A stretch of 58,783 bases of DNA from Alloscardovia omnicolens DSM 21503 (GTDB lineage Bacteria > Actinomycetota > Actinomycetes > Actinomycetales > Bifidobacteriaceae). Positions 1-58,783 of the stretch are shown here, in pieces. Position numbers and translations under genes: made by a program. How positions within the stretch are numbered: the first letter of the stretch is position 1; each line of letters starts with the position of its first letter. The stretch spans positions 1 to 58,783 of the forward strand of contig NZ_ATVB01000011.1 in NCBI RefSeq assembly GCF_000420505.1. The letters are read 5' to 3'. Below the pieces are notes generated by a model that did no database searches, was not told the DNA's origin, and was given only the letters and a program-made list of their open reading frames with translations.

Positions 1-24
1 TGGTACTAATAGTCGAAGACAATA
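1..24 (+). rRNA. 23S rRNA, 3' end only (partial)
   Basis: The window opens with the conserved 3'-terminal stretch of 23S rRNA (TGGTACTAATAG and the bases after it). The rest of the gene lies upstream of the window. The exact 3' end cannot be set because the 5' partner of the terminal stem is missing, so the end given is approximate. The spacer that follows (about 25-179) contains no tRNA. It holds a small hairpin at 69-85 (TTCCTT, 5-nt loop, AAGGAA), probably part of precursor processing. Confidence 0.8.
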
Positions 25-179
25 ACACACCATAATTTTTTATGGTTTTGGTTAAACATTGAATACTCTTCCTTGCAACAAGGAACATTAAATCTGCGTA
101 CAAAACGATTCGCGTCTGCTAGCCGGTCCCCAAACCAACACGAGCCTCGTGTCGGTGGATACGAGGATAATTAAAGATT

Positions 180-298
180 TTGCGGTGGTCATGGCCTAGG
201 GGAAACGCCCAGTCTCCATTTCGAACCTGGAAGCTAAGACCTAGCACGGTGATGGTACTGCACTCGATAGGGTGTGGGAGAGTAACAAACCGCCGCAA
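180..298 (+). rRNA. rrf: 5S rRNA
   Basis: This is a 119-nt 5S rRNA. The ends pair to make the terminal helix (TTGCGGTGGT at 180-189 with ACCGCCGCAA at 289-298). Internal 5S landmarks are present, such as CGAACCTGGAAGCTAAG and the GATGGTACTGC region. It follows the 23S end directly and is closed by a strong terminator, as expected for the last gene of an rRNA operon. Confidence 0.95.
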
Positions 299-309
299 CA
301 ACACTTATT

Positions 310-342
310 AAAGAGGGCGACCATGATAGGTCGCCCTCTTTT
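310..342 (+). terminator. Rho-independent terminator of the rRNA operon
   Basis: A perfect 12-bp stem (AAGAGGGCGACC at 311-322 with GGTCGCCCTCTT at 329-340), a 6-nt loop and a run of Ts lie just after 5S rRNA. Confidence 0.9.
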
Positions 343-446
343 CATATATACACATTTTCCTCTCTTCTTTCTCAGTATTTTCTTATACAATATGTAAGGC
401 TTTCTATCAATCAGATAGAGGAAGACAAAGAAGAAAGATTTAACCA

Positions 447-1175
447 ATGACATTCCCATTATGGATGCAGCTTCTTGCAGAGTTTGCTGGAACTGCTATT
501 TTGATGCTTTTCGGTAACGGTGCTGTGGCTAATCACTTGCTTACCGGTACTAAGGGTCATAACGCCGGCTGGGCTAATATCGCTACCGGTTACGGTCTCG
601 GTGTAATGATTCCTGTAGCTATGTTCGGTGTCGTTTCTGGCGCTCATATCAACCCAGCTATGACCATCGGTCAGGCTGTAAACGGCATGATCTCATGGGA
701 TAAAGCAGGTCTGTACATTCTCGCTCAGCTGGCCGGCGCTTTCTTCGGTCAGGTAGTTGTATGGATTATGTACAAGCCGTTCTACGATAAGACCGAAAAC
801 GCGGGCGAGATCTTCGCAACCTTCGCAACCACCGACGAGGCAGAGGACAAGGCAAACTACTTCATTAACGAGTTCGTAGGTACCCTTATCCTCGTATTCG
901 GTGCGCTCACCATCCTCAGCCTTGACTGGGGTAAGCAGGCTCCAATCGCAGCCGCTATTATCGTAGGCTTCATTGTTTGGGGTCTCGTAGCTTCCATGGG
1001 TGGTCCAACCGGTCCAGCTCTGAACCCTGCGCGCGACTTGATGCCTCGCCTGGCTCACGCTTTGTTGCCAATCGAGCACAAGGGCAGCTCTCGCTGGGGT
1101 GAGGCTTGGATTCCAGTTGTAGCGCCAATCTGCGGTGCTATCGTGGGTGTATTCCTCGCAGGCATCTTCTTCTAA
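447..1175 (+). CDS. MIP-family channel, aquaglyceroporin (GlpF-like)
   Basis: This 242-residue protein is an inner-membrane channel for glycerol, water and small polyols. Both half-helix signatures are visible: an NPA motif in HINPAMTIGQ near residue 70 and a second in GPALNPARD near residue 190. The Asp after the second NPAR is the mark of glycerol facilitators rather than strict water channels. Six hydrophobic segments fit the family, and the length is usual. The start is preceded by the purine-rich stretch GAAGAAAG. A TACAAT hexamer at 386-391 could be the -10 of its own promoter. It sits alone between the rRNA terminator and its own terminator. Substrate is inferred from the motif only. 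Confidence 0.9.
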   Translation: MTFPLWMQLLAEFAGTAILMLFGNGAVANHLLTGTKGHNAGWANIATGYGLGVMIPVAMFGVVSGAHINPAMTIGQAVNGMISWDKAGLYILAQLAGAFFGQVVVWIMYKPFYDKTENAGEIFATFATTDEAEDKANYFINEFVGTLILVFGALTILSLDWGKQAPIAAAIIVGFIVWGLVASMGGPTGPALNPARDLMPRLAHALLPIEHKGSSRWGEAWIPVVAPICGAIVGVFLAGIFF

Positions 1176-1210
1176 GGAGAAGCGTTGTAGCTACTCGTAG
1201 CGATTTAGAT

Positions 1211-1245
1211 AAGGGAGATATGGCTTCGGCTGTATCTCCCTTTTT
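1211..1245 (+). terminator. Rho-independent terminator after the aquaglyceroporin gene
   Basis: AAGGGAGATA pairs with TATCTCCCTT across a loop containing CTTCGG, followed by five Ts. Confidence 0.9.
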
Positions 1246-1265
1246 GCGTTTATGGGGTGGTTGTG

Positions 1266-1453
1266 TTGTGGTGAGCGAACCGGTATGGGCGCATCGCTCA
1301 ATGCCACAAACGTGAACGGTCATATAGGGCTCAAGCTAATGTGATGAGCGAATTGCTGGTGATGCATCGCTCACTACAGCTCGAAATAGCCGGTTTCAAG
1401 TGTGCTTCTCGCCGTGGAGAGCGAAGCGCTACCTGAGCATCGCTCACCACGGC
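1266..1453. repeat. Three successive hairpins with a shared GAGCGA/TCGCTC core
   Basis: The 363-nt gap 1246-1608 carries three stem-loops. The inner stem is TGAGCGA/TCGCTCA at 1272-1278/1294-1300 and 1345-1351/1367-1373, and GAGCGA/TCGCTC at 1419-1424/1440-1445. All three loops are exactly 15 nt long and end in GCA. The first and third have unrelated outer stems that still pair: TTGTGG with CCACAA (1266-1271 and 1304-1309), and GCCGTGG with CCACGGC (1411-1417 and 1447-1453). No ORF with a credible start covers them. Function is unknown. Confidence 0.75.
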
Positions 1454-1595
1454 TACATCTGGTGGCGTGAAAAGTGATTGACTTTACGACTCGTTGCCCA
1501 CAGCCCCAAAACCATCATTATAAGGTCGTGAAAAACGAGCCGTACCGTAAATCACTCCTCACGACCCTCGCCCACACACAAACCACACCCCGCAC

Positions 1596-1601
1596 TATAG
1601 T
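1596..1601 (+). promoter_or_regulatory. -10 box of a leaderless promoter for the YggS-family gene
   Basis: TATAGT ends 7 nt before the ATG at 1609, so transcription would start at or next to the start codon. There is no Shine-Dalgarno sequence. This site favours the start at 1609 over the longer frame that opens at 1474. Confidence 0.65.
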
Positions 1602-1608
1602 GGACAGC

Positions 1609-2394
1609 ATGACTGCATACATGGATCATAAAGACTTAGCAAACACCACAATCACGCCCGAAAGAGCACAACAAATCTCCGATGGCGTGCATCGAACGCT
1701 GGAAGCGGTCAGCCAGGCGGCAGTCAAAGCGGGGCGCAAGCCTCACGAGGTAACGCTACTTGCGGCTACAAAAACGCGCGACGTGGCAGAAATCCTGTCG
1801 GCTATCGACGCGGGTATCCGCTGTATCGGCGAAAATCGTCCGCAAGAAATCCTCGCGAAAGCAGAATGTCTCAAGCAGGGCCTAGCCGAGCGCGGTCTGA
1901 GCATACCTCAGCACATGATTGGTCAGCTGCAGTCAAATAAAATCTCTAAGGTACTGCCGTATGTGCAGGTTATCGAGTCGGTGGATTCGCTCAAGCTGGC
2001 CGAGCGCATCGCCCGCCGCCTAGAGGCCAGCGCAGAGACCAGCGAGCAAACGCACACTGTGGGCGTCTATCTCGAGGTAAACGAGTCGGGCGAGGAGAGC
2101 AAGTCGGGCTGCGAGCCGCAGGAAGCGCTCGAAATGGCGGCGGCGATTAACGCTATACCTCAGCTGCGTCTCGAGGGTCTCATGACTATCGGTGCGCATG
2201 TGCAGGACGAGAAAATCGTGCGCCGTGGTTTTGAGGACCTCCGCAATCTGCGCGATAGCCTGCGCGAAGGCGGTATCGAAACCTGCAGTCAGCTGTCGAT
2301 GGGTATGAGCGCGGATATGCAGTGGGCTATCGAGGAGGGCTCGACCATCGTGCGCGTGGGAACGGGCATTTTTGGCGCCCGCGCGTTTATCTAA
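1609..2394 (+). CDS. YggS/PROSC-family pyridoxal phosphate homeostasis protein
   Basis: This 261-residue protein belongs to the single-domain PLP-binding alanine-racemase-fold family, which carries PLP and affects B6 and amino-acid homeostasis but has no known catalytic turnover. The PLP lysine lies in LLAATKTR, followed by the family motifs GENRPQE (usually GENRVQE), HMIGQLQSNK, ESVDS, the SMGMSADMQWAI box and the C-terminal RVGTGIFGAR. The open frame extends back to 1474, but the extra 45 residues are not family-like and the TATAGT box points to 1609 (1621 is a second candidate). By eye this gene is richer in G/C-ending codons than its neighbours. In many bacteria it lies near division genes, which is not the case here. 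Confidence 0.92.
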   Translation: MTAYMDHKDLANTTITPERAQQISDGVHRTLEAVSQAAVKAGRKPHEVTLLAATKTRDVAEILSAIDAGIRCIGENRPQEILAKAECLKQGLAERGLSIPQHMIGQLQSNKISKVLPYVQVIESVDSLKLAERIARRLEASAETSEQTHTVGVYLEVNESGEESKSGCEPQEALEMAAAINAIPQLRLEGLMTIGAHVQDEKIVRRGFEDLRNLRDSLREGGIETCSQLSMGMSADMQWAIEEGSTIVRVGTGIFGARAFI

Positions 2395-2437
2395 CGCGTT
2401 CATCTAGCGAGCATTTTTCACGCGTTCGCGGGGTTTC

Positions 2438-2443
2438 TATATT
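2438..2443 (+). promoter_or_regulatory. -10 box (TATATT), probable leaderless promoter of the FAH-family gene
   Basis: TATATT ends 8 nt before the ATG at 2452, with no Shine-Dalgarno sequence between. No convincing terminator follows the upstream gene. Confidence 0.5.
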
Positions 2444-2451
2444 CTTAGAGT

Positions 2452-3267
2452 ATGAGAATTGCGCGTTTCAGTCATGATGATACCGTTTCGTACGCTTTCG
2501 TTCAGAAAGACGAGGAAGACGGCAAAGATTATCTCGTAGAATTATCTGGTTACCCTTTGGGTGGAGCTCCCGTATCGCCGACTGGCGAGCGTTTCGGCGT
2601 GGACGATGAGGGAGTGCGCTTGCTGGCTCCTATTATTCCGAGCAAAATTTACGGTATTGCCAAGAACTACGAGGCTCATGCTCAATATATGGGCGAGATT
2701 AATGGCATGGCTGGCGTTCATGCGCCTGAAGATATGGTTATTTTCTCTAAGCCATCCACCTCTGTTATTGGTCCGGACGATCCGATTGTTTTCCCAGACT
2801 TTAGCAACGATATGAATTTCGAGCCAGAAGTTGCCGTGGTTATCGGTCGCATCGCGAAGAACGTGAGCGAAGAAGAAGCTATGAACTATGTGCTCGGTTT
2901 TACGTGCACCAATGACGTAACTTTGCGAGACCTGCAAGGCGATGACCCCACATGGACGCGCGCTAAAGGCTTCGATACTGCATGCCCGCTGGGTCCATGG
3001 ATTGAGACAGATTTGGATCATTCGAATGCTCAGATTAGTTTCACTTTGAACGGCGAGGACGTGCCGGAAGCTTCTGGGACGACCGCGAATTTGATTCATT
3101 CGATTGAACAGCAGATCGCTTTTATCTCCAGTTTCGCGACCCTTTTGCCGGGCGATGTTATTTTGACCGGTACCCCATACGCTACTGGCAGTTTAAAGCC
3201 GGGCGATGAGGCGATTGTGCATGTACAAGGTATTGGCGATTTGCGTAACGTAGTAGTGCGCGCATAA
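2452..3267 (+). CDS. Fumarylacetoacetate hydrolase (FAH) family protein
   Basis: This 271-residue cytoplasmic enzyme matches the FAH superfamily, whose members hydrolyse or decarboxylate acyl-pyruvate-type 2-oxo acids using a divalent metal. Visible family blocks are KIYGIAKNYEAHA, FSKPSTSVIGP, the metal-binding FEPEVAVVIGR (E-x-E), GFTCTNDVTLRDLQ, KGFDTACPLGPWI and the C-terminal GDVILTGTP. The length is typical for the single-domain bacterial members. The natural substrate cannot be told from sequence; many bacterial members act on oxaloacetate or acylpyruvates. It ends 27 nt before hom, with no terminator between, so it may be transcribed with it. Confidence 0.9.
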   Translation: MRIARFSHDDTVSYAFVQKDEEDGKDYLVELSGYPLGGAPVSPTGERFGVDDEGVRLLAPIIPSKIYGIAKNYEAHAQYMGEINGMAGVHAPEDMVIFSKPSTSVIGPDDPIVFPDFSNDMNFEPEVAVVIGRIAKNVSEEEAMNYVLGFTCTNDVTLRDLQGDDPTWTRAKGFDTACPLGPWIETDLDHSNAQISFTLNGEDVPEASGTTANLIHSIEQQIAFISSFATLLPGDVILTGTPYATGSLKPGDEAIVHVQGIGDLRNVVVRA

Positions 3268-3294
3268 ATTTGATCACAAGAATGTGGAGACAAT

Positions 3295-4584
3295 ATGGCA
3301 GAGAAAACCGTTAAAGTAGCGCTGTTAGGTGCTGGAACAGTAGGTTCGCAGACCGCACGTTTGCTCGTAGAACAGGCTGATGAACTTGCTCGCCGCGCAG
3401 GCGCTCGCATCGAATTAACCGGTGTGGCTGTTCTCGACCCGAACGAAGTAAACGATCCATGGATTGATAAGTCGCTGCTCACCACAGAAACATTAGACTT
3501 AACCACGCGCGCAGACATTGTTGTAGAGCTCATCGGCGGCATTGAACCTGCCCGCACATTCGTTCTCAGTGCGCTCAATCATGGCGCTTCCGTAGTTACT
3601 GCGAATAAGGCGCTGCTGGCTCAGCATGGTCCAGAACTGTACGAAGCTGCAGAAAAGAACGGCGTAGATATTTACTTCGAAGCAGCTGTGGGCGGCGCTA
3701 TTCCAATTGTGCGCCCATTGCGCGAGTCGATGGTGGGAGACCGCATTAACCGCATTATGGGTATTGTGAACGGTACCACCAACTATATTCTCGATGAAAT
3801 GACCACCAAGGGCTTGGCTTTCGACACCGTACTCAAGGACGCACAGGCTAAGGGCTTCGCAGAGGCCGACCCAACCGCAGATATTGGCGGTTTCGATGCC
3901 GCTGCGAAGGCTGCCATTATGGCTGTTCTCGCATTCCATCGCGATGTTCGCATGGACGATGTAAATATCGAGGGTATTGAACACCTCACCGAATCGGATA
4001 TTGCTGCAGCCCGCGCGATGAACCGCATCATCAAGCTTCTTGCTGTTGTTGAGCGTTCTGAGCAGGGTATTACTGCCGGCGTGTATCCGGTTATGCTGCC
4101 AGAAAATCATCAGCTGGCCAAGGTATCGGGCAGCTTTAACGCGGTCTTCGTGGAGGGCGAAGCTTCTGACGATCTCATGTTCTACGGTCGCGGTGCAGGT
4201 GGCGCTCCAACTGCTTCTGCGGTAGCCGGCGATATCGTAACTGTTGCGCGTCACCGTGCTGCAGGCTCTACTGGTCCGCTCATCCCGCTGTACTCGAACG
4301 AGCCAATCGTGGATGCTTCCGAAGTGGAATCCTCCTACATGATGCGCTTAAGCGTAGCTGACGCTGTCGGCGTGCTCGCGCGCGTCTCCGATATTTTTGC
4401 TAAGCACAACATTTCTATTCGTGCAGTGCAGCAGCGTCCAGAAGAAGACGAAAACGGCAATCACGAATTATGGATTACCACTCATAACGTGGCTGATCGA
4501 GTTATTCGCGAAACAGCAGAAGAAGTATCCAATGCTAAATCTATTGGCTCTGTGCTGTCGATTATGCGAGTTTTTGAAGACTAA
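3295..4584 (+). CDS. hom: Homoserine dehydrogenase
   Basis: This 429-residue enzyme reduces aspartate semialdehyde to homoserine, the branch point to threonine and methionine. The N-terminal Rossmann motif is LLGAGTVGSQ (about residues 10-19). The substrate-binding part follows with ANKALLAQHG, the GIVNGTTNYIL block and the catalytic region around KGFAEADPTADIGGFDAA. A C-terminal ACT domain (about residues 350-429) suggests feedback control by threonine. GGAG about 8 nt ahead of the ATG supports the start. It is followed by thrB, but the two are separated by a 197-nt gap with a phased repeat and a fresh promoter. Confidence 0.96.
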   Translation: MAEKTVKVALLGAGTVGSQTARLLVEQADELARRAGARIELTGVAVLDPNEVNDPWIDKSLLTTETLDLTTRADIVVELIGGIEPARTFVLSALNHGASVVTANKALLAQHGPELYEAAEKNGVDIYFEAAVGGAIPIVRPLRESMVGDRINRIMGIVNGTTNYILDEMTTKGLAFDTVLKDAQAKGFAEADPTADIGGFDAAAKAAIMAVLAFHRDVRMDDVNIEGIEHLTESDIAAARAMNRIIKLLAVVERSEQGITAGVYPVMLPENHQLAKVSGSFNAVFVEGEASDDLMFYGRGAGGAPTASAVAGDIVTVARHRAAGSTGPLIPLYSNEPIVDASEVESSYMMRLSVADAVGVLARVSDIFAKHNISIRAVQQRPEEDENGNHELWITTHNVADRVIRETAEEVSNAKSIGSVLSIMRVFED

Positions 4585-4649
4585 TAGACAGAAACTGTGT
4601 AACTGATGTGAAGTGTGTAACTGAATCCAGCGCTGACTGAAGTGAGAGG

Positions 4650-4749
4650 CTTGAGAAGCTTGAGTGTTTTCTTATCTCGAGTATTCTCTTATCTCGAGCC
4701 GCTTGAGTGTCTCGAGTCGCTTCCTATCTTGAGTATTTTTTATCTTGAG
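4650..4749. repeat. Phased CTYGAG repeat between hom and thrB
   Basis: CTTGAG or CTCGAG occurs eight times in 100 bp, starting at 4650, 4659, 4676, 4693, 4702, 4711, 4728 and 4744. The spacings are 9, 17, 17, 9, 9, 17 and 16, multiples of about 8.5 nt. Four of the copies are extended to TATCTYGAG (4673, 4690, 4725, 4741). It ends 20 nt before the thrB -10 box. Confidence 0.85.
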
Positions 4750-4768
4750 CCAGCTCTGAGAAACAGCA

Positions 4769-4774
4769 TATAGT
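4769..4774 (+). promoter_or_regulatory. -10 box (TATAGT) of thrB, leaderless if the first ATG is used
   Basis: TATAGT is followed by the 7-nt AAGGAAC and then ATGATG. If the first ATG (4782) is used the mRNA is leaderless. AAGGA could only serve as a ribosome site if transcription starts further upstream. Confidence 0.65.
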
Positions 4775-4781
4775 AAGGAAC

Positions 4782-5711
4782 ATGATGGTTTTTGCAGCAT
4801 CGCGCGTTCGTGTGGACGTTCCAGCAACAAGCGCCAACTTGGGACCTGGTTTCGACGCCTGCGGTTTAGCCTTGGGCTTCTACGACACGATTTATGTAGA
4901 AGCTTTGCCTACACAAAGCGTAGATATTGAGATTATTGGTGAGGGTGCAGATACATTGCCGCGCGATGAGCGTCACCTGATTGTTAAAGCTTTGCGGGCT
5001 GCTGCTGAAGAGTTTGATTTGCCGGAGTTTGGTTTGCGCATGAAAGCGTATAACCGTATTCCTCAGTCCCGCGGAATGGGGTCATCTGCTAGCGCTATTG
5101 TCGCGGGCGTTAGTTTGGCCGCTGGCTTAGCGGGATTAGATAGCACTCAGCGCGAAATACGCGATGCTATTTTCCAGGTTGCTGCGCGTATAGAGGGTCA
5201 TCCTGATAACGTAGCGCCAGCAGTCTATGGCGGTATGACAGTTTCGTGGAAGAGCGGGCAGGATTTTCGCACGCAAATATACCCAGTGCATAAAGATATT
5301 CATGCGTGGATTTTTATTCCGAATTTTGAATTGTCTACTGAAGAAGCGCGCAAAGTTTTGCCGTCAACCGTACCGTATGCAGATGCTTTGACTAATGTAT
5401 CGCGCGTTGCTCTGCTTCCAGCAGCTATGGCGAATGCAGATAATGACTTGTTATTTGAGGCGACTGAAGATACCTTGCATCAGCCGTATCGCGCACCTCT
5501 GATGCAAGCATCTGCTGATTTAATGACTTTCTTGCGCTCTCAAGGATACGCTTCTACTATTTCTGGCGCCGGTCCATGCGTGCTCGCATTACATGCTTCT
5601 GACGCTACCGATAGTTTGCATAATATTACTGCTCGTGGCGTGGATATGAGCCATTGGCATATGGTGCATTTATCGGTAGACCGTTCGGGAGTGCAGATTA
5701 GCGCTGAATAA
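4782..5711 (+). CDS. thrB: Homoserine kinase
   Basis: This 309-residue GHMP-family kinase phosphorylates L-homoserine with ATP on the way to threonine. The N-terminal strand VPATSANLGPGFDACG (residues 13-28) and the phosphate loop PQSRGMGSSASAIVAG (about residues 94-109) are typical. Later blocks are EGHPDNVAPAVYGG and the C-terminal SGAGPCVLAL. The length is usual. Two ATGs in tandem open the frame; the first sits at leaderless distance from a TATAGT box. With hom just upstream it completes two steps of threonine synthesis; thrC is not in this window. Confidence 0.95.
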   Translation: MMVFAASRVRVDVPATSANLGPGFDACGLALGFYDTIYVEALPTQSVDIEIIGEGADTLPRDERHLIVKALRAAAEEFDLPEFGLRMKAYNRIPQSRGMGSSASAIVAGVSLAAGLAGLDSTQREIRDAIFQVAARIEGHPDNVAPAVYGGMTVSWKSGQDFRTQIYPVHKDIHAWIFIPNFELSTEEARKVLPSTVPYADALTNVSRVALLPAAMANADNDLLFEATEDTLHQPYRAPLMQASADLMTFLRSQGYASTISGAGPCVLALHASDATDSLHNITARGVDMSHWHMVHLSVDRSGVQISAE

Positions 5712-5731
5712 CGTTGAAAAGGAGTGAAATT

Positions 5732-7054
5732 ATGACTATTCCTGTTGTTTTAGCTTCTCAATCGCCATCTCGCGCTCGTTTGCTGGTGCATGCCGGTATT
5801 TGTCCCACAATACGCGTATCGCATGTAGATGAAGATGCTGTTTTAGCGTCTTTGGCAACTGACCGCGGCGTGCACGTCAACGATTTAAGCGTTGAAGAGC
5901 GGGTGCTCGTTTTGGCGCGCGCTAAAGCACAAGCTGTTGCTGATGACTACCGTTCCACGTGGAACACGATGCAGGAGGCTCGCGGAGAGTTAACAATTTC
6001 GCGTCCGATAGAGCAAGGGCAGGGAAGCGTTGCCGAACGTGTTGATTTAGCTGATTACGTGCGTGACCACTTAGGGCTGTCGGGACTTGTGCGCGGTCCA
6101 GTGGTGATTGGCTGTGATTCGCTGTTCACTCTTGACGGGGCTGTGTATGGAAAGCCGCATACGGCTGAGGTTGCGCGTGAACGTTTACGCGCTATGCGTG
6201 GGGCTACAGGAACATTATGGACTGGTCATGTGGTTATTGATTTATCGACCGGAGATATGGCTCAGTCCATTAGTTACGCTCATGTGAATTTTGCTGACTT
6301 TAGCGATGATGATATTGAACGTTATATTGCAACAGGTGAACCATTGGAAGTGGCTGGCTGCTTTACTCTCGAAGGGATTGGCTCAGCATTTATTGAGTCT
6401 ATTCAAGGAGATCCTAGCGGTGTTATGGGTTTGAGCGTTCCCACGGTGCGTGCATTAGTTGAAGAACTGGGCATTAGTTGGACGAATCTGTGGAATGCGA
6501 CAGATGCTCAGATTTTCACCCATGCGAAAGAGGTGACCCCAGATATTCCGGACAGCAATATTATGCAACCTGGAGACGGGTGGATTGACTGTGCATGCGG
6601 GCATAAACATTGGGGGCGCAATAGTGCAGCGGGCGTACTCGTGGCACGACGCGATGATGATGGGAATATTTCCCATGTTGCTATGCAACACCGCGCAGTA
6701 TGGAGCGCGGAAGGGGGCACATGGGGCATCCCGGGTGGAGCGCTGGCAACGGGAGAAAACGTGATCGAGGGGGCGTTGCGCGAGGCTGCTGAAGAGGCGA
6801 ATATTCATCCGGACGATATTGTGGTGGTGGGCGCGTACTGCGAAGACCACGGTCCATGGAGCTACACAACAGTATTTGCTTTTGAAAAACCAGAACATAT
6901 GGTTCGTCCTCTTGCTACAGATGACGAAAGCGAAGATGTACGGTGGCTTGCAGTAGAAGACATGGATAGCGTGCCATTACTCTCGTACTTTAAGCAAGAT
7001 TGGGCGAATTTTGAGCAACGATTGAATGTTGTTGCTCGAGAGCAGCGCGTGTAA
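5732..7054 (+). CDS. Maf-family nucleotide pyrophosphatase fused to a Nudix hydrolase domain
   Basis: This 440-residue protein joins two house-cleaning enzymes. The N-terminal part is Maf-like: the LASQSPSRARLL signature at about residues 6-17, the catalytic-region VIGCDSLF, YGKPHTAEVARERL and the C-terminal GIGSAFIESIQGDPSGVMGL. Maf proteins hydrolyse non-canonical or modified NTPs to NMPs. After a linker, about residues 285-440 form a Nudix domain with a good box (GGALATGE, then REAAEEAN, about residues 333-356). The frame opens at 5714, but AAAGGAG at 5718-5724 places the start at 5732. It begins 20 nt after thrB. The Maf part contains an extra stretch between the signature and the VIGCDS block. 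Confidence 0.92.
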   Translation: MTIPVVLASQSPSRARLLVHAGICPTIRVSHVDEDAVLASLATDRGVHVNDLSVEERVLVLARAKAQAVADDYRSTWNTMQEARGELTISRPIEQGQGSVAERVDLADYVRDHLGLSGLVRGPVVIGCDSLFTLDGAVYGKPHTAEVARERLRAMRGATGTLWTGHVVIDLSTGDMAQSISYAHVNFADFSDDDIERYIATGEPLEVAGCFTLEGIGSAFIESIQGDPSGVMGLSVPTVRALVEELGISWTNLWNATDAQIFTHAKEVTPDIPDSNIMQPGDGWIDCACGHKHWGRNSAAGVLVARRDDDGNISHVAMQHRAVWSAEGGTWGIPGGALATGENVIEGALREAAEEANIHPDDIVVVGAYCEDHGPWSYTTVFAFEKPEHMVRPLATDDESEDVRWLAVEDMDSVPLLSYFKQDWANFEQRLNVVAREQRV

Positions 7055-7069
7055 ATACGCTATTCTACG

Positions 7070-7112
7070 TTGCTAGTGGAGGGTGGTCTAAAAGGGCATC
7101 CTCCACCAGCAA
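7070..7112 (+). terminator. Strong hairpin after the Maf-Nudix gene, without a T tract
   Basis: TTGCT-A-GTGGAGG pairs with CCTCCAC-C-AGCAA, 12 bp with one mismatch. It stands 15 nt after the stop codon. No run of Ts follows, so it may stabilise the 3' end rather than terminate transcription. Confidence 0.5.
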
Positions 7113-7225
7113 GTTCCACTAATCAATTCTGTCCGTGTTGTTTTGTCGCGCTTGGGACTTAGCGAGGTTTTTGGTTTTTGTTGGGCTTATCTGTTTATTA
7201 TTGCGGTGTGTAGGAGCCCTAGGGT

Positions 7226-7282
7226 GGTTCGTGAAGCATGACTTGGTAGAGCGTTCCACGATTCACGCACAGCACGAAGACT
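7226..7282 (-). repeat. Dispersed repeat family C, copy in minus orientation
   Basis: Read on the minus strand this stretch resembles the family C copies at 34297-34360 and 58438-58501: shared blocks are GTGAATC, GTGGAACGCT, CCAAGTCA and TTCACGAACC. It is the most diverged of the three clear copies. The 556-nt gap 7055-7610 otherwise contains the hairpin above, a copy of a GGACTTAGCGRGGTTT-type motif (7154-7170) and repeat A. Confidence 0.6.
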
Positions 7283-7441
7283 GAAAACACTCTTAACGAT
7301 GATCGCGAGCATTGCTAGCGTTCCACACTCACAACCTCCACGCACCTGCAATCTTCACAACCCCGATCAAAACCGAAGGGTCTGTTTTGTTCCTCGTGAG
7401 GCGATGGTAGCACTGTTGGTTGCCGTGCGTGCGTTTTCTGT

Positions 7442-7552
7442 TGTATCTTTCATGGCTGTGTTTAGCAGTGAATGGTAAAGCTTTTACCAGCTGCGATTTG
7501 AGTGGTCAAACAGCTTTAACGAGTAGTGCTATTGATAGCGGTGAAAGATACA
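7442..7552. repeat. Dispersed structured repeat family A, copy 1 (111 bp)
   Basis: The element is bounded by perfect 11-bp inverted ends (TGTATCTTTCA and TGAAAGATACA). It holds an internal hairpin TGGTAAA-GCT-TTTACCA at 7473-7489 and a smaller GCTA-TTGA-TAGC hairpin near the right end. A second copy of the same length lies at 22331-22441, 94 of 111 positions identical by manual alignment. Weaker similarity continues about 35 nt past the right end. A 64-codon frame at 7420-7614 lies across it and is judged spurious. Confidence 0.85.
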
Positions 7553-7610
7553 GCACGCGAATCACAATGAATCATTCTATTTATTCGTGGCGGAATTACC
7601 TTTCAGTGTT

Positions 7611-8558
7611 TTAATGACTAAACAGTAAAGCAATAATCGAAATACATAATGGTGAAGTCAAAGTGCTAAACAGCGTGCCATCGCGCGCAAAGCTCGTCCC
7701 TACATCATAGCGCGCTGCGTAATTGTAAACGTTTTGTCCTGTTGGCAGAGCAGCTAAAATAACGCAGCCATATAAGGTAGCGCCGCGGAAACCCATCAGA
7801 TATGCCAAAACGAAAGCAATCAGAGGCATCACAATATTCTTCAGCACAGCAACAGTAGCAATAGCTGGAATATGCGCGCCTTTCTGCAGAGGTTTAGTTC
7901 CATACAAACTCATGCCGAAAGCCATCAAAATCAGCGGAACAGCAGAATTACCAATCATATTAATCGGATCAAAAATCCATTGCGGAACAATAAAATGCCC
8001 TGCCATAGCAGAAATCCAAGATATGGTAATACCTGCTAACGAACCAATCAGCAGTGGCTGATGCAGCGGCTGCGATGCAATGCGTTTGAAAGAAAACTTA
8101 CCGCTGGTCTGAACGTCTAAAACAGTCAATGCAACAGGAGTAAACAGAGCCTGCTGCATAACCAAGATAGGAGCTACCAAAGCAGGGTTGCCAATAATAT
8201 ATGTGGCCACAGGCAATCCAATATTATTGGAATTTAAATACAAAGAGTTGAGCACGCCAATCGTTGTTTCTGCTTTCTCCAGCTTAAAAAACAAAGAGTT
8301 AATAAGAATAAAAATAAGTCCCACAGCTGCAGCAGAAGCAAAAGCAACAATAATCGTTGAATCAAAAATTTTATTTAAATGTTCTTTCGATAAAATAGCA
8401 AACATTAGGCACGGGCTAGAAACGAAAAAACTTATGCGGTTCAAAACGTATTGAGCCTGAGAACCGCCAATTTGCAGACGTGCCGCCACATATCCTGTGC
8501 CAATAACAATGCCAATAACCGCAAAACCCTGCAACGCACTCAATAATCCCATACTCAC
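7611..8558 (-). CDS. AEC-family (auxin efflux carrier type) membrane transporter
   Basis: This 315-residue protein is an integral membrane transporter with about ten hydrophobic segments. It matches the AEC family, whose bacterial members move malate, malonate or other organic acids and amino acids. Family features include the polar SNNIGLP stretch near residue 110 and the TGQNVY stretch near residue 280. The frame opens with GTG at 8558; an ATG two codons in (8552) is an alternative. It is divergent from dapE with a short shared promoter region. The substrate is unknown. Confidence 0.85.
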   Translation of the reverse strand: MSMGLLSALQGFAVIGIVIGTGYVAARLQIGGSQAQYVLNRISFFVSSPCLMFAILSKEHLNKIFDSTIIVAFASAAAVGLIFILINSLFFKLEKAETTIGVLNSLYLNSNNIGLPVATYIIGNPALVAPILVMQQALFTPVALTVLDVQTSGKFSFKRIASQPLHQPLLIGSLAGITISWISAMAGHFIVPQWIFDPINMIGNSAVPLILMAFGMSLYGTKPLQKGAHIPAIATVAVLKNIVMPLIAFVLAYLMGFRGATLYGCVILAALPTGQNVYNYAARYDVGTSFARDGTLFSTLTSPLCISIIALLFSH

Positions 8559-8596
8559 ATAGTGCCACGATGTATGCTCTCAGGGTGCAGATAGTT

Positions 8597-8602
8597 TACG
8601 AT
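8597..8602 (+). promoter_or_regulatory. -10 box (TACGAT), leaderless promoter of dapE
   Basis: TACGAT ends 7 nt before the ATG at 8610, and no Shine-Dalgarno sequence is present. Confidence 0.55.
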
Positions 8603-8609
8603 ATGAATT

Positions 8610-9839
8610 ATGACTGCTCTAGACATCACGGAAAATGTAACGCAACTGGATCCAACACGCCTGCACGCGCTGTTCGAACGCATTATGCGCATCTACTCGG
8701 TTTCTGATGAAGAAAGCGCGCTCGCTGATGCTCTCGAAGAATATCTGCGCGGCTATGTGCATTTAGAGGTTCATCGCCATGAAGATACTGTGGTGGCTTC
8801 AACTCATTTTGGCAAGGCTGAGCGCGTGCTGCTGGTAGGCCATATAGACGTGGTGCCTGTTATCGATAACTTTCCGCCGCAAATATTGCAGCCAGGAGAT
8901 GCGCGTATCCGTGAAGACGTTGCGCGAGATTATCCGCAGTCTCCAGTTATGTGGGGGCGTGGAGCTACCGATATGAAGGCGAGCGATGCAGTATTTGCGT
9001 ATTTAGCGGGCGTTTTAGATAGCGCGGATAAGCTGCGTTGCGACGTGACTTATGTGTTTTATGACCATGAAGAAGTGCAGGCAGAGAAGAATGGTTTGGG
9101 TCATGTGCTGGCTGCGCATCCTGAGTGGGTGCAGGGAGATTTTGCGATTATTGGTGAGCCGACCAGCGGTCTTATTGAAGGCGGCTGCAACGGAACTATG
9201 CGTTTTGATGTGCTTACTCATGGAGTAGCCGCACATTCCGCGCGTGCATGGATGGGAGACAATGCGATTCATCATGCTGCTCGAGTACTGACTTTGCTTA
9301 GCGAATATGAGCCGGCAACGATTAGTGTTGACGGTTTGGATTATCGCGAAGGATTAAACGCAACCATGATTGAGGGCGGAGAAGGGACGAATATTATTCC
9401 GCAACACTGCCGTGTGCATGTGAATTATCGTTTTGCTCCAGATAAGACGATACAGCAAGCAAAAGCTTTACTGATGGGAGAAGGCTGCGCGACTGCTAGT
9501 GGAGTAGGAGTAGGGCCGGTACGAGCTGACGGGGGGCTTTTTGAAGGCTTTGATATTGATATGAAAGATGAATCAGCAGGCGCTCGCCCAGGTTTGCAGC
9601 ATCCGCTCGTTCAGTCTTTGGTATCTTTAGTTCGTGACGCAACTGGCGAGCAGCCACGCGCGAAATTTGGCTGGACAGATGTGGCGCGTTTTAGTTCTTT
9701 GGGAATTCATGCAGTAAATCTGGGTGCAGGAGATGCTCTGCTGGCTCATAAATCAGATGAACAAGTAGCTCTTGATGCTGTGACTGAGTATGCGCAACTT
9801 TTAGAGACGTGGCTCAGAGCAATTCCTGTGGTAAACTGA
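8610..9839 (+). CDS. dapE: Succinyl-diaminopimelate desuccinylase
   Basis: This 409-residue M20-family zinc hydrolase removes succinate from N-succinyl-LL-diaminopimelate in lysine and peptidoglycan precursor synthesis. Metal-site blocks are visible: LLVGHIDVVP (about residue 75), GRGATDMKASDA, the catalytic YDHEEV and IGEPTSG. The dimerisation domain begins near GTMRFDVLTHG, and the C-terminal LGAGDALLAHKSDEQV carries the last metal histidine. Length is slightly above the proteobacterial enzymes, typical of actinobacteria. It starts at leaderless distance from a -10 box. It is monocistronic as far as can be seen. Confidence 0.92.
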   Translation: MTALDITENVTQLDPTRLHALFERIMRIYSVSDEESALADALEEYLRGYVHLEVHRHEDTVVASTHFGKAERVLLVGHIDVVPVIDNFPPQILQPGDARIREDVARDYPQSPVMWGRGATDMKASDAVFAYLAGVLDSADKLRCDVTYVFYDHEEVQAEKNGLGHVLAAHPEWVQGDFAIIGEPTSGLIEGGCNGTMRFDVLTHGVAAHSARAWMGDNAIHHAARVLTLLSEYEPATISVDGLDYREGLNATMIEGGEGTNIIPQHCRVHVNYRFAPDKTIQQAKALLMGEGCATASGVGVGPVRADGGLFEGFDIDMKDESAGARPGLQHPLVQSLVSLVRDATGEQPRAKFGWTDVARFSSLGIHAVNLGAGDALLAHKSDEQVALDAVTEYAQLLETWLRAIPVVN

Positions 9840-9868
9840 ACTCGGTAACTCTGCGTAGTAACCACACA

Positions 9869-9941
9869 CTATGCGTTGATCCCCTTGCCTAATAGGGATG
9901 AAAACATGAGGATTTGTAGGCAAGCGTTGGCGTCCGCATAG
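9869..9941 (+). ncRNA. Folded 5' leader of the RNase E/G gene (candidate cis-regulatory RNA)
   Basis: The 227-nt gap before rne contains a nested fold: outer stem CTATGCG/CGCATAG (9869-9875/9935-9941) and inner stem CTTGCCTA/TAGGCAAG (9884-9891/9917-9924), both perfect. ATCCC at 9879-9883 can also pair with GGGAT at 9895-9899 inside the inner loop, giving a possible pseudoknot. I do not recognise a known riboswitch class. RNase E genes elsewhere are autoregulated through their leaders, so a similar role is possible. Whether it lies within the transcript is inferred. Confidence 0.5.
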
Positions 9942-10066
9942 ATATGACAGACTTTTAACCGTTTACGGTGCACCGATGAAACGAAACGTTGCAAAACGTG
10001 TCATCTTATAGGTGAGCTGTAAACACGGAAAGCACAGCAGACGCAGCTGCTTGACTGGAGACACAA

Positions 10067-13000
10067 GTGTCTGAGCGTATGAATCAGGAACCACCTGTTC
10101 TGGGACGTCGCACTAATAAAGGATCGCGCCGTGTTGTGCGTGTTAGCGGTTCTCAGGATTCCCAAGTAACACAAATTTCGCATACTGTATCTTCTCAAGA
10201 GACATCAGCTCAATCTCAGGTGAACGCTAAGCCTGAAAGTGCTGATACTACTCAGCAGGTACAGGCAATAACGCAGGCAGACGGGCAGAGCGTACAGAAT
10301 GCGGAGAATATGCCGAATGAGCGGGCTGGTGTGCAGACGGAAAAGCAATCGGATAAGCAGTCCAGCGACGGTTCTGAACCTGCAGATAGCGAGAAGAACC
10401 GCACGTCTGCACAGCAGACATCAGCGGCATATACGCGCAGCGACAAAGCTCAACGCATTGCTAGCGAACTCTTTGTTGATAGAGGCATTATTGTTCCGGA
10501 CGAAGTTGTTGTAGAAGAGTCTGCAACGCAGAAGAGTGCTCAGGAGAGCTCTCGCGCTGTTTCTGAGCATAAGCCTTCGGGAAGCACCGAGACCGATTCT
10601 GAGGAATCCGCTGTTACTTCGCAAGTGGTGGCAGAAGAAAAGACTCAAGAGCGAGACGAAAATCCGCGCGTTCAGCATTCACGCCTTCGCCGTCGTATCA
10701 CAATGGAGGATCGCGCTACCAGTGCTACCAGTGCCAACAGCGCTAACAGCGCTAACAGCGCTAACCGTAGCAATAACAGTGCTAATCGCGCGAAAGCCGA
10801 GGAGCAGTTTAGCGCAGCTCAAGAACCAGATTCTGCACAAGATACACCAACAGCACGTTCTGAACGTGCTCGTGCAGCAGTAAGTCAGGCTTTAGAGTTC
10901 TCGTCATCCCAAACAAATCATGAGGATGCTCGTGCAGTCGAAGAATTCAGTGCTCCAACCAATCCGATGATGAGCCTGCTGTTCCAAGCTCCTGTTATTC
11001 CTGAAATAACGCGCTCATCGCGTAGCGATTATCGCGATGAAGAGCAGGACGAGAATACCTTGCATCGCAATCGCCGTCATCGTCGCGATAAGAATCATGA
11101 GAACGCAGATAATAACGATGTTCTCGATACTATTAGCGTTGCTTTAGATGAAACTGAACGTTCTCGTTCAAGCGCACAGAATAATCAGCATGAGGATGAC
11201 GACAACGTGCGTTCTTCTCGCCGTCGTAACCGCAAAGATAAAAACGAACGTAACGAGCGCAATGAGCGTAACGAAGAAAACGGTTCTGCGGAATATGTTG
11301 ACGAATTCGACACAGATTCGCGCTCTCGTCGCAATCGCCGTCTGAATGCTCAAGAGCGTCGAGCAGCAGCAGAAGTCGAGCTGATTGAAAGCGACTTGGA
11401 GCTCGATGAGATTGACTACGAGCCTATTGAAGGCGATATGCGCAATGATGATGAAGCGGAAAGCTTTGAAAGCTCTTCGCGCCGTCCTCGTCGCCGTAGC
11501 GCTATGCTTCAAGAAGCTGAGGAAGCGGATGAAGAGTTCACCACACGTCGTCGTCGCCGTCGTCGCCGTGGCTCGAAGAATGCGCAGGACGATGATAATC
11601 AGTCGTCTGATTCGTTGTCTTCTTCAGTAGACACAGGAGAAGATACGCGCGGTCGTTCCCGTAAGCAGCAGTATATTGATGAAATTACGGATGTTGCCGG
11701 TTCAACACGTTTGGAAGCGAAGCGTCAGCGTCGTCGCGATAATCGTCGCGACCGTAACCGTCAGTCAGCACTGATTACAGAGCAAGATTTCTTAGCTCGC
11801 CGTGAAGTAGTCAACCGTTTAATGGTTGTGCGCGAACGCGGAAGCCATACGCAGGTCTCCGTTATTGAAGACGATGTGCTGGTTGAACATTATATTTCCG
11901 ATATTGCAGAAGTATCCGCTGTGGGCAATATTTACCAAGGTCGCGTGCAAAACGTGCTGCCAAGCATGGAAGCAGCCTTCGTAGATATTGGTCAGGCGCG
12001 CAACGGTGTGCTGTATGCAGGCGAAGTGAATTGGGATACCACACGTTTAGATGGTCAGCCTCGTCGTATGGAACACGCTTTCCAGTCAGGCGATCCTGTG
12101 CTCGTTCAGGTAACGAAAGATCCAATCGGACATAAAGGTGCACGCTTAACCAGCCAGATTACTCTTGCAGGTCGTTTCCTTGTGCTCGTGCCATCGGGAA
12201 GCATGACAGGAGTAAGCCGCAAACTTCCTGAACGCGAGCGTGCTCGTTTGAAGTCTATTGTGTCGAAAGTAGCTCCAGAAGAAGTGGGCGTTATTATTCG
12301 AACCGCTGCTGAAGGCGCTCCTGAAGAAGCTATTATTAAAGATTTCGAGCATCTGAAGAACCAGTGGGAGCATATTTCTGCTCAGTTAGAGGAACTGAAG
12401 AACTCCAAGAAACCGCATCTCCTGCAAGGCGAGCCAGACGTTGTTATTCGCGTGATTCGAGACATCTTTAACGATGACTTTAAGAAGCTTGTTGTTGAGG
12501 GCGAAGATGTATATAACCGCATTCATGAATATATTGAATCTGCTGCGCCTGATTTGCTTGACCGCGTAGAACGTTGGGACCCAGCAGAGCATCGAGGTAA
12601 AGACGTGTTTGACCGCTGGCAGATTGATAGCCAGTTGCGTAAGGGCATGGAGCGTCAGGTATATTTGCCGTCCGGCGGTTCTTTGGTTATTGACCGTACC
12701 GAAGCAATGACCACGATTGACGTGAATACAGGACGTTTTATTGGCAAGGGCAAGTCGCTGGAAGAGACAGTTACCCGATGCAATTTGGAAGCTGCTGAGG
12801 AAGTTGTGCGTCAGCTGCGTTTGCGCGATATTGGAGGCATGGTCATGATTGATTTCGTGGATATGGTGATGCCTGCTAACCGCGATCTTGTTTTGCGTCG
12901 ATTGGTTGAGTGTTTGTCTCGAGACCGTACGAAACATCAGGTTGCTGAAGTAACCTCGCTGGGTTTGGTTCAGATGACACGAAAGCGCGTGGGACAAGGC

Positions 13001-13588
13001 TTGGTTGAAGCCTTCTCAGAGGAGTGCCCAACCTGTGGTGGTCGTGGCTTTATTTTGCATGACGAGCCAACTGTGTCCGCTCAGTATGATGATCCGTATG
13101 CAATGAAGGGTGGAGATCCTTTCGTAAAGACAAATAAGCATGCGGCTCACTCTGCACATGCTGCTCATATTGCTCATGGAAAGGTGAGCGAGACTGCTCA
13201 GCCACGCGAAGAACGCGCTGGAACGAGTGAAAAAGCTAAAAACTCTATGGCAGCAATTGCTGCAGCTTCGGCGAATGCAAACAGTGGATACAGCGTTGCG
13301 GTGTCTTCTGGTGTGTCTTCTGGAGTGCCGGGCAATGCTGTGGTTTCTAATGCTCAGAGTGAAGGCGGTCAGTACAATAACAGTGCAGCAGATGGAGCTG
13401 AAAATCGTAGCGATGGTCGTAGTGATGATCGCAATGAAAGAGCGGACACGAGCGAAACGCCAAGCGTGGAAAACCGTGAAGCATCTACAACCTTGGCTTT
13501 GATTTCTGAAGACCTCAAGACCTTGCAAGAGTCACGTGGTTCTCGGGCGGGCAAAGAGCATAATCAGCATAATCAGGAAGTCGAGTAA
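10067..13588 (+). CDS. rne: Ribonuclease E/G family endoribonuclease
   Basis: This 1173-residue enzyme makes endonucleolytic cuts in mRNA decay and rRNA/tRNA processing. The catalytic half begins near residue 590: S1 domain around GNIYQGRVQNVLPSMEAAFV (about residue 618), DNase-I-like part with catalytic Asp motifs IDVNTG (about residue 884) and IDFVDM (about residue 929), then the zinc-link CPTCGGRG (about residue 987). The first ~590 residues are low-complexity and rich in S, N, E, R and Q, with SAN repeats (10716-10790), NER repeats and Arg tracts. The last ~150 residues are Ala/Ser/Asn-rich. The start is GTG with GGAG 7 nt ahead. The long N-terminal extension is common in actinobacterial RNase E. 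Confidence 0.95.
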   Translation: MSERMNQEPPVLGRRTNKGSRRVVRVSGSQDSQVTQISHTVSSQETSAQSQVNAKPESADTTQQVQAITQADGQSVQNAENMPNERAGVQTEKQSDKQSSDGSEPADSEKNRTSAQQTSAAYTRSDKAQRIASELFVDRGIIVPDEVVVEESATQKSAQESSRAVSEHKPSGSTETDSEESAVTSQVVAEEKTQERDENPRVQHSRLRRRITMEDRATSATSANSANSANSANRSNNSANRAKAEEQFSAAQEPDSAQDTPTARSERARAAVSQALEFSSSQTNHEDARAVEEFSAPTNPMMSLLFQAPVIPEITRSSRSDYRDEEQDENTLHRNRRHRRDKNHENADNNDVLDTISVALDETERSRSSAQNNQHEDDDNVRSSRRRNRKDKNERNERNERNEENGSAEYVDEFDTDSRSRRNRRLNAQERRAAAEVELIESDLELDEIDYEPIEGDMRNDDEAESFESSSRRPRRRSAMLQEAEEADEEFTTRRRRRRRRGSKNAQDDDNQSSDSLSSSVDTGEDTRGRSRKQQYIDEITDVAGSTRLEAKRQRRRDNRRDRNRQSALITEQDFLARREVVNRLMVVRERGSHTQVSVIEDDVLVEHYISDIAEVSAVGNIYQGRVQNVLPSMEAAFVDIGQARNGVLYAGEVNWDTTRLDGQPRRMEHAFQSGDPVLVQVTKDPIGHKGARLTSQITLAGRFLVLVPSGSMTGVSRKLPERERARLKSIVSKVAPEEVGVIIRTAAEGAPEEAIIKDFEHLKNQWEHISAQLEELKNSKKPHLLQGEPDVVIRVIRDIFNDDFKKLVVEGEDVYNRIHEYIESAAPDLLDRVERWDPAEHRGKDVFDRWQIDSQLRKGMERQVYLPSGGSLVIDRTEAMTTIDVNTGRFIGKGKSLEETVTRCNLEAAEEVVRQLRLRDIGGMVMIDFVDMVMPANRDLVLRRLVECLSRDRTKHQVAEVTSLGLVQMTRKRVGQGLVEAFSEECPTCGGRGFILHDEPTVSAQYDDPYAMKGGDPFVKTNKHAAHSAHAAHIAHGKVSETAQPREERAGTSEKAKNSMAAIAAASANANSGYSVAVSSGVSSGVPGNAVVSNAQSEGGQYNNSAADGAENRSDGRSDDRNERADTSETPSVENREASTTLALISEDLKTLQESRGSRAGKEHNQHNQEVE

Positions 13589-13759
13589 AAGGCCGCTACC
13601 AAGCAATAATCGTGAAGATTTTGTTTGCAGCAACGAAACAGGGCGCGTAACCGTATTGCTCGTCCAAACTAGGCAGTAAAGTTACAAGTCCTGTGTGTTG
13701 CTCGACTTGACGGATGTCAAGCGATGCAATATATTAGATTGTTGGTGTCTTGTGAACGC

Positions 13760-13779
13760 CTCGGGTTGGTATGCCCGAG
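13760..13779 (+). promoter_or_regulatory. Small hairpin in the rplU leader
   Basis: CTCGGG pairs with CCCGAG across an 8-nt loop, 55 nt before the rplU start, with no T tract. The 246-nt gap 13589-13834 shows no other clear element. It may be an L21 leader structure or simply a stem in the 5' UTR. Confidence 0.35.
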
Positions 13780-13834
13780 AACAGTTTAGAAGATAAAACG
13801 AACGTTAAAGCTTTTAAGAGGCAAAGGTAAGAAC

Positions 13835-14143
13835 ATGTACGCTATTGTGAAAGCCGGCGGCCACCAGGAAAAGGTCGAGGTAGGCGACGAATTTACCGTC
13901 AACCGTCTTGATGCAAAGAAGGGCGATACCGTAGAGTTCCCTGTTGCACTCGTAGTTGATGGTTCCAAGGTTGTTCTCGCAGCTAAGGACTTGGCAAAGA
14001 TGACTGTTAAGGCCGAAGTTGTAGACGACGAAGCTAAGGGTCCAAAGATTAGCATCCAGAAGTACAAGAACAAGACTGGTGTAGCACGCCGTAAGGGTCA
14101 CCGCCAGAAGTTGACTGTTCTCAAGGTAACCTCTATCGCGTAA
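13835..14143 (+). CDS. rplU: 50S ribosomal protein L21
   Basis: This 102-residue protein is a structural component of the large ribosomal subunit that binds 23S rRNA. It begins [19 protein letters not shown], the standard L21 opening, and ends with the basic KRRKGHRQ-type stretch (here [15 protein letters not shown]) that contacts RNA. Length matches the family. AAAGG lies ahead of the ATG. rpmA follows after 50 nt, the near-universal L21-L27 pairing, and obgE comes next. Confidence 0.98.
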
Positions 14144-14193
14144 CTCGCGGTGTAGAGGATTATAGCCGAGTCATTTTTCGAAAGGAATAAGTC

Positions 14194-14445
14194 ATGGCAC
14201 ATAAGAAAGGTGCGGCAAGTACCCGCAACGGTCGCGATTCAAACCCACAATACCTGGGTGTGAAGAAGTTCGGCGGTGAAGCAGTAGTAGCAGGCAACAT
14301 TATCGTTCGCCAGCGCGGTACTAAGTTCCATGCAGGCCAGAACGTTGGTCTTGGCAAGGATCACACTCTCTTTGCTCTCGTAGACGGCACCGTAAAGTTC
14401 GGTACCCGTCGCGATCGCAAGGTTGTAGACGTAATCTCCGAGTAA
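14194..14445 (+). CDS. rpmA: 50S ribosomal protein L27
   Basis: This 83-residue large-subunit protein has its N-terminal tail near the peptidyl-transferase centre. It opens [19 protein letters not shown] and carries the diagnostic [20 protein letters not shown] block. There is no Firmicutes-style cleavable N-terminal extension. AAAGGA lies 8 nt ahead of the ATG. It is co-transcribed with rplU and closed by a terminator. Confidence 0.98.
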
Positions 14446-14460
14446 ATTCGGACAGCTTGA

Positions 14461-14487
14461 AGCCGCGCCACTTGAGCGCGGCTTTTT
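14461..14487 (+). terminator. Rho-independent terminator after rpmA
   Basis: AGCCGCGC pairs with GCGCGGCT across a 7-nt loop, followed by a run of Ts. Confidence 0.9.
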
Positions 14488-14547
14488 GTGTATATAAGGC
14501 TTTTGTGGGGGTTCTGTTCACGGGGTGAGCTTGCTTGCAGGGTGCGG

Positions 14548-14654
14548 CTCTTAACGGGGATCTGAGTGAGGGGGGGGCTCTGAGTGAGAGTCTCTTCGCG
14601 GGGTGTGCTGCGCTAGAGGGTATCTCTCTTAATGAGGTATTTCTCTTAATAGGG
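14548..14654. repeat. Degenerate CTCTTAAYGRGG repeat upstream of obgE
   Basis: Related 12-mers start at 14548, 14592, 14626 and 14643 (spacings 44, 34, 17). The whole 307-nt gap 14446-14752 is rich in GAG/CTC and G runs. A 73-codon frame (14535-14756) runs through it, but its content follows the repeat and it has no clear ribosome site, so it is not called as a gene. Confidence 0.55.
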
Positions 14655-14752
14655 CGTTCCGAGCGAACGAGGAATGTCTCTGCTCGCGGAGTATCTCCGA
14701 GCGACGAGTTCTCTGAGCAGGGGTCTGTTGTAAAGGTATATAAGGATAAATC

Positions 14753-16594
14753 ATGAGTGACTTCGTAGACCGCGTAACGGTTCATGTTAAAGGCGGCGAT
14801 GGCGGTAACGGTGCTGCATCTATTCGACGCGAAAAATACAAGCCGCTAGCTGGCCCAGACGGTGGTGATGGTGGCGACGGCGGTAGCGTTATCGTTGTAG
14901 CGGATACTAACGCAACCTCATTGCTGGACTACCGTTATATGCCTCATCGCACAGCGCCTAGTGGCACGATGGGTAAAGGCGATAACAAGGATGGTTCTCG
15001 CGGAGAGGACTTGATTTTGCCTGTTCCAGTAGGCACGGTTGTTTTTGCGGCTAGCTCGGTTACGGGTGCTAATGGAACCGGTGGAGCTGCTACTTCTGGT
15101 GCTGGTAGTGCTGGGGCTGCTGTTGCCAAAACGAACACCGTTATAAGCGCGGCAAAGCACAAGAACGAGGAGATTCTCGCTGACTTAAGTCACGCTGGAG
15201 ATAGTTTTGTGGCGGCTCAAGGTGGCGCTGGTGGTTTAGGCAATCGTTCTTTAGCGAGCAAAAACCGTAAAGCTCCAGGCTTCGCCTTACTTGGCGAACC
15301 TGGTGAAGAGCGCGATATTATTTTGGAGCTGAAATCTATTGCAGATGTTGCGTTGGTAGGCTATCCAAGTGCGGGTAAATCTTCGCTGGTGTCCACGCTG
15401 TCGGCTGCGCGTCCAAAGATTGCTGATTACCCATTTACTACTTTGGTTCCTAATCTTGGCGTGGTCAATACGGGAGATAAGCGTTTTACTATTGCTGACG
15501 TTCCAGGACTTATTCCAGGCGCCGCACAAGGTAAGGGCTTAGGCTTGGAATTCTTACGTCATATTGAGCGCACGCAAGTTATCGCTCATGTGATTGATTG
15601 CGCAACGCTTGAACAAGACCGTGACCCTGTGTCTGATTATTATGCTTTAGAAAATGAGCTTGCTCAGTATGCTGAGCAGCTTGGCACTCCTTTAGGCGCT
15701 ATTCCTATTGCCGAGCGTCCGCGAGTGATTATTTTGAACAAGGCTGATATTCCTGATGCTAAGGAATTAGCTGAGTTTGTGAAGCCTGATTTTGAGAAGA
15801 TGGGACATAAGGTCTTTATTATTTCGACGGCTTCTCATGAAGGATTAAAGCAACTGACGTATGCGTTGAGTGATTTGGTGGAGAAGATGCGTGCGCGCGT
15901 TGCTGAGCGGATGGCAGCTGCGGAAGAAGAGCGCGTTGTTATTCGTCCTCTTGAACGCAAAGCACGTAATTCTAAGGCTGTAGGTTTGGGCTTTGACTTT
16001 GAGATTGAGCGTGAGCAGGATCGCGATGGCAACTTCTGGTTTACTGTTACCGGCTCGAAGCCTGAACGTTGGGTGCGCCAAACAAACTTTGATAACGAGG
16101 AAGCTGTGGGTTATTTGGCTGACCGCTTGGCTCGTTTGGGAGTGGAAGATGCTTTGCGTGCTAAAGGCGCTCGCGTAGGTGATGAAGTTCGCATTGGACG
16201 TGGCGAGAATGCTATGGCTTTTGATTGGGATCCAACTGTGCAAGCTGGTGCAGAAATGCTGGACGGAGACCCACATGCTCAACGCGGTCATGATTTGCGT
16301 TTGGATGAGGTTCAAGGTCTTAACCGTCGTCGTACAAATGTGGAGCGTCGCCGTCGTTACCACGAGTGGATGGACGCCAAAACAGCTGTGCGTAACGCCA
16401 TGATGGAAGAACGTAAAGCTGGACACTGGGCAGATCCGTCTCGCGTAGATGACCCTGAAGGTGCTCAGGACTTCTTGAAGCGTTTTGATGCTGATGGTGG
16501 TTCTGATGGTGCACGTGGTGAAGGAGCGCGTTTTAACGACGGCGCTGAAGGAGCACGCGCTGATGGTATGGAGAGTGTAGAGAGCGCAGAGTAA
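14753..16594 (+). CDS. obgE: GTPase ObgE/CgtA
   Basis: This 613-residue essential GTPase acts in 50S assembly and stress signalling. The Gly-rich Obg fold covers about residues 1-190 (GGDGGNGAAS and repeated GGDGG). The G domain follows with G1 GYPSAGKS (203-210), switch region DYPFTTLVPN, G3 DVPGLI (249-254) and the G4 NKAD motif. A C-terminal OCT domain sits near residues 420-500, then a long acidic, Gly/Ala/Asp-rich tail. A stretch rich in Gly/Ala/Thr/Ser at about residues 101-136 interrupts the Obg fold where most orthologues have a short turn. AAGGAT precedes the ATG. proB follows after 14 nt. Confidence 0.96.
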   Translation: MSDFVDRVTVHVKGGDGGNGAASIRREKYKPLAGPDGGDGGDGGSVIVVADTNATSLLDYRYMPHRTAPSGTMGKGDNKDGSRGEDLILPVPVGTVVFAASSVTGANGTGGAATSGAGSAGAAVAKTNTVISAAKHKNEEILADLSHAGDSFVAAQGGAGGLGNRSLASKNRKAPGFALLGEPGEERDIILELKSIADVALVGYPSAGKSSLVSTLSAARPKIADYPFTTLVPNLGVVNTGDKRFTIADVPGLIPGAAQGKGLGLEFLRHIERTQVIAHVIDCATLEQDRDPVSDYYALENELAQYAEQLGTPLGAIPIAERPRVIILNKADIPDAKELAEFVKPDFEKMGHKVFIISTASHEGLKQLTYALSDLVEKMRARVAERMAAAEEERVVIRPLERKARNSKAVGLGFDFEIEREQDRDGNFWFTVTGSKPERWVRQTNFDNEEAVGYLADRLARLGVEDALRAKGARVGDEVRIGRGENAMAFDWDPTVQAGAEMLDGDPHAQRGHDLRLDEVQGLNRRRTNVERRRRYHEWMDAKTAVRNAMMEERKAGHWADPSRVDDPEGAQDFLKRFDADGGSDGARGEGARFNDGAEGARADGMESVESAE

Positions 16595-16608
16595 AGGCTC
16601 ACGAATTT

Positions 16609-17745
16609 ATGAATGAGGAACAAACACGCAGTCGCATTCTGCAAGCACAAACAATTGTGGTGAAGGTGGGCTCAAGTTCACTGACTTCGGCACAGGGCAT
16701 GCTCGATGTCGATAAACTCAACCATTTAGTTACATCGCTAGCCTCCGCTGTTCAGTTGGGGGCGCGCGTTGTGCTTGTGTCGTCTGGTTCGGTGGCAGCT
16801 GGTTTGAAGCCACTCGGTTTTACTAGCCGTCCTGATGATTCAGTTTCTCGCCAAGCAGCTGCAGCCGTGGGGCAAGGATTGCTCATGGCGGAGTATGAGA
16901 AAGCCTTTGCACGCTACGATATCCGTGTTGGACAGGTGCTCATGTCTGCCCAAGATACCATGCGTTCTGCGCGCTACCGCAATGTGCGCAACACGATGGA
17001 GCGTTTGCTTGAATTCGGCGTTGTTCCTATTGTGAATGAAAACGACACGTTGGTTACCAGTGAAGTGCGTTTTGGAGATAACGATCATTTAAGTGCGCTT
17101 GTAGCCAATATTGTGCGTGCTCAAGCTTTGATTCTGCTCTCCGACGTTGACGGACTCTACACTGCTCCTCCAAGTCAGCCGGGGGCGCGGCGCTTGACTT
17201 TTGTGCATAATGCTCTTGAAGAGATTGACGATTCGACGATTGCGGGGACGGGCTCGGCTGTGGGTACGGGCGGGATGGTGACCAAGGTGGATGCAGTGCG
17301 CATTGCCACCGCCTCCGGTATTCCATGCTTGCTTACGTCTGCAGCTAATGCAGCTCCTGCATTAATGGGCGATGCTGCGGGAACGGCGTTTGCGCCTATT
17401 CGCGCTCGCGAATCAGCTCGACGTCTATGGATTGGTTATGCTTCTCATCCTCAGGGAACTGTTGTGGTGGATGATGGCGCTGCTCGTGCCGTACAAACAG
17501 GGAAAACCTCGCTACTAGCTGTAGGAACCTTAGGTGCGGATGGTGATTTTTCTGCTGGCGCTCCGGTGTGGGTAGAAGATACGCATGGCAATAAAATTGC
17601 TCGCGGATTATGTGCTTTTGATTCGGATGATATTTCCTCGCTTGCTCGAAAAAATACTGAGCAGATTGAGAGATTCTTGGGAGCAGAATATGCTCGTCCC
17701 ATTATTCATCGCGATGATTTGGTGTTAGTAAAGCCCACGCGCTAA
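16609..17745 (+). CDS. proB: Glutamate 5-kinase
   Basis: This 378-residue enzyme phosphorylates glutamate in the first step of proline synthesis. The amino-acid-kinase domain (about residues 1-265) shows VVKVGSSSLT, LVSSGSVAAG, the VPIVNENDTL block, GDNDHLSALVA and the GTGGMVTKVDA motif. A C-terminal PUA domain (about residues 280-370) is present, as in the long form of the enzyme. It lies 14 nt after obgE and is probably co-transcribed. The proA partner is not in the window. Its stop codon is the first half of the -10 box for the next gene. Confidence 0.96.
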   Translation: MNEEQTRSRILQAQTIVVKVGSSSLTSAQGMLDVDKLNHLVTSLASAVQLGARVVLVSSGSVAAGLKPLGFTSRPDDSVSRQAAAAVGQGLLMAEYEKAFARYDIRVGQVLMSAQDTMRSARYRNVRNTMERLLEFGVVPIVNENDTLVTSEVRFGDNDHLSALVANIVRAQALILLSDVDGLYTAPPSQPGARRLTFVHNALEEIDDSTIAGTGSAVGTGGMVTKVDAVRIATASGIPCLLTSAANAAPALMGDAAGTAFAPIRARESARRLWIGYASHPQGTVVVDDGAARAVQTGKTSLLAVGTLGADGDFSAGAPVWVEDTHGNKIARGLCAFDSDDISSLARKNTEQIERFLGAEYARPIIHRDDLVLVKPTR

Positions 17746-17748
17746 TGT
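17743..17748 (+). promoter_or_regulatory. -10 box (TAATGT) overlapping the proB stop codon
   Basis: TAATGT is followed by 6 nt and then the ATG at 17755. The spacing is that of a leaderless transcript, and there is no convincing Shine-Dalgarno sequence. The TAA is also the proB stop. Confidence 0.5.
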
Positions 17749-17754
17749 GAAGGC

Positions 17755-18951
17755 ATGGCACAGTTAAGCACACGCATTCATAATGTTGCACCATCAGCTA
17801 CTTTAGAAGTCGATCTTAAAGCAAAAGCTCTTAAAGCAAGCGGTATCGATATTATTGGTTTCGGCGCTGGAGAACCTGATTTCCCAACGCCTGACTATAT
17901 TGTGCGCACAGCAGTAGAAGCAGCGCAGGACTCAAAAAATCATCGTTATACTGCAACAGCAGGTTTACCAGAACTTCGCGAAGCAATTGCTCACAAAACC
18001 GCACGCGATAGCGGCTATGAGGTAGATCCTCAGCAGATAGTGGTAACTAACGGCGGCAAGCATGCGGTGTACGCGAGCTTCCAACTTATTCTTAACGAGG
18101 GGGACGAAGTAATCGTTCCTACTCCTTGCTGGGTATCTTACCCAGAAACAATCAAACTTGCTGGTGGCGTGCCTGTCGAGGTTTTTGCAGATGCTGAGCA
18201 TACTTTCGAACCAAGTATCGAGCAAATCGAAGCAGCTACTACCGAACGTACTAAAGCTATCATCATTAATTCTCCAAACAACCCAACAGGCGCTGTATGG
18301 TCTGCAGATACTTTGCGCGCAATCGCGAAGTGGGCTATCGAGCATGATGTATGGGTTATTTCCGACGAAATTTATGAGCACATGACTTATGATGACGCCG
18401 AAACCGCGCGTATTGGTTCTCTTGTACCTGAGGTGCGCGATCGGTTGATTGTTCTGAACGGTGTTGCGAAAACTTATGCTATGACTGGTTGGCGCGTCGG
18501 CTGGCTTCTCGCTCCTGCTGAAGTGGCGAAAGCAGCAACGAAGTTACAGGGACATATGACGTCGAACGTGTCTAATGTTCCTCAGCGCGCTGCAGTGTCT
18601 GCTATTGCTGGCGATTTAAGTGCTGTAGCTGCTATGCGTGAGGCTTTCGATCGCCGTCGTCACGCAATCGTGAGCGCTCTTAATGAGTTGCCAGGTGTGA
18701 GTTGCGAGATGCCAAAGGGGGCTTTCTATGCTTTCGCTGATTTTACAGGTTTGCTCGGTAAACCGCTCGGTAAGAACGGAACGGTTTGTGAAAATACAGT
18801 AGAGCTTGCAGCTCTGATTTTAGATGAAGTACATGTAGCTGCTGTTCCTGGTGAAGGATTTAGCGCACCTGGATATATTCGTTTTTCCTACGCTTTGGCA
18901 GATGATGACTTAGTTGAGGGTATGCGTCGTTTGAAAGAATGGCTCGCATAA
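17755..18951 (+). CDS. aspC: Class I PLP-dependent aminotransferase (aspartate/aromatic type)
   Basis: This 398-residue fold-type I aminotransferase most resembles the Ib-subgroup aspartate aminotransferases that link aspartate and oxaloacetate. Motifs are [14 protein letters not shown] near the start, [10 protein letters not shown] for PLP phosphate binding, [21 protein letters not shown], and the Schiff-base lysine in [16 protein letters not shown] (about residue 240). The C-terminal arginine that binds the substrate carboxylate is in GYIRFSYA. The length is usual. Substrate range (Asp, Glu or aromatic) cannot be fixed from sequence. A terminator follows. Confidence 0.9.
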
Positions 18952-18970
18952 GCCTTACTACAGTGCGGTT

Positions 18971-19006
18971 AAAGTGCATAAGTCGAGACGGGCTTATGCA
19001 CTTTTT
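18971..19006 (+). terminator. Rho-independent terminator after the aminotransferase gene
   Basis: AAAGTGCATAAG pairs with CTTATGCACTTT across a 10-nt loop, ending in Ts. The rest of the gap up to the tRNA (about 200 nt) shows nothing clear. Confidence 0.92.
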
Positions 19007-19218
19007 CGTAGCTGTTGCGTTATGCGTGCGCCACGCCGAGAATATGGAGAAGATGTGCTGGTGGAGGAATTGAAAAATAAGTGATTAGACGAAATCGACA
19101 TTCCACGGTAAACTGAACATTTGGCGGTAAAAACGCCATACGTCGTTACATAGTCGAGGGTACTTGTCACAATATAAAGGCAATCCCGAGGATTGTGTAC
19201 GATGTTACCAGTACACCT

Positions 19219-19291
19219 AGGGGTCTGGCGCAATTGGTAGCGCAACGGTCTCCAAAACCGTAGGTTGTGGGTTCGAGTCCCGCGGCCCCTG
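19219..19291 (+). tRNA. tRNA-Trp (anticodon CCA)
   Basis: A 73-nt cloverleaf: acceptor AGGGGTC (19219-19225) with GGCCCCT (19284-19290, one G-T pair), D arm with GGCGCAATTGGTAGCGC, anticodon loop CTCCAAA, T arm GTTCGAGTC. The discriminator base is G and CCA is not encoded. Trp tRNA next to secE-nusG is a common actinobacterial arrangement. Confidence 0.97.
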
Positions 19292-19336
19292 CTAGGGCAG
19301 TAAAACTGCACAGAAACATTGAGTGAGGATTGCAAA

Positions 19337-19570
19337 ATGGCAAAGTCTGAGAACACTAAGGCTGCAAAAGTTCGCAAGCCAAATATCTTCCTGCGCGTTG
19401 GTATGTTCATCAGGCAGATGTTTGAAGAACTCTCTAAGGTTGTAGCACCATCAGGTAAGGAATTACTGGGATGGTCTGTAGCAGTGTTCATTTTCGTTGT
19501 ATTGCTCATGATCTTTATTACAAGTTTGGACTTTGGCTTAGGTAAGCTCATGGTCACCTTGTTTGGCTAG
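19337..19570 (+). CDS. secE: Preprotein translocase subunit SecE
   Basis: This 77-residue protein is the small membrane clamp of SecYEG. It has a short charged N-terminus and a FEELSKVVAPSGKELLGW amphipathic stretch typical of SecE. One transmembrane helix follows at about residues 48-72. GAGG about 10 nt upstream supports the ATG at 19337 (MAKSEN); an upstream in-frame TTG at 19319 has no such site. It is followed by nusG after 51 nt, as in most bacteria. Confidence 0.96.
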   Translation: MAKSENTKAAKVRKPNIFLRVGMFIRQMFEELSKVVAPSGKELLGWSVAVFIFVVLLMIFITSLDFGLGKLMVTLFG

Positions 19571-19621
19571 TAAAAGCTTGTATTGCATATAAAACTATCG
19601 AGATTAACCCAGTAGGGAATT

Positions 19622-20362
19622 ATGACTGAGAATTTTGAAGAAAATCAAGAAGCTCTTGAGGTTGCAGAAGTTGCAGAGCCAGTAGAAGCTGAAGTAGACG
19701 TGGAAACTGAAGCTCAGGATGTTGAAGCTGAAGATGCTCTCGATCCAGGTGAGAAGGCAGTCCAGGACTTCTCTAAGTCTTTGCGCGGTCTGGAAGGTAA
19801 GTGGTATGTTCTGCATACTTACTCCGGCTACGAAAAACGCGTAAAGATGAACGTAGAATCTCGCGTTCAGTCATATGGTCTGGAAAGCCAAATTTTCCAA
19901 ATCGAAGTTCCTATGGAAGAGGTGGAACAGCATACTGACAAGGGTAAGAAAGTTGTTACCCGCGTACGCATCCCAGGATATGTGCTTATCCGCATGTGGC
20001 CAGATGAGGATGCTCGTCGTATTGTGCGCGAAACAGAGGGCGTAACCGGTTTTGTGGGTAATGGCGGTGAACCAGCTCCACTGTCTCGCAAAGAAGTTGT
20101 GTCTATGATGGCTCCAATGATTCGTTCTGAAGCATTGAAGGGCACTGACAATATTGAAGCTCGTAAGAAGGCTCGCCAGATTGAAGTCAGCTTCTCTGTG
20201 GGTGAATCCGTGACTGTTACTGATGGTCCGTTCGCTACGATGCCTGCAGTTATTTCTGAGGTCAGCCCAGCAACACAAAAGCTGTCTGTGCTTGTATCTA
20301 TCTTTGGTCGCGAAACCCCAGTAGAACTTGGTTTCGATCAAGTGGCTAAGATTGACGCTTAA
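19622..20362 (+). CDS. nusG: Transcription termination/antitermination factor NusG
   Basis: This 246-residue protein binds RNA polymerase and Rho or ribosomal protein S10. The NGN domain begins at about residue 60 ([17 protein letters not shown]), and the KOW domain is at the C-terminus (about residues 190-246; [19 protein letters not shown]). The first ~55 residues are a very acidic Glu/Val/Ala-rich extension, a feature of actinobacterial NusG. AGGGA lies 6 nt ahead of the ATG. Confidence 0.97.
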
Positions 20363-20387
20363 GGCTGCTTAAAGCTGTTATTCTGTC

Positions 20388-20422
20388 TTCGCGTTCACCC
20401 GAGAGAGTGGACGCGAACTTTG
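20388..20422 (+). terminator. Hairpin terminator after nusG
   Basis: TTCGCGTTCAC pairs with GTGGACGCGAA (one G-T pair), followed by a weak T-rich stretch CTTTGTTT. It may be partial, allowing read-through to rplK. Confidence 0.65.
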
Positions 20423-20439
20423 TTTGCGCGTGGTCTGGG

Positions 20440-20480
20440 ACGTGAAAAGTGGGTGGCTATGGCTATTCCATGGTTCACGT
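20440..20480. repeat. Palindromic element, possibly a diverged relative of repeat family C
   Basis: ACGTGAA (20440-20446) and TTCACGT (20474-20480) pair perfectly. Read in the same direction as the 7226 copy of family C, the blocks GTGAAA, CTATGG and TTCCATG-TTCACG are recognisable. The similarity is partial. Confidence 0.4.
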
Positions 20481-20570
20481 GCTCAAAACTTAAACCGGAC
20501 GCTGTCAGCCATGCCATGTGCGCGCCCGTCATGTCGCACAGCCATGAGCACAACTATCCTTCCTCCAAAC

Positions 20571-20600
20571 TTGCTATTTGTCACAACAATCAGGCATAAT
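20571..20600 (+). promoter_or_regulatory. Probable promoter of rplK-rplA
   Basis: TTGCTA (20571-20576), an 18-nt spacer and CATAAT (20595-20600). This gives a leader of about 120 nt before rplK. Confidence 0.5.
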
Positions 20601-20609
20601 AGAAAGGCT

Positions 20610-20645
20610 TGCCATTTTCAGCACGCTTTGGCACGCTGAAAGGCA
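20610..20645 (+). promoter_or_regulatory. Hairpin in the rplK leader (candidate L1 autoregulation region)
   Basis: TGCC + TTTCAGC pairs with GCTGAAA + GGCA with a 2-nt bulge. Further down the leader GAGACAAACTCCG lies 30 nt before rplK. In other bacteria L1 represses this operon by binding its leader; a match to that binding motif is suggested, not shown. Confidence 0.35.
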
Positions 20646-20724
20646 GAGAAGATGAAAACCGCGGGAGGGGCGCGTCTTACGAGACAAACTCCGTTGAACC
20701 GCTAACAGAAAGAAGAACCATAAA

Positions 20725-21156
20725 ATGGCTCCTAAGAAGAAAGTCTCAGCGCTCATCAAGCTGCAGATTGCTGCAGGTAAGGCAAACCCTGCTCCACCAC
20801 TGGGTCCAGCATTGGGTTCCCATGGTGTGAACATCATGGACTTCACCAAGGCATACAACGATGCTACTAAGGATAAGATTGGTCAGATCATCCCAGTAGA
20901 AATCACTGTATATGAAGATCGTTCCTTCACCTTCGTTCTGAAGACACCTCCAGCAGCAGAACTTCTTCGCAAGGCAGCTGGCGTGGATAAGGGTGCTGGA
21001 AATCCTCTCACCACCAAGGTTGGCTCTGTAACCAAGGCACAGGTACGCGAAATCGCTGAAACCAAGATGGCTGATTTGTCTGCTCGCGATATCGAAGCAG
21101 GTATGAAGATCATCGAGGGTACCGCACGCTCTATGGGCATTACCGTAACCGACTAA
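20725..21156 (+). CDS. rplK: 50S ribosomal protein L11
   Basis: This 143-residue protein forms the GTPase-associated centre of the large subunit with 23S rRNA. It opens [20 protein letters not shown], then the invariant [19 protein letters not shown] block of the N-terminal domain. The RNA-binding C-terminal domain ends in the typical [11 protein letters not shown]. Full length. GAAAGAAGAA precedes the ATG. rplA follows after 62 nt. Confidence 0.98.
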
Positions 21157-21218
21157 TTATTATCCACGAAGCAGAAGGGCAAACGCTTGCCCACACTGCG
21201 ACTGCTAAGGAGAAGCAG

Positions 21219-21914
21219 ATGACAAAGCGTTCTAAGAAGTATCGCGAAGCTGCCGAAAAGGTAGATCGTTCAAACCTCTACACCGCATCTGAAGCTATTG
21301 CATTGCTCAAAAGCATGCCAGCTCGCGGTTTCGATGAAACTGTTGAGGCTGTATACAACCTCAACGTAGATCCACGTAAGGCTGACCAGCTCGTTCGCGG
21401 TACCGTGAACTTGCCTAACGGCACTGGTAAGACCGCTCGCGTAATCGTTTTCGCACGTGGCCCATTGGCTACTGCAGCTCTCGAAGCTGGTGCAGACGAA
21501 GTTGGCGATGCAGAGCTCATCGAGAAGGTATCTAAGGGTTACACTGACTTCGATGCAGTAGTAGCAACTCCAGATATGATGGGTCAGGTTGGTCGTTTGG
21601 GTCGTGTGCTCGGTCCTCGTGGTTTGATGCCAAACCCTAAGACCGGTACTGTAACCATGGATGTAGCTAAGGCTGTATCTGACATCAAGGGCGGTAAGAT
21701 TGAGTTCCGCGTTGATCGTCACGGCAACTTGAGCTTTATCGTGGGTAAGCTCAGCTTCACTGAAGAAGCTCTCGAAGAGAACTTCCGTGCAGTAGCTGAT
21801 GAAATCCGTCGTTTGAAGCCAACTACCGTTAAGGGTCGTTACATCACTAAGGTAACCATGACTTCTACTATGGGTCCTGGTGTTCCACTGGATGTAGCTC
21901 CATTGGCTGCATAA
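21219..21914 (+). CDS. rplA: 50S ribosomal protein L1
   Basis: This 231-residue protein makes the L1 stalk that moves deacylated tRNA from the ribosome. Visible family blocks are [29 protein letters not shown] and the [18 protein letters not shown] signature, then [25 protein letters not shown] lies 6 nt ahead of the ATG. It is the last gene of the rplK-rplA unit; a terminator follows. L1 usually represses its own operon. Confidence 0.98.
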
Positions 21915-21951
21915 GTAGTTGCATAGTTCGCGATAATACGAACAGAACTTT

Positions 21952-22005
21952 AATCCCGCATCACGCATAGGTATGGAAATGCCAGCGTATGCGGGATTTT
22001 GTTTT
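21952..22005 (+). terminator. Rho-independent terminator after rplA
   Basis: AATCCCGCAT pairs with ATGCGGGATT over a structured 27-nt loop, followed by TTTTGTTTT. Confidence 0.85.
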
Positions 22006-22150
22006 GCTGTTTTGTGGGGGCGGTTCGAACGTCGGTTTTTGTTGTTCATCGGACTTGGCGGGGTCTCATGCTTGCACGTGCGTGACTAGTAGCTGTTCGG
22101 CACAATCAGGCTTCACGCTGCATTAAATTCGAGGGTTATTGCTCTCACTC

Positions 22151-22240
22151 ATTCTGCTTAACCGATTAATACACCTGTTGTGTCAGTTTTGATGCACAAA
22201 ATGGCTTCAAAACTGACATATCGGTTGCGCGTATCGACTT
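22151..22240 (-). repeat. Dispersed structured repeat family B, copy 1 (minus orientation)
   Basis: This is the reverse complement of the element at 58692-58782. The inner hairpin is TGTCAGTTTTGA/TCAAAACTGACA (22181-22192/22207-22218) and the outer stem AACCGAT/ATCGGTT (22160-22166/22220-22226). Compared with the other copies the stem differs by paired substitutions. It lies in the 668-nt gap 22007-22674, which also holds a GGACTTRGCGGGGT motif in both orientations (22050-22066 and 22297-22313) and repeat A. Confidence 0.85.
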
Positions 22241-22330
22241 TGCTCATAAAATAAACACATTCACGCCGAAGAGATGTCTTGACAACATCCTCCCTTAAAC
22301 CCCGCTAAGTCCGAAGATCCGCATTTCTGT

Positions 22331-22441
22331 TGTATCTTTCATTGCTGTGCTTAGTAGTGAATGGTAAAGCTTTTACCACTTCCGATTTCAGCGGCTAAAT
22401 TACTTTAAGGTGTAGCGCTACTGATAGCGGTGAAAGATACA
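22331..22441. repeat. Dispersed structured repeat family A, copy 2 (111 bp)
   Basis: It has the same 11-bp inverted ends as copy 1 (TGTATCTTTCA/TGAAAGATACA), the same internal hairpin TGGTAAA-GCT-TTTACCA (22362-22378), and a right-hand hairpin lengthened to CGCTA-CTGA-TAGCG. It is 94/111 identical to 7442-7552, with no length change. Confidence 0.85.
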
Positions 22442-22661
22442 GCATGCGAATCAAAATGAACCACCCCATTCATTAGCGCTTGAATAACATGCAGCCTACT
22501 GAGCGAGTTTTCTCTGCGATATGCCAGCCATGTGTGTTAGGTTGCCAAGAACAGCGTAACGTTCACGCACACCCACTCCGCGAGTTACACTCCCGCAACG
22601 GACAATGTGGATAACTCGCTCATCGAGTCACAACACAACCGAATTTCTACGCCACCTACGC

Positions 22662-22667
22662 TAGAGT
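22662..22667 (+). promoter_or_regulatory. -10 box (TAGAGT), leaderless promoter of the aldo/keto reductase
   Basis: TAGAGT is followed by 7 nt and the ATG at 22675. The frame also has a GTG at 22666, but that overlaps the -10 box and would not be transcribed. Confidence 0.6.
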
Positions 22668-22674
22668 GGGGTGC

Positions 22675-23541
22675 ATGGTAGACGTGACAACAACCCCAGC
22701 AGCAGACTCAATGAAGCTCAACGACGGTCGTAATATCCCTCGCATCGGAGCGGGAGTTTTGCGCATCGATAATGGCGATGTGGCACAAGTTGTATGCGAC
22801 GCTTTAGAAGTCGGATATCGCCACATCGACACTGCTGCCGGCTATGGTAATGAAGATGGCGTGGGTGAAGGTCTGGCTTGCGCTGGTTTTGCTCAGGGCG
22901 AGAACCGCAGTAAGTTGTGGCTCACTACAAAATTGCGAGATTCCGAGCAAGGTTACGACACAGCTTTACGCGCGTTTGAGCGTCAGCTACGTCTGCTCAA
23001 AACTGATTACGTTGATATGTATATGATTCATTGGCCAACTCCTTTTGATTGGCGTAGCGATACAACATGGGCTGCTTTGCGTGAACTACGCGAAGCAGGA
23101 GTTGTAAAAACTTTGGGCGTGTGCAATTTTATGCCTACAGATTTAGATCGTTTATATGATCAGGTGGGAGAGTATCCTGCTGTTAATCAGATTGAATTAC
23201 ATCCAACATTCCAACAGCGCGAGGTCGTAGAATATAGTCAGAGTAAGGGGATTGCAGTACAAGCATATTCTCCTATGGGGCGCGGAGCAGATTTAACCGC
23301 TGGTGGTGAACAGCTCGAGCAGATAGCTGCACGTCATAACGCAAGCGTAGCTCAAGTAATTTTGGCTTGGCATCTGGCTAAAAATATTATTATTATCCCT
23401 AAGTCTGCGCATAAGGAGCGTTTAGCAGAGAACTTAGAAAGCCGCAGTATTAAACTGACTGCAGATGATATAGCATTTATTGATTCTCTCAATACTTTGA
23501 CACGTGCAGGGCATGATCCAGCTACTTTCTCCTATAGCTAA
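22675..23541 (+). CDS. Aldo/keto reductase
   Basis: This 288-residue NADPH-dependent oxidoreductase of the AKR superfamily (TIM barrel) reduces aldehydes or ketones. Signature 1 GYRHIDTAAGYGNE gives the catalytic Asp and Tyr, WLTTKL the catalytic Lys, and MYMIHWP the His. NQIELHP and the C-terminal IPKSAHKERLAEN cofactor-binding motif are present. It most resembles the 2,5-diketo-gluconate reductase-like group, but the physiological substrate is unknown. Its stop codon shares one base with the next start (TAATG), so the pair is translationally coupled. Confidence 0.92.
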   Translation: MVDVTTTPAADSMKLNDGRNIPRIGAGVLRIDNGDVAQVVCDALEVGYRHIDTAAGYGNEDGVGEGLACAGFAQGENRSKLWLTTKLRDSEQGYDTALRAFERQLRLLKTDYVDMYMIHWPTPFDWRSDTTWAALRELREAGVVKTLGVCNFMPTDLDRLYDQVGEYPAVNQIELHPTFQQREVVEYSQSKGIAVQAYSPMGRGADLTAGGEQLEQIAARHNASVAQVILAWHLAKNIIIIPKSAHKERLAENLESRSIKLTADDIAFIDSLNTLTRAGHDPATFSYS

Positions 23542-24290
23542 TGCTTAGGCATTACAGGCGTCGCCGCACCAGAGCTCGCCGTCAAGTTATCGCAGTAAAA
23601 AAGCAATGGTACTACCTTATGTGTGTCATTGTTTTTCTTGGCGTACTTATTGGCTCTTTTCTGCCACAAGTTAGCGATACTGTGGCGCGCACAACCGGCA
23701 CATATACAGCAACCGGTCAGGCGGCTGAAGCACTAGCACAGCTCAAAGTTGTCGATAATCCTCGCCCAAGCCGTCACTATAAGCGCGACTATTTCGGTTT
23801 CCGCCAAACAGATGATGACGGTAATGGCTGCGATGTGCGCGAAGATGTGCTTGCCCGCGATTTAGCAGACGTGCGCTATAAAAGTTTAACCTCATGCAGA
23901 GTTGCGTCAGGTGTTCTTAACGACCCGTATACAGGAAAAACTATACATTTTAAGCGCGGCATCGACACAAGCAGAGCAGTGCAAATAGATCATGTTGTTG
24001 CTTTAAGTAATGCCTGGAAATCAGGCGCATATGCGTGGAATACTGCTCGACGCTATGAATTTGGTAACGATACCTATAATCTTCTCGCAGTTGATGGTCC
24101 TGCAAATCAGCAGAAAGAAGATGCTTCAGCAGACGAATGGTTACCATCAAACACGGCTTACGCGTGCTCGTATGTTGCGCGCCAAATAGGTGTGAAAACG
24201 AAGTATCAGCTCAGCGTTACAACATCTGAGAAGAACGCCATGCTCAAAGTTTTGCATGGCTGTAGTAACCAAGTATTACCTGCGCGATAA
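23541..24290 (+). CDS. Membrane-anchored or secreted HNH endonuclease family protein (DUF1524 type)
   Basis: This 249-residue protein starts with a very basic segment (residues 1-21) and one hydrophobic helix (about 24-41), so the rest is expected outside the membrane. The outer part carries the DUF1524-type HNH pattern: IDHVVALSNAW near residue 148, W and N residues, then NLLAVDGPANQQKEDASADEWLP. Relatives are extracellular or envelope nucleases, including the C-terminal module of GmrSD. Two or more cysteines (GCD, TSCR, YACSY, HGCS) could form disulfides. Its ATG overlaps the reductase stop. A small perfect hairpin (24318-24333) follows the gene. DNA is the likely substrate; the role (nutrition, competence or defence) is open. 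Confidence 0.85.
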   Translation: MLRHYRRRRTRARRQVIAVKKQWYYLMCVIVFLGVLIGSFLPQVSDTVARTTGTYTATGQAAEALAQLKVVDNPRPSRHYKRDYFGFRQTDDDGNGCDVREDVLARDLADVRYKSLTSCRVASGVLNDPYTGKTIHFKRGIDTSRAVQIDHVVALSNAWKSGAYAWNTARRYEFGNDTYNLLAVDGPANQQKEDASADEWLPSNTAYACSYVARQIGVKTKYQLSVTTSEKNAMLKVLHGCSNQVLPAR

Positions 24291-24375
24291 ACGAAGATTT
24301 GAGCGATTTTTCTCTCAGCTCAATAAATTGAGCCTATAACGCTATATTAAAAGAAGCACTTACGCATACCGTGTG

Positions 24376-24404
24376 TTGCAATCCCGAACGTTTTACCCTA
24401 TTAA
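24376..24404 (+). promoter_or_regulatory. Candidate promoter of the amino-acid ABC transporter operon
   Basis: TTGCAA (24376-24381), exactly 17 nt, then TATTAA (24399-24404). It lies about 90 nt before the first permease. Confidence 0.45.
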
Positions 24405-24491
24405 AGGCGCGCTTACGTATGTTGCTATTACATGAATGAGAAAAAAGAGAAAATAAAACACAAATAATAAACAGATGAGGGAGGTGAAGAC

Positions 24492-25145
24492 GTGAACTGG
24501 CCATTTATTCTTGAAGAAATTCCCACTTTTGCTCAGGCACTTGTGGTCACACTCAATGTGTCGGTGTGGGGAATAGTGCTCTCCCTTATCATTGGTGTTT
24601 TCGCGGCAGCAATTGAAAGCGCTCGCGTTCCCGTAGTCCGTCAGATTATTCGCGTCTATATTGAACTCAGCCGCAATACCCCGTTACTGGTGCAGCTGTA
24701 TTTTATTTACTTTGGATTACCAAAACTCGGTGTGCGCTGGTCGCCAACGCAGTCAGCAATTGTGGGTCTCGCTTTCTTGGGTGGATCATATATGGCAGAA
24801 GCTCTGCGTGGCGGTTTGGATGCGGTTGCTCCTATACAGCGTGAGTCAGCGCGAATGCTGGGCATGAATAGTGTGCAGATTTTCTCGCGCGTTATTTTGC
24901 CTCAGGCGCTCAGCACTGCAATGCCAGGCGTTATAGCAAACGTCATCTTCCTGATTAAAGAATCATCTGTTGTTTCTGCTATCGCGCTCGCGGATATTAT
25001 GTATGAGGCAAAAGACATTATGGGCAATGATTACAACACCTATGAAGCCCTTGTTCTGCTTACAGTTTCATACCTGATTGTGCTGCTGCCTATTTCCCTC
25101 ATTGGCACATGGTTGGAGAGGAGGTTCGACTATGCAAGGAATTGA
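24492..25145 (+). CDS. Polar amino-acid ABC transporter permease, first subunit
   Basis: This 217-residue inner-membrane protein belongs to the His/Glu/Gln/Arg/opine permease group (HisMQ type). It has about five membrane segments, and the EAA loop that docks the ATPase is seen at ESARMLGMNSVQIFSRVILPQA. The start is GTG with GGGAGGTG upstream. Its end overlaps the second permease by 14 nt. The order permease, permease, ATPase, binding protein matches glutamate or polar amino-acid uptake operons. Confidence 0.92.
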   Translation: MNWPFILEEIPTFAQALVVTLNVSVWGIVLSLIIGVFAAAIESARVPVVRQIIRVYIELSRNTPLLVQLYFIYFGLPKLGVRWSPTQSAIVGLAFLGGSYMAEALRGGLDAVAPIQRESARMLGMNSVQIFSRVILPQALSTAMPGVIANVIFLIKESSVVSAIALADIMYEAKDIMGNDYNTYEALVLLTVSYLIVLLPISLIGTWLERRFDYARN

Positions 25146-25806
25146 TATTCTTTTCCAGCCTTCCGTTATGCCGCGCCTTTTTGAGGGCCTTCTTGTAACT
25201 TTGTGGATTGCTGGCGTATCCGTTCTCGCTTCTCTTCCTGCAGGCATTATTGTGGGCTGGCTTATGACTGTGGATAATAAGTTTGTGCGTCTGATTATGC
25301 GCATTTACTTGGATATTATTCGCATTATGCCTCAGTTAGCTTTGCTGTACATTGTGTATTACGGTTTTGCTCGCGCATGGAACGTGAATTTTGATGCAAC
25401 TTTCGCAACGATTATTGTGTTTATTGCGTGGGGCGCAGCTGAGCTGGGAGATTTGGTACGTGGTGCTTTGCAGTCGATTCCGAACTCACAGCGTGAAAAT
25501 GCACAAATGTTGGGTATGAACTCCGCTCAGAGCTTCTTCTACGTGATTTTGCCACAAGCTTTGCGTCGTCTTTTGCCAGCATCTGTAAACCTGGCTACCC
25601 GCATGGTCAAAACAACATCATTAGCTGTATTGCTCGGCGTAGTAGAAGTGATTAAAGTTGGTCAGCAAATCATCGATGTCAATCGCATGACGCATCCTCA
25701 AGGAGCGCTGTGGATTTATGGTGTCATCTTCTTTATGTACTTCTTTATTAGTTGGCCGTTGTCCCTTATTGCAGGATATTTAGAGAAAAAGTGGTCTCAT
25801 GAGTAA
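25132..25806 (+). CDS. Polar amino-acid ABC transporter permease, second subunit
   Basis: This 224-residue partner of the preceding permease again carries the EAA loop (QRENAQMLGMNSAQSFFYVILPQALRR region) and about five membrane segments. The frame is open further upstream, but GAGAGGAGG about 6 nt ahead of the ATG at 25132 fixes the start. It overlaps the first permease by 14 nt and the ATPase by 8 nt, so all three are tightly coupled. The two permeases presumably form the heterodimeric pore. Confidence 0.92.
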   Translation: MQGIDILFQPSVMPRLFEGLLVTLWIAGVSVLASLPAGIIVGWLMTVDNKFVRLIMRIYLDIIRIMPQLALLYIVYYGFARAWNVNFDATFATIIVFIAWGAAELGDLVRGALQSIPNSQRENAQMLGMNSAQSFFYVILPQALRRLLPASVNLATRMVKTTSLAVLLGVVEVIKVGQQIIDVNRMTHPQGALWIYGVIFFMYFFISWPLSLIAGYLEKKWSHE

Positions 25807-26620
25807 CGAAACGCAAAAAGAAACGCAAAACGAAGCAAAGAATCAATCAGCAGATAATACCGTTGTTTTTGATGCGGTCGTCAAGCAGTACCCACATGCA
25901 CAAGCTCCTGTGCTCAACGGTATTAACCTCAATATTCCTCGCGGTAAGGTAACTGTTGTGCTGGGGCCTTCAGGTTCCGGAAAGTCAACGTTATTACGCA
26001 CCGTTGCAGGTTTGGAACCAATCCAAGGCGGAGAAATTTGCTTAGATAATGAAGTAATCGCTTCACAGAACGTTACTTTTAACAAGCGTCCAGCGGATTT
26101 GCGCACACGTATTGGCATGGTTTTCCAAAGCTATGACTTGTTCCCACACAAAAGCGTGCTGGGTAACGTAACAATGTCTCCAATTATTGTGCAAAAGCGC
26201 AATAAAGCGGAAGTTGAGCAAGAGGCTTTACAGCTGCTCGATCGCGTTGGTCTCAAGGATCGTGCGCAATCGAAGCCACGTGAGCTTTCTGGCGGTCAGC
26301 GTCAGCGTGTAGCTATCGCACGTTCCCTTATTATGCATCCAGATATTATGCTGTTCGATGAAGTAACAGCCGCGCTTGACCCAGAAATGGTGCGCGAAGT
26401 TCTGGACGTTATTGTTGAGCTTGCCGATCAAGGCATGACCATGATGATCGTGACGCACGAAATGGATTTTGCTCGTGCAGTAGCCGATCATGTGGTTTTG
26501 CTGGAGAACGGTTCCATTGTTGAGGAGTCACACAATAGTGACGAATTCTTTGAGCATCCTCGTACTGAGCGTGCTCAGCAGTTCCTCAACACCTTTAAGT
26601 TTGAGCGTCACCGCATTTGA
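25799..26620 (+). CDS. Amino-acid ABC transporter ATP-binding protein
   Basis: This 273-residue ATPase energises the transporter. Walker A is GPSGSGKST (about residues 58-66), the Q loop MVFQSYDLFPH, the signature LSGGQRQRVAIARSL, Walker B IMLFDEVTAALDP and the switch histidine MIVTHEM. Compared with HisP/GlnQ orthologues, the N-terminus has about 20 extra polar residues and Walker B ends DEVTAALDP rather than DEPTSALDP, a variant found in this subfamily. It begins within the end of the second permease gene. Confidence 0.94.
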   Translation: MSNETQKETQNEAKNQSADNTVVFDAVVKQYPHAQAPVLNGINLNIPRGKVTVVLGPSGSGKSTLLRTVAGLEPIQGGEICLDNEVIASQNVTFNKRPADLRTRIGMVFQSYDLFPHKSVLGNVTMSPIIVQKRNKAEVEQEALQLLDRVGLKDRAQSKPRELSGGQRQRVAIARSLIMHPDIMLFDEVTAALDPEMVREVLDVIVELADQGMTMMIVTHEMDFARAVADHVVLLENGSIVEESHNSDEFFEHPRTERAQQFLNTFKFERHRI

Positions 26621-26680
26621 GCGTCACCGCATGAGTGAAGCCCAGAAATAAAATATCGCAAAGAGAGAAAAGAAGATCGT

Positions 26681-27580
26681 ATGAGCATCGTTTCAGCACT
26701 CACACAGATTAAAAAGCACGCACGTCACATCGTTGCTGGTATGGCTGCACTTTCTTTGACGGTCGGCCTTGCAGCATGCGGTCCACAGGTCAGCAGCAGC
26801 ACATCTGGCTCGTCGTTAACTGTTTCAAAGAGCACTCGCACTTTAGATGATATTAAGAAGTCGGGCGTTTTGAAGGTAGCTGTATTTACCGATAAAGCTC
26901 CATTCGGTTATGTAGATAAAGATGGTAAGAACCAGGGTTACGATGTTTACTTTGCTGAGCGTTTGGCAAAGGATTTGGGTGTAAAGATTGAGTACACTTC
27001 TGTAGATCCTGCTGCTCGTGTAGACGTTTTGTCTTCTAATAAGGTCGACATTACTTTGGCTAACTTTACGGTTACTGAAGAGCGCGCTAAGAAGGTTGAC
27101 TTTGCTAAGCCATACATGAAGGTTGCTTTGGGCGTTGTATCTCCTGAAGGCGCAGAAATTACTGATGTAAATCAGTTGAAGGATAAGACCTTGATTGTTG
27201 CTAAGGGAACGACTGCAGAAACCTACTTCGAAGAGAAGCATCCTGAAGTAAAGCTGCAAAAGTATGATCAGTACGCTGATGCTTATAACGCTTTGCTTGA
27301 TGGTCGTGGTGACGCATTCTCCACTGACAATACTGAGGTATTGGCTTGGGCTAAGTCTAACAAGGGCTTCAAGGTAGGTATTACTTCTTTGGGTGATACT
27401 GACACCATTGCTCCAGCCGTGAAGAAGGGCAACAAGACTCTGCTCGATTGGATCAACAAAGAGATTGACATCTTAGCAGGTGAGCAGTTCTTCCACAAGG
27501 ATTACGAAGAAACCTTGCTGCCAGTTTATGGTGATTCTATTAATGCAGATGAAATCGTTGTTGAAGGTGGCAAGCTCTAA
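26681..27580 (+). CDS. Extracellular solute-binding lipoprotein, family 3 (amino acids)
   Basis: This 299-residue lipoprotein captures substrate for the ABC transporter. The signal peptide ends in a lipobox (VGLAACG) with Cys at residue 33. The SBP_bac_3 fold follows: LKVAVFTDKAPFGYVDKDG, GYDVYFAERLAKDLG, DITLANFTVTEERAKKVDFAKPY and the GDAFSTDNTE block. Relatives bind glutamate, glutamine, cysteine or similar amino acids; the ligand cannot be fixed here. AGAGAGAAAAG precedes the ATG. It is 60 nt after the ATPase and is closed by a strong terminator. Confidence 0.93.
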   Translation: MSIVSALTQIKKHARHIVAGMAALSLTVGLAACGPQVSSSTSGSSLTVSKSTRTLDDIKKSGVLKVAVFTDKAPFGYVDKDGKNQGYDVYFAERLAKDLGVKIEYTSVDPAARVDVLSSNKVDITLANFTVTEERAKKVDFAKPYMKVALGVVSPEGAEITDVNQLKDKTLIVAKGTTAETYFEEKHPEVKLQKYDQYADAYNALLDGRGDAFSTDNTEVLAWAKSNKGFKVGITSLGDTDTIAPAVKKGNKTLLDWINKEIDILAGEQFFHKDYEETLLPVYGDSINADEIVVEGGKL

Positions 27581-27617
27581 AGCTGTGCAAACCTGCGTAG
27601 AAAATCTGTATATATAA

Positions 27618-27656
27618 GGCGGAGGCTTCCTCGGAAGGGGAGCCTCCGCCATTTTG
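27618..27656 (+). terminator. Rho-independent terminator of the amino-acid transporter operon
   Basis: GGCGGAGGCT pairs with AGCCTCCGCC (inner TCC/GGG region adds to the stem), then ATTTTG. Confidence 0.88.
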
Positions 27657-27829
27657 ATGCTTGTATGGAGTGTTTGTGGTATTCAACGACTGTGCCTATG
27701 CGTGAAGGTTAAAGATGGAAGAAGGCTTACCATCAACACATTTTGGCCTATAACCCGCATATTGTGGGGGCAAGCTTAAGATAACACGCGAATGACTTCG
27801 TAATAAACCATAATTGTGTTGCAGGGTTT

Positions 27830-27882
27830 ACGTATCTGCTCAGGCTTGTGCAGTTGCGTCTTTAACGCGTGAGCAGATACGT
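27830..27882. promoter_or_regulatory. Perfect 13-bp inverted repeat in the gap before pstS
   Basis: ACGTATCTGCTCA (27830-27842) and TGAGCAGATACGT (27870-27882) are exact inverse copies with a 27-nt loop. The loop has a small GCGT/ACGC stem. It is not followed by a T tract. The 594-nt gap 27657-28250 has no other clear element apart from the hairpin at 27991-28032. It may be an operator, an RNA hairpin or a recombination remnant. Confidence 0.55.
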
Positions 27883-27990
27883 TACACACAAAGCGTGCTG
27901 TTTTTGACGTATAAATCCTATTGGCTTGGGCGCTTGCGTTCTAGTTAATGCGTAAATCAAACAGATTGATATAAAACAAAAAAGAGAAGA

Positions 27991-28032
27991 GCCGATGAGT
28001 CCAAGAGAAGAGGGTAAAAAGGAAACATCGGC
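27991..28032. promoter_or_regulatory. Hairpin GCCGATG/CATCGGC upstream of pstS
   Basis: A perfect 7-bp stem with a 28-nt purine-rich loop. Its relation to the pst promoter is unknown. Confidence 0.35.
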
Positions 28033-28250
28033 CTGAATAAAATATATCAGGTGTTTTCAATTTTCTCAAAAAAAATACGAAGAAACTTTGATCAATATAA
28101 CACTTTTGGGTGAAAATTAAAGGCGTGTCGCACTTGAAAATTATCTGTAAGTGGATTAAAGGATCCCTGAGTGTTGTAAGCGTTATCGATTATATAGGAG
28201 GGTACTGTAAAATATCTACTGTTGATGAGTTGCCAGTAGTGAGAGAAGTT

Positions 28251-29639
28251 ATGCATCGCACACACAGTCACCGTCCTGCATCGGGAGATGTTTTGACGCC
28301 TTGGCGTCGGCTTATAACTTCGATGCTTGTAGGTGCAAGTATTTTTGCGTTATCTGCGTGTGGAGATAATACGCCTAGTTCGGCGCTAACAGATTCGCAG
28401 TGGGGCGCACGTAAACTCGAAGCATTAAGTGGTGAATTTGCTGCTGCTGGTGCGTCGTCTCAAAAATCAGCTGTTGATGCGTGGATTGTTGGATACAGTG
28501 CAGGTCAACAGAACGCAGCTATTTCTTACGATCCATCAGGTTCGGGTGCTGGAGTTAATACTTTTCTTACAGGTGCTGTCTCTTGGGCAGGAACTGATGC
28601 TCCGCTAAGTGATAGCCAAGTCAAGCAATCGCAGGCAGTATGCGCCCAAGGCACAGCTTTCGAAGTTCCAACCTATGTCTCGCCTATCGCAATCGCATAC
28701 AACCTATCGCAGTACGGCCTCCAAGACGCTCACATACAATTGTCCCCCGCAACCCTCGCTAAAATCTTTAACGGAAGCATTTCCCGCTGGAACGACCCAG
28801 CTATCATTGCAGAAAATCCAAGCATCGCAGCCAAATTACCGAACCTAGCCATCACCCCAGTATGGCGCTCCGACAAATCAGGCACCACTAAAACTTTCCA
28901 AACATATTTACGTGAGGCTGCGCCACAAGACTGGACGAACGATCCTACCGAAACATGGCCATACACTATCGGTCAGGGAGCCAAAGGAACGCCCAGCGTG
29001 GTAATGACAATCGGACAGGCTCAGGGCACAATCGGCTATGCGGACTTCGCGCAAGTCTCCAACCTTGGCACGGTTTCTGTGCAAGTGGGGCAAGAGTATG
29101 TGCAGCCAAGCGCTAAGGCAACAGCACAACTGATTAACCATTCACCGCTCAATGCAGAAGCCCTCAAGGACGGTCGCTATATCGTTGACGTGGACTACGC
29201 CACAAAGAAGTCGGGCGTGTATCCTATCGCTTTGGTGAGCTATGAAGTGGCGTGCACCACCTACAAGTCCGCGCGAACGGCAACATTTGTGCGGCAGTGG
29301 CTCACTTACGTGCTCAGCGATGAGGGGCAGGAAGTATCCGAGGACTATGCTGGCGCAGCTCCACTGCCTAGTGCGTTGCGCGAGCAGATGATGAAAGCGG
29401 TCGGCGATATTTCTTCCGGCGATATTTCTGCAGATGATAGCTCTTCTGGTGCGACTTCTTCAGCAAAGAAAACAGTGTCTGCAGTCAATACTGCGCGCGC
29501 TAATATTTCAAGCAATGCTACGTTCAGTGCTGCGAAGAATACTGCTAAAACGATGACTACATTGCGTACTGTGGTAAATAAAAATAATTTTGCGCATCCC
29601 CAAGAGATAACCTCCGCCCTCTCCAAGGAGTTTGCGTAA
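28251..29639 (+). CDS. pstS: Phosphate ABC transporter, phosphate-binding lipoprotein
   Basis: This 462-residue lipoprotein binds phosphate outside the membrane for PstCAB. A signal peptide ending ALSACGD places the lipid-bearing Cys near residue 37. PBP-like blocks are visible: YDPSGSGAGVNTFL, FNGSISRWNDPAI and VWRSDKSGTTKTFQTYL. The frame opens at 28110, but the first 47 residues are not signal-like, and GAGAGAAG before the ATG at 28251 gives the better start. About 85 residues at the C-terminus form a Ser/Ala/Thr-rich tail absent from most PstS. The middle of the gene (about 28620-29300) uses C-ending codons far more than its two ends. pstC follows after 3 nt. Confidence 0.93.
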   Translation: MHRTHSHRPASGDVLTPWRRLITSMLVGASIFALSACGDNTPSSALTDSQWGARKLEALSGEFAAAGASSQKSAVDAWIVGYSAGQQNAAISYDPSGSGAGVNTFLTGAVSWAGTDAPLSDSQVKQSQAVCAQGTAFEVPTYVSPIAIAYNLSQYGLQDAHIQLSPATLAKIFNGSISRWNDPAIIAENPSIAAKLPNLAITPVWRSDKSGTTKTFQTYLREAAPQDWTNDPTETWPYTIGQGAKGTPSVVMTIGQAQGTIGYADFAQVSNLGTVSVQVGQEYVQPSAKATAQLINHSPLNAEALKDGRYIVDVDYATKKSGVYPIALVSYEVACTTYKSARTATFVRQWLTYVLSDEGQEVSEDYAGAAPLPSALREQMMKAVGDISSGDISADDSSSGATSSAKKTVSAVNTARANISSNATFSAAKNTAKTMTTLRTVVNKNNFAHPQEITSALSKEFA

Positions 29640-29642
29640 ACC

Positions 29643-30770
29643 ATGAAAAACCGCATGAATAAAATCATGAAAAACCACATGAAAAACAGTGCTAATAGCA
29701 GCGCCGGAAACAGCGCCGCAAACACCACTGGAAAAGCCAGTCTAAAAAAAATTACTGCCGACACGCTCTTCCGCTGGTGTGCAGTTGCTGCTGGCGTTCT
29801 TATTCTTGGCGTACTTGCCGCTGTTTTTGTGTTCTTACTCATCCAAGCAAGCCCTGTTTTTGTAGGCAATCGCGAAGCTGCCGCCCACGTTATTTCTTCT
29901 TTTACTGGCGGACGCACTACAAGTTTCTTAGCATTCGTGGGACCACTGATTTTTGGAACCGTTCTTGCTTCCGCTTTGGCGCTCGTCTTAGCATTTTTTG
30001 TTGCGGTGGGTATCGCTCTATTTATTTCACACTATGCACCCAAAAAACTTAGCTCCGTTTTAAGTTCCGTAGTCGATTTGCTGGCCGCTATTCCGTCGGT
30101 CGTCTATGGTTTGTGGGGAGCTTTGGTGCTTGTGCCGCACATGTATCCTGTATGGTCGGCGATTAACAAAGTTTTCGGATGGATTCCGGTGTTCGCAGGC
30201 TCTGTGTCTAATCCTCCGCGCACGATTGCTACGGTTGCTGTGGTTCTGGCAGTTATGATTTTGCCGATTATCACTTCTATGGCACGCGATATTTTCGTGC
30301 AAACTCCATTGCTCCAGCAAGAAGCAGCTTTGGCTTTAGGTGCTACGAAGTGGGAAATGATTAAACTGTCTGTTTTGCCTTTTGGAGCTAACGGTTTAAT
30401 GTCCGCTTCTATGCTCGGATTAGGTCGAGCTTTAGGTGAGACAATGGCTGTGCTTATGATTTTGTCTCCTGGCAGCACCTATTCCTTGCATCTGTTCACC
30501 GCGTCACAAAATCAGACGATTGCTGCTAACATCGCCGCTCAGTTCCCAGAAGCTGATTCTATTGGCGTATCCACTTTAATCGCTTCAGGTTTGGTTCTTT
30601 TTGTTATTACTTTTATTGTGAACTATGCCGCTCGACGTTTAACCCATCGTCATTCTGACTCCAGTTGGGTAAAGAAGTTGATGAAGCGCTGGGCGAATAG
30701 TTTCAGCGCTCGCAAAAATATTGCCGCTGACCGAGCCGATACGCAGAGCATTCAGAAAGGAGGCAAGTAA
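29643..30770 (+). CDS. pstC: Phosphate ABC transporter permease PstC
   Basis: This 375-residue inner-membrane subunit forms the phosphate pore with PstA. About six membrane segments follow a polar N-terminal stretch of ~35 residues. Family blocks are SSVVDLLAAIPSVVYGLWG and the EAA-type loop LLQQEAALALGATKWEMIKLSVLP. A polar C-terminal tail follows the last helix. AAGGAG is present about 12 nt before the ATG. It begins 3 nt after pstS and its stop abuts the pstA start. Confidence 0.95.
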   Translation: MKNRMNKIMKNHMKNSANSSAGNSAANTTGKASLKKITADTLFRWCAVAAGVLILGVLAAVFVFLLIQASPVFVGNREAAAHVISSFTGGRTTSFLAFVGPLIFGTVLASALALVLAFFVAVGIALFISHYAPKKLSSVLSSVVDLLAAIPSVVYGLWGALVLVPHMYPVWSAINKVFGWIPVFAGSVSNPPRTIATVAVVLAVMILPIITSMARDIFVQTPLLQQEAALALGATKWEMIKLSVLPFGANGLMSASMLGLGRALGETMAVLMILSPGSTYSLHLFTASQNQTIAANIAAQFPEADSIGVSTLIASGLVLFVITFIVNYAARRLTHRHSDSSWVKKLMKRWANSFSARKNIAADRADTQSIQKGGK

Positions 30771-31856
30771 ATGGTTAATCAGAAAGCATCGCGCACTTCC
30801 AGCGCAGCAACGCCTCAAGAAACAACGCACACTACCACGCTCGAGCCAACGACTCAAGTTTCGCCAACGGCTCGAGCTTCGCTATCGGCTCAGTCTTCCC
30901 CAACCCCTGACTTCGACAAGCTCAAGCCTTCACGATCTTCCTTAGCTGCTCGCAAACGCACAGATCTGCTTATGCGCGTGTTAATTTACACAGCATTTCT
31001 CATTGCCGTTATTCCTCTGATTTCCGTGCTTTATACCACGGTTGTTAATGGTGCGAGGCGTTTTGACTGGTACTTCCTTACGCATAATATGCGCGGTGTT
31101 GTTGGCGGTTTGTATCCTTTCGGAGGCATTCTTCACGCAGCCATTGGCACCTTAGAAATTACTTTGGGGGCCGTTATTATTTCGGTTCCAGTAGGTATTA
31201 TGACCGCTGTATACATGGTGGAGTATTCCGCTAAGAAACGCTTACATAAAGCAATTTCTTTCTTTGTAGACGTGATGAGCGGTATTCCGTCGATTGTGGC
31301 GGGTTTGTTTGCCTACGCTATGTTTAGTTTGCTCTTTGGTCCGGGAACAGTGAACGGTTTTGTTGGTTCTGCTGCATTATCGATTTTGATGATTCCTACC
31401 ATCGTGCGTTCTACAGAAGAAATGCTTTCTATTGTTCCTGTTGATTTGCGCGAGGCTTCGTATGCGCTGGGTGTGCCGAAATATCGCACTATTATTCGCG
31501 TAGTTTTGCGCACTGCTTTGCCAGGTATTGTGTCGGGCGTTATTTTAGCTATTGCTCGCGTGATTGGTGAAACAGCTCCACTGCTTATTGCTGCAGGATC
31601 TATTTCGAGTACGAACTTTAACCTCCTCTCCGGTCGTATGACCACGTTGCCGGTATACGTATATAACGAGTTCCAGCAGGGTATGGCATCGTGTCCAGCC
31701 ATATCGCAGATTGGCACGGATACTGTTGGTTTGTGCGTGCCAGGAATCCGCATGGAACGTGCGTGGGCAGCAGCTTTAGTTTTGATTATTCTCGTACTTA
31801 TTTTGAATGCTATTGGTCGTCTTATTGCTAAGATTTTCTCGGTGAAGACGAAGTAA
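30771..31856 (+). CDS. pstA: Phosphate ABC transporter permease PstA
   Basis: This 361-residue partner of PstC has about six membrane segments. Typical blocks are FVDVMSGIPSIVAGLFAY and the cytoplasmic loop DLREASYALGVPKYRTIIRVVLRTALPGI. The first ~65 residues are a Thr/Ser/Pro/Ala-rich, probably disordered cytoplasmic extension. AAAGGAGG is 6 nt ahead of the ATG, inside the end of pstC. pstB follows after 17 nt. Confidence 0.95.
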   Translation: MVNQKASRTSSAATPQETTHTTTLEPTTQVSPTARASLSAQSSPTPDFDKLKPSRSSLAARKRTDLLMRVLIYTAFLIAVIPLISVLYTTVVNGARRFDWYFLTHNMRGVVGGLYPFGGILHAAIGTLEITLGAVIISVPVGIMTAVYMVEYSAKKRLHKAISFFVDVMSGIPSIVAGLFAYAMFSLLFGPGTVNGFVGSAALSILMIPTIVRSTEEMLSIVPVDLREASYALGVPKYRTIIRVVLRTALPGIVSGVILAIARVIGETAPLLIAAGSISSTNFNLLSGRMTTLPVYVYNEFQQGMASCPAISQIGTDTVGLCVPGIRMERAWAAALVLIILVLILNAIGRLIAKIFSVKTK

Positions 31857-31873
31857 GGTCTGAAAGGTAACTC

Positions 31874-32653
31874 ATGGGACAACGTATTGATGTGAATCAT
31901 CTCAACGTCTACTATGGCGATTTTCATGCTGTGGACGATGTGAATATGGTGATTGAACCCAATAAGGTGACTGCTTTTATTGGACCATCTGGTTGTGGAA
32001 AATCAACTGTTTTGCGCACACTCAATCGTATGCATGAAACAACTCCAGGTGCTCACGTTGTTGGTGAAGTACTTTTAGAGGGTAAGGATTTATATGCTCC
32101 CGATACTGATCCAGTAGCTGTGCGTCGCGATGTGGGTATGGTATTCCAGCGTCCTAATCCATTCCCAACAATGTCTATTCGCGATAACGTTCTTGCAGGC
32201 GTTAAGCTCAACAATAAGCGCATTTCTAAGTCCGATGCCGACGCTGTGGTGGAGTGGGCTTTGCGCGGAGCTGCCTTATGGAATGATGTGAAAGATCGTT
32301 TAGATAAACCAGGAATTGGATTATCAGGTGGTCAGCAACAGCGTTTATGCATTGCGCGTGCTGTGGCTGTGCATCCTCAGGTATTGCTCATGGATGAGCC
32401 ATGCTCTGCATTGGATCCTATTTCCACCCTGGCAGTTGAAGACTTGATTGGCGAGTTAAAAGACGAGTTCACCATTGTTATCGTGACGCATAATATGCAG
32501 CAAGCTGCACGTGTGAGCGATACAACGGCGTTCTTTAACACTCAAGGATCAGGAAAACCGGGTCATCTTGTTGAAATTGATGACACGACAACAATTTTTT
32601 CCAATCCACGATCCGAAGAAACAGAAAACTATATTTCTGGTCGTTTCGGCTAA
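31874..32653 (+). CDS. pstB: Phosphate ABC transporter ATP-binding protein
   Basis: This 259-residue ATPase drives PstCA. Walker [10 protein letters not shown], the PstB-typical [15 protein letters not shown], the signature [14 protein letters not shown], Walker [14 protein letters not shown] and [14 protein letters not shown] are all present. Length is standard. GAAAGGTAA precedes the ATG. No phoU follows in this window, although it is often the next gene elsewhere. Confidence 0.97.
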
Positions 32654-32660
32654 GAATAGA

Positions 32661-32695
32661 ACCGAGATTGCCTGTGGGTGCTGTCTCGGCTTTAT
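32661..32695 (+). terminator. Terminator after pstB
   Basis: CCGAGA pairs with TCTCGG across a 16-nt loop, followed by CTTTATT. The T tract is imperfect. Confidence 0.6.
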
Positions 32696-32784
32696 TGTCG
32701 GTGCACACTATGCGCTGATTGGGTTGGGCGGGTGCGACGCCTGGTGTGCTGCGCCTTGCATTTATTATCACTAGAGAGAAAGAA

Positions 32785-34170
32785 ATGAAGACAATGGATT
32801 TCTTCAAGTTGAAGGAGAACGGTACCTCGGTATCTACTGAAGTAACTGCAGGTTTAACCACCTTCTTTGCAATGGCCTACATCATTGCAGTGAACCCAAG
32901 TATTTTGGGACAAACCGGTATGCCATGGGGCGCAGTATTCCTGGCAACCATTATCGCCTCTATTGTTGGTACCCTTATTATGGGCTTGTTTGCTAACGTT
33001 CCATACGGTTTAGCTCCAGGTATGGGTCTCAACGCCTTCTTCACCTTCACTGTTGTGAAAGGTGTTGGTTTTACGTGGCAAGAAGCCATGTCTATGGTAT
33101 TTATTTGCGGCATTATTAACATTATTATTACCGCTACATCCTTGCGTAAGATGATTATTAAGTCCATTCCGCCAATGCTTCAGCACGCTATTGGCGGCGG
33201 TATCGGTATCTTTATCGCTTACGTTGGCTTGCTCAATATTAAGGTCATTAACTTCGAATCGGGCGCTCCGGCGCTCTCCTCTTTCGCAGACCCTCAGCTG
33301 CAGGTCTTCCTTATTGGCCTCATCGTTGCTATCGTTCTGCTCATCGTTAAGTTCCCAGCTCAGCTCGCATGGCTCAACAAGGGCGCTTTCGTAATCGCTA
33401 TCGCGGTAGCCGCGCTTATCGGCATCCCTTACGGCCTCACATCTATGGGCAAGTCCATCAGCATCGTACAGTCGTTCCAGCAGCTGCCAGAAACTGCTTT
33501 CGCTATCTTTACACCAAAGGGTTTCCCAGCGCTTTTCGCTGACCCAGCACGTCTGCCTCTGGTTCTCGTCACCATTTTCGCTTTCTCTCTGTCCGATACT
33601 TTCGACACGATCGGCACCTTTATCGGTACCGGCCGCCGCGCAGGTATCTTCTCTGCTGATGATGAGAAGCAGATGGAAGAGCACGCTGGCTTCAGCTCCA
33701 AGATGGATAAGGCTCTGTTTGCTGATGCTACAGCAACCTCGATCGGTTCTTTGCTCGGTACCTCGAACACCACTACCTATGTAGAGTCAGCTGCAGGTAT
33801 TGCTGCGGGCGGTCGTACCGGCTTAACCTCGGTTATCGTTGCCGCTGGATTCGCGCTGTCTACTGTTTTCGCACCCCTCATTTCTGCAATTCCGAGCGCA
33901 GCTACTTCTCCAGTTCTCGTTATCGTGGGCTGCATGATGATGAGCTCCTTCGCAGAAATCGCTTGGGACGACTTGACTATAGCCATTCCAGCCTTCTTTA
34001 CCGGCGTATTCATGGCTTTCGCCTACTCCATCTCTTACGGTATTGCAGCAGGCTTTATTACCTACTGCATCGTAAAGGTATGCAAGAAGGAAGCTAAGCA
34101 GGTTCATCCAATTATTTGGGGTGTAGCTCTTCTGTTTATTATTGATTTAACTTTGCAAGCCATTATTTAA
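32785..34170 (+). CDS. NCS2-family purine permease (AzgA-like)
   Basis: This 461-residue polytopic protein imports nucleobases. It matches the adenine/guanine/hypoxanthine branch: N-terminal ITAGLTTFFAMAYI-like block (AGLTTFFAMAYIIAVNP), GLAPGMGLNAFFTFTVV, SDTFDTIGTFIGTG and GTSNTTTYVESAAGIAAGGRTGLTS region. About 12-14 membrane segments. The frame is open to 32719, but AGAGAAAG before the ATG at 32785 fits the family start. A purine riboswitch was looked for in the 131-nt leader; none was recognised. A strong terminator follows. Confidence 0.92.
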   Translation: MKTMDFFKLKENGTSVSTEVTAGLTTFFAMAYIIAVNPSILGQTGMPWGAVFLATIIASIVGTLIMGLFANVPYGLAPGMGLNAFFTFTVVKGVGFTWQEAMSMVFICGIINIIITATSLRKMIIKSIPPMLQHAIGGGIGIFIAYVGLLNIKVINFESGAPALSSFADPQLQVFLIGLIVAIVLLIVKFPAQLAWLNKGAFVIAIAVAALIGIPYGLTSMGKSISIVQSFQQLPETAFAIFTPKGFPALFADPARLPLVLVTIFAFSLSDTFDTIGTFIGTGRRAGIFSADDEKQMEEHAGFSSKMDKALFADATATSIGSLLGTSNTTTYVESAAGIAAGGRTGLTSVIVAAGFALSTVFAPLISAIPSAATSPVLVIVGCMMMSSFAEIAWDDLTIAIPAFFTGVFMAFAYSISYGIAAGFITYCIVKVCKKEAKQVHPIIWGVALLFIIDLTLQAII

Positions 34171-34183
34171 GGCGTAAAGACTG

Positions 34184-34216
34184 AAGGGGACGGTGTTATG
34201 CACCGTTCCCTTTTTT
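34184..34216 (+). terminator. Rho-independent terminator after the NCS2 permease
   Basis: AGGGGACGGTG pairs with CACCGTTCCCT (one G-T pair) across a 5-nt loop, then six Ts. Confidence 0.92.
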
Positions 34217-34296
34217 AGTGGTTCATTGGACTTAGTGGGGTTTGTGCTGCTCCGTTTTTGTTGGACTGTATGGTCGGTTCTATTATTTTAGGGAGT

Positions 34297-34360
34297 GATT
34301 GAAGTCCTCGCGCATACGTGAATCATGGAACACTATGCCAAGTCACGTTTCACGAACCGT
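34297..34360 (+). repeat. Dispersed repeat family C, copy 2 (64 bp)
   Basis: This copy is 54/64 identical to 58438-58501 with no gaps. CGTGAA (34317-34322) and TTCACG (34349-34354) can pair here but not in the other plus-strand copy. A GGACTTAGTGGGGTTT motif (34229-34243) precedes it. The gap 34217-34437 holds no gene. Confidence 0.75.
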
Positions 34361-34437
34361 CCCCCAAGTGCTCCGGTCTGCCGTACAAGAATAATCAAAT
34401 AAAGCAAACCAAACTCCGCTAAAAACCCGCGCACCTC

Positions 34438-37400
34438 TTAGTCCACAGCTTTGAGCGCTTCCAACATATCCACACTCCTCAAACGATGATGCACATACGC
34501 CGCCAGCATCCCCAACGCCACCGCAATCGCTACCGCCGGCACAATATACGCCCATAGCCCCGTCCCCGCATAAAACATGGTGGAACTCGGAGGCACCACC
34601 TCCAGCATGTATGCGTGCAAAGCTCGTCCCAAACCGAAGCCCATAAGCGTGCCCAGCAACGACAAAATAATCGTTTCGCGGTAAATATACAGAGTTACTT
34701 CACCATTAAAGAAGCCCAGCACTTTTACCGTAGAAAGCTCTCGAATACGTTCAGACACATTAATATTCGTCAAATTATACAAAATACAGAAGGTGAGCAA
34801 CATAGACACAAGCACCAGCACAAACATCACCTTGTTGAGGGATTGCGCAATCGTATCCATCTGAGCTGAAAGCGCCACGTTTTGAACAACGCCCGACACA
34901 GCATCCAACTCAGTCAGACGCGCAGCCTCTTTCTCCACAGAAGAAATGCTACGGTTTTTGAGCTGCACAAGGTACCCCTGAGCTTCATAATCAGCGGAGA
35001 ACACACGCTTATATGTGGTAGCGGTCATATACATGTAATGACCCATATACATCTCACTGATGCCCGTAATGCGCACAGATCTGCTACGACCATCAGCATC
35101 TTTGAAACTTAAAGTGTCTCCAGCATGCACCCCAGTCAGCTTTGCCAAACGATGCGAAATAATAGCGCCCTTATCTGTCAGCTCTAAAGGGCGATGCGAG
35201 TAAGCGTCTAACAGCGTCATAAACTTACTTAACTCGCGAGGCTTGTTCGAGGCAATAAGAGCAATCGAATGTGCCTCATCATCGGGTCCCGCCACTTTCG
35301 ATACTGTTTCAAAATGTACAGCAGTTGAAGAGCGCACGGCAGAAGATCGCAACTCCTGCTCTAACTGCGCTTTTTGCTCCTTCCGAGCCTTCTGCTCAGC
35401 GGAAGTCTGTGCAGAAGGGGAGCTGGACACAATCACATCATAATGAACCAAATCGCTAAACTGACGATTATTAATCGAATTAATTGAATACTGCAAACCG
35501 AGACCTGCGAAGAGTAAAGCTGTAGCGCTCGCTACGCCAAAAAGCGTCATGAACATGCGGTCTTTATAACGCATAATATTGCGCAAGGTCACTTTATACG
35601 TAAAGCTTAAGCGGTTCCATAGCACAGGTATGTGTTCGAGAATAATTTTTGAACCTGCTGCAGGAGGCTTCGGCAGAAGCAGAACAGAAGGTTTTTCGCG
35701 CAACTCGCGTAGGCACACAAAAATAGCGGGCGCAGTAGCGCAGGCTAAAGCAGTGGCAACGCTTATCATCGAGGTAATGCCATCAAAGTGTAATTCAAGT
35801 GCAGGCAGAGTAAAACGGTCGGAGTGAGCTGCATAAATAACTGTTGGTAACACCACATGCCCGAGCGCACTTCCCAGAAGCGAACCAATCAGCGAGGCTA
35901 AAGCGCCATATACCACGAACTTGAGCATAATCGCAGTATCAGGGTACCCTAAAGCTTTCATACTGCCGGCATTAGTGCGCTCCTCATCCACAAAACGCGA
36001 CATTGTAGCTATCGTAACCATAACGGCAACAAAGAACAGGAAAACCGCGAAAATATGCGAGAGCGCGTCAATCGTGCGCGGGGACGAAGAATACACCGTG
36101 TAGCCCTCATGTCCAGGCCAATCATTGCGTCCGTAAACAGAATACACAGGTTCTTCTAACTCGTTGAGCTGCTTAAATGTATCAGAGCGCGACGTGTCTA
36201 AAAACCGCCGAGCCTCATCGAGTTGCGTTCGCGCGCCATCTAACTGAGCTTGAGAGGAATTCAACGTGCTTTCGTTAGCCTTGAGCTGTCCAGCTCCAGC
36301 GCGTAACTGACTATTCGCTTGCTCCCACTGAGCCAGCTGATACGTGTAGGTTTGCAAGCCCTTCTCATACTCAGCTGCACCCGCTTCATATTGCGCTAAA
36401 GCCGCGTTATAGGCTGCGCTTTGATGATTAAGTTGAGCGCTGAGTTGAGCGCGTAGCTGCTGGGTCTGCGTATTGTCAGCAGACGGGGGAGCGTTCTGCA
36501 AAGCATCGAGTTGATGTTGCGCGGCAATAATCTGCTCGCGCGCATACTCTAAATTCCCGCGTAACTGTTCGAGTTGGGCATGCGTGGCATCAAGTTTTTC
36601 TCTGGCTGTGTTGAGCTGAGCTAAACCGTCGGCACTGCGCTGCTCGCCTTGCTGCGCCTCAATTTTTCGAGCATTAAACTGCTCCTGCGCTCGGCTGAGC
36701 TGTTCCTGCTTTTCGGTAAGCGAGGCAGTATTACTGTCAATTTCTTGCTGAGCAGCGTCCAGTTTATCTGTTGCTGTCTTTTTTATCTCTGCCAAGCGTT
36801 GCTCAGGTCTGCCAGCCAGAGCCTTCTCTATCTGCTTTTTATGTTTGCGTAAACGCTCGGTATATGCGTTGGAATACGGATTGATTTGGCGCATATCTCG
36901 AAAAGTTAAACGAGCCAGCGTGTAATAATCAGTGCGAAAAGCTGTGGGAGAGAGAACTCCGTAACCCTCCAAGGAGCCGGTACCCACCCGTGACTGGCCG
37001 AGATTAATAGTCGATATAAGTTCTACAGAGTGTACGAAACCTACTATTTTTAGCTTTTTAGTGCGTAAAACGGATTGCTGAGAATCCTCATGAGCCTCAA
37101 CTGTTTGGCTGATTTTATACGTTCCAGATAATTGATTGCTTAAAGCTATTTCTGAGGAAGCGTTAGACCGTGGTAAACGACCGCTAACGACTTCGTAAGT
37201 AGAAATTTTAGAGCTATTGGAAAAAAGACGGATAGCTTTATTGCTTGTTCCCAGCGTTACATCAGTAAGATAACCGCACTCGGATCGCTCCACACCGTGT
37301 ATTTTGCGCAGAAGAGAGCAATCAGTTTTATCTAAACCCATTGTGCTCATAACCTGCACATCAGCAAGATGATGAGCATTAAAATAATGCTGGGCAGTTA

Positions 37401-37545
37401 AGCTCATATCAGGAGATGCGACTTTCAGTCCTACTAAAGCAAAAGAACCGATAGCCAATAAAATCATAATAGAGAAGAAACGACCCTTTGATTTAATAAG
37501 GCAACGCCATATATCTTTCCATAATGTGCGATGCAATAAACTCAT
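34438..37545 (-). CDS. FtsX-like ABC transporter permease with a long extracellular coiled coil
   Basis: This 1035-residue membrane protein is the permease of a MacB/Type VII-like (mechanotransmission) ABC system. One helix at about residues 22-44 is followed by a large external domain that includes a Gln/Ala/Glu-rich coiled coil (about 235-465). A first FtsX block of helices begins near residue 494. After another external domain, the C-terminal FtsX block (from about residue 905) ends the protein. Such pairs act in efflux, lipid handling or envelope signalling rather than nutrient import. It begins 9 nt after the ATPase gene, so the two form an operon. Cargo is unknown. Confidence 0.9.
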   Translation of the reverse strand: MSLLHRTLWKDIWRCLIKSKGRFFSIMILLAIGSFALVGLKVASPDMSLTAQHYFNAHHLADVQVMSTMGLDKTDCSLLRKIHGVERSECGYLTDVTLGTSNKAIRLFSNSSKISTYEVVSGRLPRSNASSEIALSNQLSGTYKISQTVEAHEDSQQSVLRTKKLKIVGFVHSVELISTINLGQSRVGTGSLEGYGVLSPTAFRTDYYTLARLTFRDMRQINPYSNAYTERLRKHKKQIEKALAGRPEQRLAEIKKTATDKLDAAQQEIDSNTASLTEKQEQLSRAQEQFNARKIEAQQGEQRSADGLAQLNTAREKLDATHAQLEQLRGNLEYAREQIIAAQHQLDALQNAPPSADNTQTQQLRAQLSAQLNHQSAAYNAALAQYEAGAAEYEKGLQTYTYQLAQWEQANSQLRAGAGQLKANESTLNSSQAQLDGARTQLDEARRFLDTSRSDTFKQLNELEEPVYSVYGRNDWPGHEGYTVYSSSPRTIDALSHIFAVFLFFVAVMVTIATMSRFVDEERTNAGSMKALGYPDTAIMLKFVVYGALASLIGSLLGSALGHVVLPTVIYAAHSDRFTLPALELHFDGITSMISVATALACATAPAIFVCLRELREKPSVLLLPKPPAAGSKIILEHIPVLWNRLSFTYKVTLRNIMRYKDRMFMTLFGVASATALLFAGLGLQYSINSINNRQFSDLVHYDVIVSSSPSAQTSAEQKARKEQKAQLEQELRSSAVRSSTAVHFETVSKVAGPDDEAHSIALIASNKPRELSKFMTLLDAYSHRPLELTDKGAIISHRLAKLTGVHAGDTLSFKDADGRSRSVRITGISEMYMGHYMYMTATTYKRVFSADYEAQGYLVQLKNRSISSVEKEAARLTELDAVSGVVQNVALSAQMDTIAQSLNKVMFVLVLVSMLLTFCILYNLTNINVSERIRELSTVKVLGFFNGEVTLYIYRETIILSLLGTLMGFGLGRALHAYMLEVVPPSSTMFYAGTGLWAYIVPAVAIAVALGMLAAYVHHRLRSVDMLEALKAVD

Positions 37546-37554
37546 AACTCACCC

Positions 37555-38256
37555 CTACCATTCAATATCCGCAATGTCTTGAGGGTGAGGATTAACATCA
37601 ATACTGCGCACACGACCGTCTGCCATGCGAATAACACGGTCGGCAATAGGGGCAATTAAGGAGTTATGCGTCACAATGATGACTGTAGAGCCTTTCTTGC
37701 GGCTCATATCTTGCAAAATCTGCAAAATCGCTTTACCGGTGTGATAGTCTAAAGCGCCCGTTGGTTCGTCGCATAACAAGATCTTAGGATTTTTTGCAAT
37801 AGCTCGAGCAATTGCAACACGTTGCTGTTCGCCACCCGACAGTTGAGCAGGGAAGTTATCCATGCGATGAGATAGTCCCACAGCTATGAGTGCCTCTTGC
37901 GGACTCATAGCATTACGCACTACTTCTGAAGCGAATTCAACATTTTCTTTGGCGGTTAAATTGGAGATAAGATTATAAAATTGGAAAACAAAGCCAACAT
38001 CAGTGCGGCGGTAAGCAGTGAGCTCGCGCGAGGAATATCCTGCAATATCGCGACCATCAATAATAACATGACCTTCGTTGAGGGTATCCATACCGCCGAG
38101 AATATTGAGCATGGTTGATTTTCCTGCTCCCGAGGCTCCTAAAATAATAGCGAGTTCGCCTTTTTCCACGCTAAAAGTTACATCGTTATTCGCGATGATT
38201 GTGCTATCGCCTGCAGTATAAAATTTGGAACAATGCTGTACGTCGATGTAACTCAT
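37555..38256 (-). CDS. ABC transporter ATP-binding protein (LolD/MacB type)
   Basis: This 233-residue ATPase belongs to the FtsE/LolD/MacB group. Walker [21 protein letters not shown] (Q loop), signature [15 protein letters not shown], Walker [13 protein letters not shown] and switch IIVTHNS are all present. It powers the FtsX-like permease encoded 9 nt downstream. An AAGAAT hexamer ends 6 nt before the ATG, giving possible leaderless expression. No regulator or membrane-fusion partner lies beside it. Confidence 0.94.
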
Positions 38257-38340
38257 AGTCTCATTCTTGCACAGGTGGAGGCAGAAACTCTATCGGAGCG
38301 TGTTGGTTGTTCTTATCGGTTTTTGGGGAATGCTCATATG

Positions 38341-38416
38341 CGCAACTGTTATGCCGCTTGTGAAGCCATTTTTCCGCATCATAAGTGGCATAAGAGGTGT
38401 ATGAAACGGTTAAGCA
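38341..38416 (+). repeat. Dispersed structured repeat family B, copy 3 (diverged)
   Basis: TATGCCGCTTGTGA (38350-38363) pairs with TCATAAGTGGCATA (38379-38392), two of the pairs being G-T. The loop AGCCATTTTTCCGCA matches the 58692 copy at all but one position. The outer AACTGTT/AACGGTT stem also pairs. It lies in the 321-nt gap 38257-38577 with the terminator-like hairpin below. Confidence 0.75.
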
Positions 38417-38470
38417 CGACGCGATACAACCGCCACAACACTACAGCCACCGCAGCACCACTGCACGCAA

Positions 38471-38512
38471 AGTCCCCGCGTCAGCACTTTTGCACTGAAC
38501 ACGGGGACTCTT
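38471..38512 (-). terminator. Long hairpin after the Rpf-like gene (minus strand terminator)
   Basis: AGTCCCCG and CGGGGACT pair around a 23-nt loop that can fold further (TCAG/CTGA). It lies 66 nt beyond the stop of the minus-strand gene. The T tract is short in either direction. Confidence 0.55.
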
Positions 38513-38577
38513 AATCTGAAACTAATCCGAACTGCTATTCAACCATCTCAACACCAGCAAGGATTAGATGAATCACT

Positions 38578-39603
38578 TTAATACCAATTATAAGCTTGAG
38601 AATGTGCCCATGCTGCTGTTGGCGTACCATAGCGACCAGCAATATAGCCTAAGCCCCAGGTAATCTGCGTGGTAGCGCTTGTCTGCCAATCTGCACCAGC
38701 GGAAGCCATCTTGCTTCCTGGAAGAGCCTGAGGAATACCATAAGCTCCAGAAGGATTAGCAGCAGTTGTGCGCCAGCCAGATTCCTTATTCCACAGGTTC
38801 ACCAAAGCAGTAAAGTCAGATTCAGACCAACCGCGTGCTAAAACCATCTCATGTGCAATAGACTGTGCTTCGCTGACTGGAACAGTGGTACCAAGGTTTG
38901 CAGAAGAACTAGAAGATGTGCTTGCTGTTGCTTTCTTCGTACCTACATGAACTTCCTCATTCACAGGAGCTTTTTTCACATACTCAGTGAGAGTAGAAGT
39001 GGAGACCACGCCATCGGCGTTCTTCGTTACCAAATTAGTCTGTTCAACAACGCCGTCTTCGCCCTTAACCGTTACTTTGCGAGTGCCTTCAGCTAAAGTG
39101 CTGTCTTCAATCTCTACAGTGTTATATGCAACAGATTGCTCAACCGTTTCAACTTGTGAGTTAGCTCGCGTAATTTTAATAACAGTGGATTCCTTCACCT
39201 TCGTGTCGAGGGAAGGGCTGACGGAATCATCTGATTCCAAAGTAATATTTCCTGCAGCTAAAACAGACTTTACATCAGTAAAATCCGAGCCCAAAACCAT
39301 ACGCGAGGTTCCGTTAATAACAACCTTAATGTATTCGGTATCTGCAGAGGAGTCGCCCGCATTATTACGCAAAGCAGAGCGTAACGTACTACGCGATACG
39401 TCCTTACTATTGCTGACCAAATCGTTAATAGAGTAGGCAGTAATATGCAAAGATGATGATCCGTTAAAGTAATTGACGGTTGCAAAAGCAGTGCTGGTGG
39501 CAAGAGTAATAACTGCTACAGCACCCGCGCTGGCTGCAATCCAGTGTTTGCGGGTCATTTTTTTATGTAATGGTACGATCGGTTGTCCGTGGCGACCAGG
39601 CAT
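38578..39603 (-). CDS. Rpf-like cell-wall enzyme with DUF348, G5 and transglycosylase-type domains
   Basis: This 341-residue protein is exported or membrane-anchored by one helix (about residues 21-43) after a basic N-terminus. A DUF348-like segment follows (about 50-110), then a G5 domain (about 150-230; KGEDGVVEQTNLVTKNADGVV region), a Ser-rich linker, and a C-terminal lysozyme-like domain (about 245-341) with NLWNKESGW, where Glu is the likely catalytic acid, and GAYGIPQALPGSKM. The order resembles actinobacterial resuscitation-promoting factors. It probably cleaves peptidoglycan glycan strands during growth. GAGGAG is 5 nt ahead of the ATG. Confidence 0.88.
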   Translation of the reverse strand: MPGRHGQPIVPLHKKMTRKHWIAASAGAVAVITLATSTAFATVNYFNGSSSLHITAYSINDLVSNSKDVSRSTLRSALRNNAGDSSADTEYIKVVINGTSRMVLGSDFTDVKSVLAAGNITLESDDSVSPSLDTKVKESTVIKITRANSQVETVEQSVAYNTVEIEDSTLAEGTRKVTVKGEDGVVEQTNLVTKNADGVVSTSTLTEYVKKAPVNEEVHVGTKKATASTSSSSSANLGTTVPVSEAQSIAHEMVLARGWSESDFTALVNLWNKESGWRTTAANPSGAYGIPQALPGSKMASAGADWQTSATTQITWGLGYIAGRYGTPTAAWAHSQAYNWY

Positions 39604-39627
39604 AAAGCTCCTCAGATTGGCGAATAA

Positions 39628-39660
39628 TGCTCGATATTTAATTATTCAAGTATGCGAGCA
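39628..39660. promoter_or_regulatory. Inverted repeat upstream of the Rpf-like gene
   Basis: TGCTCG (39628-39633) and CGAGCA (39655-39660) flank an AT-rich core that also contains TTGAAT on the minus strand. It could be an operator over the promoter of the minus-strand gene. Confidence 0.3.
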
Positions 39661-39710
39661 TGTGACTCGCGAACATCTCTAACCGCCCTAATAGCAGCTA
39701 GTTACACAAC

Positions 39711-39758
39711 TGCCCATAATTTTACCACGAACGGCGTTCAAAGGCTAAAATATGGGCA
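39711..39758. terminator. Inverted repeat between trxA and the Rpf-like gene
   Basis: TGCCCATA-A-TTTTA (39711-39724) pairs with TAAAATATGGGCA (39746-39758), 13 bp with one bulge. It sits 62 nt beyond the trxA stop on the minus strand, so it may end that transcript, though there is no T run. Confidence 0.4.
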
Positions 39759-39819
39759 ATCAGCTTTTAGAATTGGGCAGCTATGCAGATGCTATACGAA
39801 TCCTCTAGCCACTTCAGGC

Positions 39820-40185
39820 TTACTCAGCCTCATCCTGGGCTTCAGTCTCAGCTTCAGCATCCACATCAATATTGCGCACCTGCTCAATAACGCTGTCAAG
39901 CTGAGAAGCAGTCAAAGCGCCCGCCTGCTGGAACACAACGGTGCCGTTCTTAATGGCCATCAGCGTTGGCACTGCCTGAATCTGTGCAGCCTGAGCTAGA
40001 TCTTGGTTGTGGTCAATATCAACTTTGCCAAAATAAATATCTTCGTTCTTCTCAGATGCCTTCTCATATACTGGTCCGAAAGCGCGGCAAGGAGGGCACC
40101 ATGTAGCCCAAAAATCAACGAGAACAATATTGTTGTTGCTAATAATATCGTTAAACTTTTCTTGTTCAATAGTCTGCGTTGCCAT
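39820..40185 (-). CDS. Thioredoxin with a CPPC active site
   Basis: This 121-residue thioredoxin-fold protein reduces protein disulfides in the cytoplasm (no signal peptide). The active site is WATWCPPCRAF near residue 30, with Pro where classical thioredoxins have Gly (WCGPC). The cis-Pro is in QAVPTLMAIKNG. The last ~17 residues are an acidic Glu/Asp/Ala tail not found in E. coli TrxA. GAAGGATA lies ahead of the ATG within a short tandem duplication (40185-40214). It may be the general thioredoxin or a specialised one; thioredoxin reductase is not in the window. Confidence 0.93.
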   Translation of the reverse strand: MATQTIEQEKFNDIISNNNIVLVDFWATWCPPCRAFGPVYEKASEKNEDIYFGKVDIDHNQDLAQAAQIQAVPTLMAIKNGTVVFQQAGALTASQLDSVIEQVRNIDVDAEAETEAQDEAE

Positions 40186-40214
40186 AAATATCCTTCAGTA
40201 AATATCCTTCAGTA
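40185..40214. repeat. Tandem duplication of the ribosome-binding region of the thioredoxin gene
   Basis: TAAATATCCTTCAGTA occurs twice with a 14-nt period (40185-40200 and 40199-40214). On the minus strand this gives two GAAGGATA sites; only the proximal one is at a usable distance from the start. Confidence 0.8.
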
Positions 40215-40343
40215 TTCTTAATTTCTTATATATCGCGAAGTTCCGCGCAGAACGGTACTACTTCTAGTTTAACTGTTTCAACGTTCTGAGTGCGACGAAA
40301 ATTCCCTTCACTTTGCTCTGGGTGAAGTGCAATAATTAAGTGT

Positions 40344-40973
40344 ATGTCAGTTCTCAATGATGAAGTCCCTGATAGCGACGACTTTGATGCAGGTCGTAAG
40401 CGCGGCGAATTTGATGATATAACTCCGGATGATTTTATGCGCGGTTCGTCCTCGCATAATCCTCCTGGATGGTTATCGCGTCGCGATATTGATGATGTGC
40501 GTTCAAAAACGCCTCTGCCGTATATTGTTGTTGTTCCTGTGCGAACCGATGATTTGGGACGTATTGCGTATGTGGGTTCTTTGCTAACCGCTCATGATGC
40601 TGATGGCACCGTTTCGCGCACGCTGATTACAGGACGTGTGCTCTTTCACGAAACGATTCGTGAGTCTATTGCGCGCAATATATCGAAAGATTTGGGCGAT
40701 ATGACTTTGCCACATCTTCCCGTGAATCTGCAGCCTTTTATGGTGGCTGAGTTCTTCCCAACTCCAGGAGTAAGTCCTTACTTCGATGCGCGCCAACATG
40801 CTGTTGCTTTGTGCTATATCGTCGATATTGCCGGTGATTGCCGTCCTATGGATGAAACTCTGGACGTGGAATGGGTAAGCGTAAGTGAGGCAGTAAGACC
40901 TGAGTTTTTAGCTCAACTTCCTAATGGTTTCGATCGTATTGTTGTGCAGGCTTTAACCAGCGCGGGCGTGTAG
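40344..40973 (+). CDS. Nudix-hydrolase-like protein (DUF4916 type)
   Basis: This 209-residue protein has an acidic N-terminal stretch rich in Asp (about residues 1-45), then a domain with Nudix-like layout: LPYIVVVPVRTDD as first strand and VLFHETIRESIARNISKDLGD where the Nudix box would be. The box lacks the canonical REUXEE sequence, so catalysis is uncertain. The C-terminal VEWVSVSEAV resembles the strand after the helix in Nudix proteins. An AATAAT/TAATTA stretch lies at leaderless distance from the ATG. No Shine-Dalgarno is seen. It is likely an actinobacterial family of unknown substrate. Confidence 0.75.
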   Translation: MSVLNDEVPDSDDFDAGRKRGEFDDITPDDFMRGSSSHNPPGWLSRRDIDDVRSKTPLPYIVVVPVRTDDLGRIAYVGSLLTAHDADGTVSRTLITGRVLFHETIRESIARNISKDLGDMTLPHLPVNLQPFMVAEFFPTPGVSPYFDARQHAVALCYIVDIAGDCRPMDETLDVEWVSVSEAVRPEFLAQLPNGFDRIVVQALTSAGV

Positions 40974-41084
40974 GAGAGGCGCGTAAAAGGTGAGTAGGAG
41001 CTGCTTCTCAGGCATCGTTGCGCCACAGACGTTCACAGTGAGCAACCTCTACAGTAAACTACTTCCACAGTAAAGCACGCGTGG

Positions 41085-41090
41085 TAGCGT
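41085..41090 (+). promoter_or_regulatory. -10 box (TAGCGT), leaderless promoter of the hydrolase-NudC gene
   Basis: TAGCGT is followed by 6 nt and the ATG at 41097. Confidence 0.5.
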
Positions 41091-41096
41091 ACAACT

Positions 41097-43028
41097 ATGG
41101 CCATAAAATACTTCGACATTCCTGTGCACACTTATCATCGCGCTGTTGTTCCTGCAGGGCATAGCGACATTCCGCTCGTGCTTATTCACGCTTTTCCAGT
41201 TGATCATCACGTGTGGGATGCTACTGCAGCGCAGATTATTGAGCAGACACATGGTCGCGTAACTGTGCTTGCAGTTGATATGCCTGGAGCGGGCACGAAT
41301 CCTGTTCCCGATCGCGCAAGCGTGGGCGAGATTGCCGATGATGGTGCGTATACGCAAGCCATGGATCGCATGGCGTCATCTATTGTGCATGCTGTGCACT
41401 CTGCCGGTTTTAATCGCGCTATCTTTGCAGGTATTTCTATGGGCGGTTACGCCACTTTGTCTATTGCACGGCAGTTTAGCGATGCTGTTGCTGGTATTGC
41501 CTTGTGCGATACAAAAGCAGATGCTGATACTCCTGCTCAACGCGCGAACCGTTTAGCTATTGCTGAACGTTTAGAACGTGAAGCAACACTTGAGCCAGTT
41601 TTCCATTTTGCTCAGCCACAAGATGACGATTCAGCTTTTAAGAAATCCGATGAATTTATTCATACTTTTATGGCGTGGATTGCTTCACAAAGTCCTGCTG
41701 GAGTGGCGTGGCGTCAACGTATGGCTGCAGGTAGGCGTGACGATAATGATACTTTAGGAACGATTACTGTTCCAACAGCAGTTATCAGCGGTTCCTTAGA
41801 CCCATCATCTGCACCCGATGTAATGCGTCCGATTGCTGATGCTATGAAGCAATCTCAGATGCGTTTTACCGAGATTAAAGACGCTGGGCATTTTAGCTGT
41901 TATGAAAAGCCTGCACAGGTTGCTGCTGCTCTAGCTCAGTTAGTTGATGACGTACGCTCCGTGTCAACACCGTCTGCTGATTGCTCTGCGCTACCTTTAA
42001 CCGTAAACGCTGAATCCTTGCGTGTGGGAGAGCTGTTAAGCGATATTCCTATGACTCAAGGCGCTGTGAATTGGCATATTGACCGTCGCGAGCAGATAAC
42101 GCCAGATAATTGGCACGATGTTCTATCTGCCGAGAATACTTTCGTAGTTCTTGTGAAAAACTCTCGTATTGCTGTGGCAAAAGCAGGCATACAATCAGCT
42201 ATACACACTGGGCATATGCGCAGGCTTGTAGAATTAGCAGGCTCGTATGTGGCGCAAACTCTTGCGCAGCATCCTGACGCTCTCTACTACTTGGGGGAAC
42301 TCTACGATGCGGCGCACGATGAGATGAGAACATATATTGCCCTTGATTTTGATGTGCTCACCGACGATACAGCGCATAGCGTGGTTACTACTTTTGTGAG
42401 CCGTGCGCTTATGCAATACGATTGGCCTATTTTCCGTTCTGTATCTGGCTTGTTATCAGTGCATCAGGCTCAGCTGGGTGCAATGGCACAGGGATTGAGC
42501 TTGTGGCACAGTAAAACACGGTATTGCGGATACTGTGCACATGCCACACACAGCATAAATGGCGGATGGACTGTGCAATGTGAAGGTTCAGACGCACATA
42601 TTCATTTCCCTCGTATAGAGCCATCGATGATTGTGCGCATTACCGATTCAGAAGATCGTATTGTGCTCCAGCATAATAAAGCCTGGGAGAATGGCGTTTA
42701 TTCTGTATGCTCAGGTTTTGTGGAAGTTGGAGAAAATACAGAGCATGCAGTTCATCGCGAAGTTCAAGAAGAACTGGGCATTACAGTAGATACCGTGCAT
42801 TATCTGGGTTCGCAACCATGGCCCTTCCCAGGTTCTCTGATGCTTGCCTACGGTGCATACGCTCTCGATACGCAGCTGAACATAGATACGAGCGAAGTAG
42901 CAGATGCCCAGTGGTTTAGCCGAGACGAGTTTATGCAGGCTCTTGCTGCTGGACGCATTGAACTACCCGGTAAAGCATCTATCGCTTTGCGCATGATTGA
43001 GCAGTGGTACGGAACACAATTACGCTAA
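41097..43028 (+). CDS. Alpha/beta hydrolase fused to a NudC-type NAD(H) pyrophosphatase
   Basis: This 643-residue protein has two enzyme halves. Residues 1-~290 are an alpha/beta hydrolase: oxyanion-hole HAFPVD, nucleophile Ser114 in GISMGG, acid region SGSLDPSSAP and catalytic His in DAGHF. Residues ~300-643 resemble NudC, which hydrolyses NAD(H) to NMN(H) and AMP and can remove NAD caps from RNA. They include a zinc-ribbon-like YCGYC, a full Nudix box (GFVEVGE then REVQEELGI) and the NudC signature SQPWPFPGS. The zinc site has C-x2-C and a third Cys, but the fourth is replaced (CEGS where CxxC is expected). It may be co-transcribed with gcvH. Confidence 0.9.
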   Translation: MAIKYFDIPVHTYHRAVVPAGHSDIPLVLIHAFPVDHHVWDATAAQIIEQTHGRVTVLAVDMPGAGTNPVPDRASVGEIADDGAYTQAMDRMASSIVHAVHSAGFNRAIFAGISMGGYATLSIARQFSDAVAGIALCDTKADADTPAQRANRLAIAERLEREATLEPVFHFAQPQDDDSAFKKSDEFIHTFMAWIASQSPAGVAWRQRMAAGRRDDNDTLGTITVPTAVISGSLDPSSAPDVMRPIADAMKQSQMRFTEIKDAGHFSCYEKPAQVAAALAQLVDDVRSVSTPSADCSALPLTVNAESLRVGELLSDIPMTQGAVNWHIDRREQITPDNWHDVLSAENTFVVLVKNSRIAVAKAGIQSAIHTGHMRRLVELAGSYVAQTLAQHPDALYYLGELYDAAHDEMRTYIALDFDVLTDDTAHSVVTTFVSRALMQYDWPIFRSVSGLLSVHQAQLGAMAQGLSLWHSKTRYCGYCAHATHSINGGWTVQCEGSDAHIHFPRIEPSMIVRITDSEDRIVLQHNKAWENGVYSVCSGFVEVGENTEHAVHREVQEELGITVDTVHYLGSQPWPFPGSLMLAYGAYALDTQLNIDTSEVADAQWFSRDEFMQALAAGRIELPGKASIALRMIEQWYGTQLR

Positions 43029-43031
43029 GAT
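43026..43031 (+). promoter_or_regulatory. -10 box (TAAGAT), leaderless promoter of gcvH
   Basis: TAAGAT overlaps the stop codon of the upstream gene and ends exactly 6 nt before the ATG at 43038. There is no Shine-Dalgarno sequence. Confidence 0.65.
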
Positions 43032-43037
43032 AAAAAT

Positions 43038-43442
43038 ATGAGTGAAACAACAAGTAATAATGCTCCAAATTTGAGCGTTCCAGAACATTTATATTATTCG
43101 GATGATCACGTGTGGATTGATACATCAGTATCTCCTGCAGTTCTGGGCATAACTGAGTATGCAGCAGAACAGTTAGGAGACCTCGTTTTTGTTGATCTTC
43201 CTGACGTTGACGCACAAGTTCAGGCAGGCGACGAGCCAGTGGAATTAGAATCTGCTAAAGCGATTTCCACTATGGTTATGCCCGTGTCGGGTACTGTGCG
43301 CTACGTGAATAACGATGTGGTCGATGACCCAGAAATTATTAATAATGATCCGTATGGTGAGGGTTGGATTCTCAAAATTGAACTTGATGAAGACGAACCT
43401 GAACTGTTAAGCGCAGAAAGTTATGCCGCCATTGCCAAATAA
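43038..43442 (+). CDS. gcvH: Glycine cleavage system H protein (lipoyl carrier)
   Basis: This 134-residue protein carries a lipoyl arm on the Lys of VELESAKAISTMVMPVSG (about residue 73). The opening SVPEHLYYSDDHVWID and the C-terminal NNDPYGEGWILKIE are standard for GcvH. No gcvP or gcvT lies in this window. A lipoate-ligase homologue is encoded 4.8 kb downstream. Its last 20 nt overlap the next gene in another frame. Whether it serves glycine cleavage or another lipoyl-dependent process cannot be said from here. Confidence 0.93.
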   Translation: MSETTSNNAPNLSVPEHLYYSDDHVWIDTSVSPAVLGITEYAAEQLGDLVFVDLPDVDAQVQAGDEPVELESAKAISTMVMPVSGTVRYVNNDVVDDPEIINNDPYGEGWILKIELDEDEPELLSAESYAAIAK

Positions 43443-44697
43443 TACTTCGGAATCCAACCGTCCAGTTCGCCAGAAAAACACAGAGAAAAAGCGTTCTAGT
43501 TATGCGAAGGAACAGCGTCCTATTATGGCGCAACGCGCTCGCACAACCATTGACCGTCCTTCCGTGCATGAGCGCACTGAGAAAAAACCGCCTCTTGTTC
43601 AGCTGGGACGACGGTTGGTTACGGGTATTTTCGGCGCTTGGTATGGTTTATCCATGCCGAGCGCTCGCAAGGCTGGGTGGAAGCCACGTGTTGAACCGTA
43701 TGTGGGTTATGGAACCACTAAGTTCTCACGCATTATTTGCCGCACTGTTTACGGATCTACAGCACGCACTTTCCGTCGCCGTTTAGGGCGGGGCATTCGC
43801 AATATTTTTCTGGTTCCAGCTCCTCGAGTTCCTGTGCGCGTGAGTATTGATGGTATTCCTGTGCTTGCAGGGCATGTTGGCGATTTATCAACCTTCGAAA
43901 GCGTACACGATATAAAGCAATCGCCGGCAAGCGCTATTCGTTCAGATGAGCATGGTTATTTGGATTTGCTTGCTCCACGCACGATGACTCCAGGAACGCA
44001 CACTATTACGTATCAGGTAGGAAAGCGTCCTCCTGTGGCATCGCCGCTGTTTATTAGTCCTGACGGTTCTCCCGTGGGCATTATTTCCGATGTAGACGAC
44101 ACTATTATGGTGTCTCAAGTGCCTCATATGGCAAAAGCGGCGTTGAAATTCCTTTTTGTTAATCCACGTAACCGAGCCAGTGTGCCAGGTATGAGCGTGT
44201 TTTACAACAAGATTGGCGATCTGTTCCCAGGCGCCCCATTCTTCTACTTATCTACATCTCCATGGAATGTGGAGGGCACTATTCGCGAACTTATTCGTGT
44301 GCACGGTTTTCCTCAAGGCCCGATTTTGTTGCGCGATATAGATCCGCGACCGAAAACTTTTATTCCTAGTGGGGTGCAGCACAAGCTTGAATTTGTGCAG
44401 CAGCTTATGTCGGACTTCCCTCATATGAAGTTTATTCTTATTGGCGATGACGGGCAGCAAGATCCAACCACGTATGCTCGTTTAACCAAGTTATATCCAG
44501 GACGCATTGTGGCTATTGGTATTCGCCAGCTCACCTATAGTGAGAAAGATTTACCAGCTATGCTGTCTGTTTCGAGTATTCCTGATGTTGATGTGCCTGT
44601 ATTTTATGGGCAGTCAGGTGTAAGCCTTATGAATACTATGCTGCCAACGCTTGAAGCCGTCTCGTTATCCATCTCTTCACAGAAACGTAAACATTAA
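43423..44697 (+). CDS. App1-family protein (DUF2183), HAD-like phosphatase
   Basis: This 424-residue protein has a basic, disordered N-terminus (about 60 residues), a middle beta-rich part, and a C-terminal App1 catalytic domain. Its HAD motif is GIISDVDDTI near residue 223 (D-x-D-x-T). FYLSTSPWNV, LLRDIDPRPKTF, KLEFVQQLMSDFPHMKF and LIGDDGQQDPTTY are the further family motifs. Fungal App1 is a phosphatidate phosphatase; bacterial substrates are untested. It starts inside the end of gcvH, and its stop overlaps the next start (TAATGA). Confidence 0.87.
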   Translation: MPPLPNNTSESNRPVRQKNTEKKRSSYAKEQRPIMAQRARTTIDRPSVHERTEKKPPLVQLGRRLVTGIFGAWYGLSMPSARKAGWKPRVEPYVGYGTTKFSRIICRTVYGSTARTFRRRLGRGIRNIFLVPAPRVPVRVSIDGIPVLAGHVGDLSTFESVHDIKQSPASAIRSDEHGYLDLLAPRTMTPGTHTITYQVGKRPPVASPLFISPDGSPVGIISDVDDTIMVSQVPHMAKAALKFLFVNPRNRASVPGMSVFYNKIGDLFPGAPFFYLSTSPWNVEGTIRELIRVHGFPQGPILLRDIDPRPKTFIPSGVQHKLEFVQQLMSDFPHMKFILIGDDGQQDPTTYARLTKLYPGRIVAIGIRQLTYSEKDLPAMLSVSSIPDVDVPVFYGQSGVSLMNTMLPTLEAVSLSISSQKRKH

Positions 44698-47138
44698 TGA
44701 CTAATTTTTTCGCCGCGTACGGTTTGGAACGTTCAGATATACCTCAAGCCGTTAAAAAACCTCAAGAACGCACTCATCACGGTGATAGTTTTATAGATAA
44801 CTATGAGTGGCTACGTGCAAAAGACAGCGCTGAGGTTCAAGGCTATGTGGCTGCACATAATGCTGTGGCTGATGTTATTACGCAGCGTCTTCGCCCGCTG
44901 ATGAGCACGCTTTTTGACGAACTGAAAAGTCGCGTTCAAGAAACAGATATGAGCGTTCCTACTCGTATAGGTGGATATTGGTATTTTGTGCGCACACAAG
45001 AGGGGCAACAGTATGGTAAACAATGTCGCGTTCCTATTGCGCATGAAAATGATTGGACGGCTCCCACAGTAGAGCCAGATATTCCGCTGCCTGGTGAAGA
45101 AGTTATTTTTGATGCTAATAAAGAGGCCGAAGGGCATGATTTCTTCCGTTCTGGAGGATTAGATTTAGATAAAGCAGGCGAGCTTCTGGTTTATAGCATC
45201 GACACGAATGGCAATGAACGCTACGATGTGCATGTGCGTAATCTGAGCACTGGTCAGAATTTGCCAGATGTGATTGAGAACGTAAGCCCGGGTTCTTTTA
45301 CTACTCCAGATGGTCGTTGGATTTTTTATACGCGCACTGATGATGCGTGGAGACCATGTGAGATTTGGCTTCATCGTGTGGGTACACCAGTAAGTGAGGA
45401 TGCCCGAGTTTTCCGAGAAGATGATGAACGTTTCTGGGTGGGTTGCGGTTTATCTTTTGATGAATCCATGATTATTATCGAATCTAGTTCGAAAACAACG
45501 AGTGAAGTGTCTCATCTACTTGTTGACGATATTGAAGCTCTACTTCTGCCAAGCTCTGACTCACGTTCTCGCCGTTTTGAAGCTTTTATTCCGCGATGTG
45601 AAGGCGTGGAATATGATGTGAGCTTTGCACGTTTCGAAGGTATGGCTGAAGATGGTAGCGATATTCCTGTGGCTGTTGTGGTTCACAATGTGAATCATCC
45701 AAATTTTGAAATTGATATTATCGATATGAGTAATCACGAAGGACCATACTCCTTGGGTGATGGTGATTGCATTGCTGTGGGCTCGGATTATGGTTGTGAG
45801 CAAGCCAGCGAAGAAGATCGCGCCCAATCTGTGAGTACACCGTACTTTAATGAGCATAATCCTACTATTGTGCAAGGCACATCGGGTTTGCAAATTGGCG
45901 GTCTAGGAATCTACAAAGATTTTATTACGTTGGGCTATCGTGCTAACGGTTTGCATCATTGCGCCATTATGAGCAAAAAACAAGCGTATGAAGATTGGCA
46001 GGAGGGGCGTCCGTGGAGCTTTGAACTGCTGGGAGAAAATGATTCAACTGTTTTGCAAGCTATCGGTTTTTCTGCCAATCCGTCATATGATGCTCCGGTT
46101 GTGCGCTATAGTTTCGGCTCGTATACCAGACCTTCCCAACTGCGCGAACTTAATCCTCTCACAGGTGAAGACCGTTTACTTAAACGCGCAACAGTGCTCA
46201 ACTATGACGAAACAGCCTATGCAGAGCGTCGCTTATGGGTTACAGTGCGTGACGGAGTGCGTGTTCCTGTATCTCTTGTGTGGAAGCGGGGACTCGTTCC
46301 CGCTCTTGACGCGTGGCCGGCTGACCGCAGCGAATTAACTGCTCCAGAATTATCAGCCATGTACGCTGTGCAAGAGCGTGAATCTCCATCTGAGGCTGCT
46401 CCTATGTTTATTACTGGTTATGGCTCATACGAAAGCAGTATGGGGCCAGGCATGTCTGTGGCACGACCAAGCATGTTAGACCGAGGCGTTATTTTTGCTA
46501 CCGCTCATATTCGCGGCGGTGGAGAAATGGGGCGCGCATGGTATGAACAAGGAAGACGTCTCAATAAAATCAACACTTTCTACGATTTTATTGATGTTAC
46601 AGCTGCTTTGCAGCATGCCGGTATTGCAGATGCACATCGCACTGTTGCTAACGGCGGATCCGCTGGCGGCTTGCTTATGGGAGCTGTGGCAAATATGGCA
46701 CCATTCTTGTATGCGGGAATTGAAGCAGATGTGCCTTTCGTTGATGCTCTCACATCTATTTTGGATGAATCCTTGCCTCTAACTGTGACGGAATGGGATG
46801 AGTGGGGAGATCCTCTGCATAATGCTCAGGTATATGACTATATGAAGTCGTATACGCCATACGAAAATGTTATGAGCGCTCAACAGCGCGCAGATACTTT
46901 CGGAACCGACTACTTCCCAGTCATCTTTATTACTACATCAATGAACGATACCCGCGTTCTCTACGTAGAACCTCTCAAATGGATTTCGCGTCTGAACGAG
47001 CCAGAAGTAGCAGCAGAAGCTTTCGCGAAAATCGAGGTAGAAGCAGGTCATGGGGGCGTATCGGGACGTTACAAGCAGTGGGAAGAAGTATCCCTCGAAA
47101 ATGCGTGGTGTCTCGACATCATGGGTGTGTCCAACTAG
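44697..47138 (+). CDS. Oligopeptidase B-like prolyl oligopeptidase family (S9) serine peptidase
   Basis: This 813-residue cytoplasmic peptidase has an N-terminal beta-propeller (about residues 70-490) that gates a C-terminal alpha/beta hydrolase. Opening motif [15 protein letters not shown] is typical of the family. The catalytic Ser is in [14 protein letters not shown] (about residue 655), the Asp in [11 protein letters not shown]-like [11 protein letters not shown], and the His in [22 protein letters not shown] supports the PtrB type, which cuts after basic residues in short peptides. It is longer than E. coli PtrB (about 686), mainly in the propeller. Its ATG overlaps the stop of the App1 gene. 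Confidence 0.93.
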
Positions 47139-47172
47139 CGGACGCTGATGTCACTTTATGGTCATGCTCCCA

Positions 47173-47178
47173 TAAACT
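47173..47178 (+). promoter_or_regulatory. -10 box (TAAACT), leaderless promoter of leuB
   Basis: TAAACT is followed by the 7-nt TGGGGGC and the ATG at 47186. The frame continues upstream to 46979 inside the peptidase gene, but that part is not LeuB-like. Confidence 0.65.
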
Positions 47179-47185
47179 TGGGGGC

Positions 47186-48223
47186 ATGACTCAAACACAG
47201 ACATTCAATATTGCCGTTATTCCTGGTGACGGTATTGGTAAAGAAATTACTCCAGAAGCCCAGGCTGTTATGGAAAAAGCTACCGAAGGTGTAGCTGAAT
47301 TTTCCTATACGCACTTCGATTTGGGTGCTGACCGTTATTTGCGCGATGGCGTTATTCTCACCGACGAGATTTTGGACGACATCAAGAAGAATGACGCAAT
47401 TTTGCTGGGTGCTATTGGAGATCCTCGCGTGAAAGCAGGCGTTCTCGAACGCGGTTTGCTGCTTAAAATGCGTTTCGCTTTAGATCATTACATTAATCTG
47501 CGTCCATCCAAGCTCTATCAGGGCGTTACTTCCCCACTAGCTCATCCTGGTGAGATTGATTTCGTGGTTGTGCGTGAAGGAACAGAAGGTCTCTACGCAG
47601 GTGCAGGCGGCTCAACACATGCGGGAACGAATCAACAAGTTGCTACAGAAGTATCGATTAACTCTGCTCATGGTGTGGAACGTACGGTGCGCTATGCTTT
47701 CGAACTGGCTATGAAGCGCCGCAAGCACGTAACTCTTGTGCATAAAAAGAACGTATTAGTTAATGCAGGAGATATGTGGCAGCGCATTGTGAATGAAGTG
47801 GCAGCTGAATATCCAGAAGTTAGCCACGATTACTTGCACATCGATGCCACCACAATCTTTATTGTGACTGATCCTAGTCGTTTTGACGTTATTCTTACCG
47901 ATAATCTTTTCGGCGATATTATTACTGACGAAGCAGGAGCTGTCGTAGGCGGTGTAGGATACTCAGCCTCTGGAAATATTAATGCTTCCGGCACATATCC
48001 ATCTATGTTCGAACCAATTCACGGTTCAGCACCAGATATTGCTGGTCAAGGTATTGCTAACCCAACAGCAGCTATACTATCTGCAGCTATGTTATTGCGT
48101 CATCTTGGTTTGGACGAGGCTGCTGAGCGTATTGAAAAAGCAGTAGAAGCCGATATTGCTGAAAAGGGCTCTACGCAGCGCAGCACACATGAAGTGGGTG
48201 AAGATATTCTGGCTCGTCTCTAA
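47186..48223 (+). CDS. leuB: 3-isopropylmalate dehydrogenase
   Basis: This 345-residue enzyme oxidises 3-isopropylmalate in leucine synthesis using NAD+. It opens [19 protein letters not shown]. Substrate-binding arginines are in the [20 protein letters not shown] block. The metal-site Asp motif is in [18 protein letters not shown], and the C-terminal [22 protein letters not shown] contributes to NAD binding. It is an actinobacterial-type LeuB by length. No other leu gene is nearby. Its stop codon TAA is the start of the -10 hexamer for the next gene. Confidence 0.95.
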
Positions 48224-48226
48224 ACT
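48221..48226 (+). promoter_or_regulatory. -10 box (TAAACT) overlapping the leuB stop codon
   Basis: TAAACT, then the 7-nt GGAGAGC and the ATG at 48234. It is the same hexamer and spacing as for leuB itself. GGAG could also act as a ribosome site on a longer transcript. Confidence 0.55.
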
Positions 48227-48233
48227 GGAGAGC

Positions 48234-49385
48234 ATGACTCATTCTCATACACAGCCCTCAGGATTACCAACTCATCGTGGTGAGTATAAGGTTCCTGGGG
48301 GCAAACTTGTAGCTGTTGAACTGGGTGAGAACGTGGGCGACGGCGTGCACATCGACGGTGATTTCTTTATCGATGGTGTCGACGACCCTACAGCCGTGGT
48401 CGCTTTGATTGAGCAGGTGCTCAGCGCGGGCAGTGGTTTTGCAGCTATGGAAGCGGTTGCTCGTGAATTTCCCGAAGCACAGTGTGTGGGCTTAACTGCG
48501 CAAGCACTCGATAAAGCTATGGCGCGCGCTCGCGGTCAGCAGGTTGAGAGCGCCCAGGCTGCGGCCGACACAACAAGCGAGGAGAGCGTAGACGAGCTCA
48601 GTTTCACGTGGAACACTGTTGACGTGGCCGTTCTTGCCGATCAAACCCCGCACACGCCTGCTGAACATATGGCGCTCGACGAGGTTCTCGCTCAGCAGGT
48701 TGCTGACGGTCAGCGCGGACCAACCCTGCGTTTTTGGCAGTGGGGTGGCAATGCGGTCATCATCGGTTTACATCAAAGCGTGCGCAACGAGGTAGACGAG
48801 CAGCGCGCTCGCGAACTGAATTTTAGCGTCGTTCGGCGCATAACCGGCGGCGGCGCCATGTTCGTTGAGCCGGGCAATACCATTACGTATTCGCTGTATG
48901 TTCCGGCTGATTTTCTGCAGGGTGTGCGCGGCTTCGAAGCGTATAAGCGCTGCGATGAGTGGGCGCTGTTAGCGCTTAACAAGCTGGGCATTCGCGCGCG
49001 GTACAAGCCGATAAACGATATAACCTCGCCGGCCGGAAAAATTGGGGGAGCAGCGCAGCGCTTGGTTCGCGGCAGTACGGGCTGCGTTCTGCATCATGTA
49101 ACGATGGCCTACGATATTGACGCGGTACGCATGATACAGGTTTTGCGTATTTCGCGCGAAAAACTTGCAGATAAAGCGGTACAGTCAGCAGCTAAACGTG
49201 TCGATCCGCTTAAAAGCCAAACGAACTTGAGCCGCGATGAGCTGTGCAGCGCTTTACAGTCGCAAGCTTTAGAGATGCTGCCGAGCGCTCACCTATCTGA
49301 GCTTGACGAGGTAACGCTCGAGCAGGCGCGGCAGCTGGCGCGTGAGAAGTTTGAAAGCTTTGCGTGGACGCATGCTATCGCCTAG
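48234..49385 (+). CDS. Lipoate-protein ligase family enzyme with accessory domain at the N-terminus
   Basis: This 383-residue protein attaches lipoate to carrier proteins via lipoyl-AMP. The catalytic domain (about residues 135-383) carries FWQWGGNAVIIGLHQS, RRITGGGAMFVEPGNTITYS and the lysine of ITSPAGKIGGAAQR. The first ~110 residues (EYKVPGGKLVAVELGE, HIDGDFFIDG, ALIEQVL) look like the small accessory domain that sits at the C-terminus of E. coli LplA or is a separate LplB protein in archaea. An Ala/Glu linker joins the two. The frame opens at 48156; the start at 48234 has the -10 box. By eye it uses more G/C-ending codons than the genes before it. The likely client is the nearby GcvH. Confidence 0.85.
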   Translation: MTHSHTQPSGLPTHRGEYKVPGGKLVAVELGENVGDGVHIDGDFFIDGVDDPTAVVALIEQVLSAGSGFAAMEAVAREFPEAQCVGLTAQALDKAMARARGQQVESAQAAADTTSEESVDELSFTWNTVDVAVLADQTPHTPAEHMALDEVLAQQVADGQRGPTLRFWQWGGNAVIIGLHQSVRNEVDEQRARELNFSVVRRITGGGAMFVEPGNTITYSLYVPADFLQGVRGFEAYKRCDEWALLALNKLGIRARYKPINDITSPAGKIGGAAQRLVRGSTGCVLHHVTMAYDIDAVRMIQVLRISREKLADKAVQSAAKRVDPLKSQTNLSRDELCSALQSQALEMLPSAHLSELDEVTLEQARQLAREKFESFAWTHAIA

Positions 49386-49394
49386 CTGGTAGGG

Positions 49395-49400
49395 TAGAAT
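49395..49400 (+). promoter_or_regulatory. -10 box (TAGAAT) of the dihydroorotate dehydrogenase gene, with a short leader
   Basis: TAGAAT lies 20 nt before the ATG. AGGAGG at 49411-49416, 4 nt before the ATG, would be included in the transcript, unlike the leaderless genes nearby. Confidence 0.5.
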
Positions 49401-49420
49401 AATCACAGCGAGGAGGCGTT

Positions 49421-50566
49421 ATGGGATACGTAAGCGACAATATTATTCGAGATACAGTAAATAAAGCGAGTACGGGACTGTTCCAGCTGGCTTATAAAGA
49501 GGCTGTGAAGCCGATGGTGTTTGATCAGTCGCCGGACGATGCGCATGATCAGATGATTCAGTTCGCGCGCATGACCCGTAATATCGCGCCGCTTATGTGG
49601 GCGTTGCGCGGCATGATTGACTACACGGATCCCATCTTGGAAACAGAAGTAATGGGCGTTAAGTTCCATAGTCCGTTTGGGCTGTCTGCAGGTTTAGACA
49701 AGAACTGCGATTTGCCGGTTCTGCTCGACAATGCTGGCTTTGGTTTCGAAACGGTTGGCTCTATTACTTCGCGACCATGCCCAGGTAACGCGCGTCCATG
49801 GTTCCATCGTCTGCCAGAATACGCATCGATGATGGTGCATGTTGGTTTGGCAAACGAAGGCATCGGCATGGTTATGCCTCGCGTGGAAAAAGCGTATATG
49901 AATTCCAAAACGATGCGTATTTCTGTCTCTATTGCGCGCACTAACGATAACAAGACAGGCGACATTGCTGAGGGCGTGGAAGATTATGCGAAGTCCTTCC
50001 GTCGCGCAGCGAACCGCACGCATATGCTTGAGGTGAATATTTCCTGCCCTAATACGCGCGTGGGTGAGCAGTTTACCAAGCCGGAGAATCTCGATAAGCT
50101 CTTTACTGAGCTCGATAAGATTGACCGTGTGCAGCCTGTGCTGGTGAAGATGCCAAGCGATAAGAGCTGGGAAGAGTTTAAGGAACTCGTGGATGTGCTC
50201 GCTGACCATAATGTGCAGGGCTTGTCTATTGCTAACCTGCGCAAGGATCGTGACGGCTTAGATATTCCATCTGATTGGGCGGGCGGTATTTCCGGCTTGC
50301 CAACTATTGCTGTGAGCAACGAAATTATTGAGAACACGTACCGTGAGTATCATGATCGTTTCGCTATTGCCGGCATTGGTGGCATCTTTACCCCAGAACA
50401 TGCCTACGCTAAGATTCGCAAGGGGTCGAGCCTGGTTATGTTTATTACCTCGCTTATGTATCGCGGTCCACAAAATATTACGGTGCTTAAGCGCGGCTTG
50501 GCGAGCCTGTTGCGTCGCGATGGCTTTAACTCGATTGAAGAAGCTGTGGGTGTGGACGTGGATTAA
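49421..50566 (+). CDS. pyrD: Dihydroorotate dehydrogenase family protein (class 2-like with a catalytic Cys)
   Basis: This 381-residue flavoprotein resembles class 2 (quinone-linked) dihydroorotate dehydrogenase: an N-terminal helical extension of about 50 residues, GLSAGLDKNCDLP for FMN, GSITSRPCPGNARPWFHRL, and the later NLRKDRDG and GIGGIFTPEHAYAKIRKGS. In the catalytic loop the motif is NISCPNT, where class 2 enzymes usually have NxSSPNT with Ser. Cys is the class 1 base. No pyrK or other pyr gene is beside it. It may be the pyrimidine enzyme or a related oxidoreductase. AGGAGG supports the start. Confidence 0.82.
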   Translation: MGYVSDNIIRDTVNKASTGLFQLAYKEAVKPMVFDQSPDDAHDQMIQFARMTRNIAPLMWALRGMIDYTDPILETEVMGVKFHSPFGLSAGLDKNCDLPVLLDNAGFGFETVGSITSRPCPGNARPWFHRLPEYASMMVHVGLANEGIGMVMPRVEKAYMNSKTMRISVSIARTNDNKTGDIAEGVEDYAKSFRRAANRTHMLEVNISCPNTRVGEQFTKPENLDKLFTELDKIDRVQPVLVKMPSDKSWEEFKELVDVLADHNVQGLSIANLRKDRDGLDIPSDWAGGISGLPTIAVSNEIIENTYREYHDRFAIAGIGGIFTPEHAYAKIRKGSSLVMFITSLMYRGPQNITVLKRGLASLLRRDGFNSIEEAVGVDVD

Positions 50567-50585
50567 GGCTGTTTTCAGCTGAGTG

Positions 50586-50620
50586 AAGGTGTTAGGTTTA
50601 TTGGCCTAGCACCTTTTTCT
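50586..50620 (+). terminator. Rho-independent terminator after the dihydroorotate dehydrogenase gene
   Basis: AGGTGTTAGG pairs with CCTAGCACCT (one T-G pair) across an 8-nt loop, followed by Ts. Confidence 0.88.
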
Positions 50621-50670
50621 TTTGGGTGTGCGAGAATACGGGTAGTAGGTGAAATCTAGGGGAGAATGAG

Positions 50671-51396
50671 ATGAACATTGTTATTGTCGATGATGACGAT
50701 ATTGATGCCCATGCAACTCATGAGATGATTGAGCGATTTTTCGCGAGTTATAGCGAAGAACCGGTGGACTACTCGGTATTGCGCTTTACCAACGGCGATG
50801 ACTTCTTGGAGAATAACTCAGAGGCGCCACACATTGTGTTTATGGATGTTGAAATGCCGGGCACGCAGGGCGTAGACGTGGCGCGTAAACTTCGTGAGTT
50901 CGACACGAACGCGGTCCTGGTATTTACCACTAAAATGGCGCAATATGCTGCCGAAGGCTACGATGTGGACGCTATCGGCTACCTCGTGAAGCCTTTTACT
51001 CAAGAGGCTTTCGACATGAAAATGCGCAAGGCTCTTACTGTGGTGCAGCAGGCTCAGCGTCGCACATTGTCGGTGATGGTTGATGGGGGACTGCATTTTC
51101 TGCAAGCTCAAGACATTGAGTATATTGATGTTGCTCGGCATAAAGTAACGTACCACATGACCGATTATGAGGTGGATGTGTGGTCGAGTCTTAAAGAAGT
51201 GCTCCAGCTGTTAAACGACGCAGATGTGTCGGAAGCCTTCTCGCAAATAAATCGCTATACGATTGTAAATTTAGCCCGAGTGAGCGCGGTCGAGGGAGAC
51301 GATGTTGTGGTGGGCAAGTGGAAGCTTGGAATGAGCAGGGGGCGGAAGAAGCCGTTTATGCTTGCTCTTGCGCAGTATCACGGGCAAGTGCGGTGA
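50671..51396 (+). CDS. LytTR-family response regulator (AgrA-like)
   Basis: This 241-residue regulator has an N-terminal receiver domain: acidic IVDDDDIDA, phospho-acceptor Asp in HIVFMDVEMPG (about residue 53), FTTKMAQYAAEGYDVDAIGYLVKPF with the conserved Thr and Lys. A C-terminal LytTR DNA-binding domain (about residues 135-241) contains LQAQDIEYIDVARHKVTYH and INRYTIVNLARVSAV. GGGGAGAATGAG precedes the ATG. The kinase gene starts 4 nt after its stop. LytTR regulators bind paired direct repeats near promoters; a target could be the adjacent GH3 gene. Confidence 0.93.
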   Translation: MNIVIVDDDDIDAHATHEMIERFFASYSEEPVDYSVLRFTNGDDFLENNSEAPHIVFMDVEMPGTQGVDVARKLREFDTNAVLVFTTKMAQYAAEGYDVDAIGYLVKPFTQEAFDMKMRKALTVVQQAQRRTLSVMVDGGLHFLQAQDIEYIDVARHKVTYHMTDYEVDVWSSLKEVLQLLNDADVSEAFSQINRYTIVNLARVSAVEGDDVVVGKWKLGMSRGRKKPFMLALAQYHGQVR

Positions 51397-51400
51397 TAAT

Positions 51401-52726
51401 ATGAATTGGTTCCTGGATATTCGTTTATCTCTTTTCGTTATTGAACTTGTTCTTGCCTCGTGTCTGTTTACGCATGCAGATGATTGGCAACTTTTCACGT
51501 ATCCTAAACGATTGTGGCGCTTGCTTGTATTCCCTGCTCTTATCGTTGCGTATAGCTGTATGCCTGTACCAGTTCTGTATTTTATTCAGTATTCTCACGG
51601 CACGCGAGAAAGTGTTTCCGGAAGTTTAGTAGGAATACTGTATTACACTCTAACTGCCATAATCGTTATGTGCTGTATAAATTACGCCTCAAAAATGAGC
51701 ACATTAAAGACCTTAGTCGTGGTCGCGTCTGGCTATAGTGTGCAACATCTTGCATTTGATGTGCATACGGTTATTACGAAATTGGTTTATGTTGCCCGTA
51801 CGGATGCTAGTTTTAGCATAAGTGATGTGTATTATGTGGTGATTTATTCATCTGTGTTTTTTGTGAGCTGGTTATGCGTGGGTAGACGGTTTAATTTTGA
51901 TGAACATAAAGTGCGGCGCGCTCCGCTGTGGACTGTCGTGTGTATTGCTCTTTTGCTCATGTTGATTTTTATTAATCTGTTATACATTCAAACGGTTCAT
52001 GGGCATGCTCAGATTGCTCTCTATATGTATGATGCGGTTGCGACTGCTTTTGCTATTGCGGCTATTATTCAGGCGTCGCACAATACGCAGCTTAGCTACG
52101 ATCTTCAAATTATGCAGCGTATGGATGAGTTGCAAGAGCGGCACTATGAGATTGCCAAGGAAAACATTGCACTGATTAACGAGGTGGGACACGATGTTCG
52201 CCGTTCTTTGCGAGATGCGCAGCTAACTTCCGCTGCCGAGAATGCTATTCACACTTATGATTCGCTCTTCCATACAGGAAGTGACGCTTTAGATGTACTG
52301 TTGACTGAGCGTTCCCTCTACTGTAATTCTCACAATATTGTGCTTACAGCCTTAGCGGATGGGGCGCAATTGCGTAATATTTCGCCTGGAACAATCTACT
52401 CTCTCTTTGGTAATCTGCTGGATAATTCGATTGAGCATATCGAAAAGTACGCTTCTGAACAAACCCCCGGTGTTGTGGATGTGAGTGTGCGAAGAACCGG
52501 AAATCTTATTCTTGTGGAGATAACGAATCCTTTACATGGAGACGTACAAATGAAAGATGGATTGCCAGTATCGAGTAAAGCGAAGACGAAAGATTCTGCT
52601 CTCCACGGTTTCGGTACGAGGTCTGTGAGAAGACAAGTGCATAACTTGGGAGGGGAGATGACGATTAGTACAAAGAACAATGAATATCGTGTGAGTATTG
52701 TTCTTCCTCTTGTTGCTGAGCAGTAG
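51401..52726 (+). CDS. Membrane sensor histidine kinase, GHKL type (AgrC-like)
   Basis: This 441-residue kinase has about six to seven N-terminal membrane segments (residues ~5-230) and a cytoplasmic catalytic part. The putative phospho-acceptor His is in LINEVGHDVRRSLRD (about residue 265). The ATP-binding N box is LFGNLLDNSIEHIEKY and the G box is HGFGTRSVRRQVHNLGG. The layout matches AgrC-type peptide sensors. No AgrB-type processing enzyme or AgrD-type propeptide gene is seen nearby, so the signal is unknown. It is coupled to the regulator gene upstream (gap 4 nt). Confidence 0.92.
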   Translation: MNWFLDIRLSLFVIELVLASCLFTHADDWQLFTYPKRLWRLLVFPALIVAYSCMPVPVLYFIQYSHGTRESVSGSLVGILYYTLTAIIVMCCINYASKMSTLKTLVVVASGYSVQHLAFDVHTVITKLVYVARTDASFSISDVYYVVIYSSVFFVSWLCVGRRFNFDEHKVRRAPLWTVVCIALLLMLIFINLLYIQTVHGHAQIALYMYDAVATAFAIAAIIQASHNTQLSYDLQIMQRMDELQERHYEIAKENIALINEVGHDVRRSLRDAQLTSAAENAIHTYDSLFHTGSDALDVLLTERSLYCNSHNIVLTALADGAQLRNISPGTIYSLFGNLLDNSIEHIEKYASEQTPGVVDVSVRRTGNLILVEITNPLHGDVQMKDGLPVSSKAKTKDSALHGFGTRSVRRQVHNLGGEMTISTKNNEYRVSIVLPLVAEQ

Positions 52727-52802
52727 GAGGCTATTCGGGCAACTAATCGAGCAGTTCGTGCGAGTGCAGACCTGAATACATATTTTCTCTCGATATTTTG
52801 GA

Positions 52803-52827
52803 ATTACGGTATATCGCATACCGCAAT
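52803..52827. promoter_or_regulatory. Palindrome just before the GH3 gene (candidate operator)
   Basis: ATT-A-CGGTAT-ATCGC-ATACCG-C-AAT reads as an inverted repeat, 9 of 10 bp matching. It ends 15 nt before the ATG and 5 nt before the GGAG site. It could be an operator or an mRNA hairpin affecting ribosome access. Confidence 0.5.
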
Positions 52828-52842
52828 TTCGAAGGAGAGATT

Positions 52843-55800
52843 ATGGTTTTTCAACGGAAAAATGACGTGTCGCAATCGCGAAAACCGCGGTTAAAGATGA
52901 AGCAAAGAACTTTTGCAACGTGGTGGATAATCTGTATCGTTTTCTTAACGGTACTGAGCTTGGCGATAAATGTAGCGGCATCACGCTTCTCTGTTATGCT
53001 CGATAGCTTCCTTGGTGCCGGAACAACACAGGTGGAGAGAGCTACCGGTAGCGAAGAATGGGATGCGCAGTATTACAAGAAGAAGTACGGCTCTCTTGCG
53101 GAAGCGGTGAAGCATAGTAAGAAGCTCGCTGAACAAGTGAGCAACGAGGGAATTGTGCTTCTCAAAAACGATGGAGTTCTTCCTCTCAAGAAGAACAGTA
53201 CGGTTACACCATACGGATACGCATATGCGAATCCGGCGTACTCTGGAACAGGTGCAGCCTCAACTGGATCTCAAAACAATGTGTCTCCAGAACAAGGTTT
53301 AGAGAAGTATTTTAAGATCGATAAAAGCGTCGCGTCGGCTGTAGCGGCTGCCAAGACGCATTATCCGGATGCAGCTGATGGTACACCTGCATTAGATTAC
53401 GATAAGAATTCGTTTCAAGCCAAGACCGATGCAGGGAAGAGCGCTCGCATTTATGAATACGACAGAGCGGCGTATGAAGAGGGTGCGCAAACCTCTTCCA
53501 CCAATAATGCGGCAGTTGTCTTCATTTCGCGTAACGGTTCGGAAGGTTTAGATAAGCGCACTTTTGGCTATGATGATGGAACTGCCCACTATCTGGCTCT
53601 TACACAAGCTGAAAAAGATATGATTCGTGTGGCAAAAGAGCATAGTGTATCGGTAACGGTCGTATTGAACACGGCAAATCCAATGGAGGTTGCACCATTA
53701 ATGAGCGGTGAAACCGAAGTAAATGCAATTGTGTGGATGGGCACAGCAGGTTCTCGTGGCTTTAAATCTCTCGGCAATGTTCTCAGCGGCGCAGTGAATC
53801 CGTCTGGTCGATTAACAGATATTTACGCTACTGATTTTACGAAGGATCCTACTTTTGCAAACTTCGGCGAATATGGTTATTCGAACGTAACGTATAAGGA
53901 CACAACGCTTATTTCTTCGGGTGAGCAGAGGCCATGGCCTTTCGTGGAATACGAGGAAGGTGTGTATGTGGGCTACAAGTATTACGAAACTGCAGCTGTT
54001 GAAGACCCACAGTTTGTATATGGTCAGCGCGATGTTGCAGGAGCATCTACACAAGTAGGCGCGGTTGCATATCCGTTTGGTTATGGATTGTCCTATACCA
54101 CTTTTGAGCAGAAGCTCAACTTCGTGCGCTTAACCGACGATGGTAAGGTTGAGGCCACCGTAACAGTAAAGAATACGGGTTCTGTTCCAGGGAAAGAAGT
54201 AGTTCAGCTTTACGCCACAGCTCCATATACGGACTATGATCGTACGCACGGAGTGGAGAAACCAGCAACTCAGTTGGTGGATTTCGATAAGACTCGTGAG
54301 TTGAAGCCTGGAGAATCACAGGATGTAGATTTTACATTCGTAGCCGATGATTTATCGTCCTACGACCAGTCTCATAAGAATGCCGATGATTCTCAGGGTG
54401 CTTATCTTCTGGAAGCTGGGGAATATGCTATAGAGCTGAAGAATAACTCTCATGATGTTATTGCCTCTTCACATATTAATATCGCAGATACAACGTGGTT
54501 TGAGGGTAATAATCCACGATCTTCGCAGCGTGATGCACAATCTCAGTTGGATACATCGGGTAATGCTACGCCGAAGCCAAAACAATCTGAAGGCTTCAAA
54601 GCTTCACATAATCAGTTCGAAGATTTGACTTCGTATATGAACCAGAATACTACGCAACTGAGCCGTGCTAACTGGAATGGTACCCAGCCTTCTGCACCTA
54701 AAAATCGAACTGCGGTTGCTTCCGAGGATCTCGTGAGAGCATTGAACGCGTGGAAAGATTTCGATGTACAGAAGAATCCCGAATTGGGAAATGTAACCTC
54801 GAGCGCTGTTTATGAAGAGAAGCAACCTGTGTTTGGACAAGACAATGGTTTGTCGCTTATTAATTTGCGTGGCGTGCCATATGACGACCCTCAGTGGGAT
54901 AAGCTTATGGATCAGCTCGATTTCGCGAAAGACAAGGAATCTATCCAACGTACACTCTTCATGGCCGCGTACCAGACAGATCACATTTCATCCATCGGTA
55001 AGCCGTTAACTATAGATAAAGACGGCGCTATGGGGTGGTCTAATTCAGGCTCGAGTGGATGGCCTTCCGCTAATGTGATGGCGTCGACGTATAACAAAGA
55101 ACTGCTAACCGATGTTGGCGAAGCCTTTGGTGAGGAAGCATTACATAACAACTTCACCGGTTGGTATGCTCCAGCAATCAATATTCATCGTTCACCTTTC
55201 GGTGGTCGAGTCTACGAATACTATTCCGAAGACCCTGTGGTTAGCGGTAAACTCGCGGCTGCAGCTATTTCCGGTGCAGGCAATAAGGGAGTGGTGAGTT
55301 ACCTCAAGCACTTTGCCATTAACGATCAGGAAACCAATCGTTCTAATTACATGGCTACTTGGGCTAACGAGCAGGCTACACGCGAAGTCTATCTGCGAGC
55401 ATTCGAGATTGCAGTAGAATCTGCACGATCGGAACTGCCGTATCTCACAAAGGATGGCAAACGCGAAACGAAGATTATCCGCTCTGCTACAGCAATGATG
55501 TCTGCTCAGAATAACATCGGCGCGGTTATCGGTTTCGGACGTTACAGCTTGCAAACAGCTGTTTTGCGTGGGGAATGGGGTTTCGATGGGGTTGTAGTCA
55601 CAGATATGTTCATGGAAACTCTGCCGAATGCTCGTGATTTATCCATGCGATCTGGCTCGGATATGTACATGATTCAGATGCCAGGCTTTAATGCGGTGGA
55701 TTACGATTCTGCAACTGCACGCACCGCTATGCGTCGTGCAATAAAGAATGTTGCTTATGCAACAGCTAATTCGAATGCGATGAACAACATTACTCCGGGA

Positions 55801-55971
55801 TCTACAATCCGAAAGGGAGTAAGCGCTTGGCAAAAGGGCTTGTGGATTTACGATGGCGTGATTGTTCTACTCTGCACCTTGATTATTACGTGGATTGTCC
55901 GTCGCGGTAACAAGGCCAAAGCTCGACCAGATTTATTTAAGCAGCCTCGTGCTCGCAAGGCTAAGAAATAG
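52843..55971 (+). CDS. Membrane-anchored glycoside hydrolase family 3 with swapped domain order
   Basis: This 1042-residue protein has a helix at both ends (about 24-45 and about 1000-1022), leaving the enzyme outside. The GH3 C-terminal-type domain comes first (NEGIVLLKNDGVLPL near residue 99), then a fibronectin-III-like domain (VTVKNTGSVPGKEVVQLY), a linker, and last the GH3 catalytic barrel with PAINIHRSPFGGRVYEYYSEDP, YLKHFAINDQETNR (about residue 822) and the nucleophile Asp in FDGVVVTDMF (about residue 916). Such swapped enzymes are known beta-glucosidases in rumen bacteria. Sugar specificity is unknown. GAAGGAGAG 3 nt ahead supports the ATG at 52843. The sensor pair lies directly upstream. 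Confidence 0.9.
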   Translation: MVFQRKNDVSQSRKPRLKMKQRTFATWWIICIVFLTVLSLAINVAASRFSVMLDSFLGAGTTQVERATGSEEWDAQYYKKKYGSLAEAVKHSKKLAEQVSNEGIVLLKNDGVLPLKKNSTVTPYGYAYANPAYSGTGAASTGSQNNVSPEQGLEKYFKIDKSVASAVAAAKTHYPDAADGTPALDYDKNSFQAKTDAGKSARIYEYDRAAYEEGAQTSSTNNAAVVFISRNGSEGLDKRTFGYDDGTAHYLALTQAEKDMIRVAKEHSVSVTVVLNTANPMEVAPLMSGETEVNAIVWMGTAGSRGFKSLGNVLSGAVNPSGRLTDIYATDFTKDPTFANFGEYGYSNVTYKDTTLISSGEQRPWPFVEYEEGVYVGYKYYETAAVEDPQFVYGQRDVAGASTQVGAVAYPFGYGLSYTTFEQKLNFVRLTDDGKVEATVTVKNTGSVPGKEVVQLYATAPYTDYDRTHGVEKPATQLVDFDKTRELKPGESQDVDFTFVADDLSSYDQSHKNADDSQGAYLLEAGEYAIELKNNSHDVIASSHINIADTTWFEGNNPRSSQRDAQSQLDTSGNATPKPKQSEGFKASHNQFEDLTSYMNQNTTQLSRANWNGTQPSAPKNRTAVASEDLVRALNAWKDFDVQKNPELGNVTSSAVYEEKQPVFGQDNGLSLINLRGVPYDDPQWDKLMDQLDFAKDKESIQRTLFMAAYQTDHISSIGKPLTIDKDGAMGWSNSGSSGWPSANVMASTYNKELLTDVGEAFGEEALHNNFTGWYAPAINIHRSPFGGRVYEYYSEDPVVSGKLAAAAISGAGNKGVVSYLKHFAINDQETNRSNYMATWANEQATREVYLRAFEIAVESARSELPYLTKDGKRETKIIRSATAMMSAQNNIGAVIGFGRYSLQTAVLRGEWGFDGVVVTDMFMETLPNARDLSMRSGSDMYMIQMPGFNAVDYDSATARTAMRRAIKNVAYATANSNAMNNITPGSTIRKGVSAWQKGLWIYDGVIVLLCTLIITWIVRRGNKAKARPDLFKQPRARKAKK

Positions 55972-55984
55972 GGGCTAGTACAAG

Positions 55985-56024
55985 AAATGCTCCTTCCCTC
56001 AGTTGAGAGGGGAGGAGCATTTTC
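55985..56024. terminator. Bidirectional terminator between the GH3 and PBP genes
   Basis: AAATGCTCCTTCCCTC pairs with GAGGGGAGGAGCATTT (one mismatched or wobble pair), with A and T runs on the two sides. It serves the two convergent genes. Confidence 0.92.
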
Positions 56025-56042
56025 GTTTACTGTCGCTACTCT

Positions 56043-58169
56043 TTAGCGGCTACGACTACCAGTACCCATCAAAGCCTGATCCGGAGTACCGTAGTTAGGG
56101 TTATCTGGAATATTGGCTTCGGTCGTGTACTGCTGCAAGAAGTTCTTAAGCATTGGAGCGCCGAGGTACATACCGTACCAGCTGCTACGATAGACACCGT
56201 TAATGCGCTTGCCGCTCAATGATTCCTGATTTTCCATATTGCCAGCTACTGCGAAAGCAGATACACCGTTGGTGAATGCTGCAGACGACATGAAGTAGGT
56301 TTCTGCAGTACCGGTCTTAGCGAAGGTCTTGCGGTTAGGCAAGTTCACTTCCTGTGCCTGACCGGATGTTGCAGACATGTTGAGCACGTACGCAGTAGTT
56401 TGTGCAACATTTTTTGGAATAGCCTGCGTGCAGTTAGCAGAAGGAACTTCGTATTCCTTACCATCCTTCTCGACCTTGGAGATGGCGATTGGATCGCAAT
56501 GTACGCCGTCGGCAGCAATAGTTGCGTATACGTTTGCCATGGTCAGAGGAGACACGTTCAAAGAACCAATAACGAATGGTGCGAACATCGTGTCGTGAAT
56601 ATCGCTCTGGCTAGGAATAGCGTTGTGGTAACCCATAGCCGTTGCAGTATCGGCAATAGCGCACAAACCAATCTTTTGAGCCATGGAAGCCTGTGTGGTG
56701 TTGTGCGACCTCATAATACCCTGGTATGGAGTTTCTGGGTTAACCGTGCCACCTTCGGAGTTCTGTACTCGCCACACGCCAGTAGTAGTGGAGTTGCAAG
56801 GGAAGCTCGAGTTAGCATACGAGGTCGATGTTGCCAAAGGCTCGTTAGCAGTATGACCATTTTCCAGCCACGACACAAGATTAATTGGCTTAAAGGTCGA
56901 ACCTGGCATAACACCCTGACCACCGCCATCGGCCTGATCAACAGCGTAGTTAATTGCAGTATGCGTACCAGAAGCCCCAGCAGAAGCATCGTAAGTACGG
57001 TTCTGAGCCAAAGCCAAAACCTCACCAGTGCCTGGCTTAATAGCAGCCAAAACGCTTTCGATGCCGGAAGGATCGTCCTCTGGAATAACAGCACGAACAG
57101 ACTGGGATGCAGCACGCTGGGCGGTTGCATCCATAGTGGTCGTAATGTTTAAACCACCCTGATACAGCAGCTTGCGTCGATCTTCCTGGGTTTCTCCAAA
57201 CTGTGGAGATTGCAAAATCTTATTAACCACATAATCGCAGAAGTATGCAGCGTTACCAGCTGTTTGGCATCCTACCGGCACAGACTGAACATTGAGCATG
57301 TCGACAATGCTAACTGCCTTAGCTTCTTTCACTTGCTCAGCGGTTGCGTAACCTTGATATTGCATAAGATCAAGAACTAAATCGCGTTGCTGTTGAGCTG
57401 CTTCAGGATGCAAAGTAGGGTCATAAGCCTGAGGATTTTTTGTAATTGCAGCAATCATAGCTGATTGTCCAAGATTCAAATCCTTAGCACTCACATTAAA
57501 ATAGCGGCGGGCAGCGGTTTCAACACCATAAACACCAGAGCCGAACTGAGCAATATTTAAGTAACCCTGTAGAATTTCTGCTTTAGTATATGTTTTCTCC
57601 AACTGCACAGCCAGCAACATTTCGCGTAGCTTACGCGCAATAGTATCTTCATGCGCATGATATGCAGCAATTGGATCGTCATCGTTATTTGCCTGATCAA
57701 TAAGGATGTTCTTTACATACTGCTGGGTAAGGGTAGAACCACCTTGGGTATCTCCCTTATTGACATATGTCTGAATAAATGCACGCAAAACACCAGCAGG
57801 GTCCACACCAGCATGGTCGAAGAAACGACGGTCTTCTCGTGCAACAACTGCTTGTTGCATGACCTGAGAAATATCGCGTAACGGCACAATAATGCGGTTT
57901 TGAGTATAGAAAGTAGCAATAAGAGTGGTGCCATCAGAAGCATACATGCGAGACTGCTGTGGAAGATCTTCCAAATTGAACTTCACATCTTCCAAACCGG
58001 CACTCATTTGTGGCTCAATGGCCTTCGTAAGAACGTTCGCGCCCACAACTGCTGGCATCACAACGCCAGAAGCAACTACGCCACCCATGACGCAGAATAA
58101 TAAATACGATAAAATCAGCGTGAACACACGCTTAGGAGTAAGTTTATTCTTCCCATTTTGATCAGACAT
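56043..58169 (-). CDS. Class A penicillin-binding protein (transglycosylase/transpeptidase)
   Basis: This 708-residue enzyme polymerises and cross-links peptidoglycan. One helix (about residues 14-38) anchors it. The GT51 domain follows (about 60-240) with VAREDRRFFDHAGVDPAG, GGSTLTQQYVKN and the KLREMLLAVQLEKTYTKAEIL block. The penicillin-binding domain (about 330-640) has the Ser motif PGSTFKPIN, SHN as the SxN motif, and KTGT in FAKTGTAETYF. The frame opens with TTG two codons earlier, but the ATG at 58169 is exactly 7 nt from a TAAAAT box. C-terminal tail is short. Confidence 0.94.
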   Translation of the reverse strand: MSDQNGKNKLTPKRVFTLILSYLLFCVMGGVVASGVVMPAVVGANVLTKAIEPQMSAGLEDVKFNLEDLPQQSRMYASDGTTLIATFYTQNRIIVPLRDISQVMQQAVVAREDRRFFDHAGVDPAGVLRAFIQTYVNKGDTQGGSTLTQQYVKNILIDQANNDDDPIAAYHAHEDTIARKLREMLLAVQLEKTYTKAEILQGYLNIAQFGSGVYGVETAARRYFNVSAKDLNLGQSAMIAAITKNPQAYDPTLHPEAAQQQRDLVLDLMQYQGYATAEQVKEAKAVSIVDMLNVQSVPVGCQTAGNAAYFCDYVVNKILQSPQFGETQEDRRKLLYQGGLNITTTMDATAQRAASQSVRAVIPEDDPSGIESVLAAIKPGTGEVLALAQNRTYDASAGASGTHTAINYAVDQADGGGQGVMPGSTFKPINLVSWLENGHTANEPLATSTSYANSSFPCNSTTTGVWRVQNSEGGTVNPETPYQGIMRSHNTTQASMAQKIGLCAIADTATAMGYHNAIPSQSDIHDTMFAPFVIGSLNVSPLTMANVYATIAADGVHCDPIAISKVEKDGKEYEVPSANCTQAIPKNVAQTTAYVLNMSATSGQAQEVNLPNRKTFAKTGTAETYFMSSAAFTNGVSAFAVAGNMENQESLSGKRINGVYRSSWYGMYLGAPMLKNFLQQYTTEANIPDNPNYGTPDQALMGTGSRSR

Positions 58170-58176
58170 ATGCAAT

Positions 58177-58182
58177 ATTTTA
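58177..58182 (-). promoter_or_regulatory. -10 box (TAAAAT), leaderless promoter of the PBP gene
   Basis: On the minus strand TAAAAT is followed by the 7-nt ATTGCAT and then ATG. No Shine-Dalgarno sequence lies between. Confidence 0.6.
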
Positions 58183-58265
58183 GCGTGATGCCCTGCCTAA
58201 AGACGAGGGGAGCTGATGGGTTGTGCAATATTCCCACGAAAATATAACAATTGTGGGGAGTTGGA

Positions 58266-58294
58266 GTTAGTGGAGTTGAGGGTTAGTGGAGTTG
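58266..58294. repeat. Short direct repeat GTTAGTGGAGTTG
   Basis: The 13-mer occurs at 58266-58278 and 58282-58294. The 600-nt gap from 58183 to the window end has no credible gene; it holds this repeat, family C and B copies and a T8G9 run (58588-58604). Confidence 0.8.
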
Positions 58295-58437
58295 GGCTCG
58301 CGGGGGAGTTCGTGGGGATTGTGAGCGTGGTGCGCTGACAATGCTGGCGTCCATTTTTCATGTGGTATCAGCTCTCATATGTTCCTGAAAGTTGCTAGCA
58401 CCGAGCGTCAACAACGCGCACTCGCACTTTTTACAAT

Positions 58438-58501
58438 GATTGAAGTCCTCGCTCATGCGTCAATCATGGAACGCTAGCGCAAGTTCCGTTTCATGAACCG
58501 T
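58438..58501 (+). repeat. Dispersed repeat family C, copy 3 (64 bp)
   Basis: This copy is 54/64 identical to 34297-34360, starting GATTGAAGTCCTCGC and ending GAACCGT. Confidence 0.8.
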
Positions 58502-58691
58502 TCAAACCCCTGTCTGACGTAATAATCCATCAAACTATGGGCACACTAAACCAAGTCGCCGATAAAATGCTCTTCGAATTTTAACGGTTTTTTTTGGGGG
58601 GGGGTGTTGTCTAGTAGGTTCTAGTTGATTCCTCTGGCAGTTATGTGTTAAGACATCGTTGCAGTGTGAATGTGTTTCGTCTTTATGTGTG

Positions 58692-58782
58692 AAGTCGATA
58701 CGCGCAACCGATATGCCAGTTTTGAAGCCATTTTTGCGCATCAAAACTGGCATAACAGGTATATTAATCGGTTAAGCAGAAT
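58692..58782 (+). repeat. Dispersed structured repeat family B, copy 2
   Basis: The inner stem TATGCCAGTTTTGA/TCAAAACTGGCATA (58712-58725/58741-58754) is a perfect 14 bp with the loop AGCCATTTTTGCGCA. The outer stem AACCGAT/ATCGGTT lies at 58706-58712/58767-58773, with a 12-nt bulge on the 3' side. The element runs to the window edge, so its right end may be longer. Confidence 0.88.
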
Positions 58783-58783
58783 G

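Follow-up and report, generated by a model that had tools for sequence, protein, structure and literature searches.

A conserved RNA structure precedes rne, a gene of the RNase E/G family, in Bifidobacteriaceae, and we interpret it as a cis-acting leader of the rne mRNA that most likely lets RNase E regulate its own synthesis, a reading given a little better than even confidence. The 73-nt hairpin at 9869-9941 of the window (the whole 58,783-nt stretch of Alloscardovia omnicolens DSM 21503 DNA that was analysed) had been put forward in a preliminary description as a folded leader upstream of rne. It proved to be conserved and covarying, but the element is larger, the hairpin forming the middle of an RNA of about 9844-10069, and the two loops joined by its predicted tertiary contact are other ones than those proposed. 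This larger RNA is predicted to sit at the 5' end of the rne mRNA, and comprises or adjoins the following features.

9829-9837, + strand: TGG-TAAACT, an extended -10 box that overlaps the dapE stop; transcription predicted to start near 9844
9844-9863, + strand: P1, the 5'-terminal hairpin, 9844-9850 paired with 9857-9863, with one A-A mismatch in the window
9851-9856, + strand: P1 loop K, CTGCGT, partner of 10041-10046
9869-9941, + strand: P2, the hairpin of the preliminary description, from folding, model alignment and pair counts
9950-9954, + strand: GACTT, predicted unpaired, fitting RN↓CNU (arrow, cut); RNase E predicted to cut between 9951 and 9952
9961-10024, + strand: P3, a long hairpin, weaker, from single-sequence folds only
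10036-10051, + strand: P5 hairpin AGCAG-ACGCAG-CTGCT, just 5' of the Shine-Dalgarno sequence
10041-10046, + strand: P5 loop K', ACGCAG, complementary to K
10057-10060, + strand: Shine-Dalgarno sequence GGAG, 10-11 nt past K' in 83 of 95 leaders
10067-13588, + strand: rne (RNase E/G family), GTG start; TIGR00757 at 481.7 bits (cut-off 325.95)

The gene 5' of the leader is dapE, and the GTG of rne at 10067 lies 125 nt 3' of the hairpin end. GTG was the rne start codon in 94 of 95 leaders and ATG in the other, as found by a script that accepted these two codons alone. The best NCBIfam match of the rne protein was the mycobacterial RNase E model, at 697.6 bits and so below that model's cut-off of 1400. 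In translation the protein has an N-terminal extension with low-complexity Ser-Ala-Asn repeats (about 10720-10800 of the window). A gap of 246 nt (13589-13834) separates rne from the next gene, taken from its translation as rplU (ribosomal protein L21), and leaves room for a separate leader.

To describe the distribution of the RNA, a covariance model of its 5' half was built from 20 leaders; of the 22 collected by that stage, L053 and L060 were left out, the latter carrying a long insert. The model matched 168 of 189 Bifidobacteriaceae genomes, with a single match in the A. omnicolens genome itself, and in an order-wide draw of 297 genomes all 22 matches fell in Bifidobacteriaceae. Scores were 56.7-90.4 bits for the 100 aligned members, 49.9 for L044 and 37.6 for the long-loop leader L060. 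Among the matches listed, the leader lay on the same contig and strand as the RNase domain, 1311-2714 nt 5' of it, in 134 of 136 genomes, and in the remaining two (G121 and G070) the listed leader was near the end of another contig. The arrangement that marks RNase E autoregulatory leaders, a conserved structured leader directly upstream of rne, is present. A DNA search of 59 relatives matched nine, namely the genome itself, four other Alloscardovia species and four genomes through 21-27 bases only. At 20 loci upstream of rne in other genera GATCCCC was present in 17, each time followed by the TCCG side of the hairpin, and an 18th (L044) matched the model. Two model matches were reported for one genome of the Bifidobacterium group (G071).

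The 21 family genomes without a model match comprised two with long-insert leaders, four without an rne match (search at E 1e-30) and 15 with rne, in which no convincing leader match was obtained with filters off (best 14.7 bits). In the long-insert leaders the P2 apical loop is expanded by approximately 100 nt while the 5' half is otherwise kept (L232 of G083, 1992-2214, minus strand; L060 of G009, 1855-2052, minus strand); L232 was matched in two halves, at 14.3 and 12.8 bits. The 15 leaderless rne frames are short (480-775 aa), and several of these genomes are small or incomplete. In leader-bearing genomes rne encodes about 900 aa or more among the matches listed. Loss or gain of the leader may have gone along with that of the long N-terminal extension.

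Members outside the family were sought with a pattern scan giving 50 stretches; when the 19 from outside were rescored, 14 reached 9.5-21.2 bits (up to E 10) and five gave no match. These 19 were taken as chance occurrences, the core pattern being present in them by construction. A genus (g2) that appeared to carry the RNA away from rne was dropped, as its flanking sequence reads as rne by eye.

Folded alone, the 73 nt showed a modest gain over shuffled sequences (z -1.92; 8 of 200 shuffles as good), and since the lone fold is only slightly better than its shuffles the case for the structure was made by comparison. In the window the outer stem of P2 pairs CTATGCG (9869-9875) with CGCATAG (9935-9941) over 7 bp and the inner stem pairs CTTGCCTA (9884-9891) with TAGGCAAG (9917-9924) over 8 bp, with further pairs between GAT (9878-9880) and GTC (9932-9934) and between CC (9882-9883) and GG (9929-9930). 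The near-invariant sides of P2 read GATCCCC and GG-N-GTCCG. Pairs were counted over 100 model-aligned loci, 95 of them distinct, the other fetched loci being duplicates or beyond the 100 sources. Among the 95 distinct leaders standard pairs occupied 95.2% of cells, compared with 84.5% (sd 0.4) when the 3' letters were shuffled and 33.5-55.4% in slid-partner controls; since fitting the alignment to the structure under test biases the outcome towards it and the sequences share ancestry, the shuffle figures are not to be read as probabilities. Changes on both sides were found at 17 of 25 pairs. In P1 they were present at all seven pairs, with 96.7% of cells paired over the 95 distinct rows, and in P2 at 10 of 18 pairs, where the inner pairs GAU/GUC and CC/GG hardly vary. 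The two perfect nested stems of 7 and 8 bp in the preliminary description were right in both letters and positions, and both are kept across the family with compensatory changes, complementary substitutions being present in relatives in each stem as a covariation check on their leaders would look for. This comparison establishes P1 and P2, as aligned, as conserved, covarying helices directly upstream of rne.

Minimum-energy folding of the 5' half alone recovered at least 80% of consensus pairs in 63 of the 95 distinct leaders (96% in the window). When the whole leader was folded, that level was reached for P1 and P2 in just 14 of the 95, and the fold of the window's leader had none of these pairs. 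The predicted full-length folds thus conflict with the covariation, to which more weight was given; beside this conflict it was noted that the 5' half is transcribed first.

The preliminary description had also proposed a pseudoknot in which ATCCC (9879-9883) pairs with GGGAT (9895-9899). That pairing is possible in the window yet not conserved, and it was dropped as a conserved element: five consecutive Watson-Crick pairs with GATCCCC were possible in 7 of 82 distinct loops, with 2.7 expected from shuffles. Allowing G-U pairs gave 9 of 82 against 5.1 expected, a slight excess. The 82 distinct loops came from 99 of the 100 leaders, one (L107) having been skipped by the parser. The nearest relative (G003, L002) has GACCCC and GGGAA, that is, neither ATCCC nor GGGAT. 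The near-invariance of GATCCCC fits its place in the stem, where GAU has GUC and CC has GG as its pairing partner.

A different contact emerged between the loops of P1 and P5. The loops K and K' are complementary in 97 of 100 leaders, 95 identified by script (five consecutive pairs, G-U allowed) and two by eye, the latter (L148 and L149) having failed the script through a misparsed Shine-Dalgarno sequence and reading TGCAG on inspection. Three leaders (L072, L073 and L080, by eye) have one mismatch and are true exceptions. These three are related and combine the P1 loop CTGCC with the P5 loop GTCAG; the six other CTGCC leaders carry GGCGG. The tables of kissing pairs cover the 95 of 100 leaders passing the script, in which the types are CTGCA/TGCAG (82), CTGCC/GGCGG (six), CTGCG/CGCAG (five) and CTGTA/TGCAG (two), the CTGCG/CGCAG type being that of Alloscardovia, the window included. 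On a tree of these 95 leaders calculated with the loops excluded, pair 5 underwent two independent double changes, A-U to C-G and A-U to G-C, the direction of change on this tree depending on midpoint rooting. Pair 6 underwent three double changes from pair to pair and one from a non-pair, together with one-sided changes, nine to or from a non-pair and nine between pairs. It is a standard pair in 80 of 95 leaders and unpaired in the other 15; 2000 shuffles averaged 44.6 leaders with a standard pair there and never exceeded 62. The comparison of leaders demonstrates complementarity between the loops of P1 and P5, the latter beside the Shine-Dalgarno sequence, with compensatory changes consistent with a contact between the two.

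The 3' part of the leader is more varied. Single-sequence folds gave P3 as one long hairpin in four of five Alloscardovia leaders, the fifth (L067) folding otherwise. Alifold analysis of 78 distinct leaders, out of 90 from outside Alloscardovia, returned P5 and a hairpin P4 (loop GGUGAGAG), with several pair types at each pair, and no P3. P4 lies between GACUU and P5 and is strongly kept in these 78 aligned leaders, and in many Bifidobacterium leaders the stretch corresponding to P3 carries it instead. The predicted P5 helix, and P4 in Bifidobacterium, are thus supported by pair counts.

A putative promoter stands directly before P1. In all 87 of the 100 leaders that could be parsed, the -10 hexamer ends 6-8 nt 5' of P1; it is CATACT in 74 of these and TGn precedes it in 81. 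Twelve of the 13 unparsed leaders have GATACT or AATACT by eye. A strict sigma-70 scan of 9700-10200 that needed both hexamers gave zero promoters. Because the -10 box stands 6-8 nt before it, P1 probably forms the transcript's 5' end. Transcription from a start 3' of 9941, which would speak against the hairpin belonging to a leader, is unlikely with a -10-like box lying upstream, the start being a predicted one and the two-hexamer scan empty.

Beyond P2, in a stretch predicted unpaired in the consensus, a sequence fitting RNCNU was found at one and the same position in all 100 leaders, as GACTT in 97, AGCTT in two and GGCTT in one. In vitro, four mapped cuts by Mycobacterium smegmatis RNase E are described in the available text of PMC10641625, each at RN↓CNU within a single-stranded part. 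According to the same text, cuts by the mycobacterial enzyme did not track the loops predicted to be single-stranded, and an earlier study cited there saw inhibition of the M. tuberculosis enzyme by a single C in a U oligonucleotide. The motif is thus a mycobacterial one, and its occurrence here is a sequence match in bifidobacteria, whose RNase E specificity may differ. RNCNU is also loose, with a mean of 3.9 occurrences per core; the site is the only one in just 3 of 95 leaders, and another lies inside helix P2 in 82 of 95. As the motif is so loose, the argument for a cut site rests on its invariance and predicted single-strandedness. The U run that follows GACUU in the window is not kept, many Bifidobacterium-group leaders reading GACTTGA. 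The kept RNCNU suggests, from sequence, that RNase E itself may be the effector. Also reported for M. smegmatis, in the part of PMC10641625 available, is a longer half-life of a repressible rne transcript than of the native one, an observation by analogy compatible with leader-driven instability.

When 4227 Rfam models were searched against 9600-10300 there was no match up to E 5, which bears out the earlier remark that the element is unlike any known riboswitch class; there is no pointer to a small-molecule riboswitch. The rne5 model (RF00040, gathering score 180) did not match at the leader, and its sole match in the genome, of 18.4 bits, is on another contig; one of 14 controls exceeded the cut-off. 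The rne-II model (RF01756, gathering score 50) gave no match up to E 10, in a search where 0 of 14 controls exceeded the cut-off and which hence had no positive control. Actino-pnp (RF01688) is, going by its name, associated with a ribonuclease gene. Like the element described here it is an actinobacterial structured leader, according to the accessible part of PMC2864571, but of another gene, and it has no match in the window.

The closest systems are other leaders of RNase E genes. In E. coli, feedback involves binding of RNase E to a stem-loop of its 5' UTR, with the primary cut within that UTR (PMC3997798, as far as its available text goes). A table in the accessible part of PMC2864571 lists rne-II of Pseudomonadales, so that from these partial sources rne5 and rne-II are likewise structured leaders of the RNase E gene. 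In the bifidobacterial leader the 5'-terminal hairpin loop is predicted to pair with the hairpin preceding the Shine-Dalgarno sequence, its separation from E. coli rne5 being one of model search only. Synechocystis RNase E cuts its own 5' UTR and autoregulation has been proposed, according to the available sections of PMC10989929; there the enzyme cuts at six consecutive U residues and the model includes premature termination, whereas the bifidobacterial site is a predicted GACUU and no terminator-like site was seen. No report of an RNase E leader or of RNase E autoregulation in Bifidobacterium or actinobacteria was found in the open-licence literature, as far as its accessible text extends.

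The preferred mechanism would operate as follows. RNase E in excess would recognize P2 with its near-invariant asymmetric internal loops and would cut at GA↓CUU beside it. The cut would detach P1 from the remaining mRNA, with loss of the P1-P5 loop contact, and would leave a 5'-monophosphate feeding further decay of the rne message. With RNase E busy elsewhere, the leader would stay whole and closed, with its 5' end base-paired and the message stable. The contact beside the Shine-Dalgarno sequence may also tune translation, in either direction. By analogy with what the available texts describe, such a mechanism would resemble that of the rne leaders of E. coli and Synechocystis, yet the RNA matches neither Rfam rne model. 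The proposal in the preliminary description of an RNase E feedback sensor is plausible in that a conserved, covarying rne leader with an RNCNU site is present, while feedback and cleavage are what we infer from it. The binder of P2 could alternatively be another protein or a small molecule.

The last point leads to the main alternative, in which some other effector uses the leader as a translational switch or repressor site. Such an effector, for instance a ribosomal protein of rplU-rpmA, another RNA-binding protein or a metabolite, would stabilize P2 or the P1-P5 contact and so alter ribosome access. The near-invariant asymmetric internal loops of P2 are what a ligand or protein site would show, P5 abuts the Shine-Dalgarno sequence at a nearly fixed spacing (10-11 nt in 83 of 95 leaders) and the start is GTG in 94 of 95. 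However, the element precedes rne rather than rplU, 5' of which lies a separate gap of 246 nt, and this alternative leaves the invariant RNCNU site unexplained; we consider it rather unlikely, at about one chance in four. The same site, together with the near-invariant P2 internal loops, is also left unexplained if the leader is a passive stability element whose 5'-terminal hairpin and 5'-3' loop contact shield the mRNA from 5'-end-dependent decay with no feedback, and this explanation, consistent as it is with the location of P1 at the predicted 5' end, appears improbable.

Two further possibilities concern the region around the candidate cut. A released 5' fragment consisting of P1 and P2 (approximately 108 nt in the window) might act as a small RNA whose P1 loop pairs with other mRNAs; it would be compact and conserved with an exposed CUGCA-type loop, but that loop co-varies with P5 in cis, making such a role very improbable. 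A strong hairpin followed by GACUUUU is reminiscent of a transcription attenuator. The U run, however, starts 11 nt past P2 in the window and is not kept across leaders, and a terminator scan found no terminator-like site in the leader; an intrinsic terminator was ruled out on that result, and attenuation seems scarcely credible. Autoregulation by RNase E remains the favoured reading of the conserved leader. We propose more tentatively, as a possibility short of even likelihood, that it represents a new class of ribonuclease sensor in which a 5'-terminal loop kisses the hairpin next to the Shine-Dalgarno sequence, closing approximately 190 nt, and in which the GA↓CUU cut made by RNase E itself would open the closure and switch both decay and translation.

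RNase E feedback acting through the leader of rne is established for E. coli, while for Synechocystis it is a proposal, as far as the available texts of those studies describe. The explicit predicted cut site and predicted loop contact make the question directly testable in bifidobacteria. If the interpretation given here is true, the bifidobacterial leader would constitute a new Rfam family, and it would suggest that sensing of RNase E by the leader of its own message arose more than once with unrelated RNAs.
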